NCBI GenBank assembly: GCA_005778355.1 | Contig: SXON01000216.1 | Coordinates: 1 to 40,260 of the forward strand | Direction of reading: 5' to 3' | Source of the DNA: Pseudomonadota bacterium | GTDB lineage: Bacteria > Myxococcota_A > UBA796 > SXON01 | DNA length: 40,260 nt | Part shown: positions 1-40,260 of the stretch, piece after piece | How the letters are laid out: the number at the start of each line of letters is the position of its first letter | Position numbering within the stretch: the stretch's first letter is position 1 | The notes under the pieces: model-generated | What the model saw: only the letters and a program-made list of their open reading frames with translations | Database searches by the model: none | Told to the model about the DNA's origin: nothing | Made by a program: the position numbers and the translations under genes

Positions 1-153
1 CGGTCAAACGCGAGCGTCGGCTGGTTACAGGCTGTGTGCACCGGGTAGTCCTCCAGATCGGATTGAAGTCTTCTTACAACCTCAACTTATCTAGATTACT
101 GCCCGGTGCTGGGCCTATTTTCGTGAGAAATGCGGGCTAGGTGCGGCTCAGGC

Positions 154-159
154 TAGTCT
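154..159 (+). promoter_or_regulatory. Putative -10 box just upstream of the first gene
   Basis: The hexamer TAGTCT fits a TANNNT -10 box. It ends nine bases before the ATG at 169, and there is no Shine-Dalgarno sequence between them. Transcription would therefore start at or next to the start codon. No convincing -35 box is visible. Positions 60-130 are clearly more AT-rich than the rest of the window, as expected of a regulatory region. Confidence 0.3.
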
Positions 160-168
160 GACCCCACG

Positions 169-405
169 ATGCCGACCGACACCAGTTCCCGAGCTCGAGC
201 GATCCTCACCGAAGGCTTCCGCGAAGCCGGGGGCGCGTGGAGGCTGAGCGCAGCCCTGCGGATGTCGGAGGACTTCCGCGCGGTGTCGGCCAGCCGCGTG
301 CGCGCGCGGCACCCGGAGTGGAGCGATGACGAGGTCCGGCGGGCCGTCGCCCGCGCCTACCTCGGCCCGGATCTGGCTGACCAGGTGCTCGGACGCACGG
401 GGTGA
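169..405 (+). CDS. Small hypothetical protein, partner of a nucleotidyltransferase
   Basis: A 78-residue charged, helical protein with no signal peptide or membrane segment. The C-terminal half has the pattern RARHPEWSDDEVRR followed by an Ala/Arg/Tyr-rich end. As I recall, this pattern is common in small proteins encoded just upstream of AbiEii-like nucleotidyltransferases. That link is from memory and unverified. Its stop overlaps the next start as GTGA (402-405), so the two genes are translationally coupled and probably functionally paired. An antitoxin or accessory role is inference. The ATG start follows a TANNNT box without a Shine-Dalgarno sequence. Confidence 0.65.
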   Translation: MPTDTSSRARAILTEGFREAGGAWRLSAALRMSEDFRAVSASRVRARHPEWSDDEVRRAVARAYLGPDLADQVLGRTG

Positions 406-668
406 CCCCGGACTCCACGGGGCTGGAGGGTTTTCTGGCACACTTGGCGGGGGCGTTCGAGTTGACCAACGTCCGTTACGCGGTGGTGGGCTCACTGGCG
501 AGCAGCTTCCACGGCGAGCCGCGGGGAACCCGCGACATCGACATCGTCGTGCAACTCCACCGGCTCGACGTCGGGCGACTGGCCGCTCACTTCCCCGAGG
601 AACACTTCTACTTCGACCGGGACGATGGGCAAGCAGGTCAACCGCGTGCACTTCGCCGACTACTATGA
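402..668 (+). pseudogene. Truncated nucleotidyltransferase (AbiEii/MNT-like)
   Basis: The 88-residue product begins like a minimal nucleotidyltransferase. The segment YAVVGSLASSFHGEP is followed by RGTRDIDIVV, giving the G-S...D-x-D signature of the Pol-beta superfamily with the metal-binding aspartates near residue 46. Family members are usually 150-250 residues. Here the conserved part stops near FYFDRDD and the rest (GQAGQPRALRRLL) is not family-like. A different frame opens at 625 and runs to a TAG at 685-687 (MGKQVNRVHFADYYEFVRDL), which looks like the tail of another protein. I read this as a deletion or frameshift scar. The start is GTG, coupled to the previous gene by GTGA. Catalysis is unlikely without the C-terminal half. 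Confidence 0.6.
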
Positions 669-693
669 GTTTGTGAGGGATCTCTAGGAGATA

Positions 694-752
694 TTGGTCT
701 TGATCTGCGCCGGCTGGCGCGAGCTGTTGGTCTTGCCCAGCGCCGGCTGGCG
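694..752 (+). repeat. Two imperfect 26-bp direct repeats
   Basis: Copies at 694-719 and 727-752 share TTGGTCTTG at the start and CGCCGGCTGGCG at the end and differ only in the four or five bases between. They are 33 bases apart. They lie just after the truncated nucleotidyltransferase and just downstream of the tad operon, whose last gene ends at 813 on the other strand. In the operon's direction the copy nearer the operon can form a weak CCAGC/GCTGG hairpin, but no T-run follows. Confidence 0.6.
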
Positions 753-812
753 AGCCCGCGCTCACTGGGGGGCGGCTGTCGCTGTCGCTCGCGCACGCCA
801 CTTGCTCCCTCG

Positions 813-1208
813 CTACTCGTAAACCCCCCCATAGTAGGGCCCCGTCGCCACCGCACCCACGCGCGTCGGCACGGGAACCCAGCCCACGAGCGGATCGTAG
901 TCGACCGCCACCGTGATGGTGACCGTCCCCTCCCCCGCGTCGGGCACGATGACCACGTCGACATCGGCGGCCGTGCCGTCCACGGCGAAGGCGTCGAGCC
1001 ATGCGATCACCTCTGCGGTCGCGACCGCCTCCGGTCCCTCCGACGCGCCGAGGCCGGCAACGAGACGCGTGCCGCGCCGCGCCGCCACCACCATCCCCGC
1101 GTCCTGGAACAGGTACCAGGCCCAGTCGATCACGCCGAAGAGCACCGCGAGCAACAATGGGAGCACCAGGGCCGTTTCCAGCGCCGACGCCCCGCGGCGC
1201 CGCCTCAC
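813..1208 (-). CDS. TadE-like minor pseudopilin
   Basis: A 131-residue protein of the TadE/TadF type, which are minor pseudopilins or assembly factors of the Flp pilus. After a basic start (VRRRRGAS) come the conserved glutamate (ALETALVLP, residues 9-17) and a single N-terminal membrane helix (about 12-35). The rest would face the periplasm. The GTG start at 1208 overlaps the TGA of the preceding gene as GTGA. It is the last gene of the tad operon and a paralogue of its upstream neighbour. No clear rho-independent terminator follows its stop. Confidence 0.85.
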   Translation of the reverse strand: MRRRRGASALETALVLPLLLAVLFGVIDWAWYLFQDAGMVVAARRGTRLVAGLGASEGPEAVATAEVIAWLDAFAVDGTAADVDVVIVPDAGEGTVTITVAVDYDPLVGWVPVPTRVGAVATGPYYGGVYE

Positions 1209-1585
1209 TGGTCCACCAGGCGGAAGCTCGCCCGCGTCCGGTGCGTGGCCGGCAAGGGCAAGAGCGGGAAAAGCGGGTCGTGCGCCACCTCGCAATCGAG
1301 CTGCACCACCGTCCCACCGGCGGTGCTCGACAGGGTAGCCAGAACGGTGGCGGCGGCGCCATCGAGACCGGACGCGGTCAACGAGGCGCGCGCCCGGGCC
1401 TCCGCCACCGTCCCGGGCCCCGCGTCGGCCTCCACCAGCGTGCCGGCCAGCGCCCCGTCCCGGGCCGCCCCGGTCACCGCCACCGACTGCACCACGAACC
1501 AGCCCCACTCCACCACCCCGCCCAAGAGCGCGAGCAGCACCGGCAGCACCAGCGCCAGCTCGGTGGCGGCGCCGCCGCGCCTCAC
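1205..1585 (-). CDS. TadE-like minor pseudopilin
   Basis: A 126-residue TadE-like protein. The sequence VRRGGAATELALVLP carries the conserved glutamate at residue 9 and leads into one membrane helix (about 10-35). A periplasmic domain of about 90 residues follows. The GTG start at 1585 overlaps the stop of the TadG-like gene as GTGA. It shares the start context and N-terminal plan of the next gene, so the two look like an old tandem duplication. TadE-family proteins are processed by the TadV/CpaA prepilin peptidase and are needed for pilus assembly. No such peptidase gene is present in this window. Confidence 0.85.
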   Translation of the reverse strand: MRRGGAATELALVLPVLLALLGGVVEWGWFVVQSVAVTGAARDGALAGTLVEADAGPGTVAEARARASLTASGLDGAAATVLATLSSTAGGTVVQLDCEVAHDPLFPLLPLPATHRTRASFRLVDQ

Positions 1586-2706
1586 CGCACCACCACGGCG
1601 GGGCCCAGTGCCTCCACCCCCCAGCCGCCACCGCCGTACCAGCTGCCAATCGAGTAGGGTCCGTCGGGGTCGATTCGCACCCAGACGTTCTTCTTCGAGG
1701 CCGCGCCCTTCCAGCGCACGTCGTAGATCACGCCCCACACGAAGCCCACGAGGTCTTCGCTCTGCACCCAGCCGCCCTCGCCCGAGCAGTAGGCCTCGTC
1801 GCCCTGGAACACCGGCAAGGGCCCCTCGAGCACTTGCCCGTAGCTCCCGGCGGGCACATCGGAACCGGAGTGTCGCGGCGGGAGGGTGCCCCAGCGCGAG
1901 GTGTCCCAGTCGATGCCATCGTTGACCATCGCGTTGATGAGCGCCTTGAGCACGTTCGTCATCTCGCCGTTGTCGAGCCCGAGGCTGTCGCTGGTGTCGG
2001 CGGTGGCGCAGTCTTCGCTCACTTCTCCGGTGGCCGCCCACTCCTGCATGCACGGCAACATCGCGGTGAGCAGGTCGAGCAGCGACGCCACGTCCGGGTG
2101 TTCGCCCACCAGCGCCCAGCCGGTGTTGTCTTCCCCGGCGGGGTTCAGCTCGAAGGTGATGTCGCGAAGATCCCCGCTACCGTCGTCGAAATAGCAGGAA
2201 GGAAGACCGAAGGGAAGGTAGTAGGGCACCTCGCCCGCGCCCACCGAGGTGCCCATGCGCGCCACCGAGGTGGTGGCCGCCGCCAACGAGTCGGTGCCGA
2301 ATGCAGGCGAAGAGAAGAGCGCCACGAGCCCGGTGGCCTCCGTGCGCACCAGCACCGCGTTCACCACCGCCGCGTCGGTGCTGGCGGCGAAGTTCGCGCC
2401 GTCCCAGGTGCCGAGGACCACGTCGCCAGCGGGGTCGTTCGCGCTGTTGGCATCGACCACGACCGCCTCGCCGTTGGCGACGTTGGCCCCGGTCACCGCC
2501 ACCGCCGTGGCCCGCGCCGCCGTGAGCCCGGCCGCGCTCTGGTCGAGCCGCGAGGCGCCGGCCAGGGCACCCGCGTCGGCCGCCACCTGCAGCTGGGCGT
2601 GCACGATGCGCGCGTAGCCAAGGTCGATCACCAGCGCCGCGAAGCCGAGGATCACCAGGAGCGCGAGCGCCACGAAGATGATGATTCCGCCTCGGCGCGT
2701 GCGCAT
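1582..2706 (-). CDS. TadG-like pilus assembly protein
   Basis: A 374-residue protein. It starts with MRTRRGGIIIFVALALL, the Putative Flp pilus-assembly (Tad/TadG) N-terminal module. A membrane helix spans about 8-30, followed by the typical stretch rich in Ala and Asp (QVAADAGALAGASRL). The C-terminal part (about 130-374) is periplasmic and rich in Trp, Gly and Asp, with several Cys. No von Willebrand A metal-binding motif is visible, unlike the second TadG-type protein at 13053. The ATG at 2706 is preceded by GAGG, eight bases upstream, and lies seven bases after the small lipoprotein gene. Open reading continues upstream of this ATG only as a shadow of that gene. Confidence 0.8.
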   Translation of the reverse strand: MRTRRGGIIIFVALALLVILGFAALVIDLGYARIVHAQLQVAADAGALAGASRLDQSAAGLTAARATAVAVTGANVANGEAVVVDANSANDPAGDVVLGTWDGANFAASTDAAVVNAVLVRTEATGLVALFSSPAFGTDSLAAATTSVARMGTSVGAGEVPYYLPFGLPSCYFDDGSGDLRDITFELNPAGEDNTGWALVGEHPDVASLLDLLTAMLPCMQEWAATGEVSEDCATADTSDSLGLDNGEMTNVLKALINAMVNDGIDWDTSRWGTLPPRHSGSDVPAGSYGQVLEGPLPVFQGDEAYCSGEGGWVQSEDLVGFVWGVIYDVRWKGAASKKNVWVRIDPDGPYSIGSWYGGGGWGVEALGPAVVVR

Positions 2707-2713
2707 GGGAGCC

Positions 2714-2947
2714 TCACTTCTCCCCGGAGGGCACGTTCTCGTCGGGCGGAGGTTCCACGCCGAGGGCGTCGGCGCGGATGGCCACGCCCTCGTCGCCGCT
2801 GAGCATCGGCATGGTGGCGCGCGCGAGGTTGTCGGCGGAGGCCTGCGCGTCGAAAACGGCCGAGGCACGCCCGAAGTCGTGTTGGAGCTTGTGGGGACGC
2901 CCGCAGCCAGCGAGCAAGGCGAAGATCATCACGATGCAGAGCCTCAT
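2714..2947 (-). CDS. Small lipoprotein of the tad operon
   Basis: A 77-residue predicted lipoprotein. The signal is MRLCIVMIFALLAGC, with an LAGC lipobox at Cys15. It is the only lipoprotein signal in the window with a clear Arg in its short n-region. The mature part is charged, with one possible helix (about 30-50) and a proline-rich end. I recognise no domain. It is coupled to the upstream TPR gene by an ATGA overlap at 2944-2947. Its place between the TadD-like and TadG-like genes suggests an accessory part of the secretin or outer-membrane complex, which is inference. Confidence 0.75.
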   Translation of the reverse strand: MRLCIVMIFALLAGCGRPHKLQHDFGRASAVFDAQASADNLARATMPMLSGDEGVAIRADALGVEPPPDENVPSGEK

Positions 2948-3591
2948 GGGGCCTCCAGGGGGGTACGAGCGGCCAGGATGTCGCGACCAGCAGCCACCAC
3001 GCGGTCGGCCTCGGCCGAGTCAGCGGCGGCGCCCACCACGCGGCGGGCTTGCGCCTCTCGACCGTCGATGACCAGCGCCAGGCCGAGGTTGTAGAGCACC
3101 CGGCGCGAGGATCCATCCACCTCCACGGCGCGCTCGAAGACCGCGATCGACTCGTCCACGCGGCCGAGGGACAACAGGCAGAAGCCGAGGTTGTTGAGGT
3201 GGTCCACCGGCGGGCGCGCACCTGTTGCCGCACGCTCGAAGGCGGGAAGGGCGCTGTCCTTGTCCCCGTGATCCATCCGCAAGACACCGAGCTCGTTCCA
3301 GAGGGCCGACTCGCGGGGCCAGCGCCGCGTGGCGCGCTCAGCTTGCGACAGGGCAGTGTCCGACAGGCCGGCCAGACGCAACGCCTTGATGTGAACCACC
3401 GCCAGCTCGGGACCATCACCGCCGTCGCGCTCGAGTCGCGACACCAGCGCCAATGCCGCGGGGGTGTTGCCGTTCTCGGCCAGCGCGTCGGCGAGCGCGA
3501 GCTGCACCTCCGCCGGGCTCCGTTCGGCGGTCACGACCGGCTCGGTGGGCGCGGGGTGGGGCAAACACGCCAACAGAAGGCCGAGGATCAT
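2944..3591 (-). CDS. TadD-like TPR lipoprotein
   Basis: A 215-residue protein with about five tetratricopeptide repeats (residues 25-200), for example LWNELGVLRMDHGDKDSAL and LNNLGFCLLSLGRVDESI. The N-terminus MILGLLLACLP carries a lipobox (LLAC) with Cys at residue 9 and no positive charge before it. TadD proteins are outer-membrane TPR lipoproteins that pilot the Tad secretin. Operon position and size fit that role. It starts at an ATGA overlap with tadC and ends in an ATGA overlap with the small lipoprotein gene, so both ends are fixed by coupling. Confidence 0.85.
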   Translation of the reverse strand: MILGLLLACLPHPAPTEPVVTAERSPAEVQLALADALAENGNTPAALALVSRLERDGGDGPELAVVHIKALRLAGLSDTALSQAERATRRWPRESALWNELGVLRMDHGDKDSALPAFERAATGARPPVDHLNNLGFCLLSLGRVDESIAVFERAVEVDGSSRRVLYNLGLALVIDGREAQARRVVGAAADSAEADRVVAAGRDILAARTPLEAP

Positions 3592-4481
3592 CGAATCACC
3601 ATCGCGGGCAGCACCCGCTCGAAGAGCTGGACGACGGTCGGACCGAGCAGCACGATGAAAAGGGCAGGGAACACGAACAGCACCATCGCGACGGTGAGCT
3701 TCGGCGCGGCACGAGCCGCTCGCTTCTCGATCTCGAGCGCCCGGCGACGTCGCGACAGCTGCGCGTGGGCACGAATCGAGGCGGCGATGCCGGCGCCATA
3801 CTTCTCGGCGTCGCCCATCACGTTCACCAGCGAGCTGATGTCGGGGAGGCCGGTGCGCAGGTCGAGGTGGCGAAGGGCCTCGCTGCGCGGCACCCCGGCG
3901 ATGGTCTCGTCGAAAACCACCTGGAACTCCGCGGCCAGCTCGGGCGCGGTGGTGCGAACCTCGTTGGCCACGCGTCGCATCGCGGTGTCGAGGCCGAGCC
4001 CCGACTCTAGGCAGCTCACCATCATGTCGAGCGCGTTGGGCAGGGCGCGCAGGATCGAGGCTTGCCGCCGCGAACGACGCAGGCGCAGCCAGAGCGCGGG
4101 CAGGTAGTAGCCGAGCGCGGCCGACACCAGCGCCGTCCAGAGCGCCACCAGCGGCCGGTCGGGGCGGACCAACAGGAGGCCCAGTGCCGGCGCGAGGAGG
4201 GCGGCAGCGGCGCGGGCAAGCAGGAAGCGCTCGAGGGTGCCCCGCGCGCCGAGCCCAGCCTGCACGAGGTCGCGACGCAGCGCGGAGCGGGCGGCCTCGT
4301 CGGTGGGGGCGGCCAGGGCGGCGATCCGAGGCCCGATGGTGCCCGTAGGCGGCGGGGCCTCGGGTACCACCGGCGCTTCCTCGACGATCGGCGCGGGCCG
4401 TCGCAAGAGACTACGCCCGGCGAAACCGAGAAGCGCGGCCGCCGCCAGCGCGCCGAGGCCAACGAGGAGGGTCGGGTTCAC
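3588..4481 (-). CDS. tadC: TadC, inner-membrane platform protein
   Basis: A 297-residue protein of the type II secretion F family. It has an N-terminal membrane helix (about 4-22), a pair of helices around 90-132 and a C-terminal hydrophobic segment (about 263-290, LTVAMVLFVFPALFIVLLG). The conserved cytoplasmic F domain lies about 145-255, with ALPNALDMMVSCLESGLGL and GDAEKYGAGIAASIRAHA. TadC pairs with TadB to form the platform on which the CpaF ATPase acts. The GTG start at 4481 overlaps the tadB stop as GTGA. An open frame continues to 4847, but only across tadB in another frame. Confidence 0.92.
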   Translation of the reverse strand: MNPTLLVGLGALAAAALLGFAGRSLLRRPAPIVEEAPVVPEAPPPTGTIGPRIAALAAPTDEAARSALRRDLVQAGLGARGTLERFLLARAAAALLAPALGLLLVRPDRPLVALWTALVSAALGYYLPALWLRLRRSRRQASILRALPNALDMMVSCLESGLGLDTAMRRVANEVRTTAPELAAEFQVVFDETIAGVPRSEALRHLDLRTGLPDISSLVNVMGDAEKYGAGIAASIRAHAQLSRRRRALEIEKRAARAAPKLTVAMVLFVFPALFIVLLGPTVVQLFERVLPAMVIR

Positions 4482-5428
4482 GCGTCCTCCACTTGCGACA
4501 GGATGCGCATGACGATCGCCCCCACCAGCAGGCTCCCGAAGCCGACGACCAGCAAGAATCGGCCGAGCTCCGACTGCCAGAGCGGCGAGAGATAGCCTGG
4601 GCGCAGGAGCAGGAGCGCGCCGCCCACCACGAAGGGCAAAGCAGCCAGCACCGCCGCCGAGAAGCGCACCTCGGCGGTGAGCGCGTCGACCTTGCCCTGG
4701 AAGAGCAGCCGCTCGCGGATGGTGGTGGCCAGGTTGTCGAGGATCTCCACCAGGTTGCCGCCTGCCTCCCGCTGGAGGAGCACGCTCGACACGAAAAGCC
4801 GCATGTCGAAGTTCGACTCGTTCCGCCTGATCAGCTCGCCCATGCACTCACGCAGGTCGCGACCGAGGCGGTGCTGCTCCGACACCCGGCCGAGCTCCTC
4901 GCCCAGCGGCAGGGGGAGCTCCCGCGCCCCCGTGCGCAAGGAGTCGGAGAAGGCGTGCCCGGCGCGCAGGCCGCGCACGATGAGGTCGAGGCCGTCGGGG
5001 AGCTGCTCGGTGATGAGCGCCGAGCGCTCCGACGCCGCGAACTTCAACAAGACCAGCGGCACCAGCCCGAGCGCCAGTCCCAGCGCCCCGCCGGTGGGAC
5101 CGGCCACCCAGCCGCCTGCGACCGTGCCCACGAGGGCCAGCGCCGCCGACTGCAGGAGCACGCGATTCGGTGTCGTGCCGCTCCCCGCCTGCTCGATCTC
5201 GCGCGACAACCACCCGCCCACCTGTCCGAGCCAGGGCGAGGGCACCGCCGCACCCGAGCGGAACAACTGGGGATCCACCGCACCCGCGCCGAGGCGGCGA
5301 CGGAGGTGGTCGCGCTGCGCGTCACGACGCTTGCGGAGCGCCCCCCCGAGGAGGGTGACCGACAGCATCATGCCGCAAAAGACCACCACCACCACGGCGA
5401 TGGGCACGAGGTTGCCGACGCCAGCCAC
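4478..5428 (-). CDS. tadB: TadB, inner-membrane platform protein
   Basis: A 316-residue type II secretion F-family protein. An N-terminal helix (about 8-28) is followed by a basic stretch, then two helices (about 95-130). The F domain (about 140-255) has EQLPDGLDLIVRGLRAGHAF and LQREAGGNLVEILDNL. A C-terminal hairpin of two helices ends the protein. The start is GTG at 5428, one base past the cpaF stop. A strong Shine-Dalgarno sequence (AGGAGGT) overlaps the end of cpaF six bases upstream. This is one of the few junctions in the operon that relies on a good ribosome site instead of a 4-base overlap. Confidence 0.92.
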   Translation of the reverse strand: MAGVGNLVPIAVVVVVFCGMMLSVTLLGGALRKRRDAQRDHLRRRLGAGAVDPQLFRSGAAVPSPWLGQVGGWLSREIEQAGSGTTPNRVLLQSAALALVGTVAGGWVAGPTGGALGLALGLVPLVLLKFAASERSALITEQLPDGLDLIVRGLRAGHAFSDSLRTGARELPLPLGEELGRVSEQHRLGRDLRECMGELIRRNESNFDMRLFVSSVLLQREAGGNLVEILDNLATTIRERLLFQGKVDALTAEVRFSAAVLAALPFVVGGALLLLRPGYLSPLWQSELGRFLLVVGFGSLLVGAIVMRILSQVEDA

Positions 5429-5429
5429 G

Positions 5430-6776
5430 CTACACCTCCTGCTCGAACATGAGGATCTCCGGGCTCAACGGATGACCGTGCGCCTCCAGCTTCGCGGCGA
5501 AGTCCGGCCGAACGCCGGTGGCGCGGAAGGTGCCGTGCACGCGCCCATCCTTGTCGACGCGGGTCTGGTGGAACTGGAACAGCTCCTGGGTGACGGTCAC
5601 GCCCTGCTCCATGCCGGCCACCTCGGTGACCGACACCAGCCGGCGCACGCCGTCCTGCATGCGGTGCACCTGCACCACGAGGTCGAGCGCGTCGCCAATC
5701 ATCTCGCGGATCGACGGGCCGGGGATGTTGCCCAGGCCGAGGCCCACGAGCGTCTCCAAGCGTCGCAAGGCGTGCCGCGGCGAGTTCGCGTGGATCGTGC
5801 CGAGGCTGCCCTCGTGGCCGGTGTTCATGGCCTGGAGCATGTCGATGGCCTCGGAGCCACGAATCTCGCCCACGATGATGCGGTCGGGACGCATCCGGAG
5901 CGCGTTGCGCACCAGGTCGCGCATCGTCACCTCGCCGCGCCCCTCGAGGTTGGGTGGCCGCGTTTCGAGGCGCACCACGTGAGGCTGTTGAAGCTTCAGC
6001 TCGGCGGCGTCTTCCACGGTGATGATGCGCTCGCCGCCCGGCACGAAGGAGGAGAGCACGTTGAGCAAGGTCGTCTTGCCCGTGCCCGTGCCGCCGCTGA
6101 TGAGCACGTTGAGCTTGGCCCCCACGCAGGCCGAGAGTAGCTCCATGATCGGCCCCGGGATGGAGCCGGAGGCGACGAGATCCGCCGCGGCGAGCGGCAC
6201 CACGCCGAAGCGCCGGATCGACACCACCGGGCCATCGAGGGCCAGGGGCGGGATGATCGCGTTGAAGCGGCTCCCGTCGGCGAGGCGGGCATCGACCATC
6301 GGCGTGGACTCGTCGATGCGGCGGCCCACCGCGTTGACGATGCGCTCGATCACGTTGATGAGGTGTTGATCGTCGCGGAAACGGACGTCGGTGCGGAAGA
6401 GCCGCCCGTTGCGCTCCACGTACACCGTGTCGCGACCGTTCACCAGGATGTCAGTGTTCGCGTCGTCACGGAGTAGCTGTTCCAGCGGGCCGAGACCGAG
6501 CACCTCATCGATCACGTCGTCCACCACCCGCGCGCGTTCCGCCGCTGTGATGGGCAAGCTGCGCCCGGCGATGGTCTCCGCCAGTGACGCGCGCAGCCGG
6601 GGCTCGAGCTCCAGGCGAGGACGGGTGCGCACCTGCGCGAGGTCGAGCGACTCGATGAGCTCGGTGTGCAGCTCGCGGGCCACCTGGTCGTACTGGGGCG
6701 AGGTGGCGGCCGTCGAGGGCAGGCGCGGCACGTCGTCGACGCCGGCCATCACGCGATCGAGGATGCGGGTGCTCAC
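5430..6776 (-). CDS. cpaF: CpaF/TadA secretion ATPase
   Basis: A 448-residue hexameric ATPase of the type II/IV secretion family that powers Flp pilus assembly from the cytoplasmic face. Visible motifs are Walker [10 protein letters not shown] (about 228-236), Walker [10 protein letters not shown] (about 299-307) and the His box [13 protein letters not shown] (about 319-331). The N-terminal domain contains [13 protein letters not shown]. The start is GTG at 6776, overlapping the cpaE stop as GTGA. The open frame runs further upstream, but that part lies over cpaE and reads as low-complexity Arg/Ala shadow. Confidence 0.95.
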
Positions 6777-7573
6777 GCGGGGCTCCGGGCCGTGGTGGTG
6801 GACAAAGACGCCGTCAGGACGGACGCGGCGCGCGCGATCTCGCGCACCAGCCGGGAGCCCGGGCTCCCTTCGCGCAAAAGGCGTCCCTCCTCTTCCGCGA
6901 GGCGACACGCCTTCTCGTCTTCCGGGAAAAGGGCGAGCGGGGCGTGACCGAGGCGCTCGGCGATGTCGTGCATCGAGAGCGACTCGTTGGACCGCCACCG
7001 GTTGACGACCACGTCGACGCGATCCGACTCCACGCCCACGCCACGCAGGAGCGCGAGCAGGCGAACCGCGTCGCGAAGCGCGGTGATCGCCGAGGTGGTG
7101 ACGACGAGCACCCGGTCGGCACGCCGCAAGGCGCCGAGGAAGGCCTCGTCGATGTTGGTGCCACAGTCGGCCACCACCACCGGCCAGGCCTCGGTGGCCA
7201 CCCGCAAGAGGTGCTCCACCTCGCGCGCGTCGACGCGCAAGAGCTCGCGCAAGTCGTAGGGCTGCCCGAGCAGCGAGAAGCCAGCGGGATGCACCGTCAC
7301 CGAGCCGCGCAAGAGCGCGGTGTCGAGGCGCGGCCCGGCCTCCACCGCCTCGCGGATCGAGCCGCGCGGCGGCAAGTCGAGGAAGCCCACGAGGTCGCCG
7401 CGCGTGAACTCCAGGTCGAGCACACACACATCCTCCGGTGGCTCCATCGCCGCGGCGAGGTTGAGCGCCAGCATGGAGGAGCCGCAGCCCCCCTTGGCAC
7501 CCACCACCGCGAGCACGCGCCCACGCGCGAGCCCAGCGGAACCCTCCAGCGATCGCGGCGCCGCCACCATCAT
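6773..7573 (-). CDS. cpaE: CpaE/TadZ-type localisation ATPase
   Basis: A 266-residue MinD/ParA-superfamily protein. The deviant Walker A is VVGAKGGCGSSM (about 23-34), followed by VLDLEFTRGD (about 51-60) with the switch aspartate and VVVADCGTN (about 132-140). The family places the Tad machinery at its cellular site. Unlike long CpaE proteins, it has almost no N-terminal receiver-like domain and the Walker motif begins within 25 residues. The start is ATG at 7573 in an ATGA overlap with cpaC. A second ATG follows immediately at 7570. Confidence 0.9.
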   Translation of the reverse strand: MMVAAPRSLEGSAGLARGRVLAVVGAKGGCGSSMLALNLAAAMEPPEDVCVLDLEFTRGDLVGFLDLPPRGSIREAVEAGPRLDTALLRGSVTVHPAGFSLLGQPYDLRELLRVDAREVEHLLRVATEAWPVVVADCGTNIDEAFLGALRRADRVLVVTTSAITALRDAVRLLALLRGVGVESDRVDVVVNRWRSNESLSMHDIAERLGHAPLALFPEDEKACRLAEEEGRLLREGSPGSRLVREIARAASVLTASLSTTTARSPA

Positions 7574-8865
7574 CGCGCCAGGCCCGCCTCGGGCAGAGCA
7601 CTCGGCGCCTTGCCGTGGTGGTCCATGCCGAGCAGGAAAAGCTCGATGTCGGTGGGGTCGAGGTCGTCGACGCTGCCCGGCGGCTCCGGGTCCTGCCCCG
7701 CGGGGATGGAGCCCACGATCTCCGGGGTGACGAAGATCACCACCTCCACCTCGCGACGCTCGTGGCGCACTTGCCGGAAAAGCATCCCGATGAGCGGCAA
7801 GTCGCCGAGCAGGGGCACCTTGGCGATGGTGCTCTGCACGCCCTCGTCGAGGATGCCGGCCATCGCGATGGTCTCGCCGTTGGCCACCCTCAGGTGCGAC
7901 TCGGACTTGCGCGAGGTGAGCGCGGGCAGCGTCACGTCGGTGACCGTCACCGAGTTGGCGTGGTCGATCTCGCTCACCTCCACGTAGGCGTCGAGGTCGA
8001 CGAGGCCCGCGCCGAGGATCGTGGGCACGAACTCCACCTTCACGCCGAACTCGCGGAACTCCACCGCCACGCTGTCGCCGTACTGGCGCACCGGCACGGG
8101 GATCTCGCCGCCGGCGAGGAAGTGGGCCGGTTGACCGGAGAGCGCCACCAGCGTGGGACGGGCGAGGGTGCGGCCGAGGTTGTTCTCCTCGAGCACCGAC
8201 AGCGTCACGCCGAGGTCGGTCGGGCCCGACAGCGTGCCGATGAGCTGGAAAGCCTCGGAGAGGACGGCCGGCGGTGACACTGCGGTCGCGACGTCGGCGT
8301 TGGCGAGCAAGCCCCCGTCGGCCCAGCTCACGTCGAGGCCCATCTCCCGCAGCGTGGAGCGGTTCACCTCGGCGAACACCACGCGGAGCTGCACCTGCTG
8401 CTCCCCCTCCACCTTCATCAGGTTGACAAAGTGTTCGTCGTACACGGCCGCGAGGCGCGCCACCTCGTCGAGCCGCTGCACGTCGGACACCAGCCCGTCC
8501 ACGACGACGCGGTCGTTCAGCGTGTAGGCGCGCACCGGCGGCGTGCCGCCGAAGAGCTCGCGCAGGCGACGATCGAGGTCGTCGAGGTCGCGGCGCACCA
8601 CCACCGTCGTGCGCACCGGCGAGGACTGGTCGCGGAACCAGATCCACAGGTCGGTACTGCCCAGATCGTTGCCCAGCACCTGCACCTGGCCCTGCTCGAG
8701 CAGCTGCACCTGCGCCACTTCCTGGTCGCTCACCAGCACGCGCGCGATGGGGCGTGCCGTGGCGTAGATGTAGGACTGGCCCACGCCCACGTCGATGTGG
8801 AGGTCGTCCTCTGCGAGGGCCGGGCCCGCGGCGAGGAGCGCGACGGAGAGAATTTGAGGAATCAT
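7570..8865 (-). CDS. cpaC: CpaC/RcpA secretin of the Tad pilus
   Basis: A 431-residue outer-membrane secretin. The signal peptide MIPQILSVALLAAGPALA is uncharged and would be cleaved before EDD. The N-terminal BON/pilus domain (about 20-160) includes LGSTDLWIW and a second module with VVDGLV. The secretin core (about 180-390) shows the family signatures SGQPAHFLAGGEIPVP and VPLLGDLPLIGMLFR, ending in a beta strand of the VVIFVTPEIV type. The ATG at 8865 has GGAG eight bases upstream and lies 12 bases after cpaB. The C-terminal 40 residues after the secretin core are polar and not family-conserved. Confidence 0.95.
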   Translation of the reverse strand: MIPQILSVALLAAGPALAEDDLHIDVGVGQSYIYATARPIARVLVSDQEVAQVQLLEQGQVQVLGNDLGSTDLWIWFRDQSSPVRTTVVVRRDLDDLDRRLRELFGGTPPVRAYTLNDRVVVDGLVSDVQRLDEVARLAAVYDEHFVNLMKVEGEQQVQLRVVFAEVNRSTLREMGLDVSWADGGLLANADVATAVSPPAVLSEAFQLIGTLSGPTDLGVTLSVLEENNLGRTLARPTLVALSGQPAHFLAGGEIPVPVRQYGDSVAVEFREFGVKVEFVPTILGAGLVDLDAYVEVSEIDHANSVTVTDVTLPALTSRKSESHLRVANGETIAMAGILDEGVQSTIAKVPLLGDLPLIGMLFRQVRHERREVEVVIFVTPEIVGSIPAGQDPEPPGSVDDLDPTDIELFLLGMDHHGKAPSALPEAGLAR

Positions 8866-8877
8866 GTGGGTTCTCCG

Positions 8878-9831
8878 CTACTTGCTTTGGCGCTTGCGGG
8901 AGGAGGGCTCCACCACCCGGCCGCCCTCTTCATCGAAGCTCTGCACCGAGGTGCGCACGCCCTCGATCACCTCCGCGCCCGTGGTCTTGGGCGAGGGGGC
9001 GACGGTCGCGGCGGGTCGCCGCGCGGACGAGGGTCGCGACGGGGCCACCAGCGCCGCGCCGCCCTGGATGCCCACGAGCGCGTTGGTCACCAGCGGGCCG
9101 CGGTTCTGCACGGTCTCGGAGTCGGCGTCGCCGCGTAGGGCCAGGTGGAGCTCCCCGCGGGAGGCGCCGAGGGCCAGCATCTCGGCCTCCATGGGCGAGG
9201 CGGCGAGCGTCACCAGCTCGGCCACGCGGGGGCTCTCCTTGGTGTCGCCGCTGTCGGCGCTGCCGAGGATGGTCGTGCCCACCGCGAGCACGCTCGCATC
9301 CTGGAGGATGGTCTCCGTCACCCAGTCGGCGCCGAGCGCGTTGCTGTCGGGCCGGATGGTCACGATCACGTCCACCCGCTCGCCTGGGGTGAGCAGGCCG
9401 CCCAGCCCATGGGCCCGCTCTGCCACCACCGTCACCGCGCGCTCGCCCGGCGGCACCACCGAGGAGAGCTGGGCGCCGCCGCCGACCGTCGCCGAGAGTC
9501 GCTCCTTGCGGATGATCTCGCCCTCTAGGATGCGCTCGGACGGGTACTGCGTGGCCACCGCGTCGACCGCCACGAAGAGCGCTTCCGGCGGCAAACCTGC
9601 CACCTGGCGCTTCTGCAGCGCCAGGGCGCTGGCCGGGATGGACTCGCCAGCGCCGATGTCACGCGTGGCCACCACCACCTCGCGGGTGTCTTTCTCGACG
9701 GCCTCGAGCGCGCTCCGGTAGCCCCCGATCACGCGGTGGGCGAACCATGCGGTGCCGCCGGCCACGACTAGGGCCGCGACGAAGAGCGCTACGGCCTGGG
9801 CGCGGGGGAGGCTGGAATTCTCTGTGCTCAT
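8878..9831 (-). CDS. cpaB: CpaB/RcpC Flp pilus assembly protein
   Basis: A 317-residue protein with one N-terminal membrane helix (about 12-30) and a SAF domain (about 45-115, with ARDIGAGESIPASALALQKRQV). The RcpC/CpaB domain follows (about 120-230, PPGERAVTVVAE and LTPGERVDVIVT). The last 80 residues are a low-complexity, proline- and serine-rich tail. CpaB is an inner-membrane/periplasmic partner of the secretin. I chose the ATG at 9831 because GAAGG sits six bases upstream and the CpaB homology starts there. The open frame to 9996 is Arg-rich and unlike the family. It is the first gene of the tad operon. Confidence 0.9.
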   Translation of the reverse strand: MSTENSSLPRAQAVALFVAALVVAGGTAWFAHRVIGGYRSALEAVEKDTREVVVATRDIGAGESIPASALALQKRQVAGLPPEALFVAVDAVATQYPSERILEGEIIRKERLSATVGGGAQLSSVVPPGERAVTVVAERAHGLGGLLTPGERVDVIVTIRPDSNALGADWVTETILQDASVLAVGTTILGSADSGDTKESPRVAELVTLAASPMEAEMLALGASRGELHLALRGDADSETVQNRGPLVTNALVGIQGGAALVAPSRPSSARRPAATVAPSPKTTGAEVIEGVRTSVQSFDEEGGRVVEPSSRKRQSK

Positions 9832-9939
9832 GCGCACCTTCGGATCGCCTGCCGACGCTGCAACCGCCGTGCCGGACCGGCAAACGCCCGACAATCGCCG
9901 ATGTTCGCCCTGACCGTCGGCGAGCGGTGGGATTCCGCA

Positions 9940-9953
9940 CGCTGTGGACAGCG
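9940..9953. promoter_or_regulatory. Palindrome in the divergent tad/FG-GAP control region
   Basis: CGCTGT-GG-ACAGCG has 6-bp inverted arms. It lies in the 240-bp gap between cpaB (minus) and the FG-GAP protein gene (plus), 109 bases from the cpaB start. The size and symmetry fit an operator for a dimeric regulator of either unit. There is no further support. Confidence 0.25.
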
Positions 9954-10056
9954 GTTTCCGACACACGAAAAATCGGCGTTGTTTACGTGTCACCAATCAC
10001 GATCCTGACCGCGGCGAGGTTCATCGCCGAACAATGCACGGTCGCGCCCCGGCTGC

Positions 10057-10062
10057 TACGAT
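10057..10062 (+). promoter_or_regulatory. Putative -10 box of the FG-GAP/MopE gene
   Basis: TACGAT matches TANNNT and ends nine bases before the ATG at 10072. The bases between are GCGGCGGCC, with no Shine-Dalgarno sequence, so the transcript would begin two or three bases before the start codon. No clear -35 box is visible. Confidence 0.35.
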
Positions 10063-10071
10063 GCGGCGGCC

Positions 10072-12930
10072 ATGACCCTCCTCTTCCTCGCCTGTGCCGA
10101 CGCCGATCACCTCGTTGACAACGGTCCCCGCGAGGCCGCGCGCTACTCCGTCAGCCGACCGTTGGAAACGACACCCGGTCGCGACCTGAGCATCGGCATC
10201 GCCACCATCTCGTCGAGCGCCACCTTCTCCGAGTCCGGGGCCACGGCGGGCGACGCGCTCGGTAGCAGCCTGGCCGCCGGCGACTTCGACGGCGACGGCA
10301 CGCCCGAGGTGGCGGTGGGCGCCCCCGGCTACGACGACAGTGGCAGCGACGACGGCGCCGTGTACCTGCTCAGCGGGAGCGCCCTCGCCCTCGACCAGGT
10401 GGGCACTGGGGGCCTCGGCGCCGCGCTGGCCAGCGGCGACATCGACGCCGACCTCGACGACGACCTCGTCGCGGCCAACGAGAGTACCGTCTACCTCTAC
10501 ACCGGCGATGCTTCGGGCCTCGGCCTCGCCTCGTGGAGCTACACCGACGGCGACGCCTCGGTGGCGAGCACGCTGGCCCTCGCCGATCTCGACGGCAACG
10601 GCAGCGACGAGATCTACGTGGGCGCAAGCAGCTACAACAGCGGCGCCGGGCGCGTGTCGGCCTTCGCCACGCTCGATGCCACGCCGTCGAGCACCGTCGA
10701 TGGCAATAGCGGGGAGGCCCTCGGCGCGGCCCTCTCGCGGGCCAGCGACGCCGACGGCGACGGCTACGAGGAGCTCCTCATCGGCAGCGAAAGCTACTCG
10801 GGGAGCTACTCGGCCGAGGGCGCGGTCTACGTCTACGGCGGGGGTAGCTTCACCCTCTCGCAGACCGTGACGGGCGGCAGCGCTGACTTCGGCCTGGGCG
10901 TACACGTGGCCGACGGCGGCGACAGCAACGGCGACGGCTACGGCGACCTCTGGGTGGCCGCGCACTTCGTGAGCGGCAGCGGCGATCACAAGGGCCGTGT
11001 CTTGCTCTACGAGGGCAGCGCCACTGGCTACGAGTCCGCCCCGCAGATGAACCGAACCGGCGGCAGTGACGACGCGCTGGGTTACAACGGCATCGCCGGC
11101 GGCGTCGACATCGACTTCGACGGTTACGACGACCTGCTCGCGGCCATCGCCGACCTGCCGGGACTCGTGGTGTACTACGGCGCCGCGAGCGGAGTGAGTT
11201 CCTCCAACGCCAACAACGTGTCGCTCGCCTCCACCACCGGCGCTTCCGACAGCCTCGGCGTGGCCACCGCCGCGCCCGACCTCGACGGCGACGGCTACGG
11301 CGAGTTCATCGTGGGCGACCGGGGCAACTACTCCACCGGGTCCAGCGGCGACGCCTACGGCTGGGTGGGCGTCTTCGAGGGCTACGCCGACCGGGACGGC
11401 GACGGCTACTCGGGGGGGGCCACCGGGGGCGACTGCGACGACGCCGACGCGAGCGTGAACCCCGTCGCCACCGAGGTGGTGGGCGACGGGATCGACAACG
11501 ACTGCAACGGTTTCGAGAGTTGCTACCAGGACGCCGACGGCGACGCCTACGGCAGCACCACCACGGTGGCGAGCGCCGACGCCGACTGCGACGACGCCGG
11601 CGAGTCGAACAACGCCGACGACTGCGACGACGCGCGCGCCGACGCCAACCCGGCCGGCACGGAAGTGGAGGGCGACGGCGTCGACAACGACTGCGACGGC
11701 GTCGAGGGTTGTTTCCTGGACCTCGACCTCGACGGCTACGGCAGCACCACCGCGGTGGCCTCGGCCGACGGCGACTGCGACGACGCGGGCGAGGCCATCA
11801 ACGACGACGACTGCGACGACGGCGACGACACGGTCTACCCGGGCGCCACGGAGACCAACGCCGACGGCATCGACAGCGACTGCGACGGCTACGAGCGCTG
11901 CCACCAGGACGCCGACGGCGACGGCGCGGGCGATGGCGCCACCACCGACAGCACCGACCTCAGCTGCACCTCGGCCGGCCTCGCCACGAGCCCCAATGAC
12001 TGCGACGACACCGACGCGAGCATCTCGCCCTCTGCCGCCGAGGTCACCGCAGACGGCATCGACCAGGACTGCAACGGCATCGAGGACTGCTACGTCGACA
12101 ACGACGGCGACCGCTACGGCTACACCGGCACCATCGGCAGCACCGACACCGACTGCGACGACACCAGCGAGGCCGGGAACGACGACGACTGCGACGACAC
12201 GAGCGCGAGCGTGTACCCAGGCGCCGGGGAAACGCCGGGCGACGGTGTCGACGGCAACTGCGACGGCGTGGAGGACTGCTTCACCGACGGCGACGGCGAC
12301 GGCTTCGGTGGCGGCAGCAGCGCCCCCGGCAACGACCTCGACTGTGCCGACGCCGGCGAGGCGTCGAGCGGCGATGACTGCGACGACAGCGAGGCCTCGC
12401 GCTCACCCGGGGCGATGGAGAGCTGCAACGACCTCGACGACGACTGCGACGACGAGGTCGACGAGAACGCCACCGACGCCGGCAGCTGGTACGCCGACGA
12501 CGACCAGGACGCCCACGGCGACCCCGGCCTGAGCGTGACCGCCTGCGACCAGCCGGAGGGCTACGTGGCCGACGCCACCGACTGCGACGACCAGGACGAG
12601 GCCGCGTTCCCCGGCGCCGTGGAGGACTGCGAGGGCACGGCCGACCGCGACTGCGACGGCGAGCCGGCCGCAACCGACGACGATTGCCCGGGCGATAGCG
12701 GCGAGCCCGGCGACAGCGGAGACAGCGGCGAACCCGACGACAGCGGGGAGCCCATCGACAGCGCCGAGCCCACCGACAGCGGCGACCCGGCCGACACCGC
12801 TGAGCCCGGCACCGACGACACCGGCGACAAGGGCGACAGCGAGGATTGCGGCTGCAACGGCGGCGCCGGCGCGGGCGGCGTGGCGATGCTCCTCGCGCTC
12901 GCGACGACTACCCGTCGCCGTAAATCATAA
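10072..12930 (+). CDS. FG-GAP propeller and MopE-repeat surface lipoprotein
   Basis: A 952-residue exported protein. The N-terminus MTLLFLACADAD has a lipobox with Cys8. About seven FG-GAP repeats follow (residues 60-440, such as GDFDGDGTPEVAVGAP and PDLDGDGYGEFIVGD), consistent with a seven-bladed integrin-like propeller that binds calcium. Next come seven MopE-type metal-binding units (about 450-870, pattern DCDD...NP.A.E..DGIDNDCNG). A linker of GDSGEP-type repeats (about 870-925) leads to a C-terminal DCGCNGG, hydrophobic stretch and TRRRKS, resembling MYXO-CTERM anchors. Having both a lipobox and a sorting tail is odd, and one may not be used. It is divergent from the tad operon. A surface adhesion or matrix role is inference. 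Confidence 0.85.
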   Translation: MTLLFLACADADHLVDNGPREAARYSVSRPLETTPGRDLSIGIATISSSATFSESGATAGDALGSSLAAGDFDGDGTPEVAVGAPGYDDSGSDDGAVYLLSGSALALDQVGTGGLGAALASGDIDADLDDDLVAANESTVYLYTGDASGLGLASWSYTDGDASVASTLALADLDGNGSDEIYVGASSYNSGAGRVSAFATLDATPSSTVDGNSGEALGAALSRASDADGDGYEELLIGSESYSGSYSAEGAVYVYGGGSFTLSQTVTGGSADFGLGVHVADGGDSNGDGYGDLWVAAHFVSGSGDHKGRVLLYEGSATGYESAPQMNRTGGSDDALGYNGIAGGVDIDFDGYDDLLAAIADLPGLVVYYGAASGVSSSNANNVSLASTTGASDSLGVATAAPDLDGDGYGEFIVGDRGNYSTGSSGDAYGWVGVFEGYADRDGDGYSGGATGGDCDDADASVNPVATEVVGDGIDNDCNGFESCYQDADGDAYGSTTTVASADADCDDAGESNNADDCDDARADANPAGTEVEGDGVDNDCDGVEGCFLDLDLDGYGSTTAVASADGDCDDAGEAINDDDCDDGDDTVYPGATETNADGIDSDCDGYERCHQDADGDGAGDGATTDSTDLSCTSAGLATSPNDCDDTDASISPSAAEVTADGIDQDCNGIEDCYVDNDGDRYGYTGTIGSTDTDCDDTSEAGNDDDCDDTSASVYPGAGETPGDGVDGNCDGVEDCFTDGDGDGFGGGSSAPGNDLDCADAGEASSGDDCDDSEASRSPGAMESCNDLDDDCDDEVDENATDAGSWYADDDQDAHGDPGLSVTACDQPEGYVADATDCDDQDEAAFPGAVEDCEGTADRDCDGEPAATDDDCPGDSGEPGDSGDSGEPDDSGEPIDSAEPTDSGDPADTAEPGTDDTGDKGDSEDCGCNGGAGAGGVAMLLALATTTRRRKS

Positions 12931-12987
12931 CACCCGTAAAGAGCCAAAAAGCACAGGCGCGTTGATTTCCGTGTCCACGGCTTGACC

Positions 12988-13007
12988 CTCGCCCCGACCT
13001 GGGCGAG
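12988..13007 (+). terminator. Hairpin after the FG-GAP gene
   Basis: CTCGCCC and GGGCGAG pair around the loop CGACCT, giving a perfect 7-bp stem 57 bases after the stop at 12930 and 45 bases before the next gene. Only AAATG follows, with no T-run, so it is at best a weak rho-independent terminator. It could equally be a leader hairpin of the downstream gene. Confidence 0.3.
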
Positions 13008-13052
13008 AAATGTCGGACCCGCTGGGTACTGCGGGCTTCTCCGGGGTCGCCC

Positions 13053-14255
13053 ATGCGTCTGCCGTGTACATTCCGTTTACGCCGGGGCAGCGTCACCCCC
13101 GTGATGGCGCTGACGCTCCTGATCCTGCTCACCTTCGCGGGGCTGGCGATCGACTGGACCTACGTGCGCACCACGGAGTTCGAGCTGAAGAACGCGACGG
13201 ACGCGGCCGCCCATGCCGCCCTCGTGGAGCTCCGGCGCTCGGGCGATCAGGGCCGGGCCAGGGTCCTCGCGAAGGAGCTGGCCGTGATGAACACGGCGGG
13301 CGGCCTGCCGGTTCATCTCGCCGATGACGGCGTGGAGTTCGGGGAGTGGGACTACGAGACGGGCACGTTCATCGCGGGGAGCGCGGTGCAAAACGGCGTC
13401 CGGGTAACGGCGGAGCGCACCGAAGGCAGCATCGATGGGCCGATCTCACTGTTTGTCGGCCCCTTGTTCGGCCATAGCGCCTCCGCCGCTGCGGAAACTG
13501 CGGTGGGGGCCTACCGCTCGCGCGACATCATGGTGAGCATCGACATCTCCACCTCGATGATCGAGGAGATGGACGACGCGGTGAAGGCGCTGGTGGAGTT
13601 CGCCTCGGCGATGCAGTCGCGGTCCTTGCCCAACGATCGCGTGGGCCTCAACGTGTTCAAGACCTCGGCCACCACCATCAGCAACCTCACCGCGGTCGAC
13701 GGCAACATCGGCACGCTCAAGACGGCCTGGCAGGGCGACGGCAAGTCCAACCGCGACAAGGCCAAGAGCTCGGGCGTCACTAATTGCTACATCACCTACT
13801 GCAAGAAGGCGACCAGCGGCTGCGGCGGCAAGGACTACGCCCTCAAGGGCGCCTGGATGCCCAAGTGCGAGTCCTGGGGCCAGGACGGCAACTGGAGTGG
13901 CTCCAACCAGGGGGCGGGCCTGCTCGCTGCCAGCCAGACGCTCGTCAACAACGACACCTTCCACAACACGCAGGCGATCATCTTCATTAGCGATGGTCGC
14001 CCCACCTGTCCTGCCGGCTCGGCCTGCGTGAAGGCCCGCACACAGTACGCGGTCGACATGGCCGACGCGGCCTGGGACGAGGGCATCAACGTCTTCACCA
14101 TCTCGCTCAACGCCACCGCCAGCCCCACCCAGAGCGCCTTCATGGCCTCGCTCGTGCGCGGCTACGGCGAGGCCTACGAGACCACCAGCTCGAAAGACCT
14201 CGAGGAGATGTTGCTGGACATCGAGACGAACATCCCAATTGCCCTGGTCGAATAG
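13053..14255 (+). CDS. TadG-type protein with von Willebrand A domain
   Basis: A 400-residue protein. A basic start (MRLPCTFRLRRGS) leads into one membrane helix (about 15-35), then the TadG-like Asp/Ala stretch FELKNATDAAAHAAL (about 43-57). A von Willebrand A domain runs about 157-390. Its MIDAS motif is complete at the first loop (D164-I-S166-T-S168), with a later FISDGRP. An unusual Cys-rich insertion near 245-275 (CYITYCKKATSGCGG) sits inside the VWA domain. TadG proteins hold the pilus machinery to the envelope, and the VWA domain suggests metal-dependent adhesion. It lies apart from the tad operon, on the other strand. It ends two bases before the convergent metalloprotease gene. Confidence 0.85.
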   Translation: MRLPCTFRLRRGSVTPVMALTLLILLTFAGLAIDWTYVRTTEFELKNATDAAAHAALVELRRSGDQGRARVLAKELAVMNTAGGLPVHLADDGVEFGEWDYETGTFIAGSAVQNGVRVTAERTEGSIDGPISLFVGPLFGHSASAAAETAVGAYRSRDIMVSIDISTSMIEEMDDAVKALVEFASAMQSRSLPNDRVGLNVFKTSATTISNLTAVDGNIGTLKTAWQGDGKSNRDKAKSSGVTNCYITYCKKATSGCGGKDYALKGAWMPKCESWGQDGNWSGSNQGAGLLAASQTLVNNDTFHNTQAIIFISDGRPTCPAGSACVKARTQYAVDMADAAWDEGINVFTISLNATASPTQSAFMASLVRGYGEAYETTSSKDLEEMLLDIETNIPIALVE

Positions 14256-14257
14256 CC

Positions 14258-15784
14258 TCAGTCCACGCGCAAGAGGCGCGCGACGGCCTTGGCCTCGGGG
14301 TCGACCGCCACGCGGATGGTTCCCGCCTCGGTGAGCTCGGCCTTGAGGTACTCGACACCGCCGCTGCGGATCTCGCCATCGTTGCGGTCGACCTTCTGCA
14401 ACTCGGGCCCCTCGAGCTGCAGCCAGCCGTGGATGAGCGCATACATGTCGACGCCGAACTCGTAGCCGGTGACGGGATCCACCACGCGCGGCTCGAAGTT
14501 GTAGGCCGGGTTGTCGTTCTCCACGCGGCCATCGACGACGAGCGCGGTGTACCAGTCGAGCGCGACCTCCTCAACGGGCCGTCCCATGGTGGCCTCGACG
14601 GTGTCGATACCCAACTCTGGGGAATCGAACCAGTCGTGCAGCCAGGTCATGCCGCCCTCGTCCACCAGCGTGCCGTCGCTCTCCACCCCCATGCTGCCCG
14701 CTTGCTCGAAGCAGTACCGGAGGAAGAGATACGCGGCGCCGCGCAGGGCTCCGTCGCGTTCCACGTCGTAGTAGCTCGAGCCGCGCAGCACGTCGTTGAT
14801 GCTGACGGAGTCGATGGTGGCGTCGCTGCCGAGGTAGTCAGTCGCGTCGAGCGCCGCGGCCCACACGTACTGGTTGCCGTTGTTGTACCCGGTGAGATCC
14901 TGGGCGAGCGCGCTCATGCCTTCGGTCAGGTAGATGTTCTCGCTCGCGTCGGTCTGGTCCTGGGCCACGTACTTGTGCCAGCCGTAGATCAGGTGGTTGA
15001 GCTCGTGGGCCACGGTCTCGGTGATGCCGGCGGGGGTGCCGTAGCTGTCGTCGGGGTCGGGCACGCCGAGGTACACGATCTCTCCCTCGTTGCCGCGCTC
15101 GCCGCAGCCCGCCACCGGCCCGATGTCGCACTGAGTCACGTAGGCCACCGCGCCGTACTGGTTCACCGTGTAGCTCACCAGCACGTCGATCTTGCCGCTG
15201 GCATCCACGTCGCTCTCCTCGCCAAACACCTGGCGCTCGCGCGGAATGACGTGGTCTTCGAGGTTCCAGATCACCTCGGCCACCACCTCCTCGTCGATGG
15301 TGCCGAGCTCGTTCGGGGTGGTCTGGTCTTCCCACACCACCACCATGTCCGACACTGCGGTTACCTTCGCGGTGATGGTGACGTAGCTGTCGCCGTCGTA
15401 CACGTCGAAGGTCCGCTCGTCGCCGACGGCCGCGCTGACCGTGGGCGGGCGGGTGTCGATGGGTCGCGACGGCAGCACGTCACTCGGCTCGACGCGGGCG
15501 GCCTCTTCGTAGCGCTCGCCGTAGCCGTGAGTCTCGCCCTGTCCCTTGGCGAAACTGGCCAGAATCACAATGTAGTTGCCCGGGTCGACCACGTCGATCG
15601 ACACCGTGCCGTCTTCGGCCACGTCCATGTCGACCACCTCACCCACCGCCACCGAAACCGGCCCGCCGGGTTCGCCGGTGTCGTCGGTCTCGCCCGTCTC
15701 GTCGCCCTGGCCCTCGGTGTCGGCGGTGTCGTCGTTGACCGGGGGATTGCAGGCAGCAAGGGCAAACAAAAGCGACGTGAGCAT
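14258..15784 (-). CDS. M30-like zinc metalloprotease lipoprotein
   Basis: A 508-residue predicted lipoprotein. The signal MLTSLLFALAAC (Cys12) has no positive charge. A short Asp/Thr/Gly/Glu linker follows (about 14-40), then a beta-rich domain (about 42-150) with a repeated DV/VD pattern. The catalytic part contains ETVAHELNHLIYG, an HExxH zinc site at H260/E261/H264, and YLTEGMSALAQDL, whose Glu288 is a likely third ligand. This spacing resembles the hyicolysin (M30) group. I chose the ATG at 15784 because GAGG lies six bases upstream and the lipobox follows. It is convergent with the VWA protein. The substrate is unknown. Confidence 0.75.
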   Translation of the reverse strand: MLTSLLFALAACNPPVNDDTADTEGQGDETGETDDTGEPGGPVSVAVGEVVDMDVAEDGTVSIDVVDPGNYIVILASFAKGQGETHGYGERYEEAARVEPSDVLPSRPIDTRPPTVSAAVGDERTFDVYDGDSYVTITAKVTAVSDMVVVWEDQTTPNELGTIDEEVVAEVIWNLEDHVIPRERQVFGEESDVDASGKIDVLVSYTVNQYGAVAYVTQCDIGPVAGCGERGNEGEIVYLGVPDPDDSYGTPAGITETVAHELNHLIYGWHKYVAQDQTDASENIYLTEGMSALAQDLTGYNNGNQYVWAAALDATDYLGSDATIDSVSINDVLRGSSYYDVERDGALRGAAYLFLRYCFEQAGSMGVESDGTLVDEGGMTWLHDWFDSPELGIDTVEATMGRPVEEVALDWYTALVVDGRVENDNPAYNFEPRVVDPVTGYEFGVDMYALIHGWLQLEGPELQKVDRNDGEIRSGGVEYLKAELTEAGTIRVAVDPEAKAVARLLRVD

Positions 15785-15856
15785 GCGAACCTCGGGAGCG
15801 CCGCAGCCTAGCGCGCTGGGGACGCGCTCGCGCCGTGGGAATTCACCCGCGTCCAA

Positions 15857-15904
15857 CGCAAACTGACCCGCGAGTCATAATTGTGACTCGCGGGTCAGTT
15901 TGCG
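15857..15904. repeat. Perfect 21-bp inverted repeat
   Basis: Arms at 15857-15877 and 15884-15904 are exactly complementary (CGCAAACTGACCC... and ...GGGTCAGTTTGCG) around the loop TAATTG. It sits between two minus-strand genes, 12 bases past the stop of the upstream one and 73 bases before the start of the metalloprotease. No T-run follows on either strand, so it is not a standard terminator, although a stem this strong could still stop or stabilise a transcript. Confidence 0.85.
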
Positions 15905-15916
15905 TCGACGACCGGG

Positions 15917-16099
15917 CTATTTTGCCGGTTGGACGCGGTCCTTGAGGTCCTCGGTGACGAAGTCGAGCAGCGTCGTGGACAGCTCGATGATCTGCTGGTG
16001 GGTGAAGCCCTCGGTCCGCAGTTGCCGGTAGAAGGCGCGCGCGACAGAGCGGTTCCGCGTGCGGAAGAGTTCGTCGGCCTGCTGCGGGGTGGGGTTCAT
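15917..16099 (-). CDS. Small hypothetical protein
   Basis: A 60-residue, soluble, helical protein (MNPTPQQADELFRTRNR..., ending DLKDRVQPAK). It has no signal peptide, Cys or membrane segment. I recognise no family. The Met at 16099 is preferred over the in-frame ATG at 16114 because GGAG lies five bases before it. It stands alone, with about 220 bases of apparently empty sequence upstream and the long inverted repeat just downstream. Confidence 0.6.
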   Translation of the reverse strand: MNPTPQQADELFRTRNRSVARAFYRQLRTEGFTHQQIIELSTTLLDFVTEDLKDRVQPAK

Positions 16100-16321
16100 C
16101 TTTTCTCCGGACATGGCTTCACAATCGAGGGAGGCGCAACCGACACAGCAAAGGGCGTGCCGCAGCGAGGCATGGCCGAGAATTGGCCTTGGACCGTGTT
16201 GCCCCCCTTCTGACTGCGTAGCCGGATTCGCACCTCGGGTGCGTAGTGTCTTACGCGGTGCCACCCGCGCGACGCGGCGGGCCGTCGCACCGCGGGCAGG
16301 CGAGCCGGGATAGTTGGCAGC

Positions 16322-16849
16322 GTGCTGTTTGCCGGGCTCGCCCTCGCCGCCCCGATGGCGCTCACCCCGGCGCCGGGCGGCGGCCTGCGCTTCGAGGTCG
16401 GCTCCTCGGCCGGCGCGGTGGTGGGTCACGCCGACGTGTTCTCGTGCACGATCGACCCCGAGGCCGGCACCGGACAGCTCGACGTCGATGCCACCTCGCT
16501 CGGCACCGGCCACGGCCCGCGCGACCAGCGGCTCCTGGTGTTTGCGCTCGACGTAGCCGCCTTCCCCGCGATCAGTTTCCTCGCTCGACGGATCGAGGGC
16601 AGCCTCGACGCCCTCGCGGCGCGAGAGGGGAGCGGCGCGCTCCGCCTCGCAGGCGCCCTGCGCATTCGCGACGTCACGATGGAGGCGCTGGTCGCGGCAA
16701 CGTTCCAGTGGGAAAGCGGCACGCTGCGGCTTCGCGGGGAGCATCCCCTCGCGCTCGCCGACTTTGGCATCCCCGACCCCTCGGTGGTGCTCGCGCGCGT
16801 GGAGCCCACGCTGCGCGTCCAATTCGATCTGGCAGGTAGTCCCGAATGA
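16322..16849 (+). CDS. YceI-like periplasmic lipid-binding protein
   Basis: A 175-residue protein. A short uncharged signal peptide (MLFAGLALAAP) is followed by a YceI-type lipocalin-like beta-barrel, with FEVGSSAGAVVGHADVF, LDVDATSLGTG, LDVAAFPAISF and ALRIRDVTMEAL in the family order. YceI proteins bind isoprenoid-like lipids in the periplasm. The GTG start is preceded by GATAGT eight bases upstream and no Shine-Dalgarno sequence. The stop overlaps the enoyl-CoA hydratase start as ATGA, making it the first gene of a four-gene unit. Confidence 0.75.
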   Translation: MLFAGLALAAPMALTPAPGGGLRFEVGSSAGAVVGHADVFSCTIDPEAGTGQLDVDATSLGTGHGPRDQRLLVFALDVAAFPAISFLARRIEGSLDALAAREGSGALRLAGALRIRDVTMEALVAATFQWESGTLRLRGEHPLALADFGIPDPSVVLARVEPTLRVQFDLAGSPE

Positions 16850-17670
16850 TCACCCTCGAATCCTTGCACCTCGACGTCGCCGACGGCGTGGCCCAGCTCC
16901 GCATCGACCACGGCAAGGCCAACGAGATGGGCCGGCAGCAGATCGGCGAGTGGGAGCGGCTCTGCGACTGGCTCGAGACGGCGCCCGTCGCGGCGTTGCT
17001 TTCCTTCAGCGACCGCCGCTCGCCGAAAGGCGCGCCCATCTTCATCGCCGGCGCGAATGTCACCGAGCGTGCGGAGTGGAGTGTCGACGAGGTGAAGGCT
17101 CACGTTCGTCGACAGCGCGCGGTGCTGACTCGCCTGCGCCGGGTTCCGGTCTTTCACGTGGGCGTGATCCATGGCGTCGCGCTCGGTTGGGGTACCGAGT
17201 ACACGCTGACTTGCGACTGGCGTATCGTCACCCCCGGGGCCCGCTTCGCGCTGCCAGAAACCGGCCTCGGCATTCTCCCGGGGGCCGGCGGCGCGAGTGA
17301 GCTGGCCACGGTGATCGGCCCCAACCAGGCGCTGCGGCTGGGCATGACCGGCGAGAGCGTCGGCGCCGAGGAGGCTGTCCGGATCGGTCTCGTCGACGAG
17401 CTGGCCAACGATCTCGCCTCGGGCCTCGAACGCGCCCAGGCCCTCGCCACCCGGGTGGCCCTGCGCTCCCCCACCGCCGTTGCCGCGTACAAAGCCGCCG
17501 TGCTGGCCGCGCTGGGACAAGGCACCGACGCCCGTCGCGACATCGAGGCCCGCGCCTATGAGCACTGCGTGAATAGCGGCGAGGCCGCCGTGGGCCGGGC
17601 GAACTTCGCCACCATCACCGCCGGGAGCGCCCGAGCCCCCTGGGGCATCTACAGTCCATGGAAGCCTTGA
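16846..17670 (+). CDS. Enoyl-CoA hydratase/isomerase family protein
   Basis: A 274-residue crotonase-fold enzyme. The oxyanion-hole segments are IFIAGANV (65-72) and HGVALGWGTE (109-118), and the second loop is FALPETGLGILPGAGG (134-149). Both glutamates that activate water in crotonase-type hydratases appear to be present (E118 and E138), so hydratase activity on a 2-enoyl-CoA is plausible. The exact substrate cannot be read from sequence. It is coupled to the YceI-like gene by ATGA, and the next lipoprotein gene starts 13 bases before its stop. Confidence 0.9.
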   Translation: MITLESLHLDVADGVAQLRIDHGKANEMGRQQIGEWERLCDWLETAPVAALLSFSDRRSPKGAPIFIAGANVTERAEWSVDEVKAHVRRQRAVLTRLRRVPVFHVGVIHGVALGWGTEYTLTCDWRIVTPGARFALPETGLGILPGAGGASELATVIGPNQALRLGMTGESVGAEEAVRIGLVDELANDLASGLERAQALATRVALRSPTAVAAYKAAVLAALGQGTDARRDIEARAYEHCVNSGEAAVGRANFATITAGSARAPWGIYSPWKP

Positions 17671-17936
17671 TCTTTCTCCTGGCCTGCACCTGCGACGCCG
17701 ACTGTCGTTTCGACAAGGCGCTCGCGGCGCTCCACGCGGGCGACGAGGCCGCGATGCGGGCCGAGATCGAGGCGGTGACCGACCCCCTGCAGCGCGACCT
17801 GCTTCGCCTGCGTGTCGCGACGGCGGAGCCCGCCAAGGCTGGCTCGCTCTGCACCGAGGTGACGACCGACTTCGCCCGCGAGAAGTGCCAGCAGGTGCTC
17901 GGCCGTCCCCACCTCCAGGGCACGCCCCCCCCGTGA
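17658..17936 (+). CDS. Small cysteine-containing lipoprotein
   Basis: A 92-residue predicted lipoprotein. MEALIFLLACTCDADC gives a lipobox with Cys10, with a glutamate and no positive charge before the hydrophobic core. The mature part is mostly helical (about 18-75) with four more Cys that could form disulfides. No family is recognised. The start lies inside the end of the enoyl-CoA hydratase gene. The stop overlaps the next start as GTGA. It shares the Cys-spaced helical style of the next protein's N-terminus, so the two may be related. Confidence 0.7.
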   Translation: MEALIFLLACTCDADCRFDKALAALHAGDEAAMRAEIEAVTDPLQRDLLRLRVATAEPAKAGSLCTEVTTDFAREKCQQVLGRPHLQGTPPP

Positions 17937-18916
17937 TCTGGTTCCTGGCCTGCGCCGAGCCCCTGCCGGAGCTGGTGACGAACCCCGAGCGGGTGACCGA
18001 CTGCACCGGGCTCGACCCGCAGCTCCGCGCGCTCTGCCACGTGCAGGTGGCCGCCGCCCGCGGGCGCGCCGCCGAGTTCGCGGCGGTCACGGACGCCTGC
18101 GCGCTCTACGATGGGCGTGTCGACGCCTTCGACGAGCTCTGGGCCGACGAGTGTCACTTTCGCGGCGGCGAGGAACTCGCCCGCGCGGGGGAGCTGGAAG
18201 ACGGGTTGTGGCACTGCAACCAGGCCGGGCGATTCCGCAAGTTCTGCTTCACGCACGCGGCCTGGCAGGTGCCGCCGACCGAGGATCCCCTCGCCGACTG
18301 GGAAAACTGGGCGGCACCCTTCGGCGAGCGGGAGGTGGAGACCATCCGCGCGCGGTGGTGGTTCAACCGCTACTTTGGCACGGGGTCGGCGGCCGCCCCG
18401 GTAGACGACAGCCCGCACGCCCGCGGCGCCTGGGCGTTGGAAGCCGTGCGCCTGTGCTCAGGCGACCTCGCTTGCGCACGCGGCGGATGGGCCATGACAC
18501 TCGCGGGGGAGCCACTGCCGCCGGAGCGTCGACTCGGCCGCTACGACCTGCCCTTCGAGGTGGCGGGCGACGACGAAGCACCCACCGTCCCCACCTTCGG
18601 CGGGGGCCAGCGCTACGTGGGGGCCGACCTCGCCGAGGACATCGACATCGCCTTGCTGGAAGGGGCCTACTTCCGCGAGTCGGTCGGCGCGGGCGCCTTC
18701 GTGCCCTACCTGTCCGACCCCCGGCCTCGGGTGCGCTGGACGGCGCTGCAGCGCTACCGCACCCTGCCGAGCGAGGGCGCCGAGGCCACGCTCCGCGCAA
18801 TGGCCGAGGATCCTGATCCCGTGGCGAGGGCGCTGGTGGCCGACGCGCTGGCCTACCGCACATGGGAGGGGAAGAAGAACCTGCCGGGGTTGAAGAAGGC
18901 GCGGCCGGGGCCCTGA
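17933..18916 (+). CDS. Lipoprotein with HEAT-like C-terminal repeat
   Basis: A 327-residue predicted lipoprotein starting at GTG (VIWFLACAEP, lipobox Cys7, one of the shortest signals in the window). Residues 20-190 are Cys-rich, with about nine Cys (such as DCTGLDPQLRALCHV and LWHCNQAGRFRKFCFTHAAW). The C-terminal 90 residues contain a HEAT-like pair of helices (PRPRVRWTALQRYRTLPSEG). No catalytic motif is visible. The start is fixed by the GTGA overlap with the previous gene. It ends three bases before the convergent Ntn-hydrolase gene. Confidence 0.7.
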   Translation: MIWFLACAEPLPELVTNPERVTDCTGLDPQLRALCHVQVAAARGRAAEFAAVTDACALYDGRVDAFDELWADECHFRGGEELARAGELEDGLWHCNQAGRFRKFCFTHAAWQVPPTEDPLADWENWAAPFGEREVETIRARWWFNRYFGTGSAAAPVDDSPHARGAWALEAVRLCSGDLACARGGWAMTLAGEPLPPERRLGRYDLPFEVAGDDEAPTVPTFGGGQRYVGADLAEDIDIALLEGAYFRESVGAGAFVPYLSDPRPRVRWTALQRYRTLPSEGAEATLRAMAEDPDPVARALVADALAYRTWEGKKNLPGLKKARPGP

Positions 18917-18919
18917 GCC

Positions 18920-20752
18920 TCAGCGGGGGAGGCGCAGCACGTCCTGGAACTTGAGCTCCGGCGTCGGCAAGGGTCCGAGCCGTGTGGGCCTCTCGATGCG
19001 GCGCGCGAGCACGGCGCGAAGCAGCGCATGGTAGGGCGCTCGCTCCGGGTGGGCCCCGGCGTCGGCTTCGAGCGCGGCGATACCGTCGCGCCAGGCACCG
19101 GTGGCGGCGAGCGCACGCGGCAGCGGGACCATCGCGCCCGCGCTGGGGTCGCCATCGCCACGCGAGATGAACGCTTCCCCCCTGGCGTAGAGCTCCCCCC
19201 GGAGCCACCCCGCCAGCCCCCGGTGGTGCGCCGAGAGCGCCGAGAGGTCGAGGGCGGCAAGCCGTCGCTCGGCCCCCTCGAGATCGTCCATCGACGCCGC
19301 GAGCCACGCCGCCATGAGCCTCGCCCCGCCGTCGTCGACGCGGTCGAGCACGTCGAGCGCGTGCCCGGGCTCGTGCGCGTCGACGAGCAGCTGGTGCGCC
19401 TGCGCCCAGGCCGCGGTGCCCTCGGGCAGCGGCGCGGCCGCCCGCGTGTCGACCAGCGCCAGGGTGTCGAAGTCCACCGCAAACCACGCCGCCAGCGCCG
19501 CCGGCGAGCGCCCGTCGGGCTGGGGCTCGGCCATCCACAGGCGGTGCTGGCCGTCGCGACGCGCTTCGATGGCGAGGCTCTGCGTCGTGTCGATGGAGAG
19601 AACGCTGTTGGGCGACGCCACCCGCTCGCGCGCGGTGGCGCCGTCCACCCGGTCGCGCAAGACGCCGATCGCCTCGTCAACGTCCAGCTGATCGCCAGCG
19701 TTGGCGAGACCAGCCTCGGCGCGTTCCAACCGCAGCAACGACCCAAGGAACGGCCCGGCCGAGGGCACCAGCTCCCGCGCGTGCATCTCGGCGTCCCGGT
19801 AGGTGTTCGTGGCCGAGCGCGCGCCGCGGAGCACGTGCTGGTCGCGGGCGTCGATGTCGACCACCGCGCTGTCGCCCGAGGGATCACTGAGAACGAGCGT
19901 CCACGCGCCAAGGGTGCGCACCGGCGCCAGGGCGTCGAGGGCTGCGGATACGCTGGGCTGACGACGCGCGAGGGCCTCGACCAGCCGGTAGATGCCCCAT
20001 TCCCCGGCGGCCCGCGACGGCGCGGCCAATAGGGCAAAGGCACTCATGCGCCCGCGGCCGTCGAGCAAGGCCACGTCGCGAGAGGCATGCACGTGCACCG
20101 TCACCACCAGTCCCGAGGCGTTCACTGCCGTGGTGCCCGCGAACATCTCGCCCAGCGTGCCGAAGATCGCGTAGCGCTCGCCGTCAGGCCGACCCGCCGC
20201 ATCGCGAGGATCCACCAGCACCAGCGACTGGTTCGCCTGCCAGAAGTCCATCGCGGGGAAGTCCAGGTTGCGAGCGTGGACCGTCCCCTCCCCGCTTGGC
20301 CCGAGGATGCTCGTGCAGCGCGCGCCAAACTGGGCGGCTCTCACGTCGTCGAGCTGCAAGCTGCCGCCGAGCGCGATCATCAACGAGGGGCCGATGCTGG
20401 AGAGCTCCGAGATCCACGCGTAGTCGTGGTATCGACCCTGCGACAGCCCGATCCCGGCTTCCAGCGACGCCATGCGCGCGTGGTTGCCCGCGTCGAACAT
20501 CGCCGTGGAACGCCGGTCGCGACCGCGGATGACCGACCGCAGGACGCGGGGAAGCTCCGCCCACATCCGGTCCATCATCGGCACGTAGCGAAGCCGCAGC
20601 TCGGGCTCCATGAGCTCGGCGTACTGGCGCCCGATCGCGTCATCGTCGCCGCGCAGTTGGAGGAGCGTCCAGCCGTGCACCGTGTCGCGACAAACCACGC
20701 CGCCTTCGATGCAGAGCGGAGCGGCGAGGGCGAGGGCAACCAGGGCGAGCAC
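18920..20752 (-). CDS. C45-type Ntn-hydrolase with long C-terminal region
   Basis: A 610-residue exported protein. The signal is uncharged (MLALVALALAAP). The sequence GARCTSIL places a possible nucleophile at Cys146 and is followed by HARNLDF (about 160-166). Together with the upstream DDAIGRQYAELME, this matches the acyl-CoA:6-aminopenicillanate acyltransferase/C45 family, whose members self-cleave before the cysteine and hydrolyse or transfer amide-linked acyl groups. Typical members have 330-400 residues. Here about 230 more follow (380-610), apparently helical and TPR-like (AWLAASMDDLEGAERRLAAL). The start is GTG. Only 20 bases separate it from the divergent gene at 20773. Confidence 0.7.
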   Translation of the reverse strand: MLALVALALAAPLCIEGGVVCRDTVHGWTLLQLRGDDDAIGRQYAELMEPELRLRYVPMMDRMWAELPRVLRSVIRGRDRRSTAMFDAGNHARMASLEAGIGLSQGRYHDYAWISELSSIGPSLMIALGGSLQLDDVRAAQFGARCTSILGPSGEGTVHARNLDFPAMDFWQANQSLVLVDPRDAAGRPDGERYAIFGTLGEMFAGTTAVNASGLVVTVHVHASRDVALLDGRGRMSAFALLAAPSRAAGEWGIYRLVEALARRQPSVSAALDALAPVRTLGAWTLVLSDPSGDSAVVDIDARDQHVLRGARSATNTYRDAEMHARELVPSAGPFLGSLLRLERAEAGLANAGDQLDVDEAIGVLRDRVDGATARERVASPNSVLSIDTTQSLAIEARRDGQHRLWMAEPQPDGRSPAALAAWFAVDFDTLALVDTRAAAPLPEGTAAWAQAHQLLVDAHEPGHALDVLDRVDDGGARLMAAWLAASMDDLEGAERRLAALDLSALSAHHRGLAGWLRGELYARGEAFISRGDGDPSAGAMVPLPRALAATGAWRDGIAALEADAGAHPERAPYHALLRAVLARRIERPTRLGPLPTPELKFQDVLRLPR

Positions 20753-20759
20753 GCGGCAC

Positions 20760-20765
20760 GTTATC
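20760..20765. promoter_or_regulatory. Shared -10-like box between divergent genes
   Basis: The hexamer GTTATC (GATAAC on the other strand) lies exactly seven bases from the start codon on both sides: GTG at 20773 on plus and GTG at 20752 on minus. Neither start has a Shine-Dalgarno sequence. The symmetry suggests one box serving two leaderless transcripts. This is inference. Confidence 0.3.
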
Positions 20766-20772
20766 CCCCGCC

Positions 20773-21489
20773 GTGCTCTTCCTGTTCGCCTGCACCCCCG
20801 ACGACACCGCGGACAGCGCCGAGGAGCCCGTCGTCGCCGAGCTCATCGCAGTTCCGGGCGGCTCGTTCACGATGGGTTGCGACGACTGCGACGACGACGA
20901 GGCGCCTGCTCACGTGGTCACCCTCCACGGCTACACGCTGGACGCCTACGAGGTGACTCAAGGCCAGTACGCCGAGTGCGTCGACGCCGCGGCCTGCCCC
21001 CCGGCGGGGATGAGCGGCGCCAGCAACCTGCCCGTCACCGGGGTGGAATACGAGAGCGCCGCGGCTTTCTGCGCGTGGCGGCAGCTCCGCGTGCCGACCG
21101 AAGCGGAGTGGGAGTATGCCGCTCGAGGCAGCGAGAACCTGATCTTCCCCTGGGGCAACGAGTGGACCGGCTGCGACCCGGTGGTGCAGCGGCTCTGCGA
21201 CGGTGGGCTCCAGACCGTCGGCAGCCGCCCCGAGGGCGACGGCCCCTTCGGCCACCACGACCTCGCGGGCAACGCCTGGGAGTGGGTGAGCGACCTCTAC
21301 GACGCCACCTACTACACGGTGAGCCCCGAGGAGAACCCGCAGGGCCCAACGGCGGCTGGCCTCCGCTCGGTGCGCGGCACCGATGCCTGGTCGGACTACG
21401 AGGCGGTGCGATCGAGCAATCGCACCTACGCCATCCCGGGGGGAGCCGGTTCGCTCGTGGGTTTCCGTTGCGCGGGCGACGCGCCATGA
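20773..21489 (+). CDS. FGE-sulfatase domain lipoprotein
   Basis: A 238-residue predicted lipoprotein. MLFLFACTPDDT has a lipobox at Cys7 and no charge before it. The FGE-sulfatase (SUMF1-type) fold fills the rest: PGGSFTMGC, GYTLDAYEVTQGQYAECV, VPTEAEWEYAARG, FPWGNEW, GNAWEWVSDLY, RGTDAW and GFRCAGDAP. The pair of active-site cysteines of true formylglycine-generating enzymes is not seen at the expected place near SSNRTYAIPGG. It is more likely a binding or structural member than a sulfatase activator. The start is GTG. The stop overlaps the next gene as ATGA. Confidence 0.85.
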   Translation: MLFLFACTPDDTADSAEEPVVAELIAVPGGSFTMGCDDCDDDEAPAHVVTLHGYTLDAYEVTQGQYAECVDAAACPPAGMSGASNLPVTGVEYESAAAFCAWRQLRVPTEAEWEYAARGSENLIFPWGNEWTGCDPVVQRLCDGGLQTVGSRPEGDGPFGHHDLAGNAWEWVSDLYDATYYTVSPEENPQGPTAAGLRSVRGTDAWSDYEAVRSSNRTYAIPGGAGSLVGFRCAGDAP

Positions 21490-22415
21490 CCCTCGGGTGG
21501 ATCCTCGCCTGCGGGCACGGTCCCGAGGAGAAGCCCCTCGAGCTCGTCGACCCCGCCTCGCTCCACTTGATCGCGAGCAGCACCCCCGACACGCTCGACG
21601 GCCCGGCGCTGGAGGAGCTCGACGCCGACTTCGAGTCCGTGTTCACGCTCAGCTTCGGCGATGGCTCCGGCGGCGCCGGCGCGTTCCGTCGCGACGACGG
21701 CAGCACGGTCTACGCCCGCACCTGGCCGCCCCCGGAGCTCGGGAGCGCGGTGGAGGCGATCGACCCCGAGGGCAACATGCTCTGGTCGCTCAGCGAGATG
21801 TTCTCCTCGTTGTCGTTCATTCACGGCGTGGAATCGGGGCCCGACGACACCCTCGTCGTCGCCGACACGAGCTCCGGCCACGTGCTCGCCTTCGACCTCG
21901 AGGGCAACAAACTCTGGAGCATCGACTTCGTCGAGGGCGATACCATCCACTGGCCGAATGGAATCGACGTCGCGACCGGCAGCGACGGCGTCACCCGGCT
22001 GGCGGTGACGATGCTCCTCCAGGTGGGGTCGGGCCCAGACTACGTCGATGTCTACACGCTCGACGGCGCACCCGAGCTCGAACGTCGTTACGACGTCGGC
22101 GACGCCGCCTGGCCCCACGGTCCGCACCTCGACGGCGAGCGCGTGGTGGTTTCCCTGTCTGCCCGGGGACAGGTCGTGGCGCTGGAGGGCGGCGCCGAAG
22201 CGTGGCGCGTGCCGGAGGCGCCTGGTGTGCTCGCTTTCCCTCGCGACGCGGTGTTCTTGCCTGACGGCACCATGGTGGTGGCCGATGCCGCCACCGAGCT
22301 GCTCCGCGTGTACAACCCCCTCGACGGATTCGACGACATCTGGGGCCGCGCCACGCCCGGTGTGTTCAGCGTCGAGCTCGTGGACTGCACCGAGCTCCCC
22401 TGTCTTGGCGGATAG
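21486..22415 (+). CDS. Beta-propeller lipoprotein
   Basis: A 309-residue predicted lipoprotein. MTLGWILACGHG gives a lipobox Cys at residue 9. Several blades of an NHL/PQQ-like propeller follow, with repeats such as AIDPEGNMLWSLSEM, LAFDLEGNKLWSIDF and VVALEGGAEAWRV. The N-terminal logic resembles secreted aryl-sulfotransferase-like or quinoprotein-like propellers, but no catalytic histidine motif is evident. The ATG is fixed by an ATGA overlap with the FGE-domain gene, so the two are probably made together. Confidence 0.75.
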   Translation: MTLGWILACGHGPEEKPLELVDPASLHLIASSTPDTLDGPALEELDADFESVFTLSFGDGSGGAGAFRRDDGSTVYARTWPPPELGSAVEAIDPEGNMLWSLSEMFSSLSFIHGVESGPDDTLVVADTSSGHVLAFDLEGNKLWSIDFVEGDTIHWPNGIDVATGSDGVTRLAVTMLLQVGSGPDYVDVYTLDGAPELERRYDVGDAAWPHGPHLDGERVVVSLSARGQVVALEGGAEAWRVPEAPGVLAFPRDAVFLPDGTMVVADAATELLRVYNPLDGFDDIWGRATPGVFSVELVDCTELPCLGG

Positions 22416-22424
22416 GATCCCGGC

Positions 22425-24038
22425 ATGGCTTTCGACCTTCTCGTGATCGGCGGCGGCATCGTGGGCGCCGGGGCCGCGCGCGACGCGGCGATGCGCGGGC
22501 TCAGCGCCTGTCTCGTGGAGCAGAACGACCTCGCCTATGGCACCTCGTCGCGCTCGTCCAAGTTGGTCCACGGCGGGCTGCGCTACCTCGAGCAGGGCGA
22601 GTTCTCGCTCGTCTTCGAGTCGGTGAGCGAACGACGCGTCTTGCTCGACATCGCGCCGCACCTCGTCAACCCGCTCGGCTTCATCTTCCCGGTGTACAAG
22701 GACGCGAAGTTCGGACCCTTCACGCTGAACATCGGCATGTGGCTCTACGACGGGCTGTCGTTGTTTCGTTCGCCCAAGATTCACAAGAACCTCTCGCCCC
22801 GGCAGCTTGCCGACGAGGAACCCTGCCTGCAGCGCGACGGCCTGCGGGGAGCCCAGCTCTACTACGACTGCGCCACCAACGACGCCCGGCTCACGCTGGA
22901 GACGGCGCTCGACGCGCAGGTGCATGGCGCCGAGGTGCGCACCTACACCAAGGTGGTGGGCCTCTTGCGCGACAACAACGGGCGCGTTCGCGGCGTCCGG
23001 GCCCGAGGCGCCTTCGGGAACACCGAGATGGAGATCGAGGCTCGGGTGGTGATCAACGCCACCGGGCCCTGGTCGGACGATGTCCGTGCCCTCGGCGAGC
23101 CACGGCCGAAGATCCTGCGCACCACCAAGGGTATCCACATCGTCGTCCCGCGCGACCGGCTCCCCCTGCGCCACGCCGTCGTGTGCTCACACCCCACCGA
23201 CAAGCGGGTACTCTTCGCCCTGCCCTGGGGCGACCGCTCCTACATCGGCACCACCGACACCGACTACAAAGGCGACCCGGCCGACGTCGCCGCCACTCGC
23301 GACGACGTGACATACCTCATCGACTGCATGGGCAAGTATTTCCCTGGCGCCAAGCTCAGCCAGGACGACGTCATCTCCACCTGGGCGGGCCTACGCCCCT
23401 TGATCTCGAGCGAGGGCAGCGCGTCGAGCGTGTCGCGCGAGCACGAGATCCTCGTGGATCCCGACGGGCTCCTCACCATCGCGGGCGGCAAGCTCACCAC
23501 CTTCCGGAAGATGGCCGCCGAGGTGGTCGACCGCGCCGTGGCCATGTTGCGCCTCACCGGCACTGTGCCCACGCCGCTCGCCGAGGCCTACACCGCGCGC
23601 CAGCCCTTGCCCGGGGCGGTGGGCTGGCCGGAAGACGACGACGCTGCGCGGGTGGAGGCCCTCTGCCGCGCGGCCGCGCCGACCCTCGACGAAGACACCG
23701 CCGAACTGTTCGTGGCCACCTACGGCACGCGCGCCGTCGACGTGTCGCGCTCCATCCCGGCCAACCCGGCGCTCGGCGAGGCCCTGGTGCCCGGCCGTCC
23801 CGAGCGCATGGCGCAGGTCGACTTCGCCGTGGAGAAGGAGCTCGCCCAGACGGTCACCGACGTGCTGCTGCGCCGCACGCAGCTCTACTACCGCGACGCG
23901 GACCAGGGCCTCGGCGCGGCGCCACGCGTGGCGCGACGAATGGCCACGCTGCTGGGCTGGTCGAGCGAGCGCGAAGCGGCCGAGATCGCAGCGTACGAGG
24001 CCGAGGTCGCGCGATCTCGGGCCTGGCGGGCGAGCTAG
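22425..24038 (+). CDS. glpD: Glycerol-3-phosphate dehydrogenase (FAD)
   Basis: A 537-residue GlpD. It oxidises glycerol 3-phosphate to dihydroxyacetone phosphate and passes electrons to quinone at the inner membrane. The FAD-binding Rossmann motif is VIGGGIVGAGAARDA (about 7-21). The family signature SSRSSKLVHGGLRYLEQ (about 41-57) is intact. Other blocks present are NATGPWSD, TTKGIHIVVPR and LTIAGGKLTTFRKMA. Length is normal. It lies nine bases after the propeller gene. TAGGAT six bases before the ATG could be a -10 box, while AGGA within it could serve as a ribosome site. It ends three bases before the convergent flp gene. Confidence 0.95.
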   Translation: MAFDLLVIGGGIVGAGAARDAAMRGLSACLVEQNDLAYGTSSRSSKLVHGGLRYLEQGEFSLVFESVSERRVLLDIAPHLVNPLGFIFPVYKDAKFGPFTLNIGMWLYDGLSLFRSPKIHKNLSPRQLADEEPCLQRDGLRGAQLYYDCATNDARLTLETALDAQVHGAEVRTYTKVVGLLRDNNGRVRGVRARGAFGNTEMEIEARVVINATGPWSDDVRALGEPRPKILRTTKGIHIVVPRDRLPLRHAVVCSHPTDKRVLFALPWGDRSYIGTTDTDYKGDPADVAATRDDVTYLIDCMGKYFPGAKLSQDDVISTWAGLRPLISSEGSASSVSREHEILVDPDGLLTIAGGKLTTFRKMAAEVVDRAVAMLRLTGTVPTPLAEAYTARQPLPGAVGWPEDDDAARVEALCRAAAPTLDEDTAELFVATYGTRAVDVSRSIPANPALGEALVPGRPERMAQVDFAVEKELAQTVTDVLLRRTQLYYRDADQGLGAAPRVARRMATLLGWSSEREAAEIAAYEAEVARSRAWRAS

Positions 24039-24041
24039 GCT

Positions 24042-24212
24042 CTAGCCGCCGGTCGAAGCGGCGACGGCGTCGCTTGTGGCGGTGAAGGTGTCGCCGAGCA
24101 CGTCGCTGAGCATGGTCACGGCGGTCACCAAGACCACCGCGATCAAGCTGGCGATGAGCGTGTATTCGATGGCGGTGGTGCCGGACTCGTCGAGCGCGGG
24201 GTGGGGTGCCAT
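24042..24212 (-). CDS. flp: Flp-family prepilin, orphan from the tad operon
   Basis: A 56-residue Flp/Fap prepilin. The sequence MAPHPALDESG is followed by TTAIEYTLIASLIAVVLV. The cleavage site is Gly11/Thr12, with Glu at +5 and Tyr at +6 of the mature protein, exactly the Flp pattern. The hydrophobic helix runs about 14-38. The C-terminal tail is short and Ser/Thr-rich. It is the major pilin for the Tad machinery at 813-9831, which contains no flp gene of its own. The ATG at 24212 has no good Shine-Dalgarno sequence, and TAGAAC lies six bases upstream. The gene is convergent with glpD, three bases away, with no terminator between. Confidence 0.9.
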   Translation of the reverse strand: MAPHPALDESGTTAIEYTLIASLIAVVLVTAVTMLSDVLGDTFTATSDAVAASTGG

Positions 24213-24271
24213 GAGCCTGTTCTACCAGGAGCCGGCTCGACTCATCGCAAAATCGAAAAGTCTTGGCTTTT

Positions 24272-24294
24272 TTGTATTTCTAGGATTGATACAA
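24272..24294. promoter_or_regulatory. Inverted repeat in the AT-rich flp upstream region
   Basis: TTGTAT and ATACAA, 6-bp inverted arms with 11 bases between, lie 60-82 bases upstream of the flp start. This is the most AT-rich stretch of this part of the window. It is a candidate operator or part of the flp promoter. Confidence 0.35.
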
Positions 24295-24300
24295 GAAAGC

Positions 24301-24322
24301 CCCCTCGACTCGCGCCGAGGGG
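24301..24322 (-). terminator. Terminator-like hairpin upstream of flp
   Basis: CCCCTCG and CGAGGGG pair around an 8-base loop. On the minus strand the stem is followed by CTTTCTTGT, terminator-like in that direction. No minus-strand gene lies just upstream, so it would act in the leader of flp or on an antisense transcript from the divergent gene at 24377. It shares its sequence with the terminator at 26271-26296. Confidence 0.45.
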
Positions 24323-24364
24323 TCACGTCCTCGCCTCCGTGGTGACAGCGGGCCGGGGGGCGAC

Positions 24365-24370
24365 TACGCT
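24365..24370 (+). promoter_or_regulatory. Putative -10 box of the second MopE/FG-GAP gene
   Basis: TACGCT (TANNNT) ends six bases before the GTG at 24377. The intervening GGGCTC is no ribosome site. This geometry would give a leaderless transcript. Confidence 0.35.
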
Positions 24371-24376
24371 GGGCTC

Positions 24377-26254
24377 GTGTTCCCAGCGATGCTGATCTGG
24401 GCGATGGTTGGATGCCACTCGACGGCCGTCGACGGCAAAAACGAAGACGAACGCGACGGTCGCGGCGACAGCGGAACCGGGCAGAATGACACAGGCTGTG
24501 CCGTGGTGCTCTGGTACGCCGACCGCGACGGCGATGGTTGGGGGAACGCGGACGATCCAATCGAGGCGTGTTTCGACCGGCCGGGCCTGTCGGGGACCCC
24601 CGGCGACTGCGACGACGGCCGCGCCGACGTGCACCCCGAGGCCCCGGAGAGTTGCGACGAGATCGACAACGACTGCGACGCAGTTGTTGACGAGGACGTC
24701 ATCCCCACTTGGTTCGCCGACCTGGACCACGACGGTCACGGTGACCCCTCGACAGGTGTGGCGGTCTGCTCCCGTCCACCCGGACACGTCGCGACCGGTG
24801 ACGACTGCAACGACTTCAACCCCGACATCAATCCAACCGCCGAGGATGCCTGCCGCGACGGCCTTGACAGCGACTGCGACGGCGCCGACGAGGTCGCCTG
24901 CTACCCGCGGTCCGGCCCACTCCCAGACATCGCCGAGTGGTTTCCGGGGGTCACGGCCGGGGACTCCGCCTCTGCCGTGACTGGACTGGGCGACGTGAAT
25001 GGCGATGGCTTCGACGACTTCGCCGTGGGCGCGCTCGGCAACGACGACGGGGGAGCCGATGCCGGCGCGGCCTTCCTGGTGCTCGGGCGGCTGGGCATCA
25101 CGGGGGGGTCACTGGCAGGGGCGGACGCGACCTACACCGGCGCTCGGGCGGACGACCGGGCCTCCACCGTGACGGGACCCGGCGACGTCAACGGCGACGG
25201 CCTCCACGACCTCGTCGTGGGCTCGCCGAACGCGGGGCAGGAAGCCGGGGCCGTCGCGCTAATCCTCGGTCGGGATGCACCCGTGGACGGCTCGCTTCAG
25301 CACGCGGACGCCACGATCATCGGCACCCGCCCCGGGCAGGTGGTCGGTGACGCGGTCGCGGGACTCGGCGACTTCAACGGCGACGGATTCGCTGACTACA
25401 TAGTAGGAAGCTACCACGACTACGACACCATCGACGCCGGCGGCGCGGCATACGTGGTGCTCGGCTCGGCCACTCCCGGCGACGGCAAGCTCCCGGACGT
25501 CGGCATCGCCCTCGTGGGCCGCGGGCCCAAGTACTCGACCGCCACGACCGTGGCGGGCGTGGGCGACGTGGACGGCGACGGCCTCGACGACGCGGCGGTG
25601 AACTCGCTCGCGGCAAAGGGGCCGTGGCTGGCCGCGAGTGAAGCCTGTCTCGTACTCGGGGCGGCGCGCGCCGAGGACCGCGCCCTGGACGACGCCGACG
25701 CCACCTTGACCGGCGCCAAGAGCGACGGCCCGCTCATCGCGATTGCCAGCGCCGGCGACGTCGATGGAGATGGCCTCGACGACATGCTCTTCGGGTTGCC
25801 CTATGCGAACCGCGGTGCGCCTTGGGCCGGCGCGGCGCACCTGGTGCTCGGGACGGTAGCGCCCGCGTCGGCAAGCCTGGGAGAGGCCGACGCCATCTTC
25901 CTCGGCGAAGGCCCAGGCGACGCCGCCGGGTGGGCCCTCAGCTCCGCCGGAGACGTGGACGCGGACGGCCATGACGACCTCGTGGTGGGCGCCCCGGCTC
26001 ACGACAACAGTGATGGCACCGCGGGGGCCGCCTACCTCGTCCGAGGGGCCCCGGTCGTGCCCACGGGCTCGCTCGGCCTCGCCCGCGCGGTCTACCAGCC
26101 AGGTGGTCGCGACGCCGGCTTGGTGGGGACCCACCTGTCCCCGGCCGGAGACATTGACAGCGACGGGTATGGCGACATCCTCCTCGGAAGCGTCGGGGAC
26201 GACGGCGCAGGTCAGGACGCGGGCGCCGCCTTCCTCCTTCTCGGAGGACCCTGA
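24377..26254 (+). CDS. MopE-repeat and FG-GAP propeller lipoprotein
   Basis: A 625-residue predicted lipoprotein. MFPAMLIWAMVGC has a lipobox at Cys13 and no charge before it. A short charged linker leads to two MopE-type metal-binding units (about 70-175, with GDCDDGRADVHPEAPESCD and DDCNDFNPDINP). Each is preceded by an aspartate-rich loop such as ADRDGDGWGN. Seven FG-GAP repeats follow (about 190-625), including GDVNGDGFDDFAVGA and GDIDSDGYGDILLGS. This is the reverse of the domain order in the 10072 protein, and there is no C-terminal sorting tail. A surface, calcium-binding role is likely. The GTG start lacks a Shine-Dalgarno sequence. Confidence 0.85.
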   Translation: MFPAMLIWAMVGCHSTAVDGKNEDERDGRGDSGTGQNDTGCAVVLWYADRDGDGWGNADDPIEACFDRPGLSGTPGDCDDGRADVHPEAPESCDEIDNDCDAVVDEDVIPTWFADLDHDGHGDPSTGVAVCSRPPGHVATGDDCNDFNPDINPTAEDACRDGLDSDCDGADEVACYPRSGPLPDIAEWFPGVTAGDSASAVTGLGDVNGDGFDDFAVGALGNDDGGADAGAAFLVLGRLGITGGSLAGADATYTGARADDRASTVTGPGDVNGDGLHDLVVGSPNAGQEAGAVALILGRDAPVDGSLQHADATIIGTRPGQVVGDAVAGLGDFNGDGFADYIVGSYHDYDTIDAGGAAYVVLGSATPGDGKLPDVGIALVGRGPKYSTATTVAGVGDVDGDGLDDAAVNSLAAKGPWLAASEACLVLGAARAEDRALDDADATLTGAKSDGPLIAIASAGDVDGDGLDDMLFGLPYANRGAPWAGAAHLVLGTVAPASASLGEADAIFLGEGPGDAAGWALSSAGDVDADGHDDLVVGAPAHDNSDGTAGAAYLVRGAPVVPTGSLGLARAVYQPGGRDAGLVGTHLSPAGDIDSDGYGDILLGSVGDDGAGQDAGAAFLLLGGP

Positions 26255-26270
26255 GAGAAAGAAGCGAAAG

Positions 26271-26296
26271 CCCCCCTCGCCTTGCGCCGAGGGGGG
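26271..26296 (-). terminator. Rho-independent terminator of the SPFH gene
   Basis: CCCCCCTCG and CGAGGGGGG form a 9-bp stem with an 8-base loop. On the minus strand it is followed by CTTTCGCTTCTTTC. It lies just past the stop of the SPFH gene (26303). The plus-strand MopE gene ends 16 bases away on the other side, so the stem may serve both converging transcripts. Confidence 0.7.
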
Positions 26297-26302
26297 CGGT
26301 GA

Positions 26303-27379
26303 CTACTCGCGGGCGAGCGCGATGGCCTGGACGAGGTCGGTCGAGCCCACCAGGGTGATGCGCTCCACCTTCCCGGCGAGCTCCGCGAGCTGCTCGAGCT
26401 CCTTGAGTCGCATGAGAACGGGGTTCTCCTGCAAGAGCTTGGCGGTGTTGAGCAGCTGGCGGGTAGACGCCGTTTCCTCGCGGCGCTTGATCGACAGGGC
26501 CTCGGCCTCCTTGCGCGCGAGGGTGACCCGGTTGAACAGGTCCTTCACCTCGCCCGCGAGGATCACGTCGCGCACCACCGCCGTCTCGACCGCGAGTCCC
26601 ACGGCGGGGAGCTTCTTCGCCACGAGGGCGAGCAACTCTGCCGAGAGGGCGTCGCGGTCGGTCACCAGCGTGTCGAGCTCGCGCCCGGCCACCACCTCGC
26701 GCAGCGCGGCGTGGACCGCGGCGTGCAGGAGGTTGAGGTGGTCGGACTCGAAGACGGCACGAAGGGGATCGACAAAGCGGTACGACACGCCGGGCTTCAC
26801 GCGGACGGGCACCTGGTCGCGAGTGAGCAGGTCCTGGGGCGCGAGCTCCAGCGTGTGGAGCGCGAGCGGGACGATGCGCACCGCGTAGGGCGAGCCGTGG
26901 AAAACCCGGTAGCGTCCGGGCGCGAGCAAGCGGACGGGCTGCGTGAGCCGGGTGAGCACGGCGGCCTGCCCCTCGCCCACGGCGAACTCGGTGACACCGG
27001 CCGTGGCCGGCAACACATCGTTGGCCGCGAGGGGAACGGGCTCGTCGCGCAGGTCGGCACGGACCAGCTCGAGCTGGCCGGCCCCGTCGAAGTGACGGTA
27101 CCGGCCGGGGCCGAGCAGGCCCGCGAAGACGCCGCTCACGTAGGCGAGCACGCGCTCGTTGGGCGCCACGAGGATGTCAGAAACGCCCTCGATGCCCTCG
27201 GGCAGCTCGTCGCCTGCGGTCACCACCTGGGGGGCGGCGCTCAGCTTGTACACCACGCGCTCCACCATGGCGAAGCCGGTGTAGACGGTGTGACGGCCGG
27301 GGCCGAACAGGCCGGCGAAGGCGCCGTCGCGGAAGAGCGCGACACGCTGGATGCGGGGGACGGTAACGATGGTGAACAT
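26303..27379 (-). CDS. SPFH/Band 7 (slipin-like) protein
   Basis: A 358-residue protein. The N-terminus carries two similar beta-rich segments (VALFRDGAFAGLFGPGRHTVY and VLAYVSGVFAGLLGPGRYRHF, about 13-110). The SPFH domain follows (about 115-290, with PVRVKPGVSYRFVDPL). A charged coiled-coil-like tail (about 290-350) contains ARKEAEALSIKRREETAS. There is no clear N-terminal membrane helix, so attachment would be peripheral. SPFH proteins form membrane-associated rings. The ATG at 27379 has AGGAG seven bases upstream. The open frame to 27643 is a shadow across the tRNA-like sequence. Confidence 0.8.
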   Translation of the reverse strand: MFTIVTVPRIQRVALFRDGAFAGLFGPGRHTVYTGFAMVERVVYKLSAAPQVVTAGDELPEGIEGVSDILVAPNERVLAYVSGVFAGLLGPGRYRHFDGAGQLELVRADLRDEPVPLAANDVLPATAGVTEFAVGEGQAAVLTRLTQPVRLLAPGRYRVFHGSPYAVRIVPLALHTLELAPQDLLTRDQVPVRVKPGVSYRFVDPLRAVFESDHLNLLHAAVHAALREVVAGRELDTLVTDRDALSAELLALVAKKLPAVGLAVETAVVRDVILAGEVKDLFNRVTLARKEAEALSIKRREETASTRQLLNTAKLLQENPVLMRLKELEQLAELAGKVERITLVGSTDLVQAIALARE

Positions 27380-27404
27380 GACGGGCTCCTGGTGACCTGA
27401 CAAA

Positions 27405-27419
27405 GGGGGGCCTCCCCCC
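27405..27419 (-). terminator. Terminator-like hairpin between the tRNA-like sequence and the SPFH gene
   Basis: GGGGGG, three loop bases and CCCCCC form a 6-bp GC stem. On the minus strand it is followed by TTTGTC. It lies 164 bases downstream of the tRNA-like sequence and 26 bases upstream of the SPFH start. It could end a transcript from the tRNA-like locus, or act as a leader hairpin of the SPFH gene. Confidence 0.4.
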
Positions 27420-27582
27420 GGGACGTGGCCCGCGCCTGCCTGCGGCCGCGGTCGGGACACGAGGGTCCCCGCGGACAAGCGACACGACGCGTGGATTGCG
27501 CCGGTCCCGAGGGACAAGCGCGCACCTGGCCCCGAAGCGGGGTTCGGCCTTGGGTTTGGATAACTGGGGTTCAGCCAGTGAA

Positions 27583-27655
27583 GGCAGTCCAGCGCTCTAC
27601 CATTGAGCTTCGCCCGCGAGCGGACGGTGGGAATCGAACCCACGACCTATGGATC
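27583..27655 (-). ncRNA. Apparent circularly permuted tRNA-Gly(GCC)-like sequence
   Basis: On the minus strand, a tRNA 3' half (27655-27619) comes first: GA, TCCAT, AGGTC, T-arm GTGGG-TTCGATT-CCCAC, acceptor CGTCCGC and T73. One C follows (27618), then a tRNA 5' half (27617-27583): acceptor GCGGGCG, AA, D-arm GCTC-AATGGTA-GAGC, G, anticodon stem CTGGA, then CT and anticodon GCC. The two acceptor strands pair in all seven positions with one G-U. The anticodon stem pairs in four of five (C27-T43 mismatched). The 5' half closely resembles tRNA-Gly. No conventional 5' half lies upstream of the 3' half and no 3' half follows the 5' half. Alternatives are two truncated tandem tRNA genes or an assembly artefact. 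Confidence 0.4.
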
Positions 27656-27862
27656 CAACGCGACACCCATCCTCGGCGAACAACACGCGGGACAGCAAAC
27701 GGGAAAACCCAGCCGCCGCTCTTCGCCGCGCCCGGGTTGGCGCGTGCCGAGGGATGAGTAGGCGCGAGGGGCGGGGGCGTCAAGGGGGGCCTCCAAGGTC
27801 AGCCCGATAGCGGTCCGGTAGGGGCGCGAAGCCAGAGCGGGTCGCGCCCGCGGGGGCACGAC

Positions 27863-28538
27863 GGCCCAAAGTGCCAAACCTCCCTGGAGGATCGCCACTT
27901 CGGGCCGCCCACCCGGTCGACGGCGGCGGGCAACGTCGACGGCCATATCGGCGAGTTCATGCCCGAAGAGGATTCGGTGGTGTTGCTGATTCTTGCACCC
28001 CTCCTACCCTAGGGTTTCTGCGCGCCCCGAGCGCGATCAGTTCAGCCGCCCCCTGGCAGGGACCGCTACTTCGGCCCGCGTGGCGAGCAAGAGCGCGAGA
28101 CGTGGGCGCCGACACCCCGGCGTTCCGGGGTCGGCAACCACTCGACGGCCTCGAACGGCGGCCACTGATCGCCATCCTCCGGCCCCAAGTACCAAACCTC
28201 CCCAGAGGATCGCCGCTTCGGGCCGCCCCCCCGAGCGCAGGCGAGACAGTTCGGGCGCTCGCGGCGACGATCGGACCTCCCGGGGCCCGTGCCGAGAGCG
28301 ATTACCGCCCCCTGCTCGCGATCCTCCGGCCCAAAGTGGCAAACCTCCCCGGAGGATCGCCACTTCGGACCGCTCCGCGAGCGAAAACGAGACACTTCGG
28401 GCGCTCGCGGCTGTGATCGGGCCTGCCGGAACCCGTCCAGAGCCCAAGAAGCGGCGCGGCGCACCAATCCTCGGGCCCCAAGTGCCGATCCTCCGGACCG
28501 AAGTGCCAAATCTCCCCGGAGGTTCGCCACTTCGGGCC
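27863..28538. repeat. Array of 44-bp imperfect palindromes
   Basis: Four clear copies lie at 27863-27906, 28181-28224, 28328-28371 and 28495-28538. A left half-copy is at 28473-28494, and a degenerate right half at about 28052-28077. Each copy folds into outer stem GGCCC/GGGCC, middle stem AGTGGC/GCCACT and inner stem CCTCC/GGAGG, with small symmetric internal loops (AA/TC and AAA/ATC) and a two-base tip. Spacing is 147-170 bp, or about double between the first two. Sequence between copies is also partly repeated (GAGACA.TTCGGGCGCTCGCGG), so the underlying unit is a degenerate tandem repeat of about 150 bp. Open frames across the array (such as NLPGGSPLRAA) are by-products of the repeat. No protein-coding gene is seen between 27380 and 28695. 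Confidence 0.8.
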
Positions 28539-28566
28539 GGGTGCGACGCCCGGCGGCCCCAGCGAG

Positions 28567-28680
28567 TGAGGAGGACCGAGCGCGGAGCACCGAGACCGAG
28601 CGCCGAGAGACGAGGACCGAGACCGAGACCCGAGGCCCGCGTTCGACAGCGACCGCGACAGCGCCAGCGACAGCGACAGC
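28567..28680. repeat. Low-complexity hexamer/heptamer tract
   Basis: A purine-rich run with many GACCGAG-like units (about 28567-28635) passes into a GACAGC/GCGACA-type 6-bp repeat (about 28640-28680). It sits between the palindrome array and the stop of the membrane protein gene at 28696. No promoter, terminator or gene is visible in it. Confidence 0.6.
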
Positions 28681-28695
28681 GCTACCGCCCCCCAG

Positions 28696-30015
28696 TCACC
28701 TCCGCCTGAAAACCCGCTCGTCCACCCTCTCCCACCCGTCGAGGCTCCAGTCCTCCGCGCGCACCGTCCCATTGTCAAACCCCGGCGGCGCCACCAGCGC
28801 CCAGTCGATGCCGTAGCGATCAGCGAGCTCGGCGAGGCCCTGTCCCCGCGCCATGATGACCCCGGCGCGGCCACATCGAGCGGACACCCCGATGGGGTCG
28901 TAGGACATCACCGGAGCCCCCGCCGGCACCTGCTCCAGGTAGCGACAATCGTCCACGTGCCACCGCGTGGCCGACTGGTAGAGCTTGCCCGCGTACACGC
29001 TGCCCGCGAGCACACCGGCCAGTAGCAGCCCCGGCAAGAACGCGGGATGGTAACGACGTGTGAGCCGCGAGGCGCCGATCGCCGCGAGCGCGCAGGCGGG
29101 GACAAAGAGGGCCGCGTCGCTCCGATACACCGTCCCCTCGCGGGCCATCGCCGGGGCGAGCAGGTACACCACGGGCGGGAACAGCACCGCGTAGGCAACG
29201 ATGGGCCACAGCCCGCGGTCCGCCGAGCGTTTGAGCAGCGCGGTCGCAGAAAAGAGGGGAATCAGCACCATCCCCGCGATCACACCCACGGTGAACACAC
29301 TCGGGATCGCGCCGACGAAAACCTCGAATCGCGAGACAAACGCCGCGGGCACCGGCGCCACCGGGCTGATCACGTCTTGCAAGACGAGGCTCTCGGCCAC
29401 GCGGGATCGAAGGTCGATCCAGCCCTGCCCAGCGACAAGGTAGCAACGGGCGTACCAGCCCAGCGTGGCCCCCACGCCAGCCAAGGCCACCCGCAAGCCG
29501 CCGACACCGGGCCAAGCGAGGGCCGCCGCGACACCCAGCAAGAACCCGTCGCCGCGCGTGAGCGCCACCGCCATGGCCAGTGGCACCGCAACCGCCTGTC
29601 GCCGCGAGGCGGCGAGGAGCAAGGCACCGCCGAGCAGCCCGTACAGCGCGATGCTGTCGGGGGTGGTCACCGTCCGCGTGTACCCGGCCGCCGTGGCGGC
29701 CAAGAGTCCGGCCACGATCGACTCGGCCTCAGTCGCGTCGAGACGGCGAGCCCAGACACAGGCGAGCGGCGCCCACGAGGCGGCGAGCAACACCGAGCAG
29801 AGTTGCGCGGCAGGCCAGTCGTTGGCCGCAGCGGCCACGAAGGGGACCAGGACCCGGCTCGGCAGGGGCATCCAGTGCAAGTCCGCCGGGTGACGCAAAC
29901 TCGGCGGCAGCCAGCCGAGGTTCCACACCGCGTCGGTGACCGCGCCCTCCCCGGCCGCGAGGTGACGCGCCACCTCAAGGTAGTAGGCGGGGTCCCAGTC
30001 GGCGGGCGATGCCAC
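28696..30015 (-). CDS. Polytopic membrane protein, GT39/ArnT-like glycosyltransferase
   Basis: From the GTG at 30015 the protein has 439 residues and about nine to ten membrane helices. The loop SPADWDPAYYLEVARHLAAGEG (acidic pair, then Tyr-Tyr) and the plan resemble lipid-linked sugar glycosyltransferases of the GT39/GT83 kind. A soluble C-terminal part (about 355-439) follows. The reading frame stays open upstream without ATG, GTG or TTG and encodes a hydrophobic segment (APALCFLAALAWHFYWAS) that would supply the expected first helix. A CTG at 30081 overlaps the dehydrogenase stop as CTGA and may be the true start, giving 461 residues. The conservative start is listed. Function is a fold-level guess. 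Confidence 0.7.
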   Translation of the reverse strand: MASPADWDPAYYLEVARHLAAGEGAVTDAVWNLGWLPPSLRHPADLHWMPLPSRVLVPFVAAAANDWPAAQLCSVLLAASWAPLACVWARRLDATEAESIVAGLLAATAAGYTRTVTTPDSIALYGLLGGALLLAASRRQAVAVPLAMAVALTRGDGFLLGVAAALAWPGVGGLRVALAGVGATLGWYARCYLVAGQGWIDLRSRVAESLVLQDVISPVAPVPAAFVSRFEVFVGAIPSVFTVGVIAGMVLIPLFSATALLKRSADRGLWPIVAYAVLFPPVVYLLAPAMAREGTVYRSDAALFVPACALAAIGASRLTRRYHPAFLPGLLLAGVLAGSVYAGKLYQSATRWHVDDCRYLEQVPAGAPVMSYDPIGVSARCGRAGVIMARGQGLAELADRYGIDWALVAPPGFDNGTVRAEDWSLDGWERVDERVFRRR

Positions 30016-30077
30016 CGTGCTCGCCCAGTAGAAATGCCAGGCCAGCGCCGCCAGGAAACACAGGGCCGGGGCCCTCG

Positions 30078-31499
30078 TCAGATACCCACCCAGACAGTCT
30101 TGCCCTCGGTGTACTCATCGAGCACCGCGCGCCCATTCTCCCGTCCAAAGCCAGATTGTTTCACACCACCATAGGGGGCAGCCGCGTCGAAACGATTGTA
30201 GGTGTTGATCCACACCGTCCCCGCGTGGATCCGGGCGGCGAGGTGGTGCGCCTTGCCGATGTCGCGCGTCCAGCTGCCCGCGGCGAGGCCGAACTCAGTG
30301 GCGTTCGCCACGCGCGCGCACGCGTCGAGGTCGTCGAAGGAAAGGACCGAGAGCCCCGGCCCGACGATCTCCTCGCGGGCGATGGTCATCTCGGTGGTGA
30401 CGCCCCGGAAAACGGTGGGCGGCACGAAGTAGCCGGGCCCAGGGTGCTCGCCGCCGGCCACGCGCTCGGCGCCCTCGGCGAGGCCGCGCGCCACGTACGA
30501 CTCCACGCGCGCCTTGTGGGCGGCGCTCACCAGCGGTCCCACTTGCGTGGCACGGTCGAGCGGGGAGCCGACCACCAGCGCCCTCGCGCCTTGGCCGACG
30601 ATGTCGACCACCTCGTCGAGCACCTTGCGCTCCACCACCAGGCGACTGCCGGAGGTGCACAGCTCACCCTGGTTGTAGAAGGCCGCCGACACCGCCGCCG
30701 CGGCCGCCGCTTTGACGTCGGCGTCGGCGAGGATGATGTTGGGTGACTTGCCCCCGAGCTCCAGCGTGATCCGCTTGAGCGTGGCGGCGGCGTTGCGCAT
30801 GATGAGCTTGCCGGTGTCGGTGCCGCCGGTAAACGCGATCTTGGCAACGCCCGGATGTGCGACGAGCGCGGCGCCCGCTTCCTCGCCGAGCCCGGTCACC
30901 ACGTTGAGCAAGCCCGCAGGCAGGCCCGCCTCCGTGGCCACGCGCGCCAGCGCAAGGGTGGACAGCGAGGCCTCCTCGGGAGGTTTCACGACAATCGCGT
31001 TGCCGCAACACAGCGCTGGGGCGATCTTGCGCGCGGCGAGGAGGATCGGGAAGTTCCACGGCGTGATCGCGCCGATCACGCCCAGAGGATCGCGGGTGGT
31101 GTAGGTGAAGAAGGGGCCGCGCACGGGGATCGTTTCGCCGTGGAGCTTGGTGGCCCAGCCCGAGAAGTAGAAGAAGGTGTCGGCGGTGCGCGGGATGTCG
31201 ATGAGGGCGGCGTTGGCGACGGGCTTGCCGCAGTCCATGGCTTCCAGGCGAGCGAGCTCCTCGAGGTTGGCCATGATGGCCTCGCCCACCTTCCAGAGGA
31301 TCCGCGCCTTCTCGTTCGGATCCGTCCGTGCCCACAGCGCCTGGGCGCGCGTGGCGCTCTGCACAGCGGCGTCGATGTCGGCCGCCGTCCCTCGCCCGAG
31401 CTCGGCGAGCGTGCCGCCGGTCGAGGGATCCTCGGTGGGGAAGAGCCCCCCGCTGGCCGCCACCGGGCGGCCGTCAATCCACAACGTCTGGCTTTCCAA
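30078..31499 (-). CDS. NAD(P)-dependent aldehyde dehydrogenase
   Basis: A 473-residue ALDH-superfamily enzyme that oxidises an aldehyde to the acid. Key residues are Asn149 (TPWNF), Lys172 (VVKPPEEAS), Glu247 (TLELGGKSPN) and the catalytic Cys281 (GELCTSGSRL). The C-terminal block is GGVKQSGFGRENG. The sequence is closest in style to the ALDH1/aminobutyraldehyde/betaine aldehyde group. Given the two GABA-transaminase-like genes nearby, a semialdehyde or aminoaldehyde substrate is a reasonable inference. The start is TTG at 31499, supported by GAGGAG about six bases upstream. It follows the outer-membrane-like gene by three bases. Confidence 0.92.
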   Translation of the reverse strand: MESQTLWIDGRPVAASGGLFPTEDPSTGGTLAELGRGTAADIDAAVQSATRAQALWARTDPNEKARILWKVGEAIMANLEELARLEAMDCGKPVANAALIDIPRTADTFFYFSGWATKLHGETIPVRGPFFTYTTRDPLGVIGAITPWNFPILLAARKIAPALCCGNAIVVKPPEEASLSTLALARVATEAGLPAGLLNVVTGLGEEAGAALVAHPGVAKIAFTGGTDTGKLIMRNAAATLKRITLELGGKSPNIILADADVKAAAAAAVSAAFYNQGELCTSGSRLVVERKVLDEVVDIVGQGARALVVGSPLDRATQVGPLVSAAHKARVESYVARGLAEGAERVAGGEHPGPGYFVPPTVFRGVTTEMTIAREEIVGPGLSVLSFDDLDACARVANATEFGLAAGSWTRDIGKAHHLAARIHAGTVWINTYNRFDAAAPYGGVKQSGFGRENGRAVLDEYTEGKTVWVGI

Positions 31500-31502
31500 G
31501 AG

Positions 31503-32438
31503 CTACTCCTCTTCTTCCTCCGGCTCAGGCCGGAAGACGTTGACCGAGAACGCCACGCCGGGCACGGGGTCGCCGCCGTCGACACCGGTCATGTTTCCTT
31601 CGACGAGGATCTTGAGGAAGTCGAGGGGGACGACCGCGCCCCCGGCGTGCACCGCCCAGGGCGCCAGTCCCTGCGCCCCATCGGGGTCGAAGCTGCCCTC
31701 AACGCACACCACCGGGTTGACCATCGCCTCGGGGAGGAACACGCCGTAGAGCGTGCCCGTGGCGAACGGCGAGCCGTAGGCCATGCCGCCCATGCCACCG
31801 AGGGCCAGAGTGAGGAAGTCGGCGGGGTAGTACTCGGCGCCGATCACCGCCTCGTAGATCTGGTAGTCGGGCTCGGGGTACACCGCGACGCCCGACCAGG
31901 TGGCGAAAGAGTCGGTTTCCACGGTGACGTTGGCCTCGATGACCGCCGCCTCGTAGTCAAGGTCGTAGCCACCGCCGATCGCCACCATCGGACCCTCGCC
32001 GTCGTTGAAGAACCACTGGAACTCCGAACCGACCATCCTTCCCGGGCTGATGCCGAAGTACTTGCCGTGCTCCGGGAGGTACAGCGCCCAGTCGTCCCAG
32101 TCCTCCAGGCCGAAGCCCGCGTTGATGATGCCGCCCCGCGCTTCCCAGGAGCCGCCGTTGTAGCCGAGCATCAACCACTCGGGACGCGCGATCTCGTTGA
32201 CACCGAAGTCGGGCGGTGGGTCCTGAAAGCCAAAGGCCGGCGCGTAGTCCATCGTGGCGTCGATGTCGGCGCGGAACACCAGGCCCCCGGCGCTCCCCGC
32301 CACGTTCACCTCCGCCTCCGCGTTGCCCGCGAATCCACCGGTATCGGAGAGGTCGAGGGCACCGCGGCCTTGCACGCCGCCTCCAACGAAAACCTCGGCA
32401 TCCTGGGCGAAGGTCAGCGAAACGAGTCCGAGCAGCAT
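31503..32438 (-). CDS. Putative outer-membrane beta-barrel protein
   Basis: A 311-residue exported protein. The signal is very short (MLLGLVSLTFAQ, no positive charge). The mature part has alternating beta-rich strands with many Gly, Asp and aromatic residues (such as WEARGGIINAGFGLEDWDDW and VIGAEYYPADFLTLALGGMGG), as in small outer-membrane barrels or porins. It ends in an unusual acidic tail (PEPEEEEE) instead of the terminal aromatic residue recognised by the BAM complex. The ATG at 32438 has GGAG seven bases upstream. It is the first gene of the minus unit with the dehydrogenase and the membrane protein. No named family is recognised. Confidence 0.6.
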   Translation of the reverse strand: MLLGLVSLTFAQDAEVFVGGGVQGRGALDLSDTGGFAGNAEAEVNVAGSAGGLVFRADIDATMDYAPAFGFQDPPPDFGVNEIARPEWLMLGYNGGSWEARGGIINAGFGLEDWDDWALYLPEHGKYFGISPGRMVGSEFQWFFNDGEGPMVAIGGGYDLDYEAAVIEANVTVETDSFATWSGVAVYPEPDYQIYEAVIGAEYYPADFLTLALGGMGGMAYGSPFATGTLYGVFLPEAMVNPVVCVEGSFDPDGAQGLAPWAVHAGGAVVPLDFLKILVEGNMTGVDGGDPVPGVAFSVNVFRPEPEEEEE

Positions 32439-32500
32439 GGGGTCTCCGGGGGCGGGGTGAACCCGAAACGTACTACATTCGCGCGCTCGACGGAGCCGCC

Positions 32501-33898
32501 ATGCCTGTTCCCACTCCCGCCCGCGTCGTCCACACCGAGGTGCCCGGCCCTCGCGCTCGCGAGCGCATCGCGCTCGGCGCCTTCGACCTGCAGCACGGCT
32601 ACCGCACGGTGGTCGTCGACGACGAAAAATCGCAGGGGGTGTCCCTCGCCGATGTCGATGGCAACGTGTTCCTCGACCTCTTCAGCTCCTTCGCCCTCGG
32701 CGCGCTCGGCTACAACCACCCGGCGCTGGTGGAAGTGGCGCGCAGCGCCGAGTTTCTGCGGGCCTCGATCAACCCAACCAGCACGCCGTTCCTCACGACG
32801 GACACCTGGCTGCGCTTCATGGCGGAGCTCAAAGAGAAGTGGGCGCCGAAGGGCACAGAGCGGGTGTTCTGCGTCGACGGCGGTGGCGAGGGCATCGAGT
32901 CGGCGATCAAGCTGGCGTTCATGGCCCACGCCACGCGGCGCCGTGTCGCGGCCGGTGGTCCCGCCGACCCCTTGCAGCTCTCCGCCGAGGAGCAGGAGCG
33001 CATCCTCGACAACGGCGGTATCGACAGCGTGATGATCTCCTTCCGCGGTGCATTCCACGGGCGTTCACTCGGTGCGCTCTCCGCGACGCACAGCAAGATC
33101 ACCCACAAGGCCGACGTGCCGGCATTCCGCTGGCCGATGGCTACCTTCCCCGCCAACCGCTGGCCCCTGGAACGCTATGCCGACGAGAACGCCGCCGCCG
33201 AGGCCGCGTCGCTCGCCGAGGTGGCGCGCATCTTCGAGATGCACGACGGTCGCGTGGCCAGCGTGCTCGTGGAGCCCGTGCAGAGCGAGGGCGGCGACCG
33301 GCACGCCTCGGGGGCCTACTTCCGCGGCCTCCAGGCCCTCTGCAAGCAGCACGGCGCCGCGCTGATCCTCGACGAGGTGCAAACCGGCGTGGCGATCACC
33401 GGCACGATGTGGTTGCACGAGCAGTTCAACCTTCCGGAGCCGCCCGACCTCGTGGCCTTCGGCAAGAAGATGCAGATGGGCGGCTGCTTTGCCACCGCGC
33501 CTTACGCGATCACCCAGTTCGGTCGCATGTACCAGACCCGCAACGGCGACCGCGCGCGGGCGATGCTCGCCACCGCCACCCTGCGCACCATCGACGCCGA
33601 GGGGCTCTGCGCCCACGCGGCGCGCGAGGGGGCCTACTTCCTGGCGGGTTTGCAAGAGATCGCGGATCGTCACCCAGCGCTCGTGACCGACGCGCGCGGT
33701 CGCGGCTTCTTGATCGCCTTCGACCTCCCCACGCCCGCCGCGCGCGACGACTTCCTCAAGCGTGCGCTCAGGCGCGGGATCTTCGCCTCCTACACCGGCA
33801 GCAAGTCGGTGCGCATCCGACCGCACCTGGTCACCCAGCGAGCCGACATCGACGAGGCCCTGGGCGTATTCGCCGCCGTGGCGAAGGAGATGGCCTGA
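32501..33898 (+). CDS. Class III aminotransferase, GABA/lysine-aminotransferase type
   Basis: A 465-residue PLP enzyme of aminotransferase class III. Residues 12-18 (TEVPGPR) begin the homology. Then come VSLADVDGNVFLDLFSS (47-63), AFHGRSLGALSATHSK (184-199), VEPVQSEGGDRHAS (257-270), LILDEVQTG (288-296, Asp291 binds the PLP ring nitrogen) and the lysine loop FGKKMQMGGCF (320-330). The blocks match the eukaryotic-type 4-aminobutyrate aminotransferase and lysine 6-aminotransferase group. The ATG at 32501 has GGAG about seven bases upstream. The frame is open before it only as shadow of the divergent gene. It is a paralogue of the C-terminal half of the next gene. Confidence 0.88.
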   Translation: MPVPTPARVVHTEVPGPRARERIALGAFDLQHGYRTVVVDDEKSQGVSLADVDGNVFLDLFSSFALGALGYNHPALVEVARSAEFLRASINPTSTPFLTTDTWLRFMAELKEKWAPKGTERVFCVDGGGEGIESAIKLAFMAHATRRRVAAGGPADPLQLSAEEQERILDNGGIDSVMISFRGAFHGRSLGALSATHSKITHKADVPAFRWPMATFPANRWPLERYADENAAAEAASLAEVARIFEMHDGRVASVLVEPVQSEGGDRHASGAYFRGLQALCKQHGAALILDEVQTGVAITGTMWLHEQFNLPEPPDLVAFGKKMQMGGCFATAPYAITQFGRMYQTRNGDRARAMLATATLRTIDAEGLCAHAAREGAYFLAGLQEIADRHPALVTDARGRGFLIAFDLPTPAARDDFLKRALRRGIFASYTGSKSVRIRPHLVTQRADIDEALGVFAAVAKEMA

Positions 33899-36267
33899 GC
33901 CAGATCGACGTCGACCCCCGCGACCTGCACGTCGGCGAGGGCGCGGCGCGCTTCTACGCCGCCCTGGCCCGCTACCGCTGCGAGCACGTGACCGACCCGC
34001 GCTCCGCCGCCTTCGACACCTGCTACCGCGCGATGGACGCCTTCTTCGGCCCGCGCAACGAGATCGAGCGTCGCGACGTGCTCGAGCGCTGGCTGCGCGA
34101 CCCCATCGAGATGGGCGACATCCGGGTGCGCTACCACGCGTTCAACTGGTACGACCAGGACGGCTCGCTCGCCGCCGTGCGCGACATCTTCGTGGCCACC
34201 GACGTGGTCGACCCCATCTGCGTGGTGCTGTTGTCGCACAGCTACGTGCTCCCGGCCCACCGTCGTGGCGGCGTGGCGGCGCTGGTGCGCACCGTTCCCG
34301 CCACGGTGGCGCGCGCCGACGTGGCCGAGCGCGAACTTCCCGACGACACCCCCATCCTGCTCACCGCGGAGATGGAGCCCCTCGACCCCGCGGCCGAAGA
34401 CAGTCGCGTGCGTTTGTTGTCCTACGGTCGGGCCGGCTTCTCGGTGGCCCACCCCGAGGTGCTCCCCTATTTCCAGCCGGACTTCCGCGATGTCCACGCG
34501 CTCGGGGTCGATGCGCACCACGTGCCGATGGCGATCGTCTTGCGTTGGCTCGGGCACGAGCGGGCGACGGCGCTGCCCTGGCTCTACGCCGAGGCCATCG
34601 TCCATCACTTCAAGCGCATCCACAGCCGCGCGCTCGACAAGGACGACCTCTGGGTGGCCAGCGACCACGGGCTCTCTGGGCTTCGCCGCTGGGGACGCCG
34701 CGACGTGCCGCTCATGCGCATCCCCCCCGACCCTTCCGGGCTCCTCGCCCTCGAGCCGATGCTGCGCTCCGTGATGTTGCCCCACTATCCGCCACAGTAC
34801 CGGGGGGACTTGCCCCCGGCGGCCGTGGAGCGCGATCATCTGATTTCCGTCACCCACACCATGGGAGGTCCCGTGCGATTCCCCGAGATTCCCGGCGAGC
34901 CCGGCTCCGCCCGCGTCGTTTCTACCGTCCCCGGCCCCAAGTCTGAGGCCCTGCGCGCCCGCCACGGCCAGTGGCAAGACGCGCGGACCGTCCACTTCTA
35001 CCAGGACGCCAAGCGAAGCCTCGGCAACTACATCGTCGACGTGGATGGCAACACGCTCCTCGACGTGTACGGCCACATTGGCGCCATCGCCATTGGCTAC
35101 AACCACCCCGACATGCTGCACGCCTGGAAGTCCGGGCGTTTCGACTGGTGTGCAGGGTGGCGCCCCTCGCTGGGCATCGCCGTGCCCCCCGAATGGGTCG
35201 ACGTCGCCGCGTCGTTGATGCGCGCCGCCCCCCGGGGCATGGCCCACGTGGCCACCATGACCACCGGCTCCGAGGCCGTGGAAAACGCGCTGAAGACCGC
35301 GTTTATCGCCAAGGCGCACCGCAACCGGGGCGGCCAGGCGGCGTCGGCCGAGGAGGTGGCGTCGTGCATGCTGAACCAGCAGGCGAGCGCCAACCGGATG
35401 AAGATCATCTCCTTCTCCGGGGCCTTCCACGGGCGAACCCACGGCTCGCTCTCCGCCACGCGCAGCAAGGCCATCCACAAGCTCGACATCCCCGCCTTTG
35501 ACTGGCCGGTCGTCGAGTTCCCGACCAGCCGTTTCCCTCTGTCACAATACGCGAGCGAGAACGCGGCGGCGGAGGCCCGATCGCTCGAGCAGGTGGAATC
35601 GCTCATGCGCCGAGCGCCTGAACAGATCGCCGCGGTGATCGTGGAGCCCATCCAGGGCGAGGGCGGCGACCGGCACGCTTCGCCCGCCTTCTTCGTGGGT
35701 TTGCGCAAGCTCTGCACGCAGTACGGTGCGAGCTTCATCGCCGACGAGGTGCAGACGGGGGTCGGCACCACCGGCCGGATGTGGGCCCACGAGGCCTGGG
35801 GCCCAGAGGGTGCCCCGGACATCATGACGTTTTCGAAGAAGATGCAGCTCGGCGGCTATTTCTACCGGGCTGGGCTCATGCCGCCGGAGCCGCTGCGGGT
35901 GTTCAACACCTGGCTCGGCGATCCGCTCCGCGGCGCCCAGGCCGAGCTCATCCTCGAGGTGATCGAACGCGACCGGCTGGTGGCCTGTGCCGCCGAGGCC
36001 GGCACACAGCTCCTGGCAGGGCTGGAGTCCCTCCAGTCGCGACACCCAGCGATACTGTCACAGGCACGCGGGCAAGGCACCCACTGCGCGATCGACGTGT
36101 GCGACGCCGGCACGCGCGGAAAGATCCTCGGCGCCGCTCTGCAGAACGGCCTCGAGATTGGTGGATCGGGCGAGACGACCATTCGTTTCCGTCCCGCGCT
36201 GATCCTCGGGCCGCGTCACGTGGGGGAGCTCCTGGAGCGGCTCGAGACCGCCGTGTCTCGCGCCTAG
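33895..36267 (+). CDS. Acyltransferase-like domain fused to GABA-type aminotransferase
   Basis: One open frame without a stop encodes about 790 residues. The N-terminal part (1-320) looks like a GNAT-type acyltransferase (YVLPAHRRGGVAALVRTVP, about 119-137). It is followed by a 464-residue class III aminotransferase (327-790) very like eukaryotic GABA transaminase: TVPGPKSEAL, SKAIHKLDIPAFDWP, VEPIQGEGGDRHAS, IADEVQTGVG, TFSKKMQLGG, FNTWLGDP. The two iron-sulfur cysteines of mammalian GABA transaminase are replaced (MTTGSEAVENALK). The likely start is CTG at 33895, overlapping the previous stop as CTGA, with AAGGAG five bases upstream. No ATG or GTG start of comparable quality lies nearby. 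An internal GTG at 34873 with GGGAGG four bases upstream could also yield the aminotransferase alone. Confidence 0.75.
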   Translation: MSQIDVDPRDLHVGEGAARFYAALARYRCEHVTDPRSAAFDTCYRAMDAFFGPRNEIERRDVLERWLRDPIEMGDIRVRYHAFNWYDQDGSLAAVRDIFVATDVVDPICVVLLSHSYVLPAHRRGGVAALVRTVPATVARADVAERELPDDTPILLTAEMEPLDPAAEDSRVRLLSYGRAGFSVAHPEVLPYFQPDFRDVHALGVDAHHVPMAIVLRWLGHERATALPWLYAEAIVHHFKRIHSRALDKDDLWVASDHGLSGLRRWGRRDVPLMRIPPDPSGLLALEPMLRSVMLPHYPPQYRGDLPPAAVERDHLISVTHTMGGPVRFPEIPGEPGSARVVSTVPGPKSEALRARHGQWQDARTVHFYQDAKRSLGNYIVDVDGNTLLDVYGHIGAIAIGYNHPDMLHAWKSGRFDWCAGWRPSLGIAVPPEWVDVAASLMRAAPRGMAHVATMTTGSEAVENALKTAFIAKAHRNRGGQAASAEEVASCMLNQQASANRMKIISFSGAFHGRTHGSLSATRSKAIHKLDIPAFDWPVVEFPTSRFPLSQYASENAAAEARSLEQVESLMRRAPEQIAAVIVEPIQGEGGDRHASPAFFVGLRKLCTQYGASFIADEVQTGVGTTGRMWAHEAWGPEGAPDIMTFSKKMQLGGYFYRAGLMPPEPLRVFNTWLGDPLRGAQAELILEVIERDRLVACAAEAGTQLLAGLESLQSRHPAILSQARGQGTHCAIDVCDAGTRGKILGAALQNGLEIGGSGETTIRFRPALILGPRHVGELLERLETAVSRA

Positions 36268-36270
36268 CCC

Positions 36271-36720
36271 CTACTTCCGGTAATCCCGCCCCATCACCGT
36301 CCGCCGTCCCTCGGCGCGGGCTTGGCGGATGGCGTCGCGCGTGAGGTCGCGGATAATGGCACTCAGCTCCTCCATCACGTCGGCCGAGCAGTTGAACTCG
36401 GACTGCTCGCGGATGTAGTCCTTGAGGCGACTGGCGATGATCAGCACCTCCTCAGCCTCGCGTTCCGGCGCGGGGCCGCGCACCACGCGGCGCTCGGGCT
36501 CCGCCGCGACGGACGTCGATACGGCGGGTGCGCGCATCTCGATCGCCCCCGCCGACCCGCGGTGGTTCATCCCGGGTGCGTGCGCGTCCCAGCAGGCCAC
36601 GGAGCAGAACGCCAGCGTGAACCGCGCCGTGTTGCACGTCGAAACGCTGCACTTGTAGTAGCGCTGCCCATGCAGGATGGGGTGCTTGCAGGAGGAGCAG
36701 GTGTGCCAGGTGGTCGCCAT
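36271..36720 (-). CDS. Zinc-finger protein with C-terminal histone-fold-like domain
   Basis: A 149-residue cytoplasmic protein. Residues 8-53 carry eight possible zinc ligands, C8-x2-C11-x12-C24-x4-C29-x9-C39-x3-C43-x3-H47-x5-H53. The end ([11 protein letters not shown]) resembles a MYND-type or other cross-braced finger. A disordered linker (about 55-90) follows. Residues 92-146 look like a histone fold: helix 1 ([12 protein letters not shown]), helix 2 ([19 protein letters not shown]) and the loop GRRTVMGRD, matching the conserved R-x-T-V/I-x3-D of archaeal and bacterial histones. The chain ends right there, so helix 3 is missing. DNA or protein binding is inference. It is convergent with the aminotransferase fusion. 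Confidence 0.65.
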
Positions 36721-36743
36721 GGCACCCTGCTATGTCGCGACCG

Positions 36744-37370
36744 CTAGGCGGGGAAGTCCGCGCCGTTCACCCGGAGCAAGTCCCCCACGGCGAGGCGGGG
36801 CTTGCGCGGGCCGTTGCCGGGGAGGCCCTTGCCTACCACCACGATCATCGCCGGCACGTAGCGCTCCGGAATGCCGAGCGTCGCGCTCACACCGGCCGGA
36901 TCGAAGCCGATCATCGGGCAGCTCACCCAGCCGCGTTCCTCGGCCGCGAGCATGAGCGCCATCGCCGAGAGGCCCACGGAGCGAACCGCCTCCTCGCGGG
37001 CCGCAGCGGGGTTGTTGTAGAAGCTGCCGGCCATATTGGACATGTAGTCGGCGACGCCCTGCGGCACGTGCCCCGCCTTGGCGGCAGCCTGCATACGCTC
37101 GATGTAGTCGAAGTGGGCGCGGGTGTCGCCGAGAACGACGAAGGCCACGGAGCAGGCGCCCACCTTGGGCTGGTTGTAGGCGACGGCCTGGAGCTTGCCC
37201 TTCAGCTCGCGGTCGGTGACCGCCACGAAGCGGGTGTGCTGGATGTTGAAGCTGCTCGGCGCTTGCGATGCGAGCTGCACGAGCGCCGCCACCTCGTCGG
37301 CGCTGATCTCCGCGCTCGGGTCGTAGTTGTTGGCAGAGAGGCGCTGATTGAGGGCAACGGAAACGTCCAC
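36744..37370 (-). CDS. Nitroreductase-family FMN oxidoreductase
   Basis: A 208-residue nitroreductase-fold protein that uses FMN and NAD(P)H to reduce nitro compounds, quinones or similar acceptors. Visible blocks are [16 protein letters not shown] (about 4-19), the FMN-contact segment [16 protein letters not shown] (about 36-51), the middle [20 protein letters not shown] and the C-terminal [15 protein letters not shown]. The GTG at 37370 is chosen because AAGGAG lies five bases upstream. The frame open to 37436 is Arg-rich and not family-like. It is on the same strand as its neighbours, with about 80 bases between it and the hydrolase gene. Confidence 0.88.
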
Positions 37371-37451
37371 GAAGGCTCCTTGAGGGCGCGCAATCCTACG
37401 GACAAGCGACCCGCACGGGTAGCGACGTCTGCGCAACAGTCTGTTGGGGCC

Positions 37452-39311
37452 TCATTCCCCGGGGTCGGTGACCACCCCGTGCTCGCCCTCGAAGAAGACG
37501 GGCCGAAAGAACGCCTCGATGGCGGCGAGTCCCTCGTCGCTGGAGTGGACGTTGTCGTGCTCGGCCGGCACGGCGACGCCGCCCCCGTGCACCGTCGCGG
37601 CCTGGACGTAGCCGAGACTGGCGCCTCCCGGGCCATTGCCGCTGACGGAGCCCGCGGTGAACGTGACGCCTTGCACCGGCCACACTTCGGAGCCCACGCC
37701 GGGCGCGGCGAAGGCCGTCGCCAGGAGGTCGTTCGTGCTGTTGGGCACGATCTCGTCGTTGTAGGCGGCCATCAGCATCACGTCGGGCGCGGACCGATCG
37801 TCGGCGCGATCCGACTGCACGCGCGGGGCCCAGGTCATCGGGTCGCCAGGGTCCATCATCGTCTGCAAGAGCGGGAAGGCGCGGTCGACCTCGCCGTCGC
37901 TGGTGCTCGACGGTTTCATCAGCTCGATGAGGATCGAGAACGTCGGGGAGTCCTCGATGATCTGGGTCACGCGGCCGCCGCCCACCACGAGCAGGCCCGC
38001 GTCGAGATGCGGCGACAGCGCGAGGGGCTCGGCCCCCATGATGCCGCCGAGGCTCACCCCGGCGTAGCCGATGCGCTCGGGGTCGAGATCGTCGACTCCG
38101 TCGCCGTCCCAGTCCACGCCGGCGCGGATGGCCTCCACCAGCTGGAGCTTGTCCCACGCCGACTGGCGGAAGTTGTCGCGCAGCTTGAGCCCGTGCAAGC
38201 CCGGCGGCGAGAGCCGGATGCCGAAGATCATCAGTGGCTCCATCGCGTCGAGGTCGGCCTCGGTACGCCCGGGGTGGTCGCCGTGCTCCACCGCGTCGAT
38301 GCCGATGAGCGCCAGCCCCTCTGCGGCCGCGGTGGCGACGACGTCTTCGCATTGCCCGCGGTCGCCCCCGAGCCCATGACCACACACCACCACCGGGAAG
38401 GGGCCCTTGCCGGGAGGGAGCCAGGCCGACAGCGGCAGGTCGTAGGTCGAGCGAACCGCAACCGCTCCGGGAGGAACAAGTCCGTCGCTGCCACGGTAGT
38501 CGTTCACCCGCAGGCTTCCCTCGCAGCGGCGCCACGCCCCGGTGTCGGCGCAGGTGCCCGGCGTGATGCTGAAGGTGGTCGAGGCCACGTCGCCGGCCAC
38601 CGCGAGCCCCTGCTCGGTGGCCGACTGGGTGGTGAAGAGCGTCATCGCGGCGAGCGAGGCGGGGTCGATGCCGGCCGCGTCGAGCGCGGTGCGGTAGCGC
38701 TCGGCCAACGGGTACTCGACGCCGAGCGCCGGATCGGCCAGCTCGCGGAGGTAGGTGGACGGCGACACGCAGTCAGCCTCGCCATTGAGCAAGCCCGCGA
38801 TGACGGTCGTTCCCGGCGGCAAGGGACGGCGGGGTTTCAAGAGCAGGGTGTGGTCGTAGTCCGTGAAGGTGATCTCGGGCTCGTGCCAGGTCGGACCCCC
38901 TTCCTCGAGCGACACAAGGAACACCCGGTCGCGACCGATGGCCTCGATGGGCAAGGCGCCGTCGAACTGGAAGTACAGGCCCGCGTTGAGCCCGAAACCG
39001 TCGAGCGTGGAGAGGAAGTCGAACCACTCGAGGTAGTTCTCCGGGAAATCGGCGAAGGCCCCCATGGTGGACGGGTCCATCTCCACCCGCAGCCCGGTGG
39101 AGGTATCCGCCTCCACCGTCCAAAAATCATCGGGGAAGGTTTGGAATTCCCCGTCGGGGTCTGGGTCGTAGGCGTAACGGCTCTCGCCCTCGCAGAAAGC
39201 GAGGGGCTCGGCGGGGACTTCCGCGCAACCAAGGACGAGGAGGAGCACGGCCGCAACATACCGCGGGGGCCACCTGGGCGATCGCCCACGGGGGCCGACC
39301 GCCTGGGGCAA
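37452..39311 (-). CDS. Alpha/beta-hydrolase lipoprotein
   Basis: A predicted lipoprotein of up to 619 residues. The hydrophobic stretch [10 protein letters not shown] ends in a lipobox cysteine. Residues about 45-270 form a beta-rich N-terminal domain. The alpha/beta-hydrolase core follows, with [17 protein letters not shown], the nucleophile elbow [12 protein letters not shown], and a histidine candidate in [10 protein letters not shown]. The oxyanion HG motif is present. Esterase or lipase activity on the cell surface is likely, and the substrate is unknown. The start is uncertain. TTG at 39311 gives a basic n-region. GTG at 39248 gives the very short uncharged signal common in this window. 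Neither has a good ribosome site. Confidence 0.75.
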
Positions 39312-39447
39312 ATCCCGGAGCGCCCCTGTGCGAGCCTGCCCAAGCCGACCGGGCCCGCGCGGGCGGCGATCACCCAGCTATTCACCTTTCATTGGCACTA
39401 TTCAACAGACCACGCCAGTTGGTCCGACCTTTGCAGCGATCACGCGC

Positions 39448-39696
39448 ATGACCGTCTCCGGCATCCTCGCGGCCACCACGCCCGACCACATCGACGACGT
39501 GTGCCGCGCGATCGACGCCCACCCGTGGGCGCAGGTGCACTTCACCGACGGCCGCGGCCGGGTGGTGCTCACCATCGAGGCCGACGACGAGCAATCCAGC
39601 GTGGACCGCCTACTCGAGATCCGCCGCATCCCGCAGGTGTGGCTCGCGGAGATGGTCGAAGTTCGCAACGTAATCGAGGAAATGGAGCCATCATGA
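39448..39696 (+). CDS. napD: NapD, chaperone for periplasmic nitrate reductase
   Basis: An 82-residue NapD. The family binds the Tat signal of NapA and holds it back until the molybdenum cofactor is inserted. The ferredoxin-like fold is visible as [13 protein letters not shown], a helix, [18 protein letters not shown] and a final [11 protein letters not shown]. Length is normal. The ATG at 39448 starts the homology, and the open frame before it (from 39328) does not fit. Its stop overlaps the napA start as ATGA, so the chaperone and its client are coupled. No Fnr-like box is recognised upstream. Confidence 0.88.
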
Positions 39697-40260
39697 CCCT
39701 CACCCGCCGCGACATCATCAAGACCTCCGTGGCCGCCAGCGTGGCCACCAGCATGGGCATCAGCGTGCCGAACGAGGCTCGCGCCGAGTCGGCGGCCGCC
39801 GACCTCGGCATCGCCTGGGACAAGTCAGCCTGCCGTTTCTGCGGCGTGGGCTGCGGCATCATGGTGGGCACCAAGGAAGGCAAGGTGGTGGCCATGAAGG
39901 GCGACCCCGAGAGCCCGGTGAACCGCGGCCTCAATTGCATCAAGGGATATTTCAACGCCAAGATCATGTACGGCGCCGACCGGCTCACTCAGCCTCTCCT
40001 GCGCAAGAAGGACGGGAAGTTTGCCAAGGACGGCGCGTTCACCCCGGTGAGCTGGGCCGAGGCCTTCGACGTGATGGCCGCCATGATGAAGGAGTACTAC
40101 GCCGCGAAGGGCACGTCGTCACTCGCCCGGTTCGGCTCGGGCCAAGACACCATCGACGAGGGCTACGCGGCGGCCAAGCTCTGGAAGGCAGGGTTCCGCT
40201 CCAACGGCATCGACCCCAACGCCCGGCACTGCATGGCGAGCGCGGTGGCCGCCTTCATGC
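39693..40260 (+). CDS. napA: NapA, periplasmic nitrate reductase (N-terminal part)
   Basis: The first 189 residues of NapA, cut by the window end. The Tat signal starts [13 protein letters not shown] (twin Arg at 5-6). Next is the [4Fe-4S] motif, Cys47-x2-Cys50-x3-Cys54 (CRFCGVGC), with the fourth ligand Cys82 (LNCIKGY), then the family blocks KGDPESPVN and [12 protein letters not shown]. NapA reduces nitrate to nitrite in the periplasm with a bis-MGD molybdenum cofactor, fed by quinol through its partners. Those partners (napB and others) would lie beyond the window. The start is fixed by the ATGA overlap with napD. Confidence 0.93.

Follow-up and report, generated by a model that had tools for sequence, protein, structure and literature searches.

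A 40,260-nucleotide contig (the window), one of 252 in a 6.6-Mb assembly that is 85% complete, carries a tRNA-like element whose 3' half precedes its 5' half. This permuted order is real, conserved, and bacterial. We consider it fairly likely that the element is a circularly permuted tRNA mimic, one module of a structured slipin-leader RNA that serves the slipin in a response to tRNA damage. The order of the parts, the acceptor pairing, the conservation, the RNA core ahead of the element, and the slipin linkage are direct observations. The gene concerned encodes an SPFH/Band-7 (slipin-type) protein of 358 amino acids on the minus strand (26303..27379, start codon at 27379; Pfam Band_7 E value, 1.8e-23), and the element lies in its leader, with the slipin start about 200 bases downstream.

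Read along the minus strand, positions 27643-27594 contain the T-arm, the 3' acceptor strand, two bases, the 5' acceptor strand, and the D-arm, in that order. The T-arm (27627..27643) has 5 bp and the 7-base loop TTCGATT. The 3' acceptor strand (27620..27626) stands 5' of its own partner (27611..27617), with which it forms 7 of 7 pairs, one of them G-U; relatives show exchanged pairs here. The D-arm (27594..27608) has 4 bp and the loop AATGGTA. A putative anticodon stem joins the two halves: its 5' side lies in 27583..27592, a stretch that includes GCC at 27585-27583, and its 3' side (27649..27653) forms 4 of 5 pairs with 27592-27588. The preliminary description, which took the locus for a tRNA-Gly in inverted order, was thus right about the order of the halves, the acceptor pairing, and the inter-half stem followed by GCC. 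It was also right that a very short spacer separates the acceptor strands, but this spacer is the two bases TC (27618..27619) rather than a single C.

ARAGORN finds no tRNA or tmRNA in the window, and Rfam at gathering scores gives no match; the element is accordingly not called as an ordinary tRNA by either program. Free folding of the window sequence recovers the T-arm, the acceptor stem (6 pairs, 4-base loop), and the D-arm, but the folding energy of the element does not surpass that of shuffles (z of -0.03, and of -0.50 in the congener described below). Two other structures were considered and rejected. A helix closing the whole module failed the cognate-versus-swapped test, with 3393 of 5000 swaps equally good, and a group I intron or permuted intron-exon layout had no such Rfam match.

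A search of 93 genomes, among them the window's own, gave a match spanning the junction in a single congener, G010 (86%, query bases 10-63), which carries the same order. All 7 acceptor pairs are kept in G010 although the strands differ, reflecting compensating changes, and the junction there reads GAGA. In both genomes the T-arm lies about 260 to 275 bases ahead of a same-strand Band-7 start codon, and the two slipins are 93% identical. The inter-half stem of G010 likewise has 4 of 5 pairs, one of them exchanged (T-A to C-G), with GCC kept, a comparison of two sequences only.

To survey slipin loci more widely, we used a profile of 12 slipin proteins, which found matches in 43 of the 377 genomes of the host phylum. 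Weak slipin matches in G004, G152, and G300 and second matches in G040 and G059 were dropped before counting. We examined 44 loci, 43 of them distinct (Poly127 and G127 name a single contig, which is counted once among the distinct loci). Our descriptor called for a T-arm, acceptor strands with at least 6 of 7 pairs and at most 40 bases between them, and a D-arm with GG. It matched 25 of the 44 upstream regions, 21 of them at 7 of 7 pairs, and none of the 44 on the antisense strand; over 40 rounds of dinucleotide shuffling, matches averaged 0.375 per 44 regions and never exceeded 2. When T- and D-arms were chosen blind to the acceptor, 6 or 7 of the 7 pairs formed at 15 of 25 loci, and total cognate pairing exceeded that of all 10000 between-locus swaps. 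No full tRNA was called by ARAGORN over the permuted element at the slipin sites. On control loci, which were mostly picked for tRNA-like content and include two (L076 and L087) that themselves carry permuted elements, the descriptor gave 26 matches (12 at 7 of 7) over the two strands of 516 kb. The four of these matches that were checked are true tandem tRNAs.

Upstream of the distinct slipin genes, 24 of 43 loci have a permuted element, 10 have a tRNA-like element in standard order, and 9 have neither; the last figure is an upper bound, since the sequence available ahead of the gene in G013 is just 254 bases long and that in G271b and G136 is coding. Two further descriptor matches were set aside: in G036 the spacer is 58 bases long, and the weak match in G136 falls in coding sequence and depended on 30 bases of the protein match. 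A tree of the slipins (42 rows, leaving out G229, with 181 amino acids) requires the permuted label to change 9 times, and branches with good support force at least 5 of these changes. Three of the 10 standard-order relatives are 75 to 76 nucleotides long with Leu anticodons, which is too short for a real tRNA-Leu.

The rest of the window leader also contains conserved features. A possible promoter, TTGACG-17 bases-TACTCA (27755..27783, minus strand), was read by eye; its second hexamer is weak and a consensus scan does not call it, whereas TTGAC and the 17-base spacing are kept in G010. Between this promoter and the element lies a structured RNA core (27675..27727, minus strand) of the form P1 - GA - GCGG - hairpin - CCGC - P1', defined on an alignment of nine leaders (model R1) that left out L124, which aligned badly, and L119, which has a long insert. 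In the nine leaders, 87% of cells pair and 9 of 13 pairs are changed on both sides. Both-side changes occupy 17 cells, whereas shuffles give 5.9 and none of 500 reaches 17; slid versions score far lower, a control that leans in favor of the structure because it was drawn from the same sequences. Model R1 recovers all nine cores and two outside the model, in G059 (E value, 0.0019), where the core stands directly ahead of the permuted element, and in G047 (E value, 0.0064). It has no match in more distant slipin leaders, where similar motifs are seen by eye. Core matches away from slipin loci are weak and were rejected; the best two (G027 and G052) overlie, by eye, a coding-like open frame on the opposite strand. 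Closer to the gene, a conserved GC-rich hairpin with putative pairing (TGTCCGCGG...CCGCGGCCGC; 27438..27480, minus strand) precedes the slipin start. The pattern TGTCC(G/A)CGG occurs in 5 of 14 leaders scanned (the window, L116, L118, L124, and L125), and G013 has a stretch that looks similar by eye. Also by eye, a lone T-arm-like hairpin, GGTTCGAYTCC, stands 5' of the core in L117, L119, L122, L124, and L125, and in some cases the next strand could pair across the core in the manner of an acceptor stem.

The anticodon side is less clear-cut. In both the window and G010, GCC is preceded by T at position 33, and the inter-half stem with its retained GCC agrees with the earlier assignment of GCC as the anticodon. 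However, an anticodon-arm-like hairpin, ACTGG-CTGAACC-CCAGT (27563..27579, minus strand; 5 of 5 pairs), follows directly downstream and is kept in G010, with 7-base loops of CTGAACC and CTGATAC, respectively, so that GCC may not be the anticodon. At several other loci the 5' piece contains a full anticodon arm (anticodons include UUU, GUA, GAA, GUU, and UAA), and G361 has no T at position 33. We also rejoined the halves computationally in 704 joins per locus, without a control and at loci that had been selected by acceptor pairing. ARAGORN called a tRNA at 24 of 24 loci, in 8 to 527 joins each. Under the same conditions, 213 joins of the window halves were read as Phe(gaa) and 3 as Gly(gcc), and for the G010 halves 361 joins were read with an eight-base loop holding gccg and 14 as Gly(gcc). 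At the junction, NCCA comes first in 4 of the 24 permuted loci (Poly126, G305, G104, and G299), so that processing to tRNA ends is conceivable for some members of the family; in 2 of the 24 (G010 and G055) the acceptor is closed by GAGA.

A simpler account, named in the preliminary description, was that the locus arose by misassembly or is what remains of two tandem tRNA genes. Ordinary tandem pairs of same-type tRNAs do satisfy our descriptor, as the control loci show. Yet a second species assembly carries the identical order with compensating acceptor changes, which argues against misassembly. In addition, ARAGORN finds no full tRNA across the permuted sites, and the acceptor strands at many loci pair with their own partners rather than with partners taken from elsewhere (none of 10000 swaps is as good). 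Taken together, these observations contradict this explanation, to which we give next to no credence. A different possibility is that the element is a permuted gene of a working tRNA, two-piece or rejoined and here Gly(GCC), from which RNase P and 3' nucleases would cut the junction before CCA is added. The complete set of arms speaks for this, as do the T33, GCC, and 4-of-5 stem shared with G010 and the NCCA junctions of the four relatives. However, the window genome has 32 tRNA matches, and the 30 given as loci include one ordinary tRNA-Gly(GCC) and one tRNA-Gly(CCC). The check for an intact tRNA-Gly(GCC) elsewhere in the genome thus finds an ordinary gene. CCA is not encoded at the window junction, where archaeal permuted tRNA genes would have it; TC stands there instead. 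Anticodons vary among the relatives, some of which have standard order and one of which lacks T33, and what is conserved is the slipin linkage, not a tRNA identity. Because the genome has an ordinary tRNA-Gly(GCC) and the acceptor is closed by two bases or by GAGA, the element is probably not a working tRNA-Gly. The earlier identification as a tRNA-Gly that yields a two-piece tRNA is not supported by these results, and we regard a working tRNA of any such kind as unlikely.

The element might instead be a YrlA-type Y RNA, to which an Rsr (Ro60) protein binds. YrlA RNA is circularly permuted relative to tRNA (PMC11472068), and the Rfam YrlA model has full-length matches to the window (E value, 1.5e-6) and to G010 (E value, 1.2e-6). 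The window match reaches 37.2 bits, however, short of the gathering score of 69, and it has mismatches in the flanking stem. Neither the window genome (G000, 85% complete) nor G010 yielded a TROVE (Rsr) protein, and 4 of the 58 genomes searched have one. Of the seven best YrlA places in an order-wide search, four are ordinary tandem tRNA pairs by ARAGORN (L070, L071, L072, and L074), and therefore the match reflects permuted tRNA order and not kinship. Membership in the YrlA family is accordingly very unlikely. A tRNA-like RNA could also act in cis, controlling the slipin mRNA, for example through a tRNA-handling protein, without a separate RNA product. Consistent with this, the elements were found on the slipin's own strand, 5' of the gene, in upstream regions scanned on both strands, and a conserved motif stands just ahead of the slipin start codon. 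On the other hand, the T-arm lies 0.26 to 1.0 kb ahead of the protein match across loci (some matches start inside the protein), and the full tRNA likeness would seem to exceed what a simple leader needs. We keep a purely cis-acting leader as a lesser possibility and continue to favor a permuted tRNA mimic that serves the slipin.

Several known systems resemble this mimic in part. The permuted tRNA genes of algae and archaea give rise to working tRNAs via a bulge-helix-bulge splice site. The window element likewise has its 3' half ahead of its 5' half, with acceptor strands that pair, which is the arrangement described for those genes in PMC3978253; unlike them, it has a closed acceptor and sits within a leader. 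PMC3978253 also describes the permuted two-piece tmRNA of some bacteria, also a bacterial permuted tRNA-like gene, but ARAGORN calls no tmRNA in the window and the junction here is only two bases. YrlA Y RNA (Rfam RF02553; structure 6CU1) shares with the element a T-arm, a closed acceptor stem, and a D-arm in permuted order, and it is described as a permuted tRNA mimic in PMC11472068; its tRNA-like domain is also named in PMC7790460. The window element differs in lying below the Rfam cutoff, in having another core, in its slipin linkage, and in that no Rsr gene was found. Given the solved YrlA structure (PMC11472068), a bacterial permuted tRNA mimic is not new in itself. As far as our searches show, what is new is that slipin loci carry the permuted order and have switched repeatedly between it and the standard one. 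Burroughs and Aravind reportedly proposed, in 2016, a novel tRNA-like partner for SPFH/Band-7 proteins. The window has a tRNA-like element adjoining a Band-7 gene, as in that proposal, and distant slipins have repair neighbors in Citrobacter and Escherichia coli; the present loci are permuted in 24 of 43 cases and have varied anticodons. A literature search, thin on subscription papers, returned no report of slipin, SPFH, or Band-7 proteins with a tRNA-like RNA or a permuted tRNA.

By analogy, we read the RNA as built like YrlA Y RNA, minus Rsr, and serving a slipin RNA-repair system. In the proposed mechanism, the acceptor end of the module would be closed by its short loop, and the ends of the module would lie toward the anticodon or the variable loop, at its junction with the RNA core. 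The RNA could be cut from the leader or made along with it. The slipin would then bind the RNA, and the complex may act in the tRNA-damage response as a decoy, a sensor, or a scaffold for repair enzymes. Transcription, processing, slipin binding, and function of the RNA are all predictions here.

Distant slipins point to an RNA-repair context. Among these relatives, which are about 28% identical, the Citrobacter copy adjoins a nucleotidyltransferase gene and rtcR, which encodes an RNA-repair activator, and a distant E. coli slipin adjoins a gene of the RlaP RNA-repair family. No RNA-repair gene stands beside the window slipin among the window ORFs scanned, the RtcB gene of the window genome is on another contig, and RlaP was not found in the window genome or G010. 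Slipins and RtcB are weakly associated across genomes (RtcB in 10 of 13 with a slipin versus 35 of 73; one-sided P = 0.050, and P = 0.12 within the order). In Anabaena, according to PMC10272220, the slipin gene alr0740 and rtcB are up 42- and 77-fold in a TrcR-deletion mutant, and TrcR represses a stress-induced array of 26 tRNA genes. Some slipin genes in our survey also have ordinary tRNA gene arrays ending before them, with 11 genes called in G200, 11 in G223b, and 5 in G277, each array within at most 1.6 kb, which recall that Anabaena array; three tRNA genes are called ahead of slipin in each of G305 and G223a. A phage or plasmid origin of the window locus was considered and rejected: there was no DNA match in phages, the slipin had no match in phages or viral contigs, and its 10 plasmid matches are distant, all below 60% identity.

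Permuted elements also occur in a second setting. Two matches to the YrlA model (L087 in G061 and L076 in G059) are permuted tRNA-like elements located 3' of a DUF7873 gene (Pfam E values of 1.5e-92 in G061 and 6.8e-94 in G059). Each has 7 of 7 acceptor pairs, and ARAGORN calls no tRNA over either. We found 73 phage records with a DUF7873 protein and read three, from Arthrobacter phage Mimi (L212) and Gordonia phages Phendrix (L213) and Keelan (L214). All three have two permuted elements 3' of the DUF7873 gene, each with 7 of 7 acceptor pairs, and in all three the first element of the pair has ACCA in its junction. None of the elements in these records is covered by ARAGORN or by an annotated tRNA, although those of Keelan overlap a small annotated gene. 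The phage stretches also give three 6-of-7 matches, which we took, without a shuffled control, as chance or neighboring tRNAs. Permuted tRNA-like genes therefore occur outside slipin leaders as well. We suggest tentatively, with slightly more doubt than belief, that bacteria and phages carry widespread, hardly recognized circularly permuted tRNA-like genes. These would be RNA partners of at least two protein families, the slipins, with the RNA 5' of the gene, and DUF7873, with a permuted pair 3' of it, would imitate many tRNAs, and would perhaps serve as decoys or repair scaffolds upon tRNA attack.

These loci thus form a bacterial, partly phage-borne set of permuted tRNA-like genes that was found by order and pairing and was missed by ARAGORN where tested, and they link tRNA mimicry to slipins. 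We know of no earlier test of a slipin role in RNA repair. A related leader, that of the E. coli slipin, is present on 1624 of 5426 E. coli chromosomes, which makes the idea testable in a common organism. By eye, the E. coli leader has a T-arm followed by a 7-bp hairpin, equivalent to the upper half of a permuted tRNA without the D-arm, and the permuted-element descriptor has no match in it. The E. coli and Citrobacter slipin leaders (L178:4800-4870 and L177:4800-4870) each show, again by eye, a T-arm and an acceptor-like hairpin with the D-arm missing, resembling a reduced permuted element. A putative sigma-54 box precedes both reduced elements. In one E. coli strain, a zeta-toxin family gene (L190:6322-7248) is convergent to the slipin-RlaP pair.
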